DNA of 37,673 bases from Candidatus Omnitrophota bacterium (GTDB lineage: Bacteria; Hinthialibacterota; Hinthialibacteria; Hinthialibacterales; JAKPRU01): positions 1 through 37,673 of the forward strand of contig JAKQSI010000090.1 in assembly GCA_029570205.1 (NCBI GenBank), in the 5' to 3' direction. Of this stretch, positions 1 through 37,673 are shown one piece after another (positions within the stretch are counted from its first letter, which is position 1; each line of letters begins with the position of its first letter). Under the pieces are notes generated by a model. That model was not told the DNA's origin. It saw only the letters and a list, made by a program, of their open reading frames with translations, and did no database searches. The position numbers and the translations under genes are program-made.

Positions 1-419
1 GTCCCTGCCTGGCAGCCCCCAGTAGGCCAGGCGTCTCTGCCTGGCAGCCCCCAGTAGGCCAGGCGTCTCTGCCTGGCAGCCCCCAGTAGGCCAGGCGTCT
101 CTGCCTGGCAGCCCCCAGTAGGCCAGGCGTCTCTGCCTGGCAGCTAAGTAGGCCAGGCGTCCCTGCCTGGCAGCTAAGTAGGCCAGGCGTCTCTGCCTGG
201 CAGCCCCCAGTAGGCCAGGCGTCCCTGCCTGGCAGCTAAGTAGGCCAGGCGTCCCTGCCTGGCAGCCCCCAGTAGGCCAGGCGTCTCTGCCCTGGCAGCT
301 AAGTAGGCCAGGCGTCTCTGCCTGGCAGCTAAGTAGGCCAGGCGTCTCTGCCTGGCAGCTAAGTAGGCCAGGCGTCCCTGCCTGGCAGCCCCCAGTAGGC
401 CAGGCGTCTCTGCCTGGCA
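1..419. repeat. Tandem array of ~14 hairpin-forming units
   Basis: The array has about twelve full units of 30-32 bp plus a partial unit at each end. Each unit contains the 7-bp inverted repeat GCCAGGC/GCCTGGC separated by a 6-base loop, GTCTCT or GTCCCT. Between hairpins the linker exists in two lengths, one ending in CCCCCA and one in CTAA, mixed irregularly along the array. One unit (272-302) has an extra C in the stem. The array starts before base 1, so its full length is unknown. Related hairpins occur at 31947-32029. It is not a CRISPR array because there are no unique spacers. Confidence 0.95.
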
Positions 420-448
420 AAGAAAGGTGGGCAGGCTGTTGGTGGGCT

Positions 449-464
449 AGCCCGCAGACGGGCT
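449..464. terminator. Small hairpin after the array, possible weak terminator
   Basis: AGCCCG and CGGGCT form a 6-bp stem with a 4-base loop between the repeat array and the gene at 505. There is no T-run on either side, so a terminator role is only a guess; it may be part of the repeat flank or of the leader of the downstream gene. Confidence 0.2.
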
Positions 465-504
465 TGAGTCCACTCTACAACTCACATTACAGTAGCATAA
501 CGAC

Positions 505-2379
505 ATGGACGGGCAAACGAGAGAAGAGAGTATCTGGCACAAAAATCTGGCTGCTGCGGGGGCGGATTCAGAACAGGGGCGGATTTTACAGGAATGCCAC
601 CGTCGGTTCCGCTCCATGGCCTATTCCCCGAAAGAATGTGAGGATGGATGGCTGGACCTCTATTGCCGCTCCGAGGGAATGGGGCAGCGCCTGTTATATG
701 AGGGACAGCCGAAACAAAGGACGCTCGATCTCGCAAAAGCGTTGGATATCCGGGCTAATCCGGGCGAGATGATCCTGCTGCTGGGGTTCGGCTTGGGGTA
801 CCCGGTGCGCGAGATTCTGGCCCGCATCCACGAGACCGGAAGCCTGCTTGTGATCGAGCCGGACCCGCTAGCCTTTTATTCGACATTCCTGTATCTCGAT
901 CTATCTGATATCCTTAGAGATAAGCGAGTCTCGTTCATCGTCGGACTGAAGCCTGACCGTGCAGTAGAGGCTATCGGATCACAACATGGATGGATACGAT
1001 TTTCGGCGCTTCCGCACCGTTTTCTGCTTCACCCGCCGACCATCCGCATTCATTCTGCCTATACGTGGACACTTCAGCAGACATGGGTAGATGCGCTATC
1101 GCGGGAATCCATGTATCGAGCCTCCCGAACGGAACACGGTGTCGAGGTGGTCCGGCACACCGTGGCGAATATCGGCGCGCTTGTTCGCGAGCCGGGGGTT
1201 GTTACGCTGTTCGGACAGTTCCAGGGGATCCCGGCGATCCAGGTCGGGGCCGGGCCATCGCTGAATGAGTATATTGAGACAATGCGAAGAGCAGAAAGCA
1301 AAACGCTTCTGGTTTGTGTAAATGCAGCGTATAAAATACTTCGAAAGCATGGGATCGAGCCGCACATTGTTCTTTGCCTGGACCACCAGGAAGAGAATTG
1401 GAATTGTTTTGCAGATCAGATGCCGGATCCGGGCACGTATTTGATCGCCGATCCGCGAATCGACCCGCGAATTGTGGATTTATTCAGGGGACGCACCTTT
1501 TTTATTTCGTGGCATTCCACAACTGAACGACTTGGAGAGCCTCAACCGATTGATTCGATCCCGCTGGCAAAACACGGCGGCAATGCGGTCTATCAATGGC
1601 TGCAAAAATGGATTGGCGAGAAAGGCGCCGTTACCGGAACGGGAAGTGTGGCGGTCGCGGGATTTCAGATTCTCGCGCGAATGGGATGCACGCCGGTGAT
1701 CCTGGTGGGGCAGGACTTGGCATTTCCCGGAAGCCGCACCTACGCACAGGGGACAATCTACGACAATCCCAGTGTCAAACGCGACGCACAGGCCACCCGG
1801 TCGGTACCCTCCACGGATGGCGGGTGGGTGGACACCAGCGAGACGCTGAACCTGTACCGGCTTTTGCTGGAACATGAAATCAAACGATTCGGGATTCCGG
1901 TAATCAACACCTCGCCCGCCGGGGCGATGATTGCGGGGACTTCGGTTCGGCAATTGGGAGGCACGTTCGCAGACCTGAATCCGATTCCGATAGATGTTTC
2001 GCGGCGGCTGGCGGAGCTGTATTCGATGTCGGTTCCGAAATGGGAAGGGGGCTTGGTTGATAATCTGGATAAGGAAATTGGGCGTATGTCCAGTTTACTG
2101 GAAGTGTTTGCGGATTCGGCTGGGGAGGCGGAGCAGAAAGTCGGCGCTATGACTGCCGATGAGGCGGAAAAGGAGTTGCAAAGGGTGATCGGGGAGAACC
2201 ACGAGGCGTTCGATTTTCTGAATGACCTGCTTCAGGAGTGCCATGTACGGTATCAGGAGTTACGTTGCCGTCTTCAAGCTGAGACCGATCCGGCGAAACG
2301 AGAGGAAATGCGGATCCGGTCGGTGAGGGAGGTGTTTGCGGCGTTTGAGAAATGGGGGAGGATGTCAATTAAGAATTAA
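505..2379 (+). CDS. Maf/DUF115-type motility-associated glycosyltransferase
   Basis: This 624-residue protein matches the DUF115/Maf (6-hydroxymethylpterin-pyrophosphokinase MptE-like) family, whose flagellar members transfer nonulosonic acids to flagellin in the cytoplasm. Visible signatures are a nucleotide-binding-like glycine-rich stretch LLLGFGLGYPV near residue 90, the family block VGAGPSLNEYIE near residue 247 followed by the CVNAAYKIL segment, and the GTGSVAVAGFQIL plus GQDLAFPG blocks near residues 380-410. The C-terminal 130 residues are charged and probably helical. The start is the first ATG in an open frame; no clear Shine-Dalgarno is visible, so it could move slightly. fliD, fliS and a second glycosyltransferase lie about 9-14 kb away, which supports a flagellin-modification role, but other DUF115 proteins act on other sugars. 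Confidence 0.85.
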   Translation: MDGQTREESIWHKNLAAAGADSEQGRILQECHRRFRSMAYSPKECEDGWLDLYCRSEGMGQRLLYEGQPKQRTLDLAKALDIRANPGEMILLLGFGLGYPVREILARIHETGSLLVIEPDPLAFYSTFLYLDLSDILRDKRVSFIVGLKPDRAVEAIGSQHGWIRFSALPHRFLLHPPTIRIHSAYTWTLQQTWVDALSRESMYRASRTEHGVEVVRHTVANIGALVREPGVVTLFGQFQGIPAIQVGAGPSLNEYIETMRRAESKTLLVCVNAAYKILRKHGIEPHIVLCLDHQEENWNCFADQMPDPGTYLIADPRIDPRIVDLFRGRTFFISWHSTTERLGEPQPIDSIPLAKHGGNAVYQWLQKWIGEKGAVTGTGSVAVAGFQILARMGCTPVILVGQDLAFPGSRTYAQGTIYDNPSVKRDAQATRSVPSTDGGWVDTSETLNLYRLLLEHEIKRFGIPVINTSPAGAMIAGTSVRQLGGTFADLNPIPIDVSRRLAELYSMSVPKWEGGLVDNLDKEIGRMSSLLEVFADSAGEAEQKVGAMTADEAEKELQRVIGENHEAFDFLNDLLQECHVRYQELRCRLQAETDPAKREEMRIRSVREVFAAFEKWGRMSIKN

Positions 2380-2402
2380 AAATTGAAGAAAAGAGGGAGA
2401 GG

Positions 2403-3292
2403 TCAGGGGCGGGGAGTAAGGGGCAATCGGTTGGAGAGCCTGCCGATCCAGTAGCAGATGGGGACGATCAGGGTGGCGTAGCTGTGGGGCCAGAGGGCTG
2501 TGCCGATGGTAACCAGGGCAATCAGGGCCATGTACGCGGATTCGTGTTCCCGATATCGGAGAGAAACGAACATGCACAGAATGCAGGTCAATGCCAGGCT
2601 GCCGGTTGTGCCGAGATATTTGACCGGCGAGGGACAGGCAAAAAACCGTTCCGAGACCTCCGGCATGAAGCGCAAATATTCAATGAACCAGGGGACATGA
2701 ACGACCGCCGGAAGGAATCCCAGGACACCACCCAGGAACGCCATCGGGCCGAATGCCACTCCCACGAACGGAATCAGCAGGCCAAAGGTCGGTTTAATCG
2801 CGGCGACAAATCCCACCGCAAGGCCGCGATAGAACGGCTTCCGTGCCGCCCCCGCCGCCAGAATACCGCACAACAGCGGGCTGACCTGGCCGTTGTGGAA
2901 CGCATCATGCGCCGGAATCCAGATCAGCGCCGCCAGCGTTGTCCCAGCCAGCCAGACCGGTATGCGGAATACCCGTACGCTGTCACTCCGAGAATTGTCC
3001 ATAAGATATAACTCACTTTGTGCGATAACGGGGCCAGAGGGATGAGCAGCACAGCCAACGGAGGCGGATAGATATACCACCACGCCTCCTCGTAAGGGGA
3101 TTTGCCGTGAAGGATGGATCGCGAGGCGTCGGTATAATAGAGCAGGTCAGTGCCCGGCTTTTCAGAGCGGATCACAAAGGTTTCGGTGTATGCAAATGCG
3201 AGCAGGGCTATCAACACAAAGATAACCAGGATCGGATGGACAGACAGCATTCGACGGTGGGATTTTTCCGGTTGGGTACTGTCATGTTCCAT
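2403..3292 (-). pseudogene. GT87-like (DUF2029) membrane glycosyltransferase, frameshifted
   Basis: Two overlapping frames on the minus strand together make one polytopic membrane protein. The first half starts at 3292, just after the mutL stop, has one N-terminal membrane segment and the block YIYPPPLAVLLIPLAPL, and ends at 2924. The second half carries the NGQVSPLL block and four to five hydrophobic segments and ends at 2403. The YPP and NGQ blocks are typical of mannosyltransferase-like GT87/DUF2029 enzymes, which use polyprenyl-phosphate sugars at the membrane. The frames meet at a (CTGG)3 run (2944-2955 on the plus strand as CCAG). One extra base, or one extra CTGG unit, would restore a single reading frame of roughly 295 residues. 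This may be a real inactivation, slipped-strand variation or a sequence error. Confidence 0.7.
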
Positions 3293-3314
3293 CGCCGGTC
3301 CCTTCTCTCCTGCG

Positions 3315-5264
3315 TTATGTCCGCCGGAAGGCTTTGCGCAAGGTTTCCAGGGAAAGGCATACAATACTGGGCCGTCCATGCGGGCAGAAGTCGCGTCTTG
3401 GGATGGAGCGCAGGTTATTCGCGATGGCCTCCATACTGTCCCGGTCCAACGGATCGCCAAATTTCACGGCAGCCCGGCAGGCCAGAGTGTGCAGCGCCCG
3501 TTCGACTTTCTCCTCAATGTTCCCTTCCCCCTGGAGTGCGGTAACCATATCTCTCACGAGCTCCGATGCGGCCTCCATGTTGAGGTCCCCCGGTATGGCG
3601 CGAACGGCATACGTGGACAGGCCGAACGGTTCCAAGTCGAATCCCAGGCGATGAAAGATATCCTGGGACTCCAAAAGAACCGGCATCTCAGCCGGAGAGA
3701 GGTCGATGGTGGCCGGGAACAGGAGGATCTGCGAGGCCAGCGGACCGCGCGCGGAGTGCGCAAGAAACCGCTCAAAAAGAATACGCTCATGGGCGGCATG
3801 TTGGTCGATGATAAACAGTGCGCCGTTGCTTTCCGCGAGGATGTAGCTGTTTGCCAGCTGGCCGAGGACACGCAGCTCCGGGGCCTCATCTACGGAAGAG
3901 ACGCGGAGGAGATCAGGGGGGATGGCTGGTATGGGGAAAATGAAATCAACCCCCTCTGTATCTTCCCCAATCTTTGGAGGAGAGGGTTTTGAGGCTGTAT
4001 CCGCGCCTTCGGCAACCCCAGAGGTGGGGACAATGTATTCAACCCCCTCTGTATCTCCCCCAATCTTTGGGGGAGAGGGGCGGAGGTCTGTGTCTCTCCC
4101 AATCTTTGGGAGAGAGGTCTTTGAAGCGGTCTTTGTTGGGGAATGCGCTGGGCCGGGATCGGGGCGGTAGAGTTCTTTTGCGGTTTCGATGGCGTTTCGG
4201 GGAACGGGGCTTCGCGATAGTTGTGGCGATAGGTAATGATCTCGGGCTGCCGGTTTGGGAGGATGCTTCTCCTCGGGGCGTTGTTCCCATGCTTGACGAA
4301 CCGCACCGTATACAGCCGTGAAAACCTCGTTTTCGCGGGCGAATTTGACCTCCTGCTTGGTCGGGTGAACGTTAATGTCGATGGTTCGCGGGTCCAGATC
4401 GAGGTACAAAAACACAAGGGGATATCGGCCGGTGGGCAGGATATTGCGATAGCCATCCATCAAAGCGCGCTGGATGGTTCGATTTCGGATATAGCGGTCA
4501 TTCACAAAAGTGAAGATGTGCTGTGCGCTATTGCGTGTGACAGTGGGACGGGACATAAACCCCGATACCGAGAGTGCGGGAGTGTCCAGGGCAACGGGGA
4601 GCAGGTCTCCCATAATTCCACGACCATAGATGCTCATAATTCGTTCGGCGCGACTGGCGACAGCGGGCAGTTCCATTACAGAGCGCCCGTTATGCACAAG
4701 GGTGAAATGGACTTTCTCATGGGCTAGCGCCAGCCATGTGACGGCGGAGCAGACATGCTCCATTTCTGTTGTGGGGCGTTTGAGGAACTTTTTTCGCGCG
4801 GGCAGGTTATAGAAGAGATCGGAAACCAGGACGGTTGTCCCGGGCGGCCCGGCGGCAGGACCGGTTTCTGTGGTTGTGCCGCCATCGATCTGTACCTGCA
4901 CAGCCTGTGGGTCCTCCTCCCGGCGTGTGATTAACCTGAATCGTGATACAGCGGCAATGGAGGCGAGCGCCTCCCCGCGAAATCCTTTTGTGGTGATATT
5001 TTCCAGATCCTCGGAGCAAAGGATTTTGCTGGTAGCGTGACGCTGCGTGCAAAGGAGTGCATCCTCTGGTGACATGCCGCAGCCGTTGTCGGTGACGCGG
5101 AGACTATTCAAGCCGCCATTTTCGACCTCCACCGAAATCCGGGTTGCACCCGCGTCGATGGCATTGTCCAGGAGTTCCCGGATCACGGAAGCCGGACGTT
5201 CCACCACCTCGCCCGCGGCAATCTGATTGGCGACCTCAGGCGGCAAGACACGGATGGTCGGCAT
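3315..5264 (-). CDS. mutL: DNA mismatch repair protein MutL
   Basis: MutL (649 residues) is the ATPase that links MutS mismatch recognition to strand incision. The N-terminal GHKL ATPase shows NQIAAGEVVERPASV, the catalytic-base Glu30 and Asn34, DNGCGM and GFRGEALASI. The C-terminal domain has DQHAAHERILFE from about residue 487, matching the DQHA(X)2E(X)4E endonuclease motif, plus ACRAAVKFGD and CPHGRP near the end. It is therefore a nicking-type MutL, as in bacteria without MutH. The linker between the domains (about residues 382-440) contains three peptide repeats of the form PKIGxDT encoded by palindromic DNA elements (listed separately). A small membrane-protein gene lies upstream and the broken GT87-like gene follows 22 bp downstream on the same strand. 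Confidence 0.97.
   Translation of the reverse strand: MPTIRVLPPEVANQIAAGEVVERPASVIRELLDNAIDAGATRISVEVENGGLNSLRVTDNGCGMSPEDALLCTQRHATSKILCSEDLENITTKGFRGEALASIAAVSRFRLITRREEDPQAVQVQIDGGTTTETGPAAGPPGTTVLVSDLFYNLPARKKFLKRPTTEMEHVCSAVTWLALAHEKVHFTLVHNGRSVMELPAVASRAERIMSIYGRGIMGDLLPVALDTPALSVSGFMSRPTVTRNSAQHIFTFVNDRYIRNRTIQRALMDGYRNILPTGRYPLVFLYLDLDPRTIDINVHPTKQEVKFARENEVFTAVYGAVRQAWEQRPEEKHPPKPAARDHYLSPQLSRSPVPRNAIETAKELYRPDPGPAHSPTKTASKTSLPKIGRDTDLRPSPPKIGGDTEGVEYIVPTSGVAEGADTASKPSPPKIGEDTEGVDFIFPIPAIPPDLLRVSSVDEAPELRVLGQLANSYILAESNGALFIIDQHAAHERILFERFLAHSARGPLASQILLFPATIDLSPAEMPVLLESQDIFHRLGFDLEPFGLSTYAVRAIPGDLNMEAASELVRDMVTALQGEGNIEEKVERALHTLACRAAVKFGDPLDRDSMEAIANNLRSIPRRDFCPHGRPSIVCLSLETLRKAFRRT
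3946..4119. repeat. Three in-frame palindromic elements inside mutL
   Basis: Three related copies lie at about 3946-3984, 4039-4080 and 4089-4119. Each centres on an inverted repeat of the type CTCCCCCA...TGGGGGAG around the bases ATCTT. The first two share the longer flank CAACCCCCTCTGTATCT; the third is a shortened version. On the mutL strand they encode SPPKIGEDTEGVD, SPPKIGGDTEGVE and SLPKIGRDTD within the interdomain linker. A fourth copy lies outside any gene at 16765-16809, which shows that the unit is a dispersed DNA element and not a MutL-specific peptide repeat. Confidence 0.9.
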
Positions 5265-5283
5265 GAAAGATTCCCCGTCTCGA

Positions 5284-5523
5284 TCAAGTGTCGGCGCCGG
5301 GATTCTCCTCGGACTCCGTCTTCAGAAGCAGACTTACAAACAGCGTAATCAGCCCGCCGATAATGCAGATCGGCGAGACTGTCCCGGCCCAGTTGTCCGC
5401 CATAGAATTGACAAAAGTCAACAGATACAGGCCGATAATGTAGACAGCCAAGCCTGCTATAAAAATGATTTTCTTTGTGCGCCGGGAGATACCCCGGTCC
5501 GAATCGGAGTTTTCGTTCATCAT
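5284..5523 (-). CDS. Small two-helix membrane protein, function unknown
   Basis: This 79-residue protein has a charged N-terminus rich in Asn, Asp and Arg, then two hydrophobic segments (about residues 19-39 and 47-67) separated by a short polar loop, and an acidic C-terminal tail. I do not recognise a family. It begins with two successive ATG codons (5523 and 5520) and lacks a clear ribosome binding site. It ends 20 bp before mutL on the same strand, so it may be the first gene of the mutL transcript. The regular hydrophobic pattern argues for a real gene, but the small size leaves doubt. Confidence 0.6.
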   Translation of the reverse strand: MMNENSDSDRGISRRTKKIIFIAGLAVYIIGLYLLTFVNSMADNWAGTVSPICIIGGLITLFVSLLLKTESEENPGADT

Positions 5524-5664
5524 AAGGACATTATGGCAAGAAGATCGGCGTTTCGTCCAGGATGGACGGTGTGGATTAGAAATTAAGAATTAAAAATCAA
5601 GAATTAAAGAAAGAGACAGAAGGGAACGGACGGACATGGACATAAAAGCAAAGAAGGAAGGACG

Positions 5665-6351
5665 ATGATTGTTGGGACGTTGATTAACACGGTTACGGTG
5701 TCGGTTGGCAGCCTGACGGGCACGGTGGTCGGAAACCGTCTGCCGGTGAGCATTCAGAAGAGCGTCCTGTATGTGCTCGGTTTGTTCACGTTGTATATCG
5801 GATTCGATAATGCGCTGAAATCGAAGAATGTGCTGATCCCGCTTGGCGCGCTTCTTCTGGGGACCATTATTGGAGAAATGATCGGCATACAAAGGTTCCT
5901 GGATGGGATCGGTGTCTGGTTTGAAAAGCGCTTTAGACTTAAACAGAGCCGAGGAAACGTAAGTCGTGGATTTATAGTGGCTTCCCTTGTGTTTTGCGTA
6001 GGGCCGTTGACGATACTGGGGTGTATTCAGGATGGGTTGAGCGGGGATTACCATCTTCTGGCATTGAAGGCCACACTGGATGCCTTTTCGAGTATGGCGC
6101 TGGCGGCGGGACTCGGAATCGGTGTATTTTTCGCGGGGCTGACGGTGCTGGTTTATCAGGGGCTTCTGTCGCTGTTCGCCTCCACGCTTTCGGGAGTATT
6201 GACCGATCCGATGATTGCCGAAATGACGAGCGCGGGCGGGATTATCCTGATCGGGAACGGTTTGCTGCTGCTGGAGATCAAGGAATTGCCGATAGCAAAT
6301 TATCTGCCTGCGCTGGTGATCGCGCCGGTAATTGTGGCGGTGATGGGGTGA
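5665..6351 (+). CDS. DUF554 family membrane protein
   Basis: This 228-residue polytopic protein matches the DUF554 (YdfK-like) family of uncharacterised inner-membrane proteins. It opens with GTLINTVTVSVGSLTGTVVG, typical of the family, followed by GALLLGTIIGEMIGI and the conserved block VFCVGPLTILGCIQDGLSGD near residue 115. About six hydrophobic segments are visible. A good ribosome binding site, AAGGAAGG, precedes the ATG. The family has no established function; transport has been suggested from its topology. It stands alone between the divergent mutL group and a small regulator gene. Confidence 0.9.
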   Translation: MIVGTLINTVTVSVGSLTGTVVGNRLPVSIQKSVLYVLGLFTLYIGFDNALKSKNVLIPLGALLLGTIIGEMIGIQRFLDGIGVWFEKRFRLKQSRGNVSRGFIVASLVFCVGPLTILGCIQDGLSGDYHLLALKATLDAFSSMALAAGLGIGVFFAGLTVLVYQGLLSLFASTLSGVLTDPMIAEMTSAGGIILIGNGLLLLEIKELPIANYLPALVIAPVIVAVMG

Positions 6352-6392
6352 GAGGGGATTTCCGTGATAGGATTACCGTCAGGATGTGAGTG

Positions 6393-6435
6393 TTTTTTTC
6401 CCTCACCACAACCCTCTCCCGGAGGGAGAGAGAAA
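6393..6435. repeat. Short GC-rich palindrome with T-run, intergenic
   Basis: CTCTCCC (6414-6420) and GGGAGAG (6424-6430) form a 7-bp hairpin with a 3-base loop, preceded by a run of seven T and a CCCTCACCACAAC stretch. Palindromes of this style are common dispersed intergenic repeats. It could also help end transcription of the DUF554 gene, but the T-run is on the wrong side for a standard plus-strand terminator. Confidence 0.5.
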
Positions 6436-6520
6436 AGAAGGCGCTCTCCTGTGAAAATGTGCATTCAGACCGGATATACAATACCACTGGGATAAGGGAG
6501 GCATTGAAATAAATGGAGGA

Positions 6521-6766
6521 TTGGAGACTTTTGCGAGCGAGGAATCGGTTCCGTGGGAGCGGGTCTATCCCGAATCCAGTCCCGGGACCGCTCTTCGGGG
6601 GGCCAGGTATCGTGAAGGTCTGACACAACATCGACTCGCGGAGATGACCGGAATTCCGCCGCGTCACATTTCCGAGATGGAAAACAACAAACGTCCTATT
6701 GGGAAGAGGCGCGCCCGAATTTTAGCGGAAGCATTAAACCTGGCCGGTTACAAAGTCCTTCTATGA
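6521..6766 (+). CDS. XRE-family helix-turn-helix DNA-binding protein
   Basis: This 81-residue protein is almost entirely one Cro/C1-type domain. The helix-turn-helix covers LTQHRLAEMTGIPPRHISEM (about residues 35-54), followed by the family's usual ENxKRPIGK loop and the ARILAEALN helix. Such small proteins are often antitoxins or autoregulators. The annotated start is a TTG directly after GGAGGA, which is unusually tight spacing; a later start is possible without losing the domain. No toxin-like partner precedes it in the 169-bp gap or follows it, so it looks like an orphan regulator. Confidence 0.75.
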   Translation: METFASEESVPWERVYPESSPGTALRGARYREGLTQHRLAEMTGIPPRHISEMENNKRPIGKRRARILAEALNLAGYKVLL

Positions 6767-6834
6767 GTTCACTCTCGCTGTTCCATTTCTCCCGCTCGCA
6801 ACCGGTCAGTCATCGCTTGAACAAATGAAAATTC

Positions 6835-7983
6835 CTATAACGACGCCAGAACCTCTTTCACAGACCAGATAACATATTCGACTTCATCATCCGAGTACCC
6901 CGGAAAAATCGGCAAACCGAAAAGTTCCCGTGCCACGCGGTCCATAACCGGACAGGGTTGAAAATCCCCCATCGCCGACCGGATGACCGGGAACTCATAC
7001 CACGGCTCGTACTGAAACGAGGTTTCAACCGCATACTCATCCCACAACCGTTTGCGTACAATGTCTCGAACTGCGCCGAAGACTGATCCATCCAGTCGGC
7101 AGGGGTACATGTGATAACAATGGGTGATTCCCTGCGGCTCGTAAGGCGTCACAAATCCGGGGACTTTGCGCAACTCCGCCGACATTTTTCGACCGATCGC
7201 CCGCCGTTGTGCATTCACTGCGTCCAGGCGTTTCAACTGCTCGATCCCCACCGCACACTGAACCGCCGACAGCCGGTAATTGCCACCCGGCTGGACATCA
7301 TGGTCGTAATTCCGAACCGCACGGGCCCGGTCCGCGTACTCTTTGGAGCTTGTGGTAAGCATTCCACCTTCGCCAAGGGTACTGATGTTTTTCTGGGATT
7401 GAAAACTGAAACAAGACAGATCCGCCCACGCGCCGCATTTCACATTCCCGTATGCCGCGCCCAAGGCATGTGCCGCATCCTCCACAATGGGGATCCCATG
7501 CTGTTTGGAGACCTGTAAAAGCGGAGCCGGGTCGAGCGGCAATCCGGCGTAATCCACCACGTAAATCGCCTTTGTTTTCGGCGTAATTCGCGATTGGAGC
7601 GAGTCCAAATCGAGATTCAAGGTTTGATAGTCAATGTCGATAGGAACCGGCTTGGCCCCGGCCAGCACAATCGGAAGTACAGTGGCTTTGAATGTCAGCG
7701 CAGAGATAAGCGCTTCATCTCCCGGCCCGATTCTCAGAATCCGGGTTGCTACCTCCAGCGCCGTGCCCCCCGAACTGAGGCATACACCGTAAGACGCGCC
7801 GATGTACGCCGCGAATTGATTTTCAAACTCGACAATCTCCGGCGACCGGCGATCCAGCGGACGACGTTTTGTTGCAGCATCGCGGACCATCCGTGTTACA
7901 ACCTGCTCTTCTTCCGGCCCGAAAATGGCCCCCGTATACGGCCAGGGAATCTGAAATTGCTTCGGTGCATAAGATTCTGTCAT
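6835..7983 (-). CDS. DegT/DnrJ/EryC1/StrS-family PLP aminotransferase
   Basis: This 382-residue enzyme belongs to the sugar aminotransferase family that makes amino sugars on nucleotide carriers, normally using glutamate as donor. Visible features are SSGGTALEVA near residue 70 for phosphate binding, the cofactor Asp in IVEDAAHALGAA (about D169), and the PLP lysine in FQSQKNISTLGEGG (about K198). The start at 7983 is chosen because GAGGAG sits six bases upstream and the conserved fold begins right after it. The product could feed the flagellin or LPS glycosylation genes nearby, but the substrate cannot be read from sequence. The same frame stays open 78 codons further upstream (see the next entry). 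Confidence 0.9.
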   Translation of the reverse strand: MTESYAPKQFQIPWPYTGAIFGPEEEQVVTRMVRDAATKRRPLDRRSPEIVEFENQFAAYIGASYGVCLSSGGTALEVATRILRIGPGDEALISALTFKATVLPIVLAGAKPVPIDIDYQTLNLDLDSLQSRITPKTKAIYVVDYAGLPLDPAPLLQVSKQHGIPIVEDAAHALGAAYGNVKCGAWADLSCFSFQSQKNISTLGEGGMLTTSSKEYADRARAVRNYDHDVQPGGNYRLSAVQCAVGIEQLKRLDAVNAQRRAIGRKMSAELRKVPGFVTPYEPQGITHCYHMYPCRLDGSVFGAVRDIVRKRLWDEYAVETSFQYEPWYEFPVIRSAMGDFQPCPVMDRVARELFGLPIFPGYSDDEVEYVIWSVKEVLASL

Positions 7984-8274
7984 TACATTCTCCTCATCTT
8001 GTCTGTGTGACTGATTGTATGTAAACGAGATATGTCTGACATATCCCGCTCCCTTCATTTCGCGGTCGTCGGCGGCCTCACCCGGTTCGGTAGTCAGCGC
8101 CAACCTGACATTTCCTGCGCCTTCCTGCACTAATTTCAATGACTCCAATTCCAATACGAGACCGTAGTATACCCGATAAAAGCGCTTTTCTGAACCGACT
8201 TGAGGGATCGTGTCGTACTAAAACCCGTCAGATACCGGCAATTCCTTCCTATTCGTTCCATTCTCTCTTCCGCG
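7984..8274 (-). other. Gene-free gap with an open frame leading into the aminotransferase
   Basis: No independent gene was found here. On the minus strand the aminotransferase frame stays open from 8217, after a TAG, to the start at 7983, and its translation looks protein-like (for example RFYRVYYGLVLELESLKL). It has no ATG and no ribosome binding site, only TTG codons. It may be chance, a leader, or the tail of a lost gene. Confidence 0.35.
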
Positions 8275-9357
8275 TCATTTTTTTATACCGACCTTCTCCG
8301 CTATCAACCGCCTGATTTCCTCCTCCCCGCTCAAAAATCGCCATTCAATCTCAAGCGCCCAGAACTTGCGTTCAGGCTCTCCTGTCAGTAACGCTCTCAG
8401 TTTCACAGCATCCTTCGCGGTGCAGAGAATCACTTCGGCATCGCAAAATCGGATCTTCAATTCCTTGATATCTTGTTGGCTATATCGATGATGATCTCGA
8501 AAGATCGTATGGCCCAGGACTGTCGCACCCAGCCCGTTCACCGTCGCGGCAAATCCCTTCGGGTTCCCGATGGCCGAGCATAAACCGACCCGTCGTCCCG
8601 CGAGCCACTGGACCCCATGAAGACATTGGTCGGTCACATTTCGAATCGCAAAGGGGAAATGACTTGCCATGGCCCGGATTGCCTCTGGGGCAAATCTTTG
8701 AATCTCCCGGCTGAGTTTTGCCAGGGTGTCGGTATCGACCAGGTCGGCGCGTGTGAGAATCACCGCATCTGCGCGCCCCAGGCGCTCGCGCGGTTCGCGG
8801 AGGATTCCGGCGGGCAGAATTGCCCCGTTTCCCCACGGGCACGTTGCATCCACCAGCGCCAAGTCCAGGTTCCGTCGAATCGCCATGTGCTGAAATCCAT
8901 CGTCCAGGATAATGACATTGCTCCCGTGCTGCATAATTGCCGCTCTGGCTCCCAGCCGGCGGTGGGGAGCCTCGACAATCAATGCCTGCGGGATCTTTTC
9001 GCACAGAAGAAGCGCCTCTTCACCGCCCGCCCTGCCCGGCTGAACAACTCGGTGACCGGAAATCCTGTTTCCATAACCTCGCAAAATGACCGCCGGAGAC
9101 TTTCCTGCTTCGATCAGATATTTCGCCAGCCAGGAAACGCAAGGGGTTTTCCCTGTTCCTCCAACAGTAACATTCCCCACGGAAATCACCGGAACGGGCA
9201 TTTGCTCCGATGGCAGCCAACCGCCTTCGTAAGCCTTTTGACGGAACGCAGCGATTTTGTGGAATCCGATGGATGCGAGTTTCAGGAATGGAGACATGCA
9301 GAAGAATCCGGTCGATTCCCCTCTCGCGTATGCGGTCCAGGACCCGATCCAGCTCAT
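8275..9357 (-). CDS. lpxK: Tetraacyldisaccharide 4'-kinase LpxK
   Basis: LpxK phosphorylates the 4'-position of the lipid A disaccharide at the inner membrane, the step before Kdo addition. The protein has about 360 residues, normal for the family. The P-loop is in SVGNVTVGGTGKTP, followed by the family block RGYG and the DDGFQH motif with LDLALVDA. The N-terminus (PFLKLASIGFHKIAAFRQKAY) fits the membrane-associated helix of LpxK. The start at 9357 is chosen because its ATG overlaps the waaA stop as ATGA, indicating translational coupling; an ATG about 20 codons later is the alternative. Confidence 0.95.
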   Translation of the reverse strand: MSWIGSWTAYARGESTGFFCMSPFLKLASIGFHKIAAFRQKAYEGGWLPSEQMPVPVISVGNVTVGGTGKTPCVSWLAKYLIEAGKSPAVILRGYGNRISGHRVVQPGRAGGEEALLLCEKIPQALIVEAPHRRLGARAAIMQHGSNVIILDDGFQHMAIRRNLDLALVDATCPWGNGAILPAGILREPRERLGRADAVILTRADLVDTDTLAKLSREIQRFAPEAIRAMASHFPFAIRNVTDQCLHGVQWLAGRRVGLCSAIGNPKGFAATVNGLGATVLGHTIFRDHHRYSQQDIKELKIRFCDAEVILCTAKDAVKLRALLTGEPERKFWALEIEWRFLSGEEEIRRLIAEKVGIKK

Positions 9358-10631
9358 AGGTATCCCAACTCCTCCAGTCGGATAGCCGTTCTCCGGGCTG
9401 CTCCGGTGTGTTGACCGAGAACCGCAATCGCGCTTTGTCCGCACGTTCGACGCAACTCCGGATCGTCAATCCATCTTCTCAATACAGCCGGAAGTTCCGA
9501 TTCATTTTTGACCTGAACGGCATTTCCACACGCAAGCAGAATCTCCGCCATGGCTCGGAAATTCTCTATATGCGGCCCGAAAACTACCGGGATTCCGAGG
9601 CAGGCCGGTTCGAGAGGATTCTGCCCGCCGAATCCTCGAAGCGACTTTCCCACAAAAGACAGGTCGGCAGCCGCATAGACAGACGAAAGCTCGCCCATTT
9701 TATCCAGCAGAATCACCGGCTCCTTGCCGGAAGAGCGTTCGATTTCAGATCGACGAACATAACTTACTCCTTCACGATCCATCCATGCTGCCACTTCATC
9801 AAATCGTTCAGGCCGACGGGGGGCGAGAATCATCCGAACCGGCTTCTCCCGTGACACATTCTCCAGAACACGAACCAGGATTTCTTCTTCCCCGGGGTAG
9901 GTCGATCCCGCGACAATCAGAATCGTATCGTCGGAAATCTTTAACTCCTCGCGCCATTTCTTGCGAAGATCCGGCCGTTCGCCGACCTGCGTGACATCGA
10001 ATTTGAGGCTACCCAGGACCTCAATACGCTCTTTCGGCGCGCCGATCTCTGCGAATCGCTCTGCATCACGTGGAGTTTGAACGAGAAACGCACCCACCCT
10101 GTCGAAAATCGGTCTGAGAAATCGTGCAATCCGGCGGTATTTTGGGTACGATTCGTCCGATACACGCCCGTTGACCATGACAATCGGGATGCCCAGTTTG
10201 GAGAACTCGCGCGTCAATGTCGGCCAGATCTCATTCTCGATCAGAACTACCAGACTGGGATTGATCAAACCAATCGCTTTCCGAACGCACCAGCCGAAAT
10301 CCAACGGCAGATAGAATATCGCGCTCACATTCGGGATGTTTCTTGCAATCTCCTGGCCCGTATCGGTGATTGTAGATATGACGATCTTCCGGTTCGGATG
10401 TCGCTCATTCAGTTGGGCCACAAGGGACCGTGCAACCTGCGCTTCGCCGACAGAGACGGCATGAATCCAGATCGGCGAGTCGGCCCCACACTCCATAACT
10501 TCGCTTGGAAGGAAACCCAGCCGTTGCCGAAAAAGCCCTCGATACCGCCCGTGAATCATCCGCCGCCACAGGTATTTCGGCAGCTCAAACATGGCATATA
10601 AAAACAGGACCAGTGGATATAAAACGTTCAA
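9354..10631 (-). CDS. waaA: 3-deoxy-D-manno-octulosonic acid (Kdo) transferase WaaA
   Basis: WaaA (KdtA) transfers Kdo from CMP-Kdo to lipid A at the cytoplasmic face of the inner membrane. The 425-residue length is standard. A hydrophobic N-terminal anchor (NVLYPLVLFLYAMFE) is followed by the donor-fold blocks IWIHAVSVGE, ENEIWPTL, NGRVSDESY and GSLKFD, and the C-terminal CMP-binding region with FVGKSL, GGQNPLEPA and VVFGPHIENF. It is the first gene of a waaA-lpxK pair with a 4-base overlap. A 92-bp gap separates it from the divergently transcribed lpxL-type gene, so promoters for both lipid A genes must lie there. Confidence 0.97.
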   Translation of the reverse strand: MNVLYPLVLFLYAMFELPKYLWRRMIHGRYRGLFRQRLGFLPSEVMECGADSPIWIHAVSVGEAQVARSLVAQLNERHPNRKIVISTITDTGQEIARNIPNVSAIFYLPLDFGWCVRKAIGLINPSLVVLIENEIWPTLTREFSKLGIPIVMVNGRVSDESYPKYRRIARFLRPIFDRVGAFLVQTPRDAERFAEIGAPKERIEVLGSLKFDVTQVGERPDLRKKWREELKISDDTILIVAGSTYPGEEEILVRVLENVSREKPVRMILAPRRPERFDEVAAWMDREGVSYVRRSEIERSSGKEPVILLDKMGELSSVYAAADLSFVGKSLRGFGGQNPLEPACLGIPVVFGPHIENFRAMAEILLACGNAVQVKNESELPAVLRRWIDDPELRRTCGQSAIAVLGQHTGAARRTAIRLEELGYL

Positions 10632-10723
10632 ATCGCTACGTGCCTACCATTTCTTCGTGGATTCCCACATCATCATAAACATCTTGCCCAGTTCGAGATT
10701 CGACTCGATTTGAGCGATATGCC

Positions 10724-11647
10724 ATGATGAACCATTTGATGGAATCTGTGGAGTCTCTCCTGATCGTTTTCGGTTTGCGAATCCTATGGATGCTTCCGGA
10801 ATCGTTCGTGCGGGAATTGGCCTGTCTGGTGGGTTGGGCGCTGTCGGAAACTCTGCGTTCCCGTCGGCGGATCATCGAGCAGAATCTGCGCATTGCATTC
10901 GGCCCCGACCTCAGCCCCTCCCGGATAGCCCATATTCGACAGCAGTGCTGGATCAATATCTGTTTGACCGCCGCTGAGGTTCTCCGGTTCCCATGTCGGA
11001 GCGTGAAATACCTGCGAGGAATTCGCATGGAAGGGATGGAGCATCTGGAAAACTCTCTGTCCGGCGGACGCGGGGCTATCCTGGTTACAGCACACTTGGG
11101 GAATTGGGAATTGGTGGGAGCATGGCTTGCGCAGCGAGTTCCGTTTGGAGTGATTGCCAGACCGCTCAATCAGAAACCGCTGGCGCGTCTGTTGGACGAC
11201 CTTCGCGCGCAAATGGGAATGACCGTCTTTGCGAAGAAATCCGCGCTCAAAGGAGTGCTTTCTTTTCTTCGGCGTGGCGGCCTGGTTGCCTTTATGCTGG
11301 ACCAACATGCCGGTCGGCAGAGTGTCACGGTGCCCTTTTTCGGTCAACCGGCAAAAACGGTCACCTCTGTTGCGATGCTGGCTGTTCGCACGGGTGCGGC
11401 CGTTCATTTGGGATATACCTGGAGGACCCCCGACGGTGGAATCCATGCTCGAGTCCACCCCGCGTTTCAAACCGAGTCCACCGGCGATCTCGAACACGAT
11501 ATCCTCGAGGCAACCGCCCAATATACTCTGGCTATTGAGACAGCCATCCGCGAGCATCCGGAGGGCTGGCTCTGGATGCACCGACGATGGCGTAAACCCA
11601 AACCGGCGGGAATACAGAAAAAAGCCCCGAAATCGGGGCAAAAATAG
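10724..11647 (+). CDS. LpxL/HtrB-type lysophospholipid acyltransferase
   Basis: This 307-residue membrane-associated enzyme belongs to the late lipid A acyltransferase family (LpxL/LpxM), which adds secondary acyl chains to Kdo-lipid A. The catalytic HX4E box is in TAHLGNWELVG near residue 125, and FMLDQHAGRQSVTVPFFG near residue 195 is the family's second conserved region. The C-terminus (HPEGWLWMHRRWR) is also typical. An N-terminal hydrophobic helix is present. It is divergent from waaA-lpxK, fitting a lipid A function. The start has weak signals; ATG codons at 10724, 10727 and 10739 are all possible. Its last codons overlap a terminator that works on the opposite strand. Confidence 0.92.
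   Translation: MMNHLMESVESLLIVFGLRILWMLPESFVRELACLVGWALSETLRSRRRIIEQNLRIAFGPDLSPSRIAHIRQQCWINICLTAAEVLRFPCRSVKYLRGIRMEGMEHLENSLSGGRGAILVTAHLGNWELVGAWLAQRVPFGVIARPLNQKPLARLLDDLRAQMGMTVFAKKSALKGVLSFLRRGGLVAFMLDQHAGRQSVTVPFFGQPAKTVTSVAMLAVRTGAAVHLGYTWRTPDGGIHARVHPAFQTESTGDLEHDILEATAQYTLAIETAIREHPEGWLWMHRRWRKPKPAGIQKKAPKSGQK
11618..11639 (-). terminator. Rho-independent terminator of the fliD-fliS operon
   Basis: On the minus strand, GCCCCGA and TCGGGGC form a 7-bp stem with a very short loop, followed directly by six T. It lies 35 bp beyond the fliS stop. It is embedded in the last codons of the convergent lpxL-type gene, so the C-terminal residues of that protein are partly dictated by the terminator. 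Confidence 0.8.
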
Positions 11648-11673
11648 GAGTGTAACGGAACTAAACTTGTCGA

Positions 11674-12324
11674 TTATCCGCGTAGATTCAAACGGGTTAC
11701 CGGTTCTTCAGGGGATTTCTTGGGCGTTTGGTTCGTATAGGTTTTGGGAAGAGGTTTGGCAAATTGCGCCGGGGAAATCGGGCTGTTGCGCTTTCCGCTG
11801 TCCAGCGGAGTCGGCGATTCCACGGAGGGTTGCGGTACGCTCTTGTCCGGCTGAGATCCGCCTTTCTCGACGACTGCAATCTGTACAGCGTCTTTGGATT
11901 TAACTTTATTCCGACCGGGCACGGTCCCTTCTTTGACCTCCTCCTGGAACTTGGCTACCGCTTTCGTCCAACCATCTCGAAGGTCTTCCACGATCGGAAG
12001 AACATCATCGATCAACTTGGTATCCCGGCGGATATTTGCCTGAACCAGTTGACGATAAACGAAGTCATAAATTGCATAGAGCTGGTTGGCCAAGTCTCCC
12101 CCTAGTTTGAAATCGAGCGCGACCATCAATTCAGAGAAGATCCGCTGCACTTTGATCAGCTCGTTGTGGGTCACTTCGATATCTTTTTCCTCCATTGCCT
12201 TGCGGGCAATGTGGAGTTTCTTGACCGCCGCATCGAACAGCATTACCAGCAACTGCGGCTGACTGGCCGTCTCGATACGGGTCTTCATGTATCGTTGATA
12301 TCCATTGGGTGCGGTAGCGACCAC
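11674..12324 (-). CDS. fliS: Flagellar chaperone FliS with a long C-terminal tail
   Basis: FliS binds the C-terminus of flagellin in the cytoplasm and prevents early polymerisation before export. The N-terminal 125 residues carry the family pattern: YQRYMKTRIETASQPQLLVMLFDAAVKKL, then the long helical segments with IFSELMVALDFKLGGDLANQLYAIYDFVYRQLVQAN. Typical FliS is about 130 residues, but this one is 216. The extra 85-90 residues are rich in Pro, Ser and Lys and look disordered. It follows fliD by 35 bp on the same strand and is followed by a terminator, so fliD-fliS is a closed two-gene operon. Confidence 0.93.
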   Translation of the reverse strand: MVATAPNGYQRYMKTRIETASQPQLLVMLFDAAVKKLHIARKAMEEKDIEVTHNELIKVQRIFSELMVALDFKLGGDLANQLYAIYDFVYRQLVQANIRRDTKLIDDVLPIVEDLRDGWTKAVAKFQEEVKEGTVPGRNKVKSKDAVQIAVVEKGGSQPDKSVPQPSVESPTPLDSGKRNSPISPAQFAKPLPKTYTNQTPKKSPEEPVTRLNLRG

Positions 12325-12359
12325 GAATTCTACTCCTTTGGAGAATCTCAGCCCGACTC

Positions 12360-14702
12360 CTACTTGGAAGCGGCGGTTCCGGCCTGTTCGGTCAGATAAG
12401 TCATCAATTGTTGTGACTGCGCCATCGCCGTTTCGAGAGCGGTATATTTCTTTCGCAATGTCTCTTCCATCTTTTCGGCTCGGTCCTCATAACGCTTAAT
12501 ACTATCCTGAAATTGCTCGATGGATTTGGTGATTCCTTCCGATCGCATGGTGATCAGACCGGAAGTGGAATCCGTCAGGAAAGACATCTGTTCGACAAAC
12601 TGGCTCCCGATGCCCACATCGGACGCTGAAAACAGATTCTTAATTTCATCCAGGCGATCATTCAGCGCACTGGCCAATTTCTCGCTGTCGAAACTCAGCA
12701 TCCCCTCGGCGGACAGTTCCAGTCCGAATTCGTTCGCCGTAAGCGTGCCGCCCTCATAAATCTGGGCTCCTGCGATTGTATCGCTGTAAAGATGTCCTCG
12801 AATACCCAAGTCCAGCGCGGTGGTTCCCGATCCGATATCTTCCACTTTCAAAGGACCGGCAAGTCCATCGGATGTATCAATAATGTTGATTCCGGTTCCC
12901 GAACTGTTCACCTCCGCCTTCACATTCAGCCCCGCATAATTGATGAGGTACAGCACATCCCCGATGGTTTTTGCCGTAGAAAGATCGACCTCCCCGGATG
13001 CGCCCGAGCGGTCTGTGATTCGGATCGACCCCAGTTTGACTCCGTTACCGTCGTTCATCTCACTCAAATCCATCCCCGGCAGCTTGGGAACACGAGTTCC
13101 AATGAGACTCGACAACAACGTCTCGGCCGTTCGCGCGGCGCTGTCTCCCAAAAGGACTCCCTTTTCACCCGTCGACGAGTCGAAAAAGGTCAACTGGTCG
13201 ATCTGCGCACGGGCGCTATTGTAGGCTGTCACAAAGTTCTGCACCGCCTCGCTGATTCCACTCGTGTCCTGCGTGATACTGATCGTTGCAAAATCCGTCT
13301 TGCTTTCCGAGATCAGGGCCAGGGATACGCCGTCCACCAGGTCGGTAATCAGGTTGTCGGTCCGGTTCACCAATGTTCCGTTATAGGTGAATTGCGCATT
13401 TTCGCCGGCCTGATCCACATTCTTAAACCCGTAATCCGCAACTCCCAACGTACTTAACAGATTCTGTGCATCGTTGCTGAATATCGGGTTTCCCGCGGCG
13501 CTCTTGATGTTGATCCGGCTGGCAGTCCCGACGGTCATAATCTCGGCGGTGACATCGGACCCGGCCAATCCCGCCGCGTCGTTAATGGCCGTCACAATAT
13601 CCTGAAGCGAGTCTCTGGAGAAATCGACATTGACCGTGAAACTGATACCATCTCCGCCTTCGATGTCAAATGAACCGGAAGGCGAGCTACTCAGACCCAG
13701 AAGGGTTCCAAGCGCGGCGCTTGTGCTGCTGAAATCTTCGCTCTGAATGCCGTCAACAATTCCCAATCCCTGAAGAACACTGTCCGGATCATCGAATTGT
13801 GTGGGAATGCCGGTCGTGCTGCGAATTTCAATCCGCCATTCGCTTCCATCCCGGACCGCGTCGGCAGAGATATTTGTTCCGGTCGCCGCCGCATTGATTT
13901 TGTCGATGATATCCTGCACACTATCGGTGGCGCTGATCGAATTGGCCCCATCGAGCGTAATTTCATACTGACCGCCGGCATCGCGGATTGTAAAATTGCC
14001 GGACACTCCAGCCACATCGGTCAGATTGGTGAATGTCTTGGATACCGCGCCCCGCGCGTTGGCATTCACCGTGTAATCGTAAGAAACCGGAGCAGGGTCA
14101 TCGATCAATGTCAGGCTCTTCAAAATGCCCGTGGACCCGACCTCCCGCAGTTCAATTTTGCCGACCCCGTTGGAGGCAGCGGACAGCACCATCTTGATCT
14201 GCCCCGCCGCTGTCTCTAATGTACTCGCTTTCACTCCGGCATTCGCTGAATTGATCTGGCTTGCAATGGTCTGAAGGGAGTCGCTGGAACTGACATGAAT
14301 TCGTTTCCCATTCAGAATAAACTCGCCATCCAAATTCAACGATTCGCTTGCGCTTGAAAAATAATCCGTGGAGATTTGGTCTGCCTTGGCCAGGTTGTAT
14401 ACCTGCATGGAGAATCCACCCAACTCGGCGGATCTCGAAGCCGTCACCGAGACCAGTGAGGAGTTGCTGCTGGTGGCCTGCTTACCCTGGAATAGGGACG
14501 CATTGCTGAGTGTCTCCGCTGCCGTGCGAACGCCGAGCAGACTGGCGCTTAATGTCTGGTATGCAGTCAGCCTTTCCTGGTATGTGGCAATCCGATCTTC
14601 CAGATTGCTGACCGGCGCACGGACCTGCGTGTCCAGAATCGCATTAATAATGGAGGTGGTGTCGAACCCTGAGACTAGCCCGTCAATTCCGAGTGTAGAC
14701 AT
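12360..14702 (-). CDS. fliD: Flagellar filament cap protein FliD
   Basis: FliD forms the cap at the filament tip and guides flagellin assembly. The N-terminus (LGIDGLVSGFDTTSIINAILDTQVRAPVSNLEDRI) is the standard FliD_N region, with coiled-coil heptads to about residue 70. The C-terminus (FLTDSTSGLITMRSEGITKSIEQFQDSIKRYEDRAEKMEETLRKKYTALETAMAQ) is the FliD_C coiled coil. Between them lie repeated flagellin-hook IN-type segments such as SLQTIASQINSANAGVKAS, SVQDIIDKINAAA and SLQDIVTAINDAAG. At 780 residues it is long, the excess being in the central exposed domains. GAGAGG precedes the ATG. A sigma-28-like promoter sits 72-99 bp upstream. Confidence 0.97.
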   Translation of the reverse strand: MSTLGIDGLVSGFDTTSIINAILDTQVRAPVSNLEDRIATYQERLTAYQTLSASLLGVRTAAETLSNASLFQGKQATSSNSSLVSVTASRSAELGGFSMQVYNLAKADQISTDYFSSASESLNLDGEFILNGKRIHVSSSDSLQTIASQINSANAGVKASTLETAAGQIKMVLSAASNGVGKIELREVGSTGILKSLTLIDDPAPVSYDYTVNANARGAVSKTFTNLTDVAGVSGNFTIRDAGGQYEITLDGANSISATDSVQDIIDKINAAATGTNISADAVRDGSEWRIEIRSTTGIPTQFDDPDSVLQGLGIVDGIQSEDFSSTSAALGTLLGLSSSPSGSFDIEGGDGISFTVNVDFSRDSLQDIVTAINDAAGLAGSDVTAEIMTVGTASRINIKSAAGNPIFSNDAQNLLSTLGVADYGFKNVDQAGENAQFTYNGTLVNRTDNLITDLVDGVSLALISESKTDFATISITQDTSGISEAVQNFVTAYNSARAQIDQLTFFDSSTGEKGVLLGDSAARTAETLLSSLIGTRVPKLPGMDLSEMNDGNGVKLGSIRITDRSGASGEVDLSTAKTIGDVLYLINYAGLNVKAEVNSSGTGINIIDTSDGLAGPLKVEDIGSGTTALDLGIRGHLYSDTIAGAQIYEGGTLTANEFGLELSAEGMLSFDSEKLASALNDRLDEIKNLFSASDVGIGSQFVEQMSFLTDSTSGLITMRSEGITKSIEQFQDSIKRYEDRAEKMEETLRKKYTALETAMAQSQQLMTYLTEQAGTAASK

Positions 14703-14773
14703 TTCCGTTACCTCTCAATTCCTGCAGAACTCAACCAACCAGAACACATTTTCAGTACTTTCCGTCTATCGGA

Positions 14774-14801
14774 TTATCGTCATGTATACGGATTGAGTTT
14801 A
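14774..14801 (-). promoter_or_regulatory. Sigma-28 (FliA)-like promoter for fliD-fliS
   Basis: On the minus strand TAAA (14798-14801) is followed after 16 bases by GACGATAA (14774-14781). The FliA consensus is TAAA, 15 bases, GCCGATAA, so the match is 4/4 and 7/8 with one extra spacer base. Its place upstream of a late flagellar operon is what flagellar regulation predicts. Confidence 0.55.
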
Positions 14802-14817
14802 GCGGAACTGCGTATAT

Positions 14818-16641
14818 TTATTCTTTTTCAAGCAAGGAACGTGCTAATCGCAGGAAATCTGCGCCTCGCTGGACGTAAGTGTAGTGTTTTAAGACTCTTT
14901 CCTGGCCCTTTCGTGCGACCTTTGTTCTCTCGGAATCGTGCCGGAGATAGTAATCGACCTTTTCGGAGAGTTCTTCAGGGGTACGAAATGTCTCCAAATC
15001 TATTCCGATGGAAAATTCTTCCTCCAAACAGGGCCGGTATTCAGTCAGCAGAAATCCACCGCAGGCCAGGATGTCATAGACACGGATCGTAGGCGAGTCC
15101 AGGCATTGCACATGAAACAGGTTCAGGTTTATCAAGGAGTTACGATAAATCCATGGTGTCTCTATCCAATAATCGGGCGCCCACCCGGCGTACACTTCGG
15201 GGATCGTTCCGGGAATCCTCAAATCGGCCCATCCCGGATCACCGAAGATCATCAAGCCAAAGGGCTTAACAATCTGAAGATAGTCCAGGCGAAGATACAT
15301 TGATGCGTATTCCTCAATCAGTCCCAGCAACTGACATGAGGGCAAATCGGCGCATCCTATGGGCAGAGAGAGCAGTTCGTTGTGCAGACGGATCGGGTCC
15401 GTTCCACGCCATTCCCTGATTCGATTCTCGATGATGTTTCGGATCGGGTCAGTGGAGCGCTGTATGGCCCCGGCAAAACCCTGAAGCCGTCTCATGCCGC
15501 TGGATCCAACAAAAGAAACCGCCGGAGCTTTCCGGCAGCGCGCTGGGCGAGGCACATCCGGCGCTTCCCGAAAACTTGTCGCGGTTCGCAGATGTTCCAC
15601 TCTCTTCCCTGTCATGGATCGGAGACAGGATATATGGTGCGGATCGAAGACAATGAACAGGTCGAAGTGTTCGAAATCCGGCGACAGGAGGTCGAAACGC
15701 TGCGGATTGTCGTAAAACCATGCAATCCGCCGGACTCCCGCCAAGCCCATTTCATGCAGCTCCACCGGCTCGAACCCGCTCCGGTTGAAACTCGCCACAA
15801 TATCGGGACATTCTCCGCAGGTTTCCATCCACGAGATTTCGTTTGCGACAAACCGGGACATACTCGGGGATCGTTCCACGAACTTTACGGAGACCTCGTT
15901 CTGTTCCAGTCCCGCCTGGAATCCCCGGAGCTGGTCCTCAAACACCCTTCCACACAAAACGACAGATTCTCTTTGCTTTCTTCTTGGACTTCCTGATACC
16001 ACCTGCTTTTTCCAATTCGCCAGACGTTCCGGGGCCTCGGCCGCGATATTCTCCAACGCAGAAAGAAGATTCTTGAGACCCCGCATTCCCTCTTCATCCG
16101 CTTTTGTCCCCCAGGCAACACGAAGACCGCCGGTTAAGAGAGACGGATGCGCCTCCAAAAGGGAAATGACTTGACTATCGGCGTTTTCCCCCAAACAAAG
16201 AAAGACCGATGCGCTGGGGATCAAGACCGACCAATCCAGGCTGGTGAGAGATTCCCAGACTATCTCCCACCGGTCTTCATGGACCAGAATCTTCAGGTTG
16301 GGCCATTCCTGTGTGGCTTTTTGCAGCAGGATCATGGGCAGATATCCCAGACCGGACCGATAAACCAACACGAGGTTGCCATCCTCAACAGCCAGAGATT
16401 CGACCACGGAGCGGGCTTCGCCAACAGGATCGCTGGGGTTGTGCAGCATTCCTTGAGCGGTTCGGCAGGTCGGATCCCCTTTTAATGATGGATGAATCTG
16501 AAAAAGGGTGTCTTGTCGCGCAGCTCGTGCTTTACGTCGCACCGCCAGAAGATCTGCGGCGGTTTTCCCATAATACTGCCCCAGGAGGACCATGTTCCTT
16601 TCGGCAATTCGGGTAGCGAGATTGGCTTGCTCCTCCGGCAT
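14818..16641 (-). CDS. CgeB-like glycosyltransferase
   Basis: This protein of about 607 residues ends in a CgeB/Glyco_trans_1_2-type domain: IRVYDILACGGFLLTEYRPCLEEEF, FRTPEELSEKVDYYLRHDSER, then ARKGQERVLKHYTYVQR, which is the standard donor-binding end of these GT-B enzymes. The middle has the DUF3880-like stretch IAWFYDNPQRFDLLSPDFEHFDLFIVFDPH. The N-terminal 230 residues resemble DUF115/Maf-neighbour proteins (LVLVYRSGLGYLPMILL). The start at 16641 is preferred because GGAG lies six bases upstream; the frame remains open to 16725 with no such signal. Its place just upstream of fliD and the presence of a Maf-like protein suggest flagellin glycosylation, which is inference. Confidence 0.82.
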   Translation of the reverse strand: MPEEQANLATRIAERNMVLLGQYYGKTAADLLAVRRKARAARQDTLFQIHPSLKGDPTCRTAQGMLHNPSDPVGEARSVVESLAVEDGNLVLVYRSGLGYLPMILLQKATQEWPNLKILVHEDRWEIVWESLTSLDWSVLIPSASVFLCLGENADSQVISLLEAHPSLLTGGLRVAWGTKADEEGMRGLKNLLSALENIAAEAPERLANWKKQVVSGSPRRKQRESVVLCGRVFEDQLRGFQAGLEQNEVSVKFVERSPSMSRFVANEISWMETCGECPDIVASFNRSGFEPVELHEMGLAGVRRIAWFYDNPQRFDLLSPDFEHFDLFIVFDPHHISCLRSMTGKRVEHLRTATSFREAPDVPRPARCRKAPAVSFVGSSGMRRLQGFAGAIQRSTDPIRNIIENRIREWRGTDPIRLHNELLSLPIGCADLPSCQLLGLIEEYASMYLRLDYLQIVKPFGLMIFGDPGWADLRIPGTIPEVYAGWAPDYWIETPWIYRNSLINLNLFHVQCLDSPTIRVYDILACGGFLLTEYRPCLEEEFSIGIDLETFRTPEELSEKVDYYLRHDSERTKVARKGQERVLKHYTYVQRGADFLRLARSLLEKE

Positions 16642-16764
16642 CGTGATCTCCGTTCGGGGGGGAGTCGGCGGCTGGGACATATCGTAAACCACGAAGGCGG
16701 TCATTCCAACTGATGTAGCCTTCATTCCCGCAAGGTTGGGGACGAGTTGATAAGTCCTGTAATA

Positions 16765-16809
16765 TCAACCTCCTCTGTATCTCCCCCAGTCCTTGGGGGA
16801 GAAGACCTC
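16765..16809. repeat. Intergenic copy of the mutL palindromic element
   Basis: This copy has the flank CAACCTCCTCTGTATCT followed by the inverted repeat CTCCCCCA...TTGGGGGAG. It matches the first two mutL copies with only a few substitutions. It sits about 120 bp upstream of the CgeB-like gene and outside any coding region, so it represents the free form of the element. Confidence 0.85.
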
Positions 16810-16870
16810 AAGTCCATTGACGAATTTGGAGATAGTTGTTGTCGGCAACCGATCCCCCTTAAAAGGAGAC

Positions 16871-16897
16871 GGCCGCAGCTCGGAGTCAACTGCGGCC
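16871..16897 (-). terminator. Hairpin downstream of the small gene at 16938-17183
   Basis: GGCCGCAG and CTGCGGCC form an 8-bp GC-rich stem with an 11-base loop. Read on the minus strand it lies about 40 bp after the stop at 16938 and is followed by a pyrimidine-rich stretch with four T, so it can serve as a terminator for that gene. Confidence 0.5.
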
Positions 16898-16937
16898 TTG
16901 GAGGAAGAAGAAATAGCGCCTACTCTTAGCGCTACTG

Positions 16938-17183
16938 TCACGCAAATACGTCAATCAATCGTCCCAACCAGGGGATCCCCGACCTCAATGGTTTTCTACT
17001 CAGAATCGATTCATCAGTGGAACCCGTATCGCCCATTTCCGCATTCTGATTACCTGTGCCCATCATTTCATCAAACCGCTCTTTGACCATCCTTGATGTG
17101 TTGGAATAATAATTCGCCAGATTTTTCTGCAATGGATTGATGGGAACCGGCTGAAACAGTTTGTTGCTTTCAATTCCCTGCAT
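16938..17183 (-). CDS. Small hypothetical protein
   Basis: This 81-residue ORF has a mixed hydrophilic sequence, an N-terminal part with a probable helix (LQKNLANYYSNTSRMVKERFDEMM), a Gly/Asn/Asp-rich middle and a hydrophobic end (GIPWLGRLIDVFA). I do not recognise a family. AGGA sits very close to the ATG. A hairpin that could act as a terminator lies downstream on the same strand, which supports a real transcript. It lies two genes upstream of the fliD promoter region, so a flagellar accessory role is possible but unproven. Confidence 0.4.
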   Translation of the reverse strand: MQGIESNKLFQPVPINPLQKNLANYYSNTSRMVKERFDEMMGTGNQNAEMGDTGSTDESILSRKPLRSGIPWLGRLIDVFA

Positions 17184-17872
17184 GGTCCTGCTTACTTTCC
17201 ACTGAGTTTGGCTTCAGGCGTTACTGCTTTCGTTTTGCCATCCGAAAGCAACCGGGGTGCCAAATATGGGATGCATGGAGTGATTCCGATTGAATCGCGG
17301 CTGAATCCGCTGGAGATTTCCCCGATGGTGACTGCAGTAACATACTGAATATAATCGTGTTATGTTCCGCTTATCGAAATGGAAAGGTTAACCGACGGGA
17401 CCATTCGGATCGCTACTAAACATATCTTTGCCGGTCTTCTTTTCGGGATTCTCGGCTTCAAACGGTCAGGAAGAAAGAGGTATTCGCTGCGCCAGAAGAA
17501 GGCAAAAAGTTCCCCTTGAGCAGTCTCCGATTTGAGGATAACAGACACACGGGTTAAAATGGCATTAGAGATTATTCACAGCATTTATGCAGATTTGTTT
17601 GCATTTTGGAATCTATTGTTATATAATAGAGAGTGAAGTGAGAGGCAAAACACCACTTCATTTCGGCGGAGTCAATATCTATTGATTAATCTAAACCGCC
17701 GCTCAACCGGTTTTTACGAGACAGAACGATATGCGAACCCGGGAACTTGGCATCGATTTTGATACATTGCGTATTCGAATTGTCGGTTTGTCTTATGAGC
17801 GCGCTTACAAAATGATCTGGTTGAGGACCTTGCAGGAGGACGTGAGTTATAGTCCGAACAGGAGGTCCAGCT
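17184..17872. other. Gene-poor stretch of about 690 bp
   Basis: No convincing gene is visible. Three very short plus-strand ORFs occur (17271-17348, 17379-17519 and 17731-17880; 25-49 codons) without good ribosome binding sites, and I do not call them. The section from 17560 to 17730 is notably A+T-rich and contains the promoter candidate at 17598-17627. The sequence CGGCGG...CCGCCG around 17664-17700 can form a hairpin in the leader of the gene at 17873. Confidence 0.5.
17598..17627 (+). promoter_or_regulatory. Sigma-70-like promoter candidate for the gene at 17873
   Basis: TTTGCA (17598-17603) and a perfect TATAAT (17622-17627) are separated by 18 bases in an A+T-rich patch. It would give a leader of about 240 bases, including a possible hairpin. 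Confidence 0.45.
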
Positions 17873-18307
17873 ATGCCTAAGCTAAATAATCTCTTCGACT
17901 CAGGAGTGATCAAAACCACGGGTGACCCGACCCTGGTTTTTGGCATTCTTGGAGGAATTGCGGTTTTCATTGTTGTTCTGGTTTTTGTCAGCTATCGCTA
18001 CAAGCGCTGGAAAAAGCATCAGCGCTTTGTCGCAGAGTTGAACCAATTGGCGCTGGAAGACAAAGAAGGCAACACGCTGATCGATCTGGTCAAACGGTAC
18101 GCCATGGATGAACCGGTAGAGGTTCTGTATTCCCTCCGTGTTTTCGACCAGCTTGCCGAGAAGGAAATGTGTCGCGTTCTTGGTCTGCAAGGTTCCCAAG
18201 AGGCCAAGCAGCAATATATCGACCTTCTTTATTCGATTCGGCAAAAGACTTATTTCCCTGACCTGAATGAGAGTCTTCGGGAGCCGGTTCAGGTCAACGG
18301 AAATTAA
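17873..18307 (+). CDS. Single-pass membrane protein, function unknown
   Basis: This 144-residue protein has one strong membrane segment (about residues 20-42, LVFGILGGIAVFIVVLVFVSYRY) followed by a basic stop-transfer stretch KRWKKHQR and a helical cytoplasmic domain of 100 residues. The pattern LIDLVKRYAMDEPVEVLYSLRVFDQLAEKEM resembles the region next to the membrane in flagellar PilZ-type proteins of other phyla, but no PilZ domain is present. A strong AGGAGG lies seven bases before the ATG. Its neighbours are unrelated metabolic genes. I consider it a real gene of unknown role; a flagellar link is only a resemblance. Confidence 0.75.
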   Translation: MPKLNNLFDSGVIKTTGDPTLVFGILGGIAVFIVVLVFVSYRYKRWKKHQRFVAELNQLALEDKEGNTLIDLVKRYAMDEPVEVLYSLRVFDQLAEKEMCRVLGLQGSQEAKQQYIDLLYSIRQKTYFPDLNESLREPVQVNGN

Positions 18308-18487
18308 GTTTGGTCCCTGTATCATGTGCCTTCCGTTGGCGTTCCTGTCTGGCAGGGCGTGGACATAGTGGACGGTGTGGACAGGCGACGCAGATTCAAT
18401 TGAATGCGGGCCTGTTTCTTCCCTACCGTTTCAATGGCCCCGGAGTAATATGGTCTGTTATCCTCTGATTCTTTTGAGGAGCGGGCC

Positions 18488-19537
18488 ATGATCGACCTAC
18501 GCAGCGATACAATTACCAAACCAACCCCGGAAATGTATGAGGCGATGGTTTCTGCGCCGTTGGGAGACGATGTATTCGGTGATGATCCCACAGTGCAGCG
18601 CCTGGAGCAGGCATGTGCGACGCGCTTGGGCAAGGAAGCGGCGATGTTTGTTCCCAGCGGCACAATGGCCAACCTGGTCTGCATTCTGACGCACTGTCGG
18701 CCGGGCGATGAGGTCTTCGTGTCCGAGGGGGCGCACATCTATGAATTCGAATCCGGAGCACTCTCGGCGGTTGGCGGTGTCATCCCGCGAGTTCTTCCGT
18801 CAAAGGATGGGGCCATCGAACCGGCAGGCTTTGAAGCGGCGATGCGACCCGCCAACATGCACTTTCCTCGGTCGCGCCTGTTATGCCTGGAGAATACGCA
18901 TAACAACGCGGGCGGTGTGGCCATCCCTCTGGAACACCAGAAGCGGCTTTGCGTTCTGGCTCAGGACCAGGGAATTTTGGTCCATCTGGACGGCGCCCGG
19001 ATTTGGAACGCGGCCATTGCTCTCGGAGTGAGCGCGAGAGATCTGGCAGCGGATGCCGACTCGGTTTCCTTCTGTTTCTCAAAAGGGCTTTCTGCCCCGG
19101 TTGGTTCCGTTGTGCTTGGAACGGAGGACTTTATCAACCAGGCCCGCCGGAAAAGGAAAATGCTTGGCGGTGGAATGCGTCAGGCCGGAGTGCTTGCGGC
19201 AGCGGCCCAGGTTGCCCTGGATACAATGATCGACCGGCTGGCCGACGATCACCGGCGAGCGGCCATGCTCGCCGAACGTCTGGTGGACCTGAAAGGCATT
19301 CTGTTGATTCGCAACGGGGTTCAGACAAATATGATTTTCATGGACATCTCCGGAACCGGTATGATCTCCAGGGAGTTTGCGGACCGATGCAAGAGACTGG
19401 GGCTGTTGGTCAATACGCCGGGACGCTATCGCATTCGTCTGGTGACCAATCGGCATATTGACGATCATGCGGTGGAAGAAGCCACGCAAATTCTTCGCAA
19501 AGTCGTGACCTCTCCCGCAGACTCTCCAGCCCCATAA
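18488..19537 (+). CDS. ltaE: Low-specificity L-threonine aldolase
   Basis: This cytoplasmic PLP enzyme splits L-threonine and L-allo-threonine to glycine and acetaldehyde. The 349-residue sequence has the family start [27 protein letters not shown], the substrate-site His in GAHIYEFE (about H83), [12 protein letters not shown] with the cofactor Asp, and the PLP lysine in [13 protein letters not shown] (about K199). R-rich [10 protein letters not shown] follows as usual. GAGGAG is placed six bases before the ATG. It is followed after 20 bp by a methyltransferase gene on the same strand. Confidence 0.95.
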
Positions 19538-19557
19538 AAAGGACTCTTTTTCACCTG

Positions 19558-20304
19558 ATGAGCAATTCTTGCGGCATAGAGGGGACCTCGGAAAAGAACT
19601 CCCATCCCGTTGGGGAAGAAACCCTTCGACGCATTTACCGGATGCGTCGCATGAACGAGTGGATGTGGTCCCGAATCGAACCCTGGGTGGGCGACCGGAT
19701 TCTGGAGGCCGGTTGCGGCAACGGCAATATCACGGAGTTTCTGCTCAAACGGGAGTTCGTGCTTTCTGTGGATATCAATCCGACCAACCTGCAAGCGCTT
19801 CAGGAACGATTCAGGGACCATGAAAACCTGTCTGTTCTCAATCTGGACCTGACCGATCCCGCCCTGAAAGACTGTGCGGCCTGCCGCTTTGATACGGTCG
19901 TGTGTCTGAATGTGCTGGAGCATATCGAGAGGCATGAGACAGTCTTGCGGTCATTTCACGAAATACTTCAGCCGGATGGGTTGCTTGTTCTGCTGGTTCC
20001 CGCATATCCATGGTTGTTCGGCACATTGGATTCCGCCTTGGGGCATGTTCGAAGGTATGGAAAATCCGAATTGAAGAGACTTCTTGAGCAGGCCGGTTTT
20101 CGGATCACCTATCATTCCTACTTGAATATGATGGGAATCCTGGGATGGTGGCTGAATGGGAAGCTGCTGAAGCGGAATCTTCTCCCAAGCGCGCAGCTGG
20201 ATCTGTACGAAGGATTTGTGCCTGTTTTTCGATTCCTGGAGCAGATCACCGGTCATTGCATGGGATTGTCGCACATTATTATCGGGGCAAAATCGGGATC
20301 ATAA
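19558..20304 (+). CDS. Class I SAM-dependent methyltransferase
   Basis: This 248-residue protein has the Rossmann methyltransferase motifs in order: motif I ILEAGCGNGNITEFLL (about residue 49), the acidic end of strand 2 SVDINPTN, motif II around LNLDLTDP, and FDTVVCLNVLEHIERH as motif III/IV. After it, LQPDGLLVLLVPAYPWLFGTLDSALGHVRRYGK is typical of a subgroup often found in polysaccharide and glycosyltransferase clusters. The C-terminus has a hydrophobic stretch. The acceptor is not identifiable. It may share a transcript with ltaE 20 bp upstream, and a hairpin terminator follows at 20358. Confidence 0.85.
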   Translation: MSNSCGIEGTSEKNSHPVGEETLRRIYRMRRMNEWMWSRIEPWVGDRILEAGCGNGNITEFLLKREFVLSVDINPTNLQALQERFRDHENLSVLNLDLTDPALKDCAACRFDTVVCLNVLEHIERHETVLRSFHEILQPDGLLVLLVPAYPWLFGTLDSALGHVRRYGKSELKRLLEQAGFRITYHSYLNMMGILGWWLNGKLLKRNLLPSAQLDLYEGFVPVFRFLEQITGHCMGLSHIIIGAKSGS

Positions 20305-20357
20305 AAAAGAATGACCCGATCTTCGGATTGCAGGGCAGGGCGATTTCAACACGACAC

Positions 20358-20389
20358 AAGACAGCCGTGTGAATTGTTACGGCTGTCTT
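20358..20389. terminator. Hairpin between convergent genes
   Basis: AAGACAGCCGT and ACGGCTGTCTT form a perfect 11-bp stem with a 10-base loop. It lies 54 bp after the methyltransferase stop and 36 bp after the stop of the minus-strand ORF at 20425, which suits a bidirectional terminator. The T-runs on both sides are weak. Confidence 0.6.
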
Positions 20390-20424
20390 CTATCGGTCCG
20401 AAAGAGAGCCGGAAAATGAATGCC

Positions 20425-20772
20425 TCAGTTTTCTGCGGCCCCGGAGGCGATCATCTTCGGATTATACGAGATGGCCATTGTCTGGGGTTCGCGCAAGCCG
20501 TTGATCGGGCATTCTCTGCAAAGATCGCAGTTTGGGCGCACGGGGTCGCAAACAAAATACTCCTGAATTCGGATCTTACTTGGCCTATACATGGGGCAAT
20601 AGCAGGCGCGTTCTATTGCGAGATTCCGTGTGGCCCGAACATCACTTTTAACTTCTCCGTCTTCGAGCACAGCTAATAAGTTCTGCACCGTCGCCTCCCA
20701 TCTGGTATAAGATCTTGGCAAGCCCTCAATTCCGCATGGCAAACCAAAACAAGAGACCTTAAGTTTCCTCAC
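20425..20772 (-). CDS. Cys-rich small hypothetical protein
   Basis: This 115-residue ORF starts with GTG. The C-terminal half carries the cysteine pattern ACYCPM, then CDPVRPNCDLCRECP, which has a CxxCxxC core like those that bind zinc or iron-sulfur clusters. Two more cysteines (SCFGLPC) lie near the N-terminus. I do not recognise a family. Its codon use is more A/T-tolerant than neighbouring genes. Support comes from the cysteine spacing and the terminator just downstream; against it are the GTG start and lack of a ribosome binding site. Confidence 0.4.
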   Translation of the reverse strand: MRKLKVSCFGLPCGIEGLPRSYTRWEATVQNLLAVLEDGEVKSDVRATRNLAIERACYCPMYRPSKIRIQEYFVCDPVRPNCDLCRECPINGLREPQTMAISYNPKMIASGAAEN

Positions 20773-20875
20773 GTGTAATCCAGATTACCATTCCGCGAGA
20801 AAAGATGCAATAAGGAATTGAAAAAATGTTAAGTCCCTCTGTTGGATTTTTCGATACGATTCATCAGATAAATGC

Positions 20876-20903
20876 TTGTTTTTGGGCCACTTATCGGTAT
20901 AAT
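20876..20903 (+). promoter_or_regulatory. Sigma-70-like promoter for the RNA candidate
   Basis: TTGTTT (20876-20881) and a perfect TATAAT (20898-20903) are separated by 16 bases. No convincing coding gene follows for about 390 bases, so it points to a non-coding transcript or a long leader. Confidence 0.5.
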
Positions 20904-20908
20904 ATCAT

Positions 20909-21060
20909 CAAACATTCGTTCATTTTCGGCAGCTTCCCTGATAGGGAGAAAGTGAGATCGCCGGATCCGTCGGCGAGAAAGGATATCGGGAGGTGGCACT
21001 TTCATAATCCCCTAAAATTATTATACTTATTTATGAAGGAGCCGGTTCTCGCCGGTTTTG
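20909..21060 (+). ncRNA. Candidate structured RNA or long leader of about 150 nt
   Basis: Downstream of the promoter, GAAAGTG (20948-20954) pairs with CACTTTC (20997-21003). This outer stem encloses the hairpin CGCCG/CGGCG (20959-20963 with 20971-20975) and a purine-rich internal stretch. The unit ends with a short CCGG/CCGG hairpin followed by TTTTG near 21042-21060. It does not match the 6S, SRP RNA, tmRNA or common riboswitch consensus that I know. It may be a small RNA or an attenuator-type leader for the cpoB-like gene at 21292. Between 21061 and 21291 I see no further gene. Confidence 0.35.
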
Positions 21061-21291
21061 TTATTCGCCCCCGGTTGGCCCATTCACGCTCCCCAATACA
21101 GATTGTTGTCGAGACGGCCGGACAAACGGAGATCGGAAAGATCGAGTACGCAGGGTTTAATGGGCGGTTTTAACTTAAAAAAGGCCGTGAAAATGGGGGG
21201 TGTGCAGTAGTCAGATTGGGTTTCGCAGTATACATTTATAGAATGATGGACTGTGGTCTGAGCGCATGACCATTGAAGTCGGGAACGATCC

Positions 21292-22089
21292 ATGTGGACT
21301 TTATCGAGCGCAATCCGGTTTGTGATTCTGTGCCTGATCCTGTGGCAAATAGGCTGTACCACTGTGGAGACAGTGCGGTCACTGCCTGTGCCGGATTTAT
21401 CCCTGGGTTCGGTCAATTTTTTGCACAGCGAGGTGGGGGATCTGAAGCACAGCGTTGCACTTATGGAGAAAAGGTTCAACGAGAATCAGAAGGAGCGTCA
21501 ACGCAGTTTGAACCAGCTTCGCGCCCTGGTAAAGGAGTCTTCAAGCGCTATGGCGGAAAGAGAACGGCGCATTCAGGACAACCTGAGTGCGCTTGGGGCG
21601 AATTCTCCGGAGTCGGTACAACGCATCAGCACACCGACATCCTCGCCACCGCCTATTCAAGACGAGTTTGCGGCGATGTTTCGGAATGCGTATTCGAGCT
21701 ATCAGCGGGGGGATTACGCTGTGGCCTTTGAACGATACCAGGAGATTTATGAGAAAGCGCCGTCCAAGACACAAAAAGGACAGGCGCTGTTTTGGGCCGC
21801 GGAGAGCGCTTACGCTGCGCAGGACTGGGATAATGCCATTCGCATGTTCGACAAATTTCGGCGGGAGTTTCCTACGGATCCTCTTCTCCCCAGCGCCCTG
21901 CTGCGGACCGCCACGGCTCACGCGCAAAAGGGCGATCATGACAATTCCAAGCGAGTTTTGGAGACCCTGGTGAGCCAGTATCCCCAGACCCAGGAAGCGG
22001 AACTGGCTCGTCGAAGGCTGGCGGATGCCTCCGGATCGTGGTCTGTTCAAATTGAATCCATCGAACAGGGAAATGGAACCTCGCGTTAA
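21292..22089 (+). CDS. CpoB/YbgF-like TPR lipoprotein
   Basis: This 265-residue protein starts with a lipoprotein signal (hydrophobic FVILCLILWQIG before a cysteine near residue 22). A coiled coil follows at about residues 45-100 (HSEVGDLKHSVALMEKRFNENQ and on), then a Pro/Ser linker, then three tetratricopeptide-type repeats from about residue 125: AYSSYQRGDYAVAFERYQEIYEKAP, ALFWAAESAYAAQDWDNAIRMFDKFRREFP and LLRTATAHAQKGDHDNSKRVLETLVSQYP. This is the architecture of CpoB, which works with Tol-Pal at the outer membrane and septum. No tol or pal gene is in the window. General BamD-like TPR lipoproteins are the alternative. Confidence 0.8.
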   Translation: MWTLSSAIRFVILCLILWQIGCTTVETVRSLPVPDLSLGSVNFLHSEVGDLKHSVALMEKRFNENQKERQRSLNQLRALVKESSSAMAERERRIQDNLSALGANSPESVQRISTPTSSPPPIQDEFAAMFRNAYSSYQRGDYAVAFERYQEIYEKAPSKTQKGQALFWAAESAYAAQDWDNAIRMFDKFRREFPTDPLLPSALLRTATAHAQKGDHDNSKRVLETLVSQYPQTQEAELARRRLADASGSWSVQIESIEQGNGTSR

Positions 22090-22204
22090 GCGGGTCAAAA
22101 TGTTCTCAGGAGGATTTTGCGCGATCCCCATTGAATGAGAACGTCTCGCCGACAGGCCTCCGAGTGAACCCGATTCTCACCAACAGCAGTTGATTTTACT
22201 CCTT

Positions 22205-23035
22205 ATGATAAAACAGATCTGGTCATACCGCCGCTTGCTTCGGGAACTGGTACGGCGAGACCTGCGCACCCGATACAAGGTCTCGATCCTGGGTTTTTTC
22301 TGGAGTCTGCTGAGACCGTTTCTGGCCATGGTGATTATCGCGGGGGTATTTACGGTTATTGCCGAGATGCCCCATGCTTCCTTCCCGCACATCTCCTATT
22401 TTGCGTTTTTGCTTTGCGGTTATCTGCCGTGGACCCTGTTGACCGGCGGCCTGATGGAAGGGACACAGGCGTTGCTGATGAACGCACAGTTGATTAAGAA
22501 GGTAGCGTGTCCGCGTGTGATTTTCCCGCTGGGAGTGGTGCTGTCCCACCTGGTCAACACGTTTCTGGCGTTTGTGGTTTTGTTGCCGTTGACCTGCCTG
22601 GTATTTGGATATCCGATTCGGCTTTCCTGTTTGTTTCTGCTGCCGTTGCTGATTTGTGAAACCTTTCTGGTCATTGGTGTGGTTTGGGCGTTGTCGGGAT
22701 TGAATGTGCTGTATCGGGATGTGACGCAGATTCTGGATTTCCTGTTGCTGGCCTGGTTTTACTCCACTCCGATCCTGTATTCCATGAACATGCCGATGGG
22801 GGTTCTGGGGCGGTGGGGTTTGCCGGAGTGGCTGGTATTGCTGAATCCCATGTCCGGCATGATCTACGCGGCGCGGTGGGCGTGTTTCGGCCTGGCGGAG
22901 AATGCGCCGTGGAGGATGCCGTCGGGTACATTTCTATTCGGCCTGTCCTTTTTTGTCGCGGTTTCCCTGGTGGCCCCTGTTGTGGGATACGCGATTTTCC
23001 GCCGTGTTGAGACGCGCGCTGTGGATGCCCTGTAA
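22205..23035 (+). CDS. ABC-2 type polysaccharide export permease (Wzm/TagG-like)
   Basis: This protein of about 276 residues has the family N-terminus (SYRRLLRELVRRDLRTRYKVSILGFFWSLLRPF), six hydrophobic segments, and the C-terminal LLNPMSGMIYAAR block typical of O-antigen and teichoic acid exporters. It would form a channel in the inner membrane together with an ATPase subunit (Wzt/TagH). No such ATPase is in this window, which is unusual because the pair is normally adjacent. The ATG at 22205 is preferred over the TTG at 22190 by homology to the usual start. The stop codon overlaps an ATG of the next frame as TAATG. Confidence 0.9.
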   Translation: MIKQIWSYRRLLRELVRRDLRTRYKVSILGFFWSLLRPFLAMVIIAGVFTVIAEMPHASFPHISYFAFLLCGYLPWTLLTGGLMEGTQALLMNAQLIKKVACPRVIFPLGVVLSHLVNTFLAFVVLLPLTCLVFGYPIRLSCLFLLPLLICETFLVIGVVWALSGLNVLYRDVTQILDFLLLAWFYSTPILYSMNMPMGVLGRWGLPEWLVLLNPMSGMIYAARWACFGLAENAPWRMPSGTFLFGLSFFVAVSLVAPVVGYAIFRRVETRAVDAL

Positions 23036-23073
23036 TGTCCGGGTCGGCCGGAAAATCAGATCGGAGAGAACGA

Positions 23074-24114
23074 ATGCGGGCTGCGTATCTGGTGGCGCCA
23101 TATCGGTTGGAGCTGAGGGAAGTTCCTGCCCCGACACCGGGCAAGGGCGAGGTATTGGTTCGCGTAACAGCGGCGGGGGTGTGCGGATCGGATCTGCATT
23201 TCTATTCGGCGGGTCGAATTGGGGAAGTGGTTCTGGATCAGCCGTTTGTGATGGGGCATGAGTTTTGCGGTGTTGTGGAAGATGCAGGGGAGTTTTCCGC
23301 AAGTCTTCCCAAAGGGACAAGAGTTGCGACGGAGCCTTCGATTGCATGTGGGACTTGCTTCTATTGCCGCGAGGATCGTCCGAATTTGTGCCTGAACCTG
23401 ACCTTTGTCGGATTCCCCCCCAAAGGCGGCGGGTATGCGGAGTTTATTACACTGCCGGGCGAGAATCTTCATCGTCTTCCGGATTCCGTTCCCGATTCCC
23501 AGGGTCCCCTGGTGGAAACCGTGGCTGTCGCCATTCACACGGTGGAATTGATGGGCGATGTGAGAGGGAAAAGTGTGGCAATTCTGGGGGCGGGGCCGGT
23601 GGGTTTGTTGACGTTCCTGTATCTGCGGTATTGCGGGGCGGCTGTGGCTTATATGACGGAACCGATTGAAAGCCGGAGAGAATTTGCGCAGTTTTTGGGA
23701 ATGAAAACGGTTTTGCAGCCCGATGATCTCCAGTCTATAGCAGAACAGGAGAGGGATTTGGATGGGGTCGGACCGGAATTTGTGGTGGAGGCAGCCGGGG
23801 AGCCGGCGAGCTATTCACAGGCAATGCAGTTTGTCCGACGTGGCGGCACGGTTATCTATTGTGGAATCTACCCATACGGCGCAATGTCCGTCGATTTCAC
23901 CCCGGCGAGGCGAAAGGAACTGCGCATGGTTTTCGTGCGCCGGTCTCTGCCCCGCAACTATTCGGAGGCCATTCGGCTGGCGGCATCGGGCGAGATTGAT
24001 CTCGCACCGTTCTGCCGCGCCGTGTATCCGTTTGACCGGGTTGCCGAGGCATTCGAGGACGCATGGAAGCGGGTCCCCGGACTTGTCAAAGCGATCCTGC
24101 ATCCGGTGGGATGA
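23074..24114 (+). CDS. Zinc-dependent medium-chain dehydrogenase
   Basis: This protein of about 346 residues belongs to the medium-chain alcohol/polyol dehydrogenase family (sorbitol, threonine and related dehydrogenases). The catalytic zinc region is in GVCGSDLHFY and MGHEFCGVV. The structural zinc loop has four cysteines in ACGTCFYCREDRPNLC. The cofactor motif is GAGPVGLLTFLYLR. The start at 23074 is preferred since GGAGA lies seven bases upstream; the frame also opens at 23035, overlapping the permease stop. It is probably cotranscribed with the permease, hinting at a sugar-related substrate, though the substrate is not readable. Confidence 0.88.
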   Translation: MRAAYLVAPYRLELREVPAPTPGKGEVLVRVTAAGVCGSDLHFYSAGRIGEVVLDQPFVMGHEFCGVVEDAGEFSASLPKGTRVATEPSIACGTCFYCREDRPNLCLNLTFVGFPPKGGGYAEFITLPGENLHRLPDSVPDSQGPLVETVAVAIHTVELMGDVRGKSVAILGAGPVGLLTFLYLRYCGAAVAYMTEPIESRREFAQFLGMKTVLQPDDLQSIAEQERDLDGVGPEFVVEAAGEPASYSQAMQFVRRGGTVIYCGIYPYGAMSVDFTPARRKELRMVFVRRSLPRNYSEAIRLAASGEIDLAPFCRAVYPFDRVAEAFEDAWKRVPGLVKAILHPVG

Positions 24115-24164
24115 GAGGACTGAGGTCCGAAGAGGTGAGAAATCCGGTCGGTTGGGACAGGATT

Positions 24165-25754
24165 TCAATCCTTCTTCTCTCGTGGCTGCCCCACCCAGAT
24201 CCACACCGGCGGTCCCGAAGCGCCGACATCGATAACGTGCTGCGGAACCACGCCGGGTAACTCGCCGGGACGAACCAGGTACGCCACGCCCGGATCGTTT
24301 GAGCGATATCGGCTGCGCATGGATTGACCGGTCGGGAGAAACTCGACATTGGGGATGGTGTGCGATTCAATCCATCGTTCGGGATTTTCCTTGCCGTAGA
24401 ATAAGAAGAACACTTCGGGATATTCCGCCATTCCGGTGACGACCGCATTCGGGTATTCCTCGCGATGATCCATCCACCAGTGGATTGCCTCCCGGTAGCC
24501 ATATTCCCAATAATGAACGGAGTAATATGGGTAGACGGAAAAACAGACAAAGAAGAACAGGATGACTAAGCACACCGTGCAAATGCTCCATAGCGCCGCA
24601 ACTCTCTCGAATAATTGTACTTTCGAGTATCGAACAAAATAATTCTTTATGTAGAATCCTCCGTCCGCTGAAATCAAGTGCAGAACCGGCAGCGCAAAAA
24701 TGCTTCGCAGCGCATGAGGAATCCCCTCATTGGTACACGCGGCGGAGACCGGAAACAGGACCAGCCAGCCGAGCAGAAGACGCTCCCGGTAGCCGCCATG
24801 TCGCACCGTATTCCAGATTCCGGCAATCAGTAACGGCAAGAGGTAAATCTGTATCTGTCCGGGAAATCCGACGGAATGGCGCAAGTTGGCATCTCCCCCC
24901 AAGAAAAGAAAGAACGGCGAGAAATGCGCCAGGTAGTTTTTTACGAATAGAAACACAATCTCCGCATAACTCGACGCCCCGAAAATGGAAATGGCCCGAA
25001 ATCGCCGTCCGCTTTCCTCCGGTTCGGTCAGGATGTGATGCGCCATCGGAACGGCTAAAACGGCAACAAGAATCAACGGGAATACAACCCACAACCGTTC
25101 TTTTTTTTCGAGACGGTAAACGACGGCGAGCGCGGATAGGAGGATCAGAAAGAGCGGAATAAATAATCGCGCAGGCTCATACGTGTACAGCGCCAGCGCG
25201 AAGGCAACAGCGGAAAGCAACCCGTAAAGTGTCTTTGTCGCGACGGTTTTCCTGTCGAGAAAACAGTCGTACCAGAATACGGCGAGCGGTACCCACACTG
25301 TCAGGAAAATGGACTGATTCGCCCAGCGTGACAGGAGAAAATGCCAGGGACACACGGACAGAAATCCTGCCGCCCACAACCCGGCGCTCCGCCCCCACCA
25401 GCGTCTCGCAAGAAGGAATGTTACAAGAATTGCCCCGCATCCGGCCAGCGCCGCCGGAAGGCGGACAGCGCGTTCGTTCAGTCCCAGAGCGGCGATGAAT
25501 GGAATATCGACGTATTGATAGAGCGCCGAGGTGGTCACCCGCAGGGACTGCACAAACAGCGGATACGATTTCCCCGCGCTGTCTTTTCCGGTTTTCCAGA
25601 GCAGGCAGGATGTATAGCCCTTGTCGGCTTCATCGCGAAAGAAGCCGGGGGGATGGGTCTCCAATCCGATACATCGGAGCGCCGATGCTGTAAAAATCAG
25701 CATAGCCGCAAGGAAAATAAGCGCCCTGGTCCGGAACTGTTGCTGTGAGAGCAT
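24165..25754 (-). CDS. GT-C membrane glycosyltransferase (PMT/ArnT-like)
   Basis: This 529-residue protein has about eleven membrane segments. The first loop holds HPPGFFRDEADKGY, the acidic catalytic motif of GT39/GT83-type enzymes, which use polyprenyl-phosphate sugars and act on the periplasmic side. LNERAVRLPAALAGC and AAGFLSVCPWHFLLSRWANQS are also typical of the family. The C-terminal 130 residues form a soluble domain (HWWMDHREEYPNAVVTGMAEYPEVFFLFYGKENPERW). The acceptor may be lipid A, protein or another glycan. It converges with the dehydrogenase and diverges from the rhomboid gene. Confidence 0.88.
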   Translation of the reverse strand: MLSQQQFRTRALIFLAAMLIFTASALRCIGLETHPPGFFRDEADKGYTSCLLWKTGKDSAGKSYPLFVQSLRVTTSALYQYVDIPFIAALGLNERAVRLPAALAGCGAILVTFLLARRWWGRSAGLWAAGFLSVCPWHFLLSRWANQSIFLTVWVPLAVFWYDCFLDRKTVATKTLYGLLSAVAFALALYTYEPARLFIPLFLILLSALAVVYRLEKKERLWVVFPLILVAVLAVPMAHHILTEPEESGRRFRAISIFGASSYAEIVFLFVKNYLAHFSPFFLFLGGDANLRHSVGFPGQIQIYLLPLLIAGIWNTVRHGGYRERLLLGWLVLFPVSAACTNEGIPHALRSIFALPVLHLISADGGFYIKNYFVRYSKVQLFERVAALWSICTVCLVILFFFVCFSVYPYYSVHYWEYGYREAIHWWMDHREEYPNAVVTGMAEYPEVFFLFYGKENPERWIESHTIPNVEFLPTGQSMRSRYRSNDPGVAYLVRPGELPGVVPQHVIDVGASGPPVWIWVGQPREKKD

Positions 25755-25916
25755 TGTCCTGATCGCCGGAAATCGGATATTCTATGGATCATCGGCTTGT
25801 GAAATCCGTCCACAATCCATTGGGGAATCATAGGTCGGAAACGCGCGTTTTCCTACGCTTTCTCTCGGTTGCGATGCCGATTTGGGAACGCACATACCAA
25901 GTGAGGGATTTTCGTC

Positions 25917-26618
25917 ATGTTTGCATTTTTCCCTTTTCGGGATCTCAACCGTCCCCGCCGATTTCCCGTGATGAATTGGGCGATTATGGGGGTCTGCATC
26001 CTGGTGCAGGTGTATATCATGTTCCTGGATGTTCCGTCGGTGGAGATTCTTTTCAAGATGTATGGTTTCGTTCCGTTTTTTTTCACAGAAGCGTTCGACA
26101 TCATGCTTTCGGAAAAGCCCTCGATGATCCTGTCACCGTTTACGTATATGTTTCTTCACGGGAGTCTGTTTCATCTGATTGCAAATATGTGGGCGCTGTG
26201 GATTTACGGGGACAATGTGGAGGATTGGATGGGGCATGGGTGGTTTTTGTTTTTCTATGTTTTCTGCGGGTTGGCGGCAGTGGCGACCCATTATGTGACG
26301 CATTCAGGGGAGATACAACCTGTGGTCGGCGCGAGCGGGGCGCTGGCGGGTGTAATGGCGGCCTACCTGAGGCTTTTTCCGACAGCGAAGATTCAGTGCT
26401 TTTTCTGGTTTATTTTCATTGTGCAAATTGTGGAGGTTCCGGCGCTGTTTGTAATCGTTGTCTGGTTTATCAGCCAGCTGATGAGTGTCTATTCATCCCT
26501 GTTGGGAGTGGATGTCGGAAATGTGGCCTGGTATGCGCATATCGGCGGATTTCTGGCGGGCGCATGGCTCAGCGCGCGATGGTTTCCGCATCATCGACTC
26601 TGGGGCTCCCGCTGGTGA
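25917..26618 (+). CDS. Rhomboid-family intramembrane serine protease
   Basis: This 233-residue protein has six membrane segments. The catalytic Ser is in VVGASGALAG (about S140) and the catalytic His in YAHIGGFLAG (about H208). The upstream block HGSLFHLIANMWALWIYGDNVED gives the conserved His and Asn (about H81, H86, N90) that form the oxyanion site. Rhomboids cut transmembrane helices of other proteins. GAGGGA precedes the ATG by eight bases. The substrate is unknown. A 74-bp gap separates it from the HAD gene on the same strand. Confidence 0.95.
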   Translation: MFAFFPFRDLNRPRRFPVMNWAIMGVCILVQVYIMFLDVPSVEILFKMYGFVPFFFTEAFDIMLSEKPSMILSPFTYMFLHGSLFHLIANMWALWIYGDNVEDWMGHGWFLFFYVFCGLAAVATHYVTHSGEIQPVVGASGALAGVMAAYLRLFPTAKIQCFFWFIFIVQIVEVPALFVIVVWFISQLMSVYSSLLGVDVGNVAWYAHIGGFLAGAWLSARWFPHHRLWGSRW

Positions 26619-26692
26619 ACCGAACCGGATTCCCTGTTTCCAATGTGCCGGAATGGTAGGATGTTTCTTCGTTTCGAGAGGTTTTTGGAAAT

Positions 26693-27346
26693 ATGAAAAG
26701 ACGAAATACGGTGATTTTCGATTGTGACGGCGTACTGGTAGACAGCGAACCGCTTTCCCTGGAGGCGTTCCATTGTGCGTTGCGGGACCAGGGGGTGGAC
26801 TACCCACGGGATCGGATCACGAGGTTTTGCGGCATGACCGGCGAGGCATCCCTGCGGATTGTGATGAAGGAAACCGGCGTATCCCTTGATGAGGAACGAT
26901 ATCTCCGCGCCAAAGTGGAACACTATAAACGCCTGGTCGAGGAACGCGGTTTGCAGCTGTTTGAAGGGGTCACAGAGTTGCTGGACTCGCTGGGTGGAGA
27001 TGGTGTGAAACTGGCGATTGCGACCTCCGGGCCGAGGGAGAAAGTGGACACCAGCCTGCGGCTTGCCGGACTGGAGGATCGGTTTGACGCGATTGTCAGC
27101 GGCGATGATGTCCCGCAGGGCAAACCGGCTCCGGATGTGTTTCTGGAGGCGGCCCGACGGTGTGGATCGGATCCGGAGTGTTGTGTCGGTGTAGAGGATA
27201 CCCTGATCGGGCTTCAGGCAATCCGCGCCGCCGGTATGCGCGTTGTGGCTGTGGCGCACACTTTCCCGCTCGAACAACTTTTGCCCCTCTGCGATATTCT
27301 TTTCCCTCGAATAGCCGAAATTGAGGTGGAGGATTTGATGGAGTAG
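26693..27346 (+). CDS. HAD-superfamily phosphatase (subfamily IA, phosphoglucomutase-like)
   Basis: This 217-residue protein is a HAD hydrolase with motif I VIFDCDGVLVDSEP (nucleophile Asp near residue 8), motif II LAIATSGPREKV, motif III Lys in GKPAPDVFLEAARRC and motif IV GVEDTLIGLQA. The helical cap between motifs I and II (GMTGEASLRIVM) is typical of beta-phosphoglucomutase-like and sugar-phosphate phosphatases. It acts on small phosphorylated metabolites in the cytoplasm. The exact substrate cannot be assigned. Confidence 0.92.
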   Translation: MKRRNTVIFDCDGVLVDSEPLSLEAFHCALRDQGVDYPRDRITRFCGMTGEASLRIVMKETGVSLDEERYLRAKVEHYKRLVEERGLQLFEGVTELLDSLGGDGVKLAIATSGPREKVDTSLRLAGLEDRFDAIVSGDDVPQGKPAPDVFLEAARRCGSDPECCVGVEDTLIGLQAIRAAGMRVVAVAHTFPLEQLLPLCDILFPRIAEIEVEDLME

Positions 27347-27369
27347 GCTTGTTTTCCTGACTTGTTCGG

Positions 27370-27855
27370 ATGTTACCCCAGAGGTATCACAGGGGAACTT
27401 GGCGCGTCTGAGGGGCACAAGGCACGGAACTGCTTTATCAAACAATCGACGGTCTGGCCGTTTTATTATCTGTCTGTGCTTGCCTGATTGGATGCATTTG
27501 GGTTTTTGCGTTTATCCGCTCGAGTGAAAGGCCAGTTTTACGAGGGGCTACTTTTCCAAATTTCACGGTCTACTTCGTGATTTGTGTTGCGCTCGCAACG
27601 GCTTTTCTACACCCGCTGGTTCTGCTCCCTCATTTTGGGGAACAGGAACGGCAATCGCTGCCATCGAGGATTCTTGGCATGGTGAATCGCCCCCTGCCGG
27701 CGTTCGTCGTGTTCTATGCATACGTTTACAAAGACATCAAGAGCCGGAGGAGCGCGATGGCCGCTCCTTCGGACGGAAATGTCGAGCAAAAGGAATCCGT
27801 CGAGCATGACCATGACACAAATGACCGTGGTACTCCCCGATGGTTGCTCGGTTGA
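27370..27855 (+). pseudogene. Broken small membrane-protein ORF
   Basis: From 27412 to the stop at 27855 a frame encodes a protein-like sequence with two clear membrane segments (LAVLLSVCACLIGCIWVFAFI and VYFVICVALATAFLHPLVLL), then a charged C-terminal tail. There is no ATG, GTG or TTG before the GTG at 27577, which would remove the first helix. The frame continues upstream through a TGA at 27409-27411 to an ATG at 27370. So the gene is either interrupted by a nonsense codon or truncated at its 5' end. The Asp/His-rich tail ends 20 bp before a dispersed repeat. I do not recognise the family. Confidence 0.5.
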
Positions 27856-27873
27856 ATTGACGATTGAACGTAA

Positions 27874-27968
27874 AAGCCTGAGATCGCCACGTCGCCACCC
27901 TTCGCAGACTCCGGGCGGCTCCTCGCGATGACGTGACGCTCTGTAAAGGCAATTCGGTTACACGACAC
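27874..27968. repeat. Dispersed repeat, uninterrupted copy
   Basis: This copy shares with 31833-32133 the segments AAGCCTGAGATCGCCAC, CCCTTCGCAGACTCCGGGC, CTCGCGATGACG and AAAGGCAATTCGGTT in the same order. Here these follow without interruption. It lies between a broken ORF and an orphan nucleotidyltransferase gene. REP-like elements with GCGATGACG and GAGATCGCCAC words are common intergenic repeats. Confidence 0.85.
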
Positions 27969-28044
27969 TGACGCATGCCATGGCATGCCTGGGACGCTCT
28001 ACGGAGCTGCGGGACAGCCCGGAACAGTGAATGGAAATATCGAA

Positions 28045-28338
28045 ATGCCGAACCGGCGTATTGCGGCGAACAAAGAGGAGATTGCCTCCTTCTGCAGAAA
28101 ACACCATATTCGAACACTATCATTTTTCGGTTCCGTTCTTCGAGACGATTTTGGGCCGGAGAGCGATGTTGATGTCCCGGTAGAATTCGATTCCGATGCA
28201 AGAATCGGACTGATTCGCCTGGCCGGTATGGAACTGGAACTGTCCGAAATGCTTGGAAGGAAAGTTGATCTCAACATGCCGGATTTCCTCCGCCCTTCCT
28301 TTCGTGACCAGGTTCTGATCGAGGCGGAGGCGCAATAG
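28045..28338 (+). CDS. MNT-type minimal nucleotidyltransferase, orphan
   Basis: This protein of 97 residues has the pol-beta-type nucleotidyltransferase signature: FFGSVLRDDFGPESDVDVPVEF, with Gly-Ser (residues 29-30) ten residues before Asp41-x-Asp43. A third acidic residue may be in KVDLNM. MNT proteins usually pair with a HEPN (DUF86) toxin, which they inactivate by adenylylation. Here the next 50 bp hold no HEPN gene and the convergent NtrC-type gene begins at once. The start at 28045 is preferred because the region upstream is repeat-derived. It may be a leftover antitoxin or act elsewhere. Confidence 0.82.
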   Translation: MPNRRIAANKEEIASFCRKHHIRTLSFFGSVLRDDFGPESDVDVPVEFDSDARIGLIRLAGMELELSEMLGRKVDLNMPDFLRPSFRDQVLIEAEAQ

Positions 28339-28387
28339 GTCCGTTGATGATGACCGATTTGCAGAGGGTGGCCGATCGGATAGAGAA

Positions 28388-29851
28388 TCAATCCCAGTTG
28401 ACCGGATGCCTGCGGGCGATACCGTATTTTTTCAGTTTCCGGTACAGCGTGGCCCGGCTCATTTCCAGGCGTTCGCAGGTCTCGGCGATATTCCCGTGGA
28501 AGAACCGGAGGGCCTCTTGAATGGCATCCTTTTCCCGCTGCCACATCGGTTTCACCGAGGCTGAGTCAGCTGCCGGTGAATCAGACGATTGAGCGGGAAT
28601 GAATTGAACGGAGCGATTTTGTTCTCCTTCCGGTAGAGATTCCGCGCCCCGCTTCTCGCCGAACTCGGGATTGCGGATGTGCGGTGGGATCATATCCAGG
28701 GTAATTGTTTTGCCGTTGTGAAGCACTACGGCTTGTGCCACCGCATTCTCCAGTTCGCGCACGTTTCCAGGCCAATCGTATTGAAAGAATATCCGAATAA
28801 CATCCTCCGAGATAGAATCGAAAAATTTTCGATTTTGTGAAGAATGCTTGTGGAGAAAGTGGTGTGCCAGCATGGGAATATCGTCCGTTCGTTCCCGTAA
28901 AGGAGGTACATGAATGAGGACGACATTGATACGGTAGTAGAGATCTTCGCGGAAACGATTCTCCTGGACCTCTTTCCACGGGTCTTTATTTGTAGCCGAA
29001 ATAATTCGGCAATCCACTTGAATCCTTTCGCGTCCTGCCAACCGGAAGAAATTCCGCTCCTGTGTGAATCGAAGTAATTTTGCCTGAATCCGGAACGGCA
29101 TCTCGCAGATTTCATCCAGGAACAGGGTCGATTGATCGGCCCGTTCGCAGCAACCGATATACCGTTGGATCGCGCCGGTAAACGCGCCTTTCTCGTAGCC
29201 GAACAACTCGCTTTCCAACAAACCGTCCGGAATGGCCGCGCAGTTCATATCGACCATTTCCCGCTGTCCGCGAGGCGAAAGTCGATGAATGGCGCGCGCC
29301 ACGAGTTCCTTTCCGGTCCCGCTTTCGCCGGTAATCATCACGGACGCGTCGCTGGCCGCCACGTTTTCGATCACCGAATAAATCAACTGCATCTGCTTGC
29401 TGCCGCCGATGATCTCGCCGAATCGTTTTCTGCCGGAGAGTTTCGATTCGAGGTCCTGCACTTTGCGAGTCAGATGGTAGTGGCCGATGGCATTTTTCAG
29501 CGTGATCTCCAGGCGTGTGAAATCGACCGGTTTGACGATGAAGTCGTAGGCTCCTACTTTCATCGCCTTGACGGCTTTTTCCACATTGGCATGGGCGGTT
29601 GCGAGAATGACGGGGAGTTCCGGCTCGGAATCATGGACTTTCCGCAGCAGCTCCACACCGTCGGCATCCGGCAGATTCACATCCAGGATGAGCGCATCGC
29701 ATTTTTCGTGGGCAAACAGGCGGTTCAAATCGGCTCCTGTCGCGCCGGTTTCGACCTGGTATCCCGCACTGCCGACTTTCCGTCCCAGAAGGCGGAGAAG
29801 GTCGAGGTCGTCATCAATGATGAATACCGTGCCGTTTGCCGAGTCGGACAC
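28388..29851 (-). CDS. NtrC-family sigma-54-dependent response regulator
   Basis: This 487-residue activator has the full three-domain plan. The receiver domain (residues 1-120) has the acidic pocket IIDDD, the phospho-acceptor Asp57 in LILDVNLP, and the Lys in DFIVKPVDF. The AAA+ domain follows with GESGTGKELVARAIH (Walker A), the sigma-54-contacting GAFTGA loop, LFLDEI (Walker B) and RFREDLYYRINV. The C-terminal Fis-type helix-turn-helix is GNIAETCERLEMSRATLYRKLKKYGI. It starts at a GTG. It lies 20 bp after the isomerase-oxidoreductase fusion gene on the same strand. No histidine kinase gene is adjacent. Confidence 0.96.
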   Translation of the reverse strand: MSDSANGTVFIIDDDLDLLRLLGRKVGSAGYQVETGATGADLNRLFAHEKCDALILDVNLPDADGVELLRKVHDSEPELPVILATAHANVEKAVKAMKVGAYDFIVKPVDFTRLEITLKNAIGHYHLTRKVQDLESKLSGRKRFGEIIGGSKQMQLIYSVIENVAASDASVMITGESGTGKELVARAIHRLSPRGQREMVDMNCAAIPDGLLESELFGYEKGAFTGAIQRYIGCCERADQSTLFLDEICEMPFRIQAKLLRFTQERNFFRLAGRERIQVDCRIISATNKDPWKEVQENRFREDLYYRINVVLIHVPPLRERTDDIPMLAHHFLHKHSSQNRKFFDSISEDVIRIFFQYDWPGNVRELENAVAQAVVLHNGKTITLDMIPPHIRNPEFGEKRGAESLPEGEQNRSVQFIPAQSSDSPAADSASVKPMWQREKDAIQEALRFFHGNIAETCERLEMSRATLYRKLKKYGIARRHPVNWD

Positions 29852-29871
29852 TGTGTTTCCGAACCTTTCGA

Positions 29872-31758
29872 CTAAATAATGTCGGGATTCGGCGAGCCGA
29901 AGGACGAGGGAAGGGGCAGAGTGACCTCGCGCCCGGACTTGCCGGATTCATACACGGCAAGAATGATTTCCAGCGGTCGTCGCCCTTCTGTTCCGGGGAT
30001 TGCCGGGTCCCGGTTTTCGAGTATGGCGTGGGCGAAATCCCGAATCTGGGCCTGATGCCCGGAGGCGTCGATTTTCATCGGGTCTCGTGCCGCGGCTGTG
30101 CTGTCCTTCTTCTCAATACCCGCGATTTTCTCTTCTTCCCCTTCGACCTCCCAGAATGTCAGTTCGCTTTTTTCGACGACCGCCGAACCCTTGGTTCCAT
30201 GGATTTCCAATCGTTCGGGCATTCCGGGATAGATGCATGTGCTTCCCATGATGTTCCCGAACGCGCCATTCTCGAATTCCAGGCTGGCAATCGCGATATC
30301 TTCCACTTCGATGTTTCTCGCGCGGGTGTTGGTTCGCGCAAACACGCGGTTGACCGGCCCCATGATCCATTGGAGCATATCGATGTAATGAATGCCCTGA
30401 TTCATCAGGCAGCCTCCCCCATCCATTTCCCAGGTTCCCCGCCAGGCTCCGCTGTCATAATAGGATTGGGGGCGATACCACTTGATTGACGCATCACCCA
30501 GAACCATGACGCCGAAACGTCCCGATTCCACGGCTTCCTTGACCTTGCGTATGTTCGGATTGAATCGATGTTGGGAGATGATGCCGAGTTTTACCCCGGC
30601 TTTGCGGGCTGTATCGATCATGGCATCGGCTCTTTCGAGGGTGATTTCCATGGGTTTTTCGCAGAGTACGTGTTTTCCGGCTTTCATGGCGGCGATGGAG
30701 TTAGCCCCATGGAGGCCGCTGGGTGTGCAGACATGGACGGCGTCCAGATCCTTGCGGGCAAGCATTTCTCCCAAGTCTGAGTAAGCGGCCACCTTGAGTT
30801 CTGCCGCCAGTTTCTCGGCATTTTCGCGGACGGTATCGCAAACTGCGATCAGGTGTGTTTCATGGACACTGAGTGTGGCCCGTGCATGAAAGGCCCCGAT
30901 ATTTCCCGTGCCGATAATAGCGGTGCGGATCTGCCGATATTCCAGTCCTTCCGCATCCAGGATTTTGCAGAACGATTGTACCGCCTTGGCGAACAGTTCC
31001 GGGCCGGAGAAACCCGACGAGCGTCCGGCTTCGGCCAAATGCGGCTCCATGGTGATGAATCCGCTGTACCCGTCTTCTTTCAGCGCACGGACGAGCTCGG
31101 GTATCTGCCCGTCGCCTTCGCCTGCCAGGGTCATCTCTTTCGATCCCAACCGGGCATCCTTGATGTGAACATGGGCGATGTGCCGACGGACCAGCGGAAG
31201 GCATTCATCCACGGGATGCTGTCCCGCGCATACGAAATTCGCGGGATCGAACGCCATCTTGAGATGGGGGGAATCGATTGTGTTCAGAAGATCGGCGCAA
31301 TAGACCGCTTTTTCTCCGTAGAGGTCCGCCTCGTTCTCCAGCATCATTACGATCCCTTCTTTTTCAGCGATCTCCACCATGGCGCGAATCCGGTCCAGGA
31401 CATCCTGGCGGTATTTTTGGGGATCCTCCCCCTTCGGCAGATAAAAGGAGAAGACGCGGATATTGGGGGCGCTGAAATACCTAGCCCGTTCCACCGCGAT
31501 ACGAAACCGGGCGATTTCCTTCTCGGCGGGGTCCGTGACAGGGACCTTTCCGATGGGCGACCCGATTGCCGCTACCTTGATTCCGTATTGTCGCAGAGCC
31601 GAGCGGGCACGTTCCTGCTGCTCTGCGCTCAATTCGAGGATTCCTGTTCCCCACAGACCACGCAGCTCGATGAAGTTGATTTTCATTTCGACCAGGTGGC
31701 GTAATTGTCCTTCGAAATCGGACGTGATTTCATCGCCGAAACCGCTTAATCGAATCAT
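29872..31758 (-). CDS. Fusion of sugar isomerase-type TIM barrel and Gfo/Idh/MocA oxidoreductase
   Basis: One 628-residue polypeptide contains two enzymes normally made separately. Residues 1-270 form a xylose-isomerase-like TIM barrel (AP_endonuc_2 family) with four metal ligands at about Glu141 (MLENEAD), Asp171 (AFDPANF), His198 (HVHIKDA) and Glu238 (TMEPHL). Residues 276-628 are a Gfo/Idh/MocA oxidoreductase with the NAD motif AIIGTGNIGAFHA, the EKPMEITLE active-site Lys block and the GGGCLMNQGIHYIDMLQW segment. No stop or frame change separates them. The start at 31758 has GGAGG five bases upstream; the open frame further upstream is repeat sequence. It probably acts on an unknown sugar or polyol, as isomerase and dehydrogenase in one pathway. 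Confidence 0.93.
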   Translation of the reverse strand: MIRLSGFGDEITSDFEGQLRHLVEMKINFIELRGLWGTGILELSAEQQERARSALRQYGIKVAAIGSPIGKVPVTDPAEKEIARFRIAVERARYFSAPNIRVFSFYLPKGEDPQKYRQDVLDRIRAMVEIAEKEGIVMMLENEADLYGEKAVYCADLLNTIDSPHLKMAFDPANFVCAGQHPVDECLPLVRRHIAHVHIKDARLGSKEMTLAGEGDGQIPELVRALKEDGYSGFITMEPHLAEAGRSSGFSGPELFAKAVQSFCKILDAEGLEYRQIRTAIIGTGNIGAFHARATLSVHETHLIAVCDTVRENAEKLAAELKVAAYSDLGEMLARKDLDAVHVCTPSGLHGANSIAAMKAGKHVLCEKPMEITLERADAMIDTARKAGVKLGIISQHRFNPNIRKVKEAVESGRFGVMVLGDASIKWYRPQSYYDSGAWRGTWEMDGGGCLMNQGIHYIDMLQWIMGPVNRVFARTNTRARNIEVEDIAIASLEFENGAFGNIMGSTCIYPGMPERLEIHGTKGSAVVEKSELTFWEVEGEEEKIAGIEKKDSTAAARDPMKIDASGHQAQIRDFAHAILENRDPAIPGTEGRRPLEIILAVYESGKSGREVTLPLPSSFGSPNPDII

Positions 31759-31832
31759 TCTGACCTCCATATTGTTGAACTGTGATTCTTTACTATTTTC
31801 AGGAGATCTTTTCTGAGAAAGATCCCTTGTAC

Positions 31833-32133
31833 CGTCATTGCGAGCGAAGCGTGGCAATCTCGCCGCCGTAATATGCAAGCCTGAGATCGCCACATCCCGG
31901 CCCTTCGCAGACTCCGGGCTGCTCCTCCTAAGAAAGCTCGGTCATCGACAGGCAGAGACGCCTGTCCCACCAGTAGGTCAGGCGTCTCTGCCTGACAGCT
32001 GCCCAGTAGGCCAGGCGTCTCTGCCTGGCAAAGAAGGGCGGCAACTATGCTTTCTTTGCCCAATCACCGGCCCCGCCGGAGCGAGGCTCGCGATGACGGG
32101 ACGCTCTGCAAAGGCAATTCGGTTGCGCGACAC
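31833..32133. repeat. Dispersed repeat, copy interrupted by a hairpin cluster
   Basis: The left part (from CGTCATTGCGAGCG through AAGCCTGAGATCGCCAC and CCCTTCGCAGACTCCGGGC, ending near 31927) and the right part (CTCGCGATGACG to GCGACAC from about 32086) match the uninterrupted copy at 27874-27968. About 155 bp of unrelated sequence lies between them. The repeat sits in the 407-bp gap between the fusion gene and comF. Confidence 0.85.
31930..32056. repeat. Hairpin cluster with 8-bp terminal inverted repeats
   Basis: The insert is bounded by AAGAAAGC (31930-31937) and its exact reverse complement GCTTTCTT (32049-32056). Inside are three hairpins: GACAGGC/GCCTGTC (31947-31966), GTCAGGC/GCCTGAC (31977-31996) and GCCAGGC/GCCTGGC (32010-32029). 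Each has a 6-base loop, GTCTCT, or AGAGAC in the first copy, which is therefore reversed. They are the same family as the left-edge array. Confidence 0.85.
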
Positions 32134-32165
32134 GAGAGTCATTTGTACTCCAAAATCTCTCACAA

Positions 32166-32912
32166 TTATGACGGATGATTCGCGGTTGCACGAGCTACCG
32201 TGAGAACGGAGACAAATTGCGCTCCGCTATTTTTCAGGACTTGCGCCACTTCCGAGACGGTATTTCCTGTTGTAAGGACATCATCCACAATCAGGAATCG
32301 ACGCCCCCGAACCTTTGATGCATCGACGATCTCAAACGCTCCGGCGACATTGGTGTGACGTTCCATTCCGGTCATTTGGCTTTGTGGTTCCGTCGGGCGG
32401 ATACGGCGCACGATGCTTTCCTCCACCGTGAAACCGGCTTTTTCTTTCAGATGCAGCAGCATTTCGGCAGCTTGGTTGAACTCACGCTCCCGGAGTCGGG
32501 CTGAATGCAGGGGGACCGGAACGATTGCGTCGAAACGCTCTCCCGCATAGTACCTCTGGCATCCCCAGAACAGGAGACGGGACAGCGGTTTTGCCAGACA
32601 GCGCCGACCGCCGAATTTGTACGCATGAATAATGCGTTTCATGATTTCGCAATACTGCACAACGGAACGGCATCGGTCGAAAGCCGGTTGGGGCACGGGA
32701 CAATTGTCGCAGAGAGCCGGCCCATGAATCTCTGTTGTCGGATGCCCGCAGGTCCGGCAAAAGGGGCCGCGCAAGTAGATCAGGCGATGCCAGCATTCAG
32801 AGCAGATCGGGTCGGATTCTTCCGAGCAATCGGCGCCGCAGCCCGGACAAACCGGCGGATAAAGCAGGTCCAATACCGCCCGACTGATCGATGCAATGCT
32901 GTGCCCTATCAT
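32166..32912 (-). CDS. comF: ComF-family amidophosphoribosyltransferase-like protein
   Basis: This 248-residue protein has an N-terminal zinc ribbon with CPGC and CSEC, then CRTCG and CDNC, and a C-terminal phosphoribosyltransferase fold with the PRPP loop FLIVDDVLTTGNTVSE near residue 205. ComF/GntX proteins function in DNA uptake in competent species and are also common in non-competent bacteria, where the role is unclear. It follows the M23 peptidase gene by 5 bp on the same strand, after ychF. No other competence gene is in the window. Confidence 0.93.
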   Translation of the reverse strand: MIGHSIASISRAVLDLLYPPVCPGCGADCSEESDPICSECWHRLIYLRGPFCRTCGHPTTEIHGPALCDNCPVPQPAFDRCRSVVQYCEIMKRIIHAYKFGGRRCLAKPLSRLLFWGCQRYYAGERFDAIVPVPLHSARLREREFNQAAEMLLHLKEKAGFTVEESIVRRIRPTEPQSQMTGMERHTNVAGAFEIVDASKVRGRRFLIVDDVLTTGNTVSEVAQVLKNSGAQFVSVLTVARATANHPS

Positions 32913-32917
32913 TGCGG

Positions 32918-33757
32918 TCAGCGGCTTTCCTCCTTTGGAATGTTGGAGGCGGCGATTCGGATTACGGGACCGCGTTCTTCAATGGAAACCACGGACAATG
33001 GATTGATTCGTCTTCCGTTTTGGTGAATCTCCAGATGCAAATGCGGTCCGGTTGTTCGTCCTGTACTCCCGACATGTCCGATCCGGTCGCCCCCGGCAAT
33101 GATTTGCCCCACGCCTACCGAGACTCGTTCGAGATGGGCGTACCGGGTCAGCCAACCGTTCCCGTGGTCGATATCGACACAGTTTCCGTATCCGCCGCGT
33201 TGACCCGCAAAGGCCACAACTCCGGGAGCGGTAGCCGAGATCGGCGTACCCGCCGGCGCGGCAATATCCACTCCATAATGGAAATGCGGCACGTGGTCTA
33301 TCGGGTGAATCCGCATTCCGAATCCCGATGTGATATCCCCGGAGACCGGTGTCAAAAACGCGCTTTCGGGTTCGGAGGTTTTGCCGGACACGGGTATCGG
33401 TTCCGGTTGCGGCTGACCGTAGAGAATCGACAAGTCGATCCGTTGCCCGGCGTAGATCAGGTCCGGATCGGCCAATCCGTTTGCGTATGCCACATTTTCC
33501 ACCCAGTGGTACAGGTCCCGGGTGGTGTGCGGCATATTCCGTTTTTTCAGGGCGCGGTTGACAATTTCGGAAAGGGTATCCCCTTCGCGGACTTGCACGA
33601 TGTGGGAGTCGGGCGGTTCCGATTTCCCGTTTCGCGTGTCGGCGAGGACCTCCTTAAAAGAGGTCGGTTGTGCTGTCGCGTGGGGGAAACGCGGCGATTC
33701 GGCTTTCGGCGGTTCCCGCCGTCCGGTCGGTGATACTGGGGGGGGCACGTCGGTCAT
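32918..33757 (-). CDS. LysM and M23 metallopeptidase domain protein
   Basis: This 279-residue protein has a Pro-rich N-terminus (about 50 residues), a LysM-type domain (VQVREGDTLSEIV through NVAYANGLADPDLIYAGQRIDL, residues 53-109), and a C-terminal M23 peptidase with HYGVDIAAPAG (zinc His and Asp) and GPHLHLEIH (HxH). Such enzymes cut peptide cross-links in the cell wall or activate amidases. There is no Sec signal or membrane helix at the start, unusual for a periplasmic enzyme. The N-terminal stretch with TSFKEVLAD resembles the start of some flagellar export substrates, an alternative route. It lies between ychF and comF with gaps of 15 and 5 bp. Confidence 0.9.
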   Translation of the reverse strand: MTDVPPPVSPTGRREPPKAESPRFPHATAQPTSFKEVLADTRNGKSEPPDSHIVQVREGDTLSEIVNRALKKRNMPHTTRDLYHWVENVAYANGLADPDLIYAGQRIDLSILYGQPQPEPIPVSGKTSEPESAFLTPVSGDITSGFGMRIHPIDHVPHFHYGVDIAAPAGTPISATAPGVVAFAGQRGGYGNCVDIDHGNGWLTRYAHLERVSVGVGQIIAGGDRIGHVGSTGRTTGPHLHLEIHQNGRRINPLSVVSIEERGPVIRIAASNIPKEESR

Positions 33758-33772
33758 CGGACACGCTCCTCG

Positions 33773-34867
33773 CTAGACGGCGAACCGAAAATAGATCACG
33801 TCGCCGTCCTGCACCACGTAGTCTTTTCCTTCCAACCGGTATTTTCCGGCTTTTTTACACGCTTCAATAGACCCTTCCCGGATCAGATCATCATAAGTCA
33901 CAACCTCCGCGCGGATAAATCCACGTTCGATATCCGTGTGGATTTTTCCGGCGGCTTGGGGAGCCTTTGTGCCGATGGGAATGGTCCAGGCGCGGGATTC
34001 CTCTTCACCGGTCGTGAGGAACGATTGCTGCCGTAACGCGCGGTAACAGGCGGAAATCACGGCCGACTTGCCGGAACCTTCGAGACCGCACGCCTCGAAA
34101 TAATCCTGCCATTCCTCTTCGGGAAGTTCGTGTACTTCGGTTTCCAATTGGGCGTTCATAACGACCAGTTCCATGCTTTTGGATGTGGTTTCGGCGCGAA
34201 GACGTTCCAGCGAGGCTTTTTCCGCGATGTGTGTCAGGTCTCCGACGTTTGCCAGAACAAGCATCTCCCGTGCCGTAAGCAGCCCATACGAATGGACATA
34301 GTTTACCATTTCGTCTTCGGTCGGCGCTACATCGATGATGGGGCGACCCTGTTCCAGAGCGGCCAGGAAGCGTCGGAGAGAGGCCTCTTCTTTTTCGTAT
34401 TGCTTGCGATTCTGTGCGTCCTTGGTTTTCATGAGTTCCGCCCTGGGAAGGCGGTTCTCGATGAGTGTCATATCCGCCAGGATCAGTTCCGTCATCAGGA
34501 TGTCGAGATCCCTTACCGGATCGACAGAGCCTTCCGTGTGGGGCACGGTCTCGGATTCGAAAACGCGAACGACGAGCAGAAGCGCCTCCATGTCGCGCAG
34601 TTGACCGAGGAACTGGTTGGAGAATCCCTTTTCCTTGCCTGCCCCCCTGGTCAGTCCGGCGACATCGGTCAGTTCAATGGTGGAGTGGGTGATTTTCTTC
34701 GATTTTGAAATTTTGCTGAGCGGTTCGAGACGCGGATCGGGCACAAAGCAGACCCCACGATTCGGGTCTTTCTTGCCGCCCATGGCGGTATCCGCCGTCG
34801 ATCCGGTCAGTGCGTTGAACACGGTCGTCTTCCCGCTCAATGGAAGACCGATCATTCCGATCTGCAT
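33773..34867 (-). CDS. ychF: YchF/OLA1-type GTP- or ATP-binding protein
   Basis: This 364-residue P-loop protein of the Obg-related YchF family binds ribosomes and is implicated in stress control of translation. The nucleotide site is GLPLSGKTT (normally GxPNVGKST), with ELTDVAGLTRGAGKEKG as switch II and LVLANVGD near the base-recognition position, where YchF members have lost the usual NKxD. A coiled region follows (RAELMKTKDAQNRKQYEKEE). The C-terminal TGS domain ends with KDYVVQDGDVIYFRF. It is the first gene of the ychF-M23-comF operon. Confidence 0.96.
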   Translation of the reverse strand: MQIGMIGLPLSGKTTVFNALTGSTADTAMGGKKDPNRGVCFVPDPRLEPLSKISKSKKITHSTIELTDVAGLTRGAGKEKGFSNQFLGQLRDMEALLLVVRVFESETVPHTEGSVDPVRDLDILMTELILADMTLIENRLPRAELMKTKDAQNRKQYEKEEASLRRFLAALEQGRPIIDVAPTEDEMVNYVHSYGLLTAREMLVLANVGDLTHIAEKASLERLRAETTSKSMELVVMNAQLETEVHELPEEEWQDYFEACGLEGSGKSAVISACYRALRQQSFLTTGEEESRAWTIPIGTKAPQAAGKIHTDIERGFIRAEVVTYDDLIREGSIEACKKAGKYRLEGKDYVVQDGDVIYFRFAV

Positions 34868-34968
34868 AAGTATACGCCCTCAATTTTCATTCCGACATCT
34901 CAATTTGATACATCATAGCAGGACTCGAGGGGAATGGTAGATGGATGGAAGATCTCAACTCATCAAAG

Positions 34969-35001
34969 ACAGGTCCAAGAATCCGCCGGGACCTGTATAA
35001 T
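34969..35001 (+). promoter_or_regulatory. Promoter with abutting inverted repeat, upstream of the ATPase gene
   Basis: ACAGGTCC (34969-34976) and GGACCTGT (34989-34996) form a perfect 8-bp inverted repeat with a 12-base gap. Its right arm shares its last T with a perfect -10 box TATAAT (34996-35001). A protein or hairpin bound here would block or tune the promoter. No good -35 box is visible, which suits an activated or repressed promoter. The ATPase start lies 36 bases downstream. Confidence 0.55.
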
Positions 35002-35036
35002 GAAGGAGCGAACGCAACCGCGAAAAGGGAACGAAT

Positions 35037-36395
35037 ATGACACCAGATCCGAAGGCAAAGAGCGGAAAAGAGAACCCGGAAGAATCCGGAATCACGAAGA
35101 TCACCGTCGAGGGATTCAAATCCATCGCGGAGAGACAATCCATTGAAATCCGCCCACTCACCATCCTTGCCGGGGCCAACAGTTCGGGTAAATCCAGCAT
35201 CATGCAGCCGCTTTTGCTGCTCAAGCAAACCGTAGAATGTGGTTACGATCCGGGACCCCTACTACTGGAAGGTCCAAATGTCTCTTATACATTACCGGAG
35301 CAGTTTCTTTCGAAGATTAGGACTGCTTCTGTCGCAAAAAGCCTTATTATTGGACTACATTTTTCTCATGACATGGAATTCAAGGTCATCTTTGACAAGA
35401 AAAAAGAATCGCGAGACCTTGATCTCCTCGAGCTCACGCAGAAGCTGGGAAGGGATGAAAAAGAACACAGTATCCGTCAAGGAATGAGTCGAGAAGAATT
35501 GTGTGATATGATTAAAGATGATGAGGGAGCCATGGGTATTATGGCGCATCTTTTCGAGCAGGCGTCAAAAGATTCACCATGGAGTATAGATCGGGATCGG
35601 TGTTTCTTCCGAGTAAGAGTCTCATCGGGAACCAGGATTACTATCCCATTAGGCCATGTTTTTGAACCGTTGATCGCAGACATAATTCACGTGCCAGGAC
35701 TCCGTGGCAATCCTGAAAGGACTTACAAGAAGACGGCAACAGGTCCCCGCTTTCCCGGCACTTTTGAGAATTATGTCGCGAGTGTTATCAGTGATTGGAA
35801 GGCAAGAAAAGACAAACGTTTGGACGATCTCAGCAAGAACCTGGAAAAGTTGGGATTGACCTGGAAAGTGGACCCCGCTGAGCGAGATGCAACTGCAATA
35901 GAAATTCGCGTCGGGCGATTGAAATGTGCAGATAACCAGGAAAAAAACGATTTGGTCAGTATTGCGGATGTGGGATTCGGGGTTTCCCAGGTTCTGCCGG
36001 TTCTGGTGGCTCTCCTTGTGGCAAAACCGGGGCAATTGGTCTACCTGGAACAGCCGGAAATCCATCTGCATCCGCGCGCGCAGGTGGCTTTGGCGGAAAT
36101 TCTGGCGGACGCGGCAAGACGTGGGGTCCGCGTGGTTGCGGAAACCCACAGCGCCATGCTTTTACTGGCCGTTCAGTCCTTGGTCGCGGAGGGAAAGATA
36201 GAAACGGATAAGGTCATATTGCATTGGTTCGAGCGTAACGAAGAAGATGGAACCACGAAGATTCGTTCCGGGGATTTGAATGAAGCGGGCGCTTATGGAA
36301 AATGGCCGGTGGATTTCGGGAAGGTGGAACTGGAATTGCAGGGCCGCTATCTGAATGCGGCGGAGGGTCACCTGTGGGGAAAATCGACGAAATGA
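35037..36395 (+). CDS. AAA/ABC-type ATPase of the OLD-like group
   Basis: This 452-residue protein is an SMC/OLD-like ATPase (AAA_15/AAA_21 type, DUF3696-like). It begins with a basic, disordered tail, then ITKITVEGFKSIAER and Walker A GANSSGKSS (about residues 46-54). After a long central insertion come the signature-like VGFGVSQVLPVL, Walker B VYLEQPEIHLHPRAQ (about residue 335) and the His switch ETHSAMLLL. No TOPRIM nuclease follows in the protein. AGGGA lies before the ATG. The central part (35280-35700) is richer in A+T than neighbouring genes. It overlaps the next gene, a PIN-like protein, so both are made together. Such ATPases often sense a trigger and control a toxic effector. Confidence 0.9.
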   Translation: MTPDPKAKSGKENPEESGITKITVEGFKSIAERQSIEIRPLTILAGANSSGKSSIMQPLLLLKQTVECGYDPGPLLLEGPNVSYTLPEQFLSKIRTASVAKSLIIGLHFSHDMEFKVIFDKKKESRDLDLLELTQKLGRDEKEHSIRQGMSREELCDMIKDDEGAMGIMAHLFEQASKDSPWSIDRDRCFFRVRVSSGTRITIPLGHVFEPLIADIIHVPGLRGNPERTYKKTATGPRFPGTFENYVASVISDWKARKDKRLDDLSKNLEKLGLTWKVDPAERDATAIEIRVGRLKCADNQEKNDLVSIADVGFGVSQVLPVLVALLVAKPGQLVYLEQPEIHLHPRAQVALAEILADAARRGVRVVAETHSAMLLLAVQSLVAEGKIETDKVILHWFERNEEDGTTKIRSGDLNEAGAYGKWPVDFGKVELELQGRYLNAAEGHLWGKSTK

Positions 36396-36943
36396 CGGAG
36401 ACCGAATCGAAGCGGGTTGTGATTGATGCTTCTATTGCCGGCGCGGCTGGGGGAGAAGCCGCAACGTATTCAACCTCGATCAACTGCACGAACTTCCTGA
36501 ATGTCTTTTACCTGGATACCGATCTTATCATGGTGATGACTCTGGAAATCCGAGGCGAGTGGAAAGAACACCGGTCTAATTTTGCATACACATTTCTCGC
36601 AAATATGGTCTCCGACGATCGAATATGTTCAATACAGGAAGACGACCTACTGGAAATCAGGAAACTCAAGTCCAAGATGGACCCAATTCCTCTGCGAAAG
36701 AAACTCCGTGAGGATCTGGAAAAAGATTTTATCTTGATAGAAGCTGCCCTGGCAACGGACAAGACAGTCATCTCTCTTGATGACAAGGCTCGCAAAGGAT
36801 TCGAGCAAATCAGCCAGGAATTGAAGAAATTGAGAAGCATCGTTTGGGTGAATCCCGACCGGCACATTGAAGCCGTGTTGTCGTGGCTGAAAGACGGTGC
36901 GAATCCGGTTGAGGAATACCGACTTGGTTTTCGTTCCGGGTGA
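36374..36943 (+). CDS. PIN-like nuclease partner of the ATPase
   Basis: This protein of about 189 residues has a PIN-like fold. Strand 1 carries Asp18 in VVIDASIAGAAGG, the conserved LEIRGEW helix has Glu58, and Glu123 (LIEAALATDK) and Asp136/Asp137 (VISLDDKAR) complete the acidic site expected for metal-dependent RNA cleavage. The start at GTG 36374 has GGAGGG at ideal spacing and overlaps the ATPase end by 22 bases; ATG 36392, overlapping as ATGA, is the alternative. The strong overlap shows translational coupling. PIN enzymes are commonly RNases in toxin-antitoxin systems and defence. The pairing with an OLD-like ATPase is the main reason to read this as a two-gene effector module; that function is inferred. 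Confidence 0.8.
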   Translation: MGKIDEMTETESKRVVIDASIAGAAGGEAATYSTSINCTNFLNVFYLDTDLIMVMTLEIRGEWKEHRSNFAYTFLANMVSDDRICSIQEDDLLEIRKLKSKMDPIPLRKKLREDLEKDFILIEAALATDKTVISLDDKARKGFEQISQELKKLRSIVWVNPDRHIEAVLSWLKDGANPVEEYRLGFRSG

Positions 36944-36955
36944 TCCGAATCCCGC

Positions 36956-37438
36956 CTATGGCGAACGATGCGCAATCCACGCAGCCAGACCTGCAACCGG
37001 CAGCCCCGCCAGAAGGCCACACAGCGAGAATAGACCACCGGGAACCAGGATTTCCTGACGAAAGATCAGTCCGGAACCGTAGATCAACACATAGTTCGCA
37101 ACGGTGAGGATGGCTCCCAGGACTGTGCCTGATCCCGCGCAAACTGCATCGGCAATACCATTCGAATATCCTGTGCGATATGCGCTATAAGCCTTGAATC
37201 CCACCAGCACAAGAATCATTGCTCCCCATGTCCATTTTTCTCGTTCGTGGATTGCGAACATCCGGTTCTCATCCAGCCATTCCTCATGCCCCAAAAAGGG
37301 AGAGAGACGCGGATAGCCGATTTCTTTCAACGAATGACGGATCGAGGCGCTCGCTCCCCAGTAAGCAAATACCACGGCAATGAGCAGAACCGGCGCGCCG
37401 TCCGTAAGAGTCTTTTTGTACCATGCCGCCGCGTTCAT
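36956..37438 (-). CDS. Hypothetical four-helix membrane protein
   Basis: This 160-residue protein has four probable membrane segments (about residues 15-33, 69-85, 98-118 and 130-155), with a hydrophilic loop of about 35 residues between the first two (EIGYPRLSPFLGHEEWLDENRMFAIHEREKW). I do not recognise a family. Its ATG overlaps the rimI stop codon as ATGA, so the two are translationally coupled. It converges with the PIN-like gene 12 bp away. Confidence 0.7.
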   Translation of the reverse strand: MNAAAWYKKTLTDGAPVLLIAVVFAYWGASASIRHSLKEIGYPRLSPFLGHEEWLDENRMFAIHEREKWTWGAMILVLVGFKAYSAYRTGYSNGIADAVCAGSGTVLGAILTVANYVLIYGSGLIFRQEILVPGGLFSLCGLLAGLPVAGLAAWIAHRSP

Positions 37439-37673
37439 GATGTCGTATCCAGGTCTTCCTGATCGAACCGGCGTGAGAGCAGAAGGGCATCCTCGACCGG
37501 TCTGAAATAGTACTTGGGGCGGCGCCCGACAATCTTGAAATGCAATTCTCGATAGAGGGCCAGAGCCGCCGTGTTCGACTCACGCACCTCCAGGTGAAAC
37601 ACCGCTGCCTCGGCCTGTTTTCCTTCCTGTATACAGGCCTCGAGCAACGCCCGCGCGATCCCCTGACGGCGAA
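37435..37673 (-). CDS. rimI: Ribosomal protein alanine N-acetyltransferase RimI, 3' part
   Basis: Only the C-terminal 78 residues are in the window; the gene begins beyond the right edge. The frame shows RRQGIARALLEA, the acetyl-CoA binding motif of GNAT enzymes, then VFHLEVRESNTAALALYRELHF and GRRPKYYF, which are characteristic of RimI. RimI acetylates the N-terminus of ribosomal protein S18 and possibly other proteins. It is followed by the membrane protein gene with a 4-base overlap. Confidence 0.88.
   Translation of the reverse strand, partial: RRQGIARALLEACIQEGKQAEAAVFHLEVRESNTAALALYRELHFKIVGRRPKYYFRPVEDALLLSRRFDQEDLDTTS

Follow-up and report, generated by a model that had tools for sequence, protein, structure and literature searches.

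A short DNA palindrome recurs throughout the genome of an uncultured bacterium of the Candidatus Omnitrophota and is present in three copies within its mutL gene. The feature is very probably a palindromic mobile element of the REP/REPIN type, non-autonomous and present in many copies, and in mutL it has probably been multiplied in tandem.

The 46-nt unit and its distribution

Within the window, the 37,673-nt stretch of DNA analysed here, four hairpins occur, three in mutL and one outside any gene (Table 1). All match TCTCCCCCAATCTTTGGGGGAGA with at most two mismatches, and their chance expectation in 100 dinucleotide shuffles is 0.00, in agreement with the initial annotation, which had described one and the same DNA palindrome three times in the MutL linker and once between genes. 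The element is composed of a 10-bp stem with a 3-nt loop (TCTCCCCCAA-AGA-TTGGGGGAGA) followed by an unpaired tail, YACAGAGGGGGTTGA, and an alignment of copies from the genome under study (G000) and two congeners (G001 and G002) delimits a conserved span of 46 nt comprising nAAnCC, the stem-loop and the tail. A weakly conserved 5' block (TGTCTCAAAAnCCGCGAATATGCG) suggests that the element may be longer, at about 93–100 nt.

Table 1. Element copies and the mutL gene in the window
Feature	Position	Strand	Hairpin	Peptide or description	CM R1 (bits)
mutL CDS	3318..5264	(-)		649 aa; Pfam HATPase_c_3, DNA_mis_repair, MutL_C	
Copy 3, 46-nt unit	3944..3989	(-)	3961-3983	KPSPPKIGEDTEGVDF	67.6
Copy 2, 46-nt unit	4037..4082	(-)	4054-4076	RPSPPKIGGDTEGVEY	70.8
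Copy 1, altered tail	4084..4121	(-)	4093-4115	KTSLPKIGRDTDL; 39 nt from copy 2	44.1
A single 93-nt (31-codon) tandem unit	3961..4053	(-)		hairpin + tail + spacer; 93-nt spacing in G000, G002 and G001	
Non-genic copy	16763..16808	(-)	16780-16802	between divergent genes 14818-16725 (-) and 17873-18307 (+)	58.6

Genome-wide, a search for the sequence pattern that allows up to three mismatches yields 40 strand matches, spread over about 30 places, and the reversed control pattern gives none. In a covariance-model search that scores no more than 150 candidates, matches number at least 142 in G000 (4.39 Mb), 126 in G002 and 144 in G001; the numbers vary by genus from 0 to 135 in six genomes of the same order and fall to zero in five same-class genomes from other families, all counts being from fragmented assemblies with 4–8% contamination. 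By their tails the matches divide into subfamilies a (ACAGAGGGGGTTGA), a2, b (TCAGGTGGGGGTTGA) and c (ATACAAGGGGGGTTGA). Head-to-head and tail-to-tail dimers with ends TCAACCCC/GGGGGTTGA are common: an upstream TCAACCCC partner accompanies 36 of 130 matches (versus 4 in the control) and a downstream one 24 of 130 (versus 0), ten of these 24 at exactly 12 nt. Terminal inverted repeats, TCAACCCC...GGGGGTTGA, are present in the dimer forms only.

Occupied and empty sites among relatives

When genes of G000 are aligned with their orthologues in the two congeners and in genomes of the same order, some sites prove to differ in occupancy. In the BpsA-like gene the number of hairpins is two in G000 and one in G002, and G001 and the order relatives have none; the secretin gene has an insert in G000 and G002 that is absent in G001; and at an uninterrupted PGVDL..YP..PP site found in one glycosyltransferase of the order relatives, one to three hairpins are present within the genus. 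The presence of intergenic copies also varies between congeners. That of the window is absent from the orthologous interval of both, each interval being some 130 nt shorter with flanking sequence that has also diverged. Since the flanks of the compared sites have diverged, a target-site duplication is not readable there. Such differences in occupancy show that the element is mobile or has been gained and lost repeatedly. In the helicase-nuclease gene a different palindrome (SLTPTLSRRERE) occupies in G001 the site where G000 and G002 have SPKIGGDTEGVE or a variant.

A second palindrome family (CCCTCACCCCAACCCTCTCCCGGAGGGAGAGGG), found in the window at about 6391-6446 and in G001 at loci L287 and L310, yields SLTPTLSRRERE or SLSPRERVGVRE, and in G001 it lies in frame in both the helicase-nuclease and hypF genes, at sites held in G000 by the first family.

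Elements that form hairpins and are mostly intergenic could alternatively be functional RNA structures, either terminators or mRNA stabilisers, kept by selection rather than mobile DNA, the more so as REPs can act on transcripts (PMC3733652). This is quite unlikely, given that presence differs among congeners and that other copies lie inside long genes; a terminator role in particular does not fit the window's intergenic copy, because its neighbouring genes are divergently transcribed and leave no place for a terminator.

Copies within genes and the mutL array

Of the DNA around 130 matches, 677 kb was examined by scoring open frames for codon usage and then checking them by homology. In-frame copies within genes make up 19 of the 130 matches, in 17 genes. 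With coding sequence accounting for about 83% of the sampled DNA, this means that genes are strongly avoided overall. The analysis upholds the view of a dispersed DNA palindrome that lies in frame, in mutL and about 16 other genes. Hosts supported by Pfam include mutL, the UvrD-helicase/PDDEXK gene (the helicase-nuclease), hypF, glycosyltransferases, amine oxidase, secretin, BpsA-like and MptE-like genes. Inserts are situated between domains in the helicase-nuclease (residues 354–369), between the zinc finger and the YrdC domain in hypF (264–279), on a domain boundary in one glycosyltransferase (218–233), and in the N-terminal region of the secretin. Only subfamilies a and a2 contribute in-gene copies (17 of 58 matches for a against 2 of 72 for all others; p 2e-5). 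Open phases exist likewise in subfamilies b and c, which have no in-gene copies.

The in-gene copies are read in at least four phases and in both orientations, with the phase ending in the built-in TGA unused. The gene L250 uses a further antisense phase, so the set of phases is not limited to three. This diversity of phase and orientation identifies the repeated unit as DNA rather than an ancient repeat of the protein. Under the opposite reading PKIGxDT would be a selected peptide motif of MutL, its likeness at the DNA level due to recent tandem duplication only, and the array is indeed tandem, with a 31-residue period kept in three congeners. Such a reading is scarcely credible, for the same DNA is found intergenically and in about 16 unrelated genes, where other phases or antisense reading give unrelated peptides (e.g., SPPGLGETQRGLN and STPSVSPPILGE), while order-level MutLs are without PKIGxDT and the inserts are under relaxed constraint. 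Pooled over genes common to G000 and G002, pN/pS is 0.88 for inserts (223 codons) versus 0.34 for nearby flanks (1954 codons; Fisher p 0.002). Inserted codons thus evolve nearly neutrally and their peptides look tolerated rather than selected, and since the flanks in the same genes remain constrained, the host proteins are probably still functional.

MutL itself is complete and intact by Pfam (MutL_C, 3.8e-39). All three copies reside in its inter-domain linker, approximately residues 331–460, for which AlphaFold2 predicts almost no secondary structure at pLDDT < 50, a predicted disorder that accords with the earlier suggestion of a flexible linker tolerant of insertions. Each copy adds the PKIGxDT pattern, as had been noted, in the form of PKIGRDT, PKIGGDT and PKIGEDT (residues 382–394, 395–410 and 426–441). 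Relatives of the same genus keep both the DNA and the peptide, and no MutL combining the same linker peptides with divergent DNA was found among the relatives compared; in same-order genomes neither the element nor a PKIGxDT-type peptide was found in the MutL linkers, which are not alignable with those of the genus. In one genome of the order (G004, L033 1171-1300), a pair of related hairpins (CCTCCCCCAAACTTTGGGGGAGG) is found immediately downstream of mutL.

The history of the array departs in one respect from the initial annotation, which had the element inserted three times. Successive mutL hairpins are spaced by 39 and 93 nt in G000, by 93 nt in G002, and by 93 and 93 nt in G001, with homologous spacers. 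Since a 93-nt unit is repeated in tandem and copy number varies among the congeners, by whole units, one insertion followed by tandem amplification fits best, and the simplest history would be that the element entered mutL once, before the genus diversified, with tandem duplication and loss of the 31-codon unit thereafter. Three independent insertions into mutL are unlikely in view of the equal 93-nt spacing, the homologous spacers in all three congeners and the shifts by whole units. What such a scheme would accommodate is copy 1, with its different tail and 39-nt spacing, some copies perhaps stemming from a preformed dimer; closely spaced double hairpins similar to copies 1 and 2 are also found in two other genes (L212 and L257), so copy 1 may derive from such a dimer. 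For the array as a whole we retain the single insertion with tandem amplification, the insertion being something we infer rather than observe because no empty mutL site was found within the genus (three congeners).

Mobilisation and comparison with known elements

In the mechanism proposed here, new copies arise in intergenic DNA, and in genes where length and phase preserve the frame, as the congener comparison shows. Copies within genes persist at positions that can accommodate the additional peptide, several of them lying in domain linkers (mutL, hypF and a glycosyltransferase), and they then drift almost neutrally, as the pN/pS values show. In mutL, the ancestral insertion in the genus would have been followed by in-frame tandem duplication of the 93-nt unit, with copy number still variable; the difference in copy number is directly observed, the single insertion and the duplication being reconstructed from it. 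Movement would depend on a transposase that acts in trans on the hairpins, the role suggested for RAYT with REPs. No element was found within flanks of about 1.2–1.5 kb beside the three Y1 genes of G000 or beside 22 Y1 matches in relatives, and no Y1 match at all was found in G001, although pattern matches are most numerous in this congener; RAYT was rejected as the mobiliser, no element being near Y1 genes. The transposase may have been lost, may have been missed in the draft assemblies, or may be of another type. The Y1 transposase genes of G000 adjoin other repeats or none. At L060 (1939-2204), an array of 48-nt repeats with AAGGCGGGAGCTGACGCTCCCGCCTT and a perfect 26-nt palindrome immediately adjoins a Y1 (RAYT-like) transposase gene.

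With MITEs the element shares its non-autonomous character, in-frame fusions to host genes and short terminal inverted repeats, in its case in the dimer form (PMC10969869); no related transposase was found for the element, and a target-site duplication was not readable in the diverged flanks. Parallels are also offered by REPs, which have a short stem-loop with a conserved unpaired end, form head-to-head and tail-to-tail dimers, are mostly intergenic, and in some cases lie inside genes, often those of DNA repair such as uvrA, recB and DNA ligase (PMC3733652, PMC3116915). The element has in common with the GTAG/CGTC REPs and REPINs the stem-loop and conserved unpaired end, both dimer types and the mostly intergenic location, but it differs in its tag, TCAACCCC/GGGGGTTGA, with ends nAAnCC and YACAGAGGGGGTTGA and without GTAG or CGTC, and whereas REPs associate with a RAYT (Y1) gene, no RAYT adjoins the element in flanks of about 1.2–1.5 kb. 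The window also contains 13 GTAG-tagged palindromes at positions 1-419 (GTAGGCCAGGCGTCTCTGCCTGGC, period 30–32 nt) and three more at 31947-32034, a set that looks like a canonical GTAG REP family. The translation of this palindrome, VGQASLP, is also present in the open frame of L250.

Resemblance in behaviour links the element to the palindromic elements described from Rickettsia by Ogata et al. (2000), the RPEs, which likewise fall into several related families (PMC3767692, PMC10969869), and the likeness that the initial annotation drew to them holds, with many copies and in-frame occurrence in 17 genes. Both are dispersed palindromes of many copies (at least 142 matches for the element), both lie in frame inside many genes, including housekeeping and repair genes (17 for the element), and both show different families at one gene site in relatives (PMC3767692), as seen here in the helicase-nuclease. 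The RPEs are longer, at 100–150 bp against 46 nt or about 90 nt as a dimer, and the element's lineage, with genomes of 4.4–6.9 Mb, is unrelated to Rickettsia: identity does not exceed 39% in any of the 80 named MutL matches, no title among them names Alphaproteobacteria or Rickettsia, and the host, with its 4.39-Mb genome, is not one of the Rickettsiales. In the portions of the RPE gene lists covered (PMC3767692, PMC10969869), recB-family exonuclease, uvrC and DNA helicase are included and mutL was not found, and a literature search found no relevant report of mutL with palindromic insertions.

In-frame palindromic elements have been described as unusually frequent in Rickettsia, and a 2024 review calls their occurrence in other prokaryotes "conceivable" (PMC10969869). 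Here they are met in an uncultured lineage with large genomes. About 17 genes carry them, and with two congeners also sequenced, gain, loss, phase, constraint and tandem growth are directly traceable. Peptides like PKIGGDTEGVE represent mobile DNA in translation and should not be annotated as domains. Tentatively, the element might be viewed as a family of REP-like repeats that carries a new tag, TCAACCCC, falls outside the GTAG/CGTC superfamilies, lacks a Y1 transposase and repeatedly seeds protein linkers, its mutL seed having become an expandable 31-codon array whose length could vary between strains. The behaviour matches that of known RPEs and intragenic REPs (PMC3733652, PMC3767692, PMC10969869); the differences lie in the sequence tag and the lineage.

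Follow-up and report, generated by a model that had tools for sequence, protein, structure and literature searches.

A two-gene module of an SMC/Rad50/OLD-like ATPase and a predicted PIN-fold nuclease of a previously unclassified family: a candidate conflict system

Results and Discussion

Two overlapping genes form a lone cassette

The stretch of DNA analyzed here in its whole length of 37,673 nucleotides (hereafter, the window) carries on its plus strand a gene for an SMC/Rad50/OLD-like ABC ATPase of 452 amino acids without a nuclease domain (35,037–36,395; assigned from the open reading frame list, profile searches and a structural model), followed by a gene for a protein of 183 amino acids with a predicted PIN nuclease fold (36,392–36,943; open reading frame and structure prediction). 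Both open reading frames had been placed correctly in an initial annotation made from the sequence alone. However, the 22-base overlap reported there presupposes a GTG start at 36,374, whereas the homologues align at the ATG at 36,392, the best start of the PIN gene, so that the ATPase stop and the PIN start share only the four bases ATGA (36,392–36,395; sequence and homologue alignment). Because of this shift, the residues formerly numbered Asp18 and Asp136 are Asp12 and Asp130. The arrangement of stop and start makes translational coupling of both genes likely.

An intergenic stretch (34,868–35,036) separates the ATPase gene from ychF, which lies on the minus strand. No sigma-70-like site was found on the plus strand upstream of the ATPase gene, and the promoter initially assigned to the unit was therefore not recognized; nevertheless, since the unit is divergent from ychF, it must have its own transcription start, with a promoter located in the intergenic stretch. 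With regard to the neighbors, ychF, an M23 peptidase gene and comF (the latter named by eye) flank the unit on one side, and a small unassigned opposite-strand protein, membrane-like by eye, followed by rimI-like and comM-like genes (both named by eye), on the other. The unit stands, as first described, between housekeeping genes; it is a lone cassette and not a visible defence island.

An ABC ATPase and a predicted PIN-fold nuclease

In profile searches, the ATPase matched AAA_21/AAA_15 (E ~1e-23), while DUF3696 was reached below threshold only. Its earlier description as an OLD/DUF3696-like ATPase without its own nuclease domain was confirmed in the latter respect, and no Toprim family match of the type that characterizes the C-terminus of Gabija and OLD proteins was found in the 452 residues. 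The Walker A motif (GANSSGKSS, residues 46–54; 35,172–35,198), with G51, K52 and S53 invariant, the Walker B motif (LVYLEQPE, residues 334–341; 36,036–36,059), which is conserved, and the invariant H-loop (ETHS, residues 369–372; 36,141–36,152) were recognized across 13 homologues. The structural model (mean pLDDT 72, weaker in the middle) aligned with Smc and Rad50 heads (Z up to 19.7), which cover residues 16–432, and with chains of PtuA (Septu) and retron-Eco7 (Z about 16).

The downstream protein had no match of useful significance in Pfam, NCBIfam, PADLOC or PHROGs. Its fold assignment rests on the structural model, because no solved structure matched its profile by sequence. In the model, which was built with 12 homologues (mean pLDDT 84.6), the closest solved structures were protein-only RNase P and VapC/PIN proteins, with VapC, protein-only RNase P, SMG6 and Nob1 among the top Foldseek and VIA-align matches (VapC: Z 9.7, 129 residues, 3.1 Å). 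In addition, Asp12 (motif 1, VVIDAS; 36,425–36,427), Glu56 (motif 2, GEWKEH; 36,557–36,559), Asp112 (motif 3, KDFILIEAA; 36,725–36,727) and Asp130 (motif 4, SLDD; 36,779–36,781) are invariant in 23/23 sequences and are positioned as in the PIN acidic tetrad, which agrees with the full acidic set noted initially and establishes its conservation across the family. We conclude from the model that the protein is a member of the PIN-domain superfamily and a predicted nuclease, and from the profile searches that its family was previously unclassified.

The ATPase and PIN genes stay together and diverge together

A scan of genome contigs with the ATPase alignment alone returned 12 full relatives and one distant match. 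The same PIN gene lay downstream, overlapping or a few bases apart, in all 11 ATPase loci not cut by a contig end; at the twelfth relative, from the same genus, the contig ends inside the PIN gene, the end of which is found on another contig. The reciprocal search, with the PIN alignment only, of samples of Cyanobacteria, Acidobacteria, Proteobacteria and Actinobacteria yielded 14 new loci, with the ATPase gene immediately upstream in 13 of them; the one exception is the remnant of a broken PIN gene. Furthermore, the distance matrices of both proteins correlate (Mantel r = 0.88; 0/2000 permutations as high). Pairing from either side and co-divergence thus support the two-gene module that had been proposed. 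No third conserved gene common to different phyla was found beside it. A third genome of the genus holds a related ATPase gene cut to 225 codons, with the middle missing and without a PIN partner (L010:737-1414).

Three cyanobacterial loci (L060, L065 and L066) have a broken or partly lost PIN gene; the ATPase gene is intact at L060 and L066 but missing at L065, a pattern that would fit a costly effector. A broken PIN gene beside an intact ATPase gene would also suit a stress-response toxin–antitoxin pair that is not phage-specific, in which the ATPase would act as a chaperone-like antitoxin and as a sensor of energy state or damage, and the PIN RNase would slow growth. The resemblance of the PIN fold to VapC toxins and the isolated chromosomal position amid housekeeping genes point in the same direction. 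However, VapBC pairs have a small DNA-binding antitoxin upstream, whereas the upstream partner in the window, a 452-residue ABC ATPase, greatly exceeds VapB-type antitoxins in size and matched no DNA-binding domain, and its hypervariable center (see below) suggests that it adapts to partners or triggers that change. We regard this explanation as rather unlikely.

The module is rare, patchy and mostly outside defence islands

The module is rare and patchy, being present in several phyla and in one archaeal bin. We found it in 3/14 genomes of the window's own phylum and, centre genomes included, in 11/339, 5/347, 1/398 and 1/296 genomes of the individual phylum samples, that is, in about 3% of the sampled Cyanobacteria and about 1% of the Acidobacteria, with the centre genome as the sole carrier in the samples of Proteobacteria and Actinobacteria. 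Some taxon labels are those of metagenome bins and may be wrong (one 'Nealsonbacteria' bin has 9.1 Mb); named strains carrying the module belong to Phormidium, Amycolatopsis and Tersicoccus. No PIN homologue was detected by single-sequence tblastn in two collections of phages or plasmids, nor was there any match to the ATPase in a scan of viral contigs.

Two species of the window's genus have the module at the identical place. It lies elsewhere in the genome of one order-mate, and other order-mates have ychF, mostly with its M23 neighbor, without the module there; the contig of G008, the third genome from the genus, stops short of the site, which places this genome outside the comparison. A genomic place kept in two species would be in line with a housekeeping RNA-processing or cell-cycle pair, for which there is a precedent in Cran1, an archaeal OLD-family ATPase that is apparently essential and has a non-defence role (PMC12796447). 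Nevertheless, in every group searched most members lack the module, and in some it is inactivated; it is therefore not generally essential, and we consider such a housekeeping function highly improbable.

With regard to genomic context, the module lies directly behind hsdR-hsdM-hsdS in the archaeal bin (L035) and near hsdS in an Acidobacteria-group genome (L084), while the neighbors of the remaining loci are mostly ordinary genes. An association with defence islands was thus observed in part, at two type I restriction–modification loci, with the other loci being mostly isolated cassettes. Matches to the PADLOC PD-T4-6 model near cyanobacterial loci were not counted as defence context, since we take them to be generic Ser/Thr kinases of such genomes. 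Because the defence-island context is weak in the window's ATPase–PIN family, the anti-phage role of the pair is one that we infer.

The center of the ATPase is hypervariable

The ATPase of the window and its same-genus homologue are about 93% identical at their ends and only 37% identical in a central region at about residues 95–230 (35,319–35,726), although such comparisons comprise few pairs and the alignment in the center is uncertain. In the same pair, synonymous divergence (pS) reaches 0.62–0.70 in residues 95–300, compared to 0.33–0.41 at the ends and 0.35–0.39 in flanking genes, suggesting that sequence was exchanged with a divergent allele. The central non-synonymous difference between two cyanobacterial ATPases (L072:10479-11867 and L073:7352-8755) is 0.225, against 0.014–0.036 at the ends, and a third group (L047/L049) has the same central divergence in a milder form. 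Outside a sharply bounded central block, which resembles an exchanged segment, the L072 and L073 proteins are near-identical.

A sensor engaged in an arms race would be expected to diverge in this way between close pairs, and the simplest reading of these alignments is that the center is a candidate trigger-sensing region under such pressure. Near-identical ATPases that differ almost only in a swappable center provide a testable handle on sensing.

Relationship to described ATPase–nuclease systems

The PADLOC models that best matched the ATPase were NsnB (2.8e-55), PDC-M55A and HEC-03B, followed by AriA (7e-26). The plan of an ATPase plus an effector nuclease other than those of known defence systems, as suggested initially, was upheld: the predicted effector has a PIN fold, not Toprim or HNH. 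Septu likewise joins an OLD/Rad50-like ATPase to a separate nuclease, and PtuA is a structural neighbor of the window's ATPase (Z 15.9, 281 residues, 3.8 Å), but PtuB is an HNH protein, whereas the downstream protein of the window has no HNH match. PrrC and RloC, the nuclease domain of which is HEPN, also place an RNase under a Rad50-like ATPase; however, they are single proteins, in contrast to the two genes and the PIN fold found here. Both are anticodon nucleases in which an ABC/Rad50-like ATPase controls the RNase, with PrrC linked to type I restriction–modification and RloC to DNA breaks (PMC3874168). PARIS, whose AriA is among the matches above, shares the ATPase sensor and separate effector nuclease, but its effector AriB is a Toprim nuclease that cuts tRNA (PMC12409363), and the PIN protein has no PADLOC AriB match. 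In Menshen (NsnABC), which provides the best-matching ATPase profile, the partners include a DUF262 protein as well as a component predicted to be an OLD-type nuclease (PMC10952713). No such partner is present here: the neighbors are the PIN gene, ychF, the M23 peptidase gene and the small protein gene, and the NsnA and NsnC profiles did not match the PIN protein.

The nearest described system is HEC-03, a PADLOC candidate. Its existence means that the ATPase–PIN idea, for which the initial annotation knew of no named function, is not wholly unnamed, although the PIN families differ. Both share a common plan, an OLD-like ATPase and a short, overlapping, downstream PIN-like gene (in HEC-03, the DUF3696 ATPase HEC-03B and the PIN-like HEC-03A), and their ATPases are homologous (about 27% identity between that of the window and an Aeromonas member). 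However, the window's ATPase matched the HEC-03B profile at 1e-38, compared to 8e-138 and 1e-133 for true members, and scored higher with NsnB; moreover, the PIN protein did not match HEC-03A at E up to 1, and hhalign gave a probability of 11% over 52 columns, so that both PIN proteins are not detectably one family. One genome of the same phylum carries a true HEC-03 pair. Sister ATPases of the phylum mostly overlap or adjoin small downstream genes, Toprim-like or other PIN-like by eye; at L008:553-2369, a related ATPase is accompanied by a different small PIN-like protein (weak PIN_3 match, E 0.027). Our literature search turned up no paper on DUF3696 together with either PIN or an RNA ligase, although the main ABC-ATPase classification paper could still mention it.

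Consequently, what is known is the plan of an ATPase sensor with a separate effector nuclease, and what is new here is the uncatalogued PIN family and the hypervariable sensor candidate. A new PIN nuclease family tied to a sensor-like ATPase would extend the growing list of immune systems that combine an ATPase with a nuclease.

A proposed mechanism

By analogy with PARIS or PrrC/RloC, we propose, with a probability of roughly 60%, that the pair is a self-contained two-protein conflict system in which the ATPase acts as a sensor that licenses a PIN RNase. The Rad50/OLD-like ATPase would dimerize or oligomerize and, in a putative complex, keep the PIN nuclease inactive. Its hypervariable center would sense a trigger, probably phage-made and perhaps an anti-restriction protein or damaged DNA, whereupon ATP binding or hydrolysis would release or activate the PIN protein. 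The latter may then cut RNA by means of a metal site formed by D12, E56, D112 and D130, with tRNA or some other structured RNA of the host as the most plausible target, and this cutting would halt translation and phage growth. Because AriB cuts tRNA (PMC12409363) and because of the parallel with RloC and PrrC (PMC3874168), we consider the most likely form of the mechanism to be a PIN RNase that is gated by the ATPase and shuts down translation when infection occurs.

Certain PIN-like nucleases act on DNA, and the pair could instead be a Septu- or Gabija-style nuclease that supplements restriction or responds to DNA breaks. The Rad50/PtuA-like ATPase head and the modules within type I restriction–modification loci would fit DNA cutting, but most top structural neighbors of the PIN model are RNases or RNA-processing proteins and the sister branch carries an RNA ligase, which together make this alternative quite unlikely.

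RNA ligase genes in the HEC-03 branch

On plasmids of Aeromonas, Azotobacter, Tistrella and Rhodococcus, HEC-03 is accompanied by a PF09414 RNA ligase (E 1e-31 to 3e-34), and HEC-03-type pairs are directly followed by this ligase gene at L094:5998-8626, L097:2614-5232, L099:2733-5193, L100:2619-5181 and L101:2611-5239. Such a third gene is thus frequent in the plasmid modules, whereas none was found near the loci of the window's ATPase–PIN family, the ligase being confined to the sister branch. Its presence in these relatives fits an RNA-cutting PIN protein, and judging from gene content the ATPase, PIN protein and ligase of the HEC-03 plasmids possibly form an RNA damage-and-repair triad. This raises the question of whether some such systems damage and then repair host RNA. 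Extending the proposed ATPase-gated RNase mechanism, we put forward only tentatively a distinct type of defence: an ATPase whose sensor region recombines and can be swapped would license a PIN tRNase, and the RNA ligase of the HEC-03 branch would reseal the cut, making the response reversible.

At an HEC-03-type locus on an Acinetobacter soli plasmid (L098:1-5296), an N-6 DNA methylase gene lies upstream and an HNH endonuclease gene replaces that of the RNA ligase; the ATPase is annotated there as two open reading frames.
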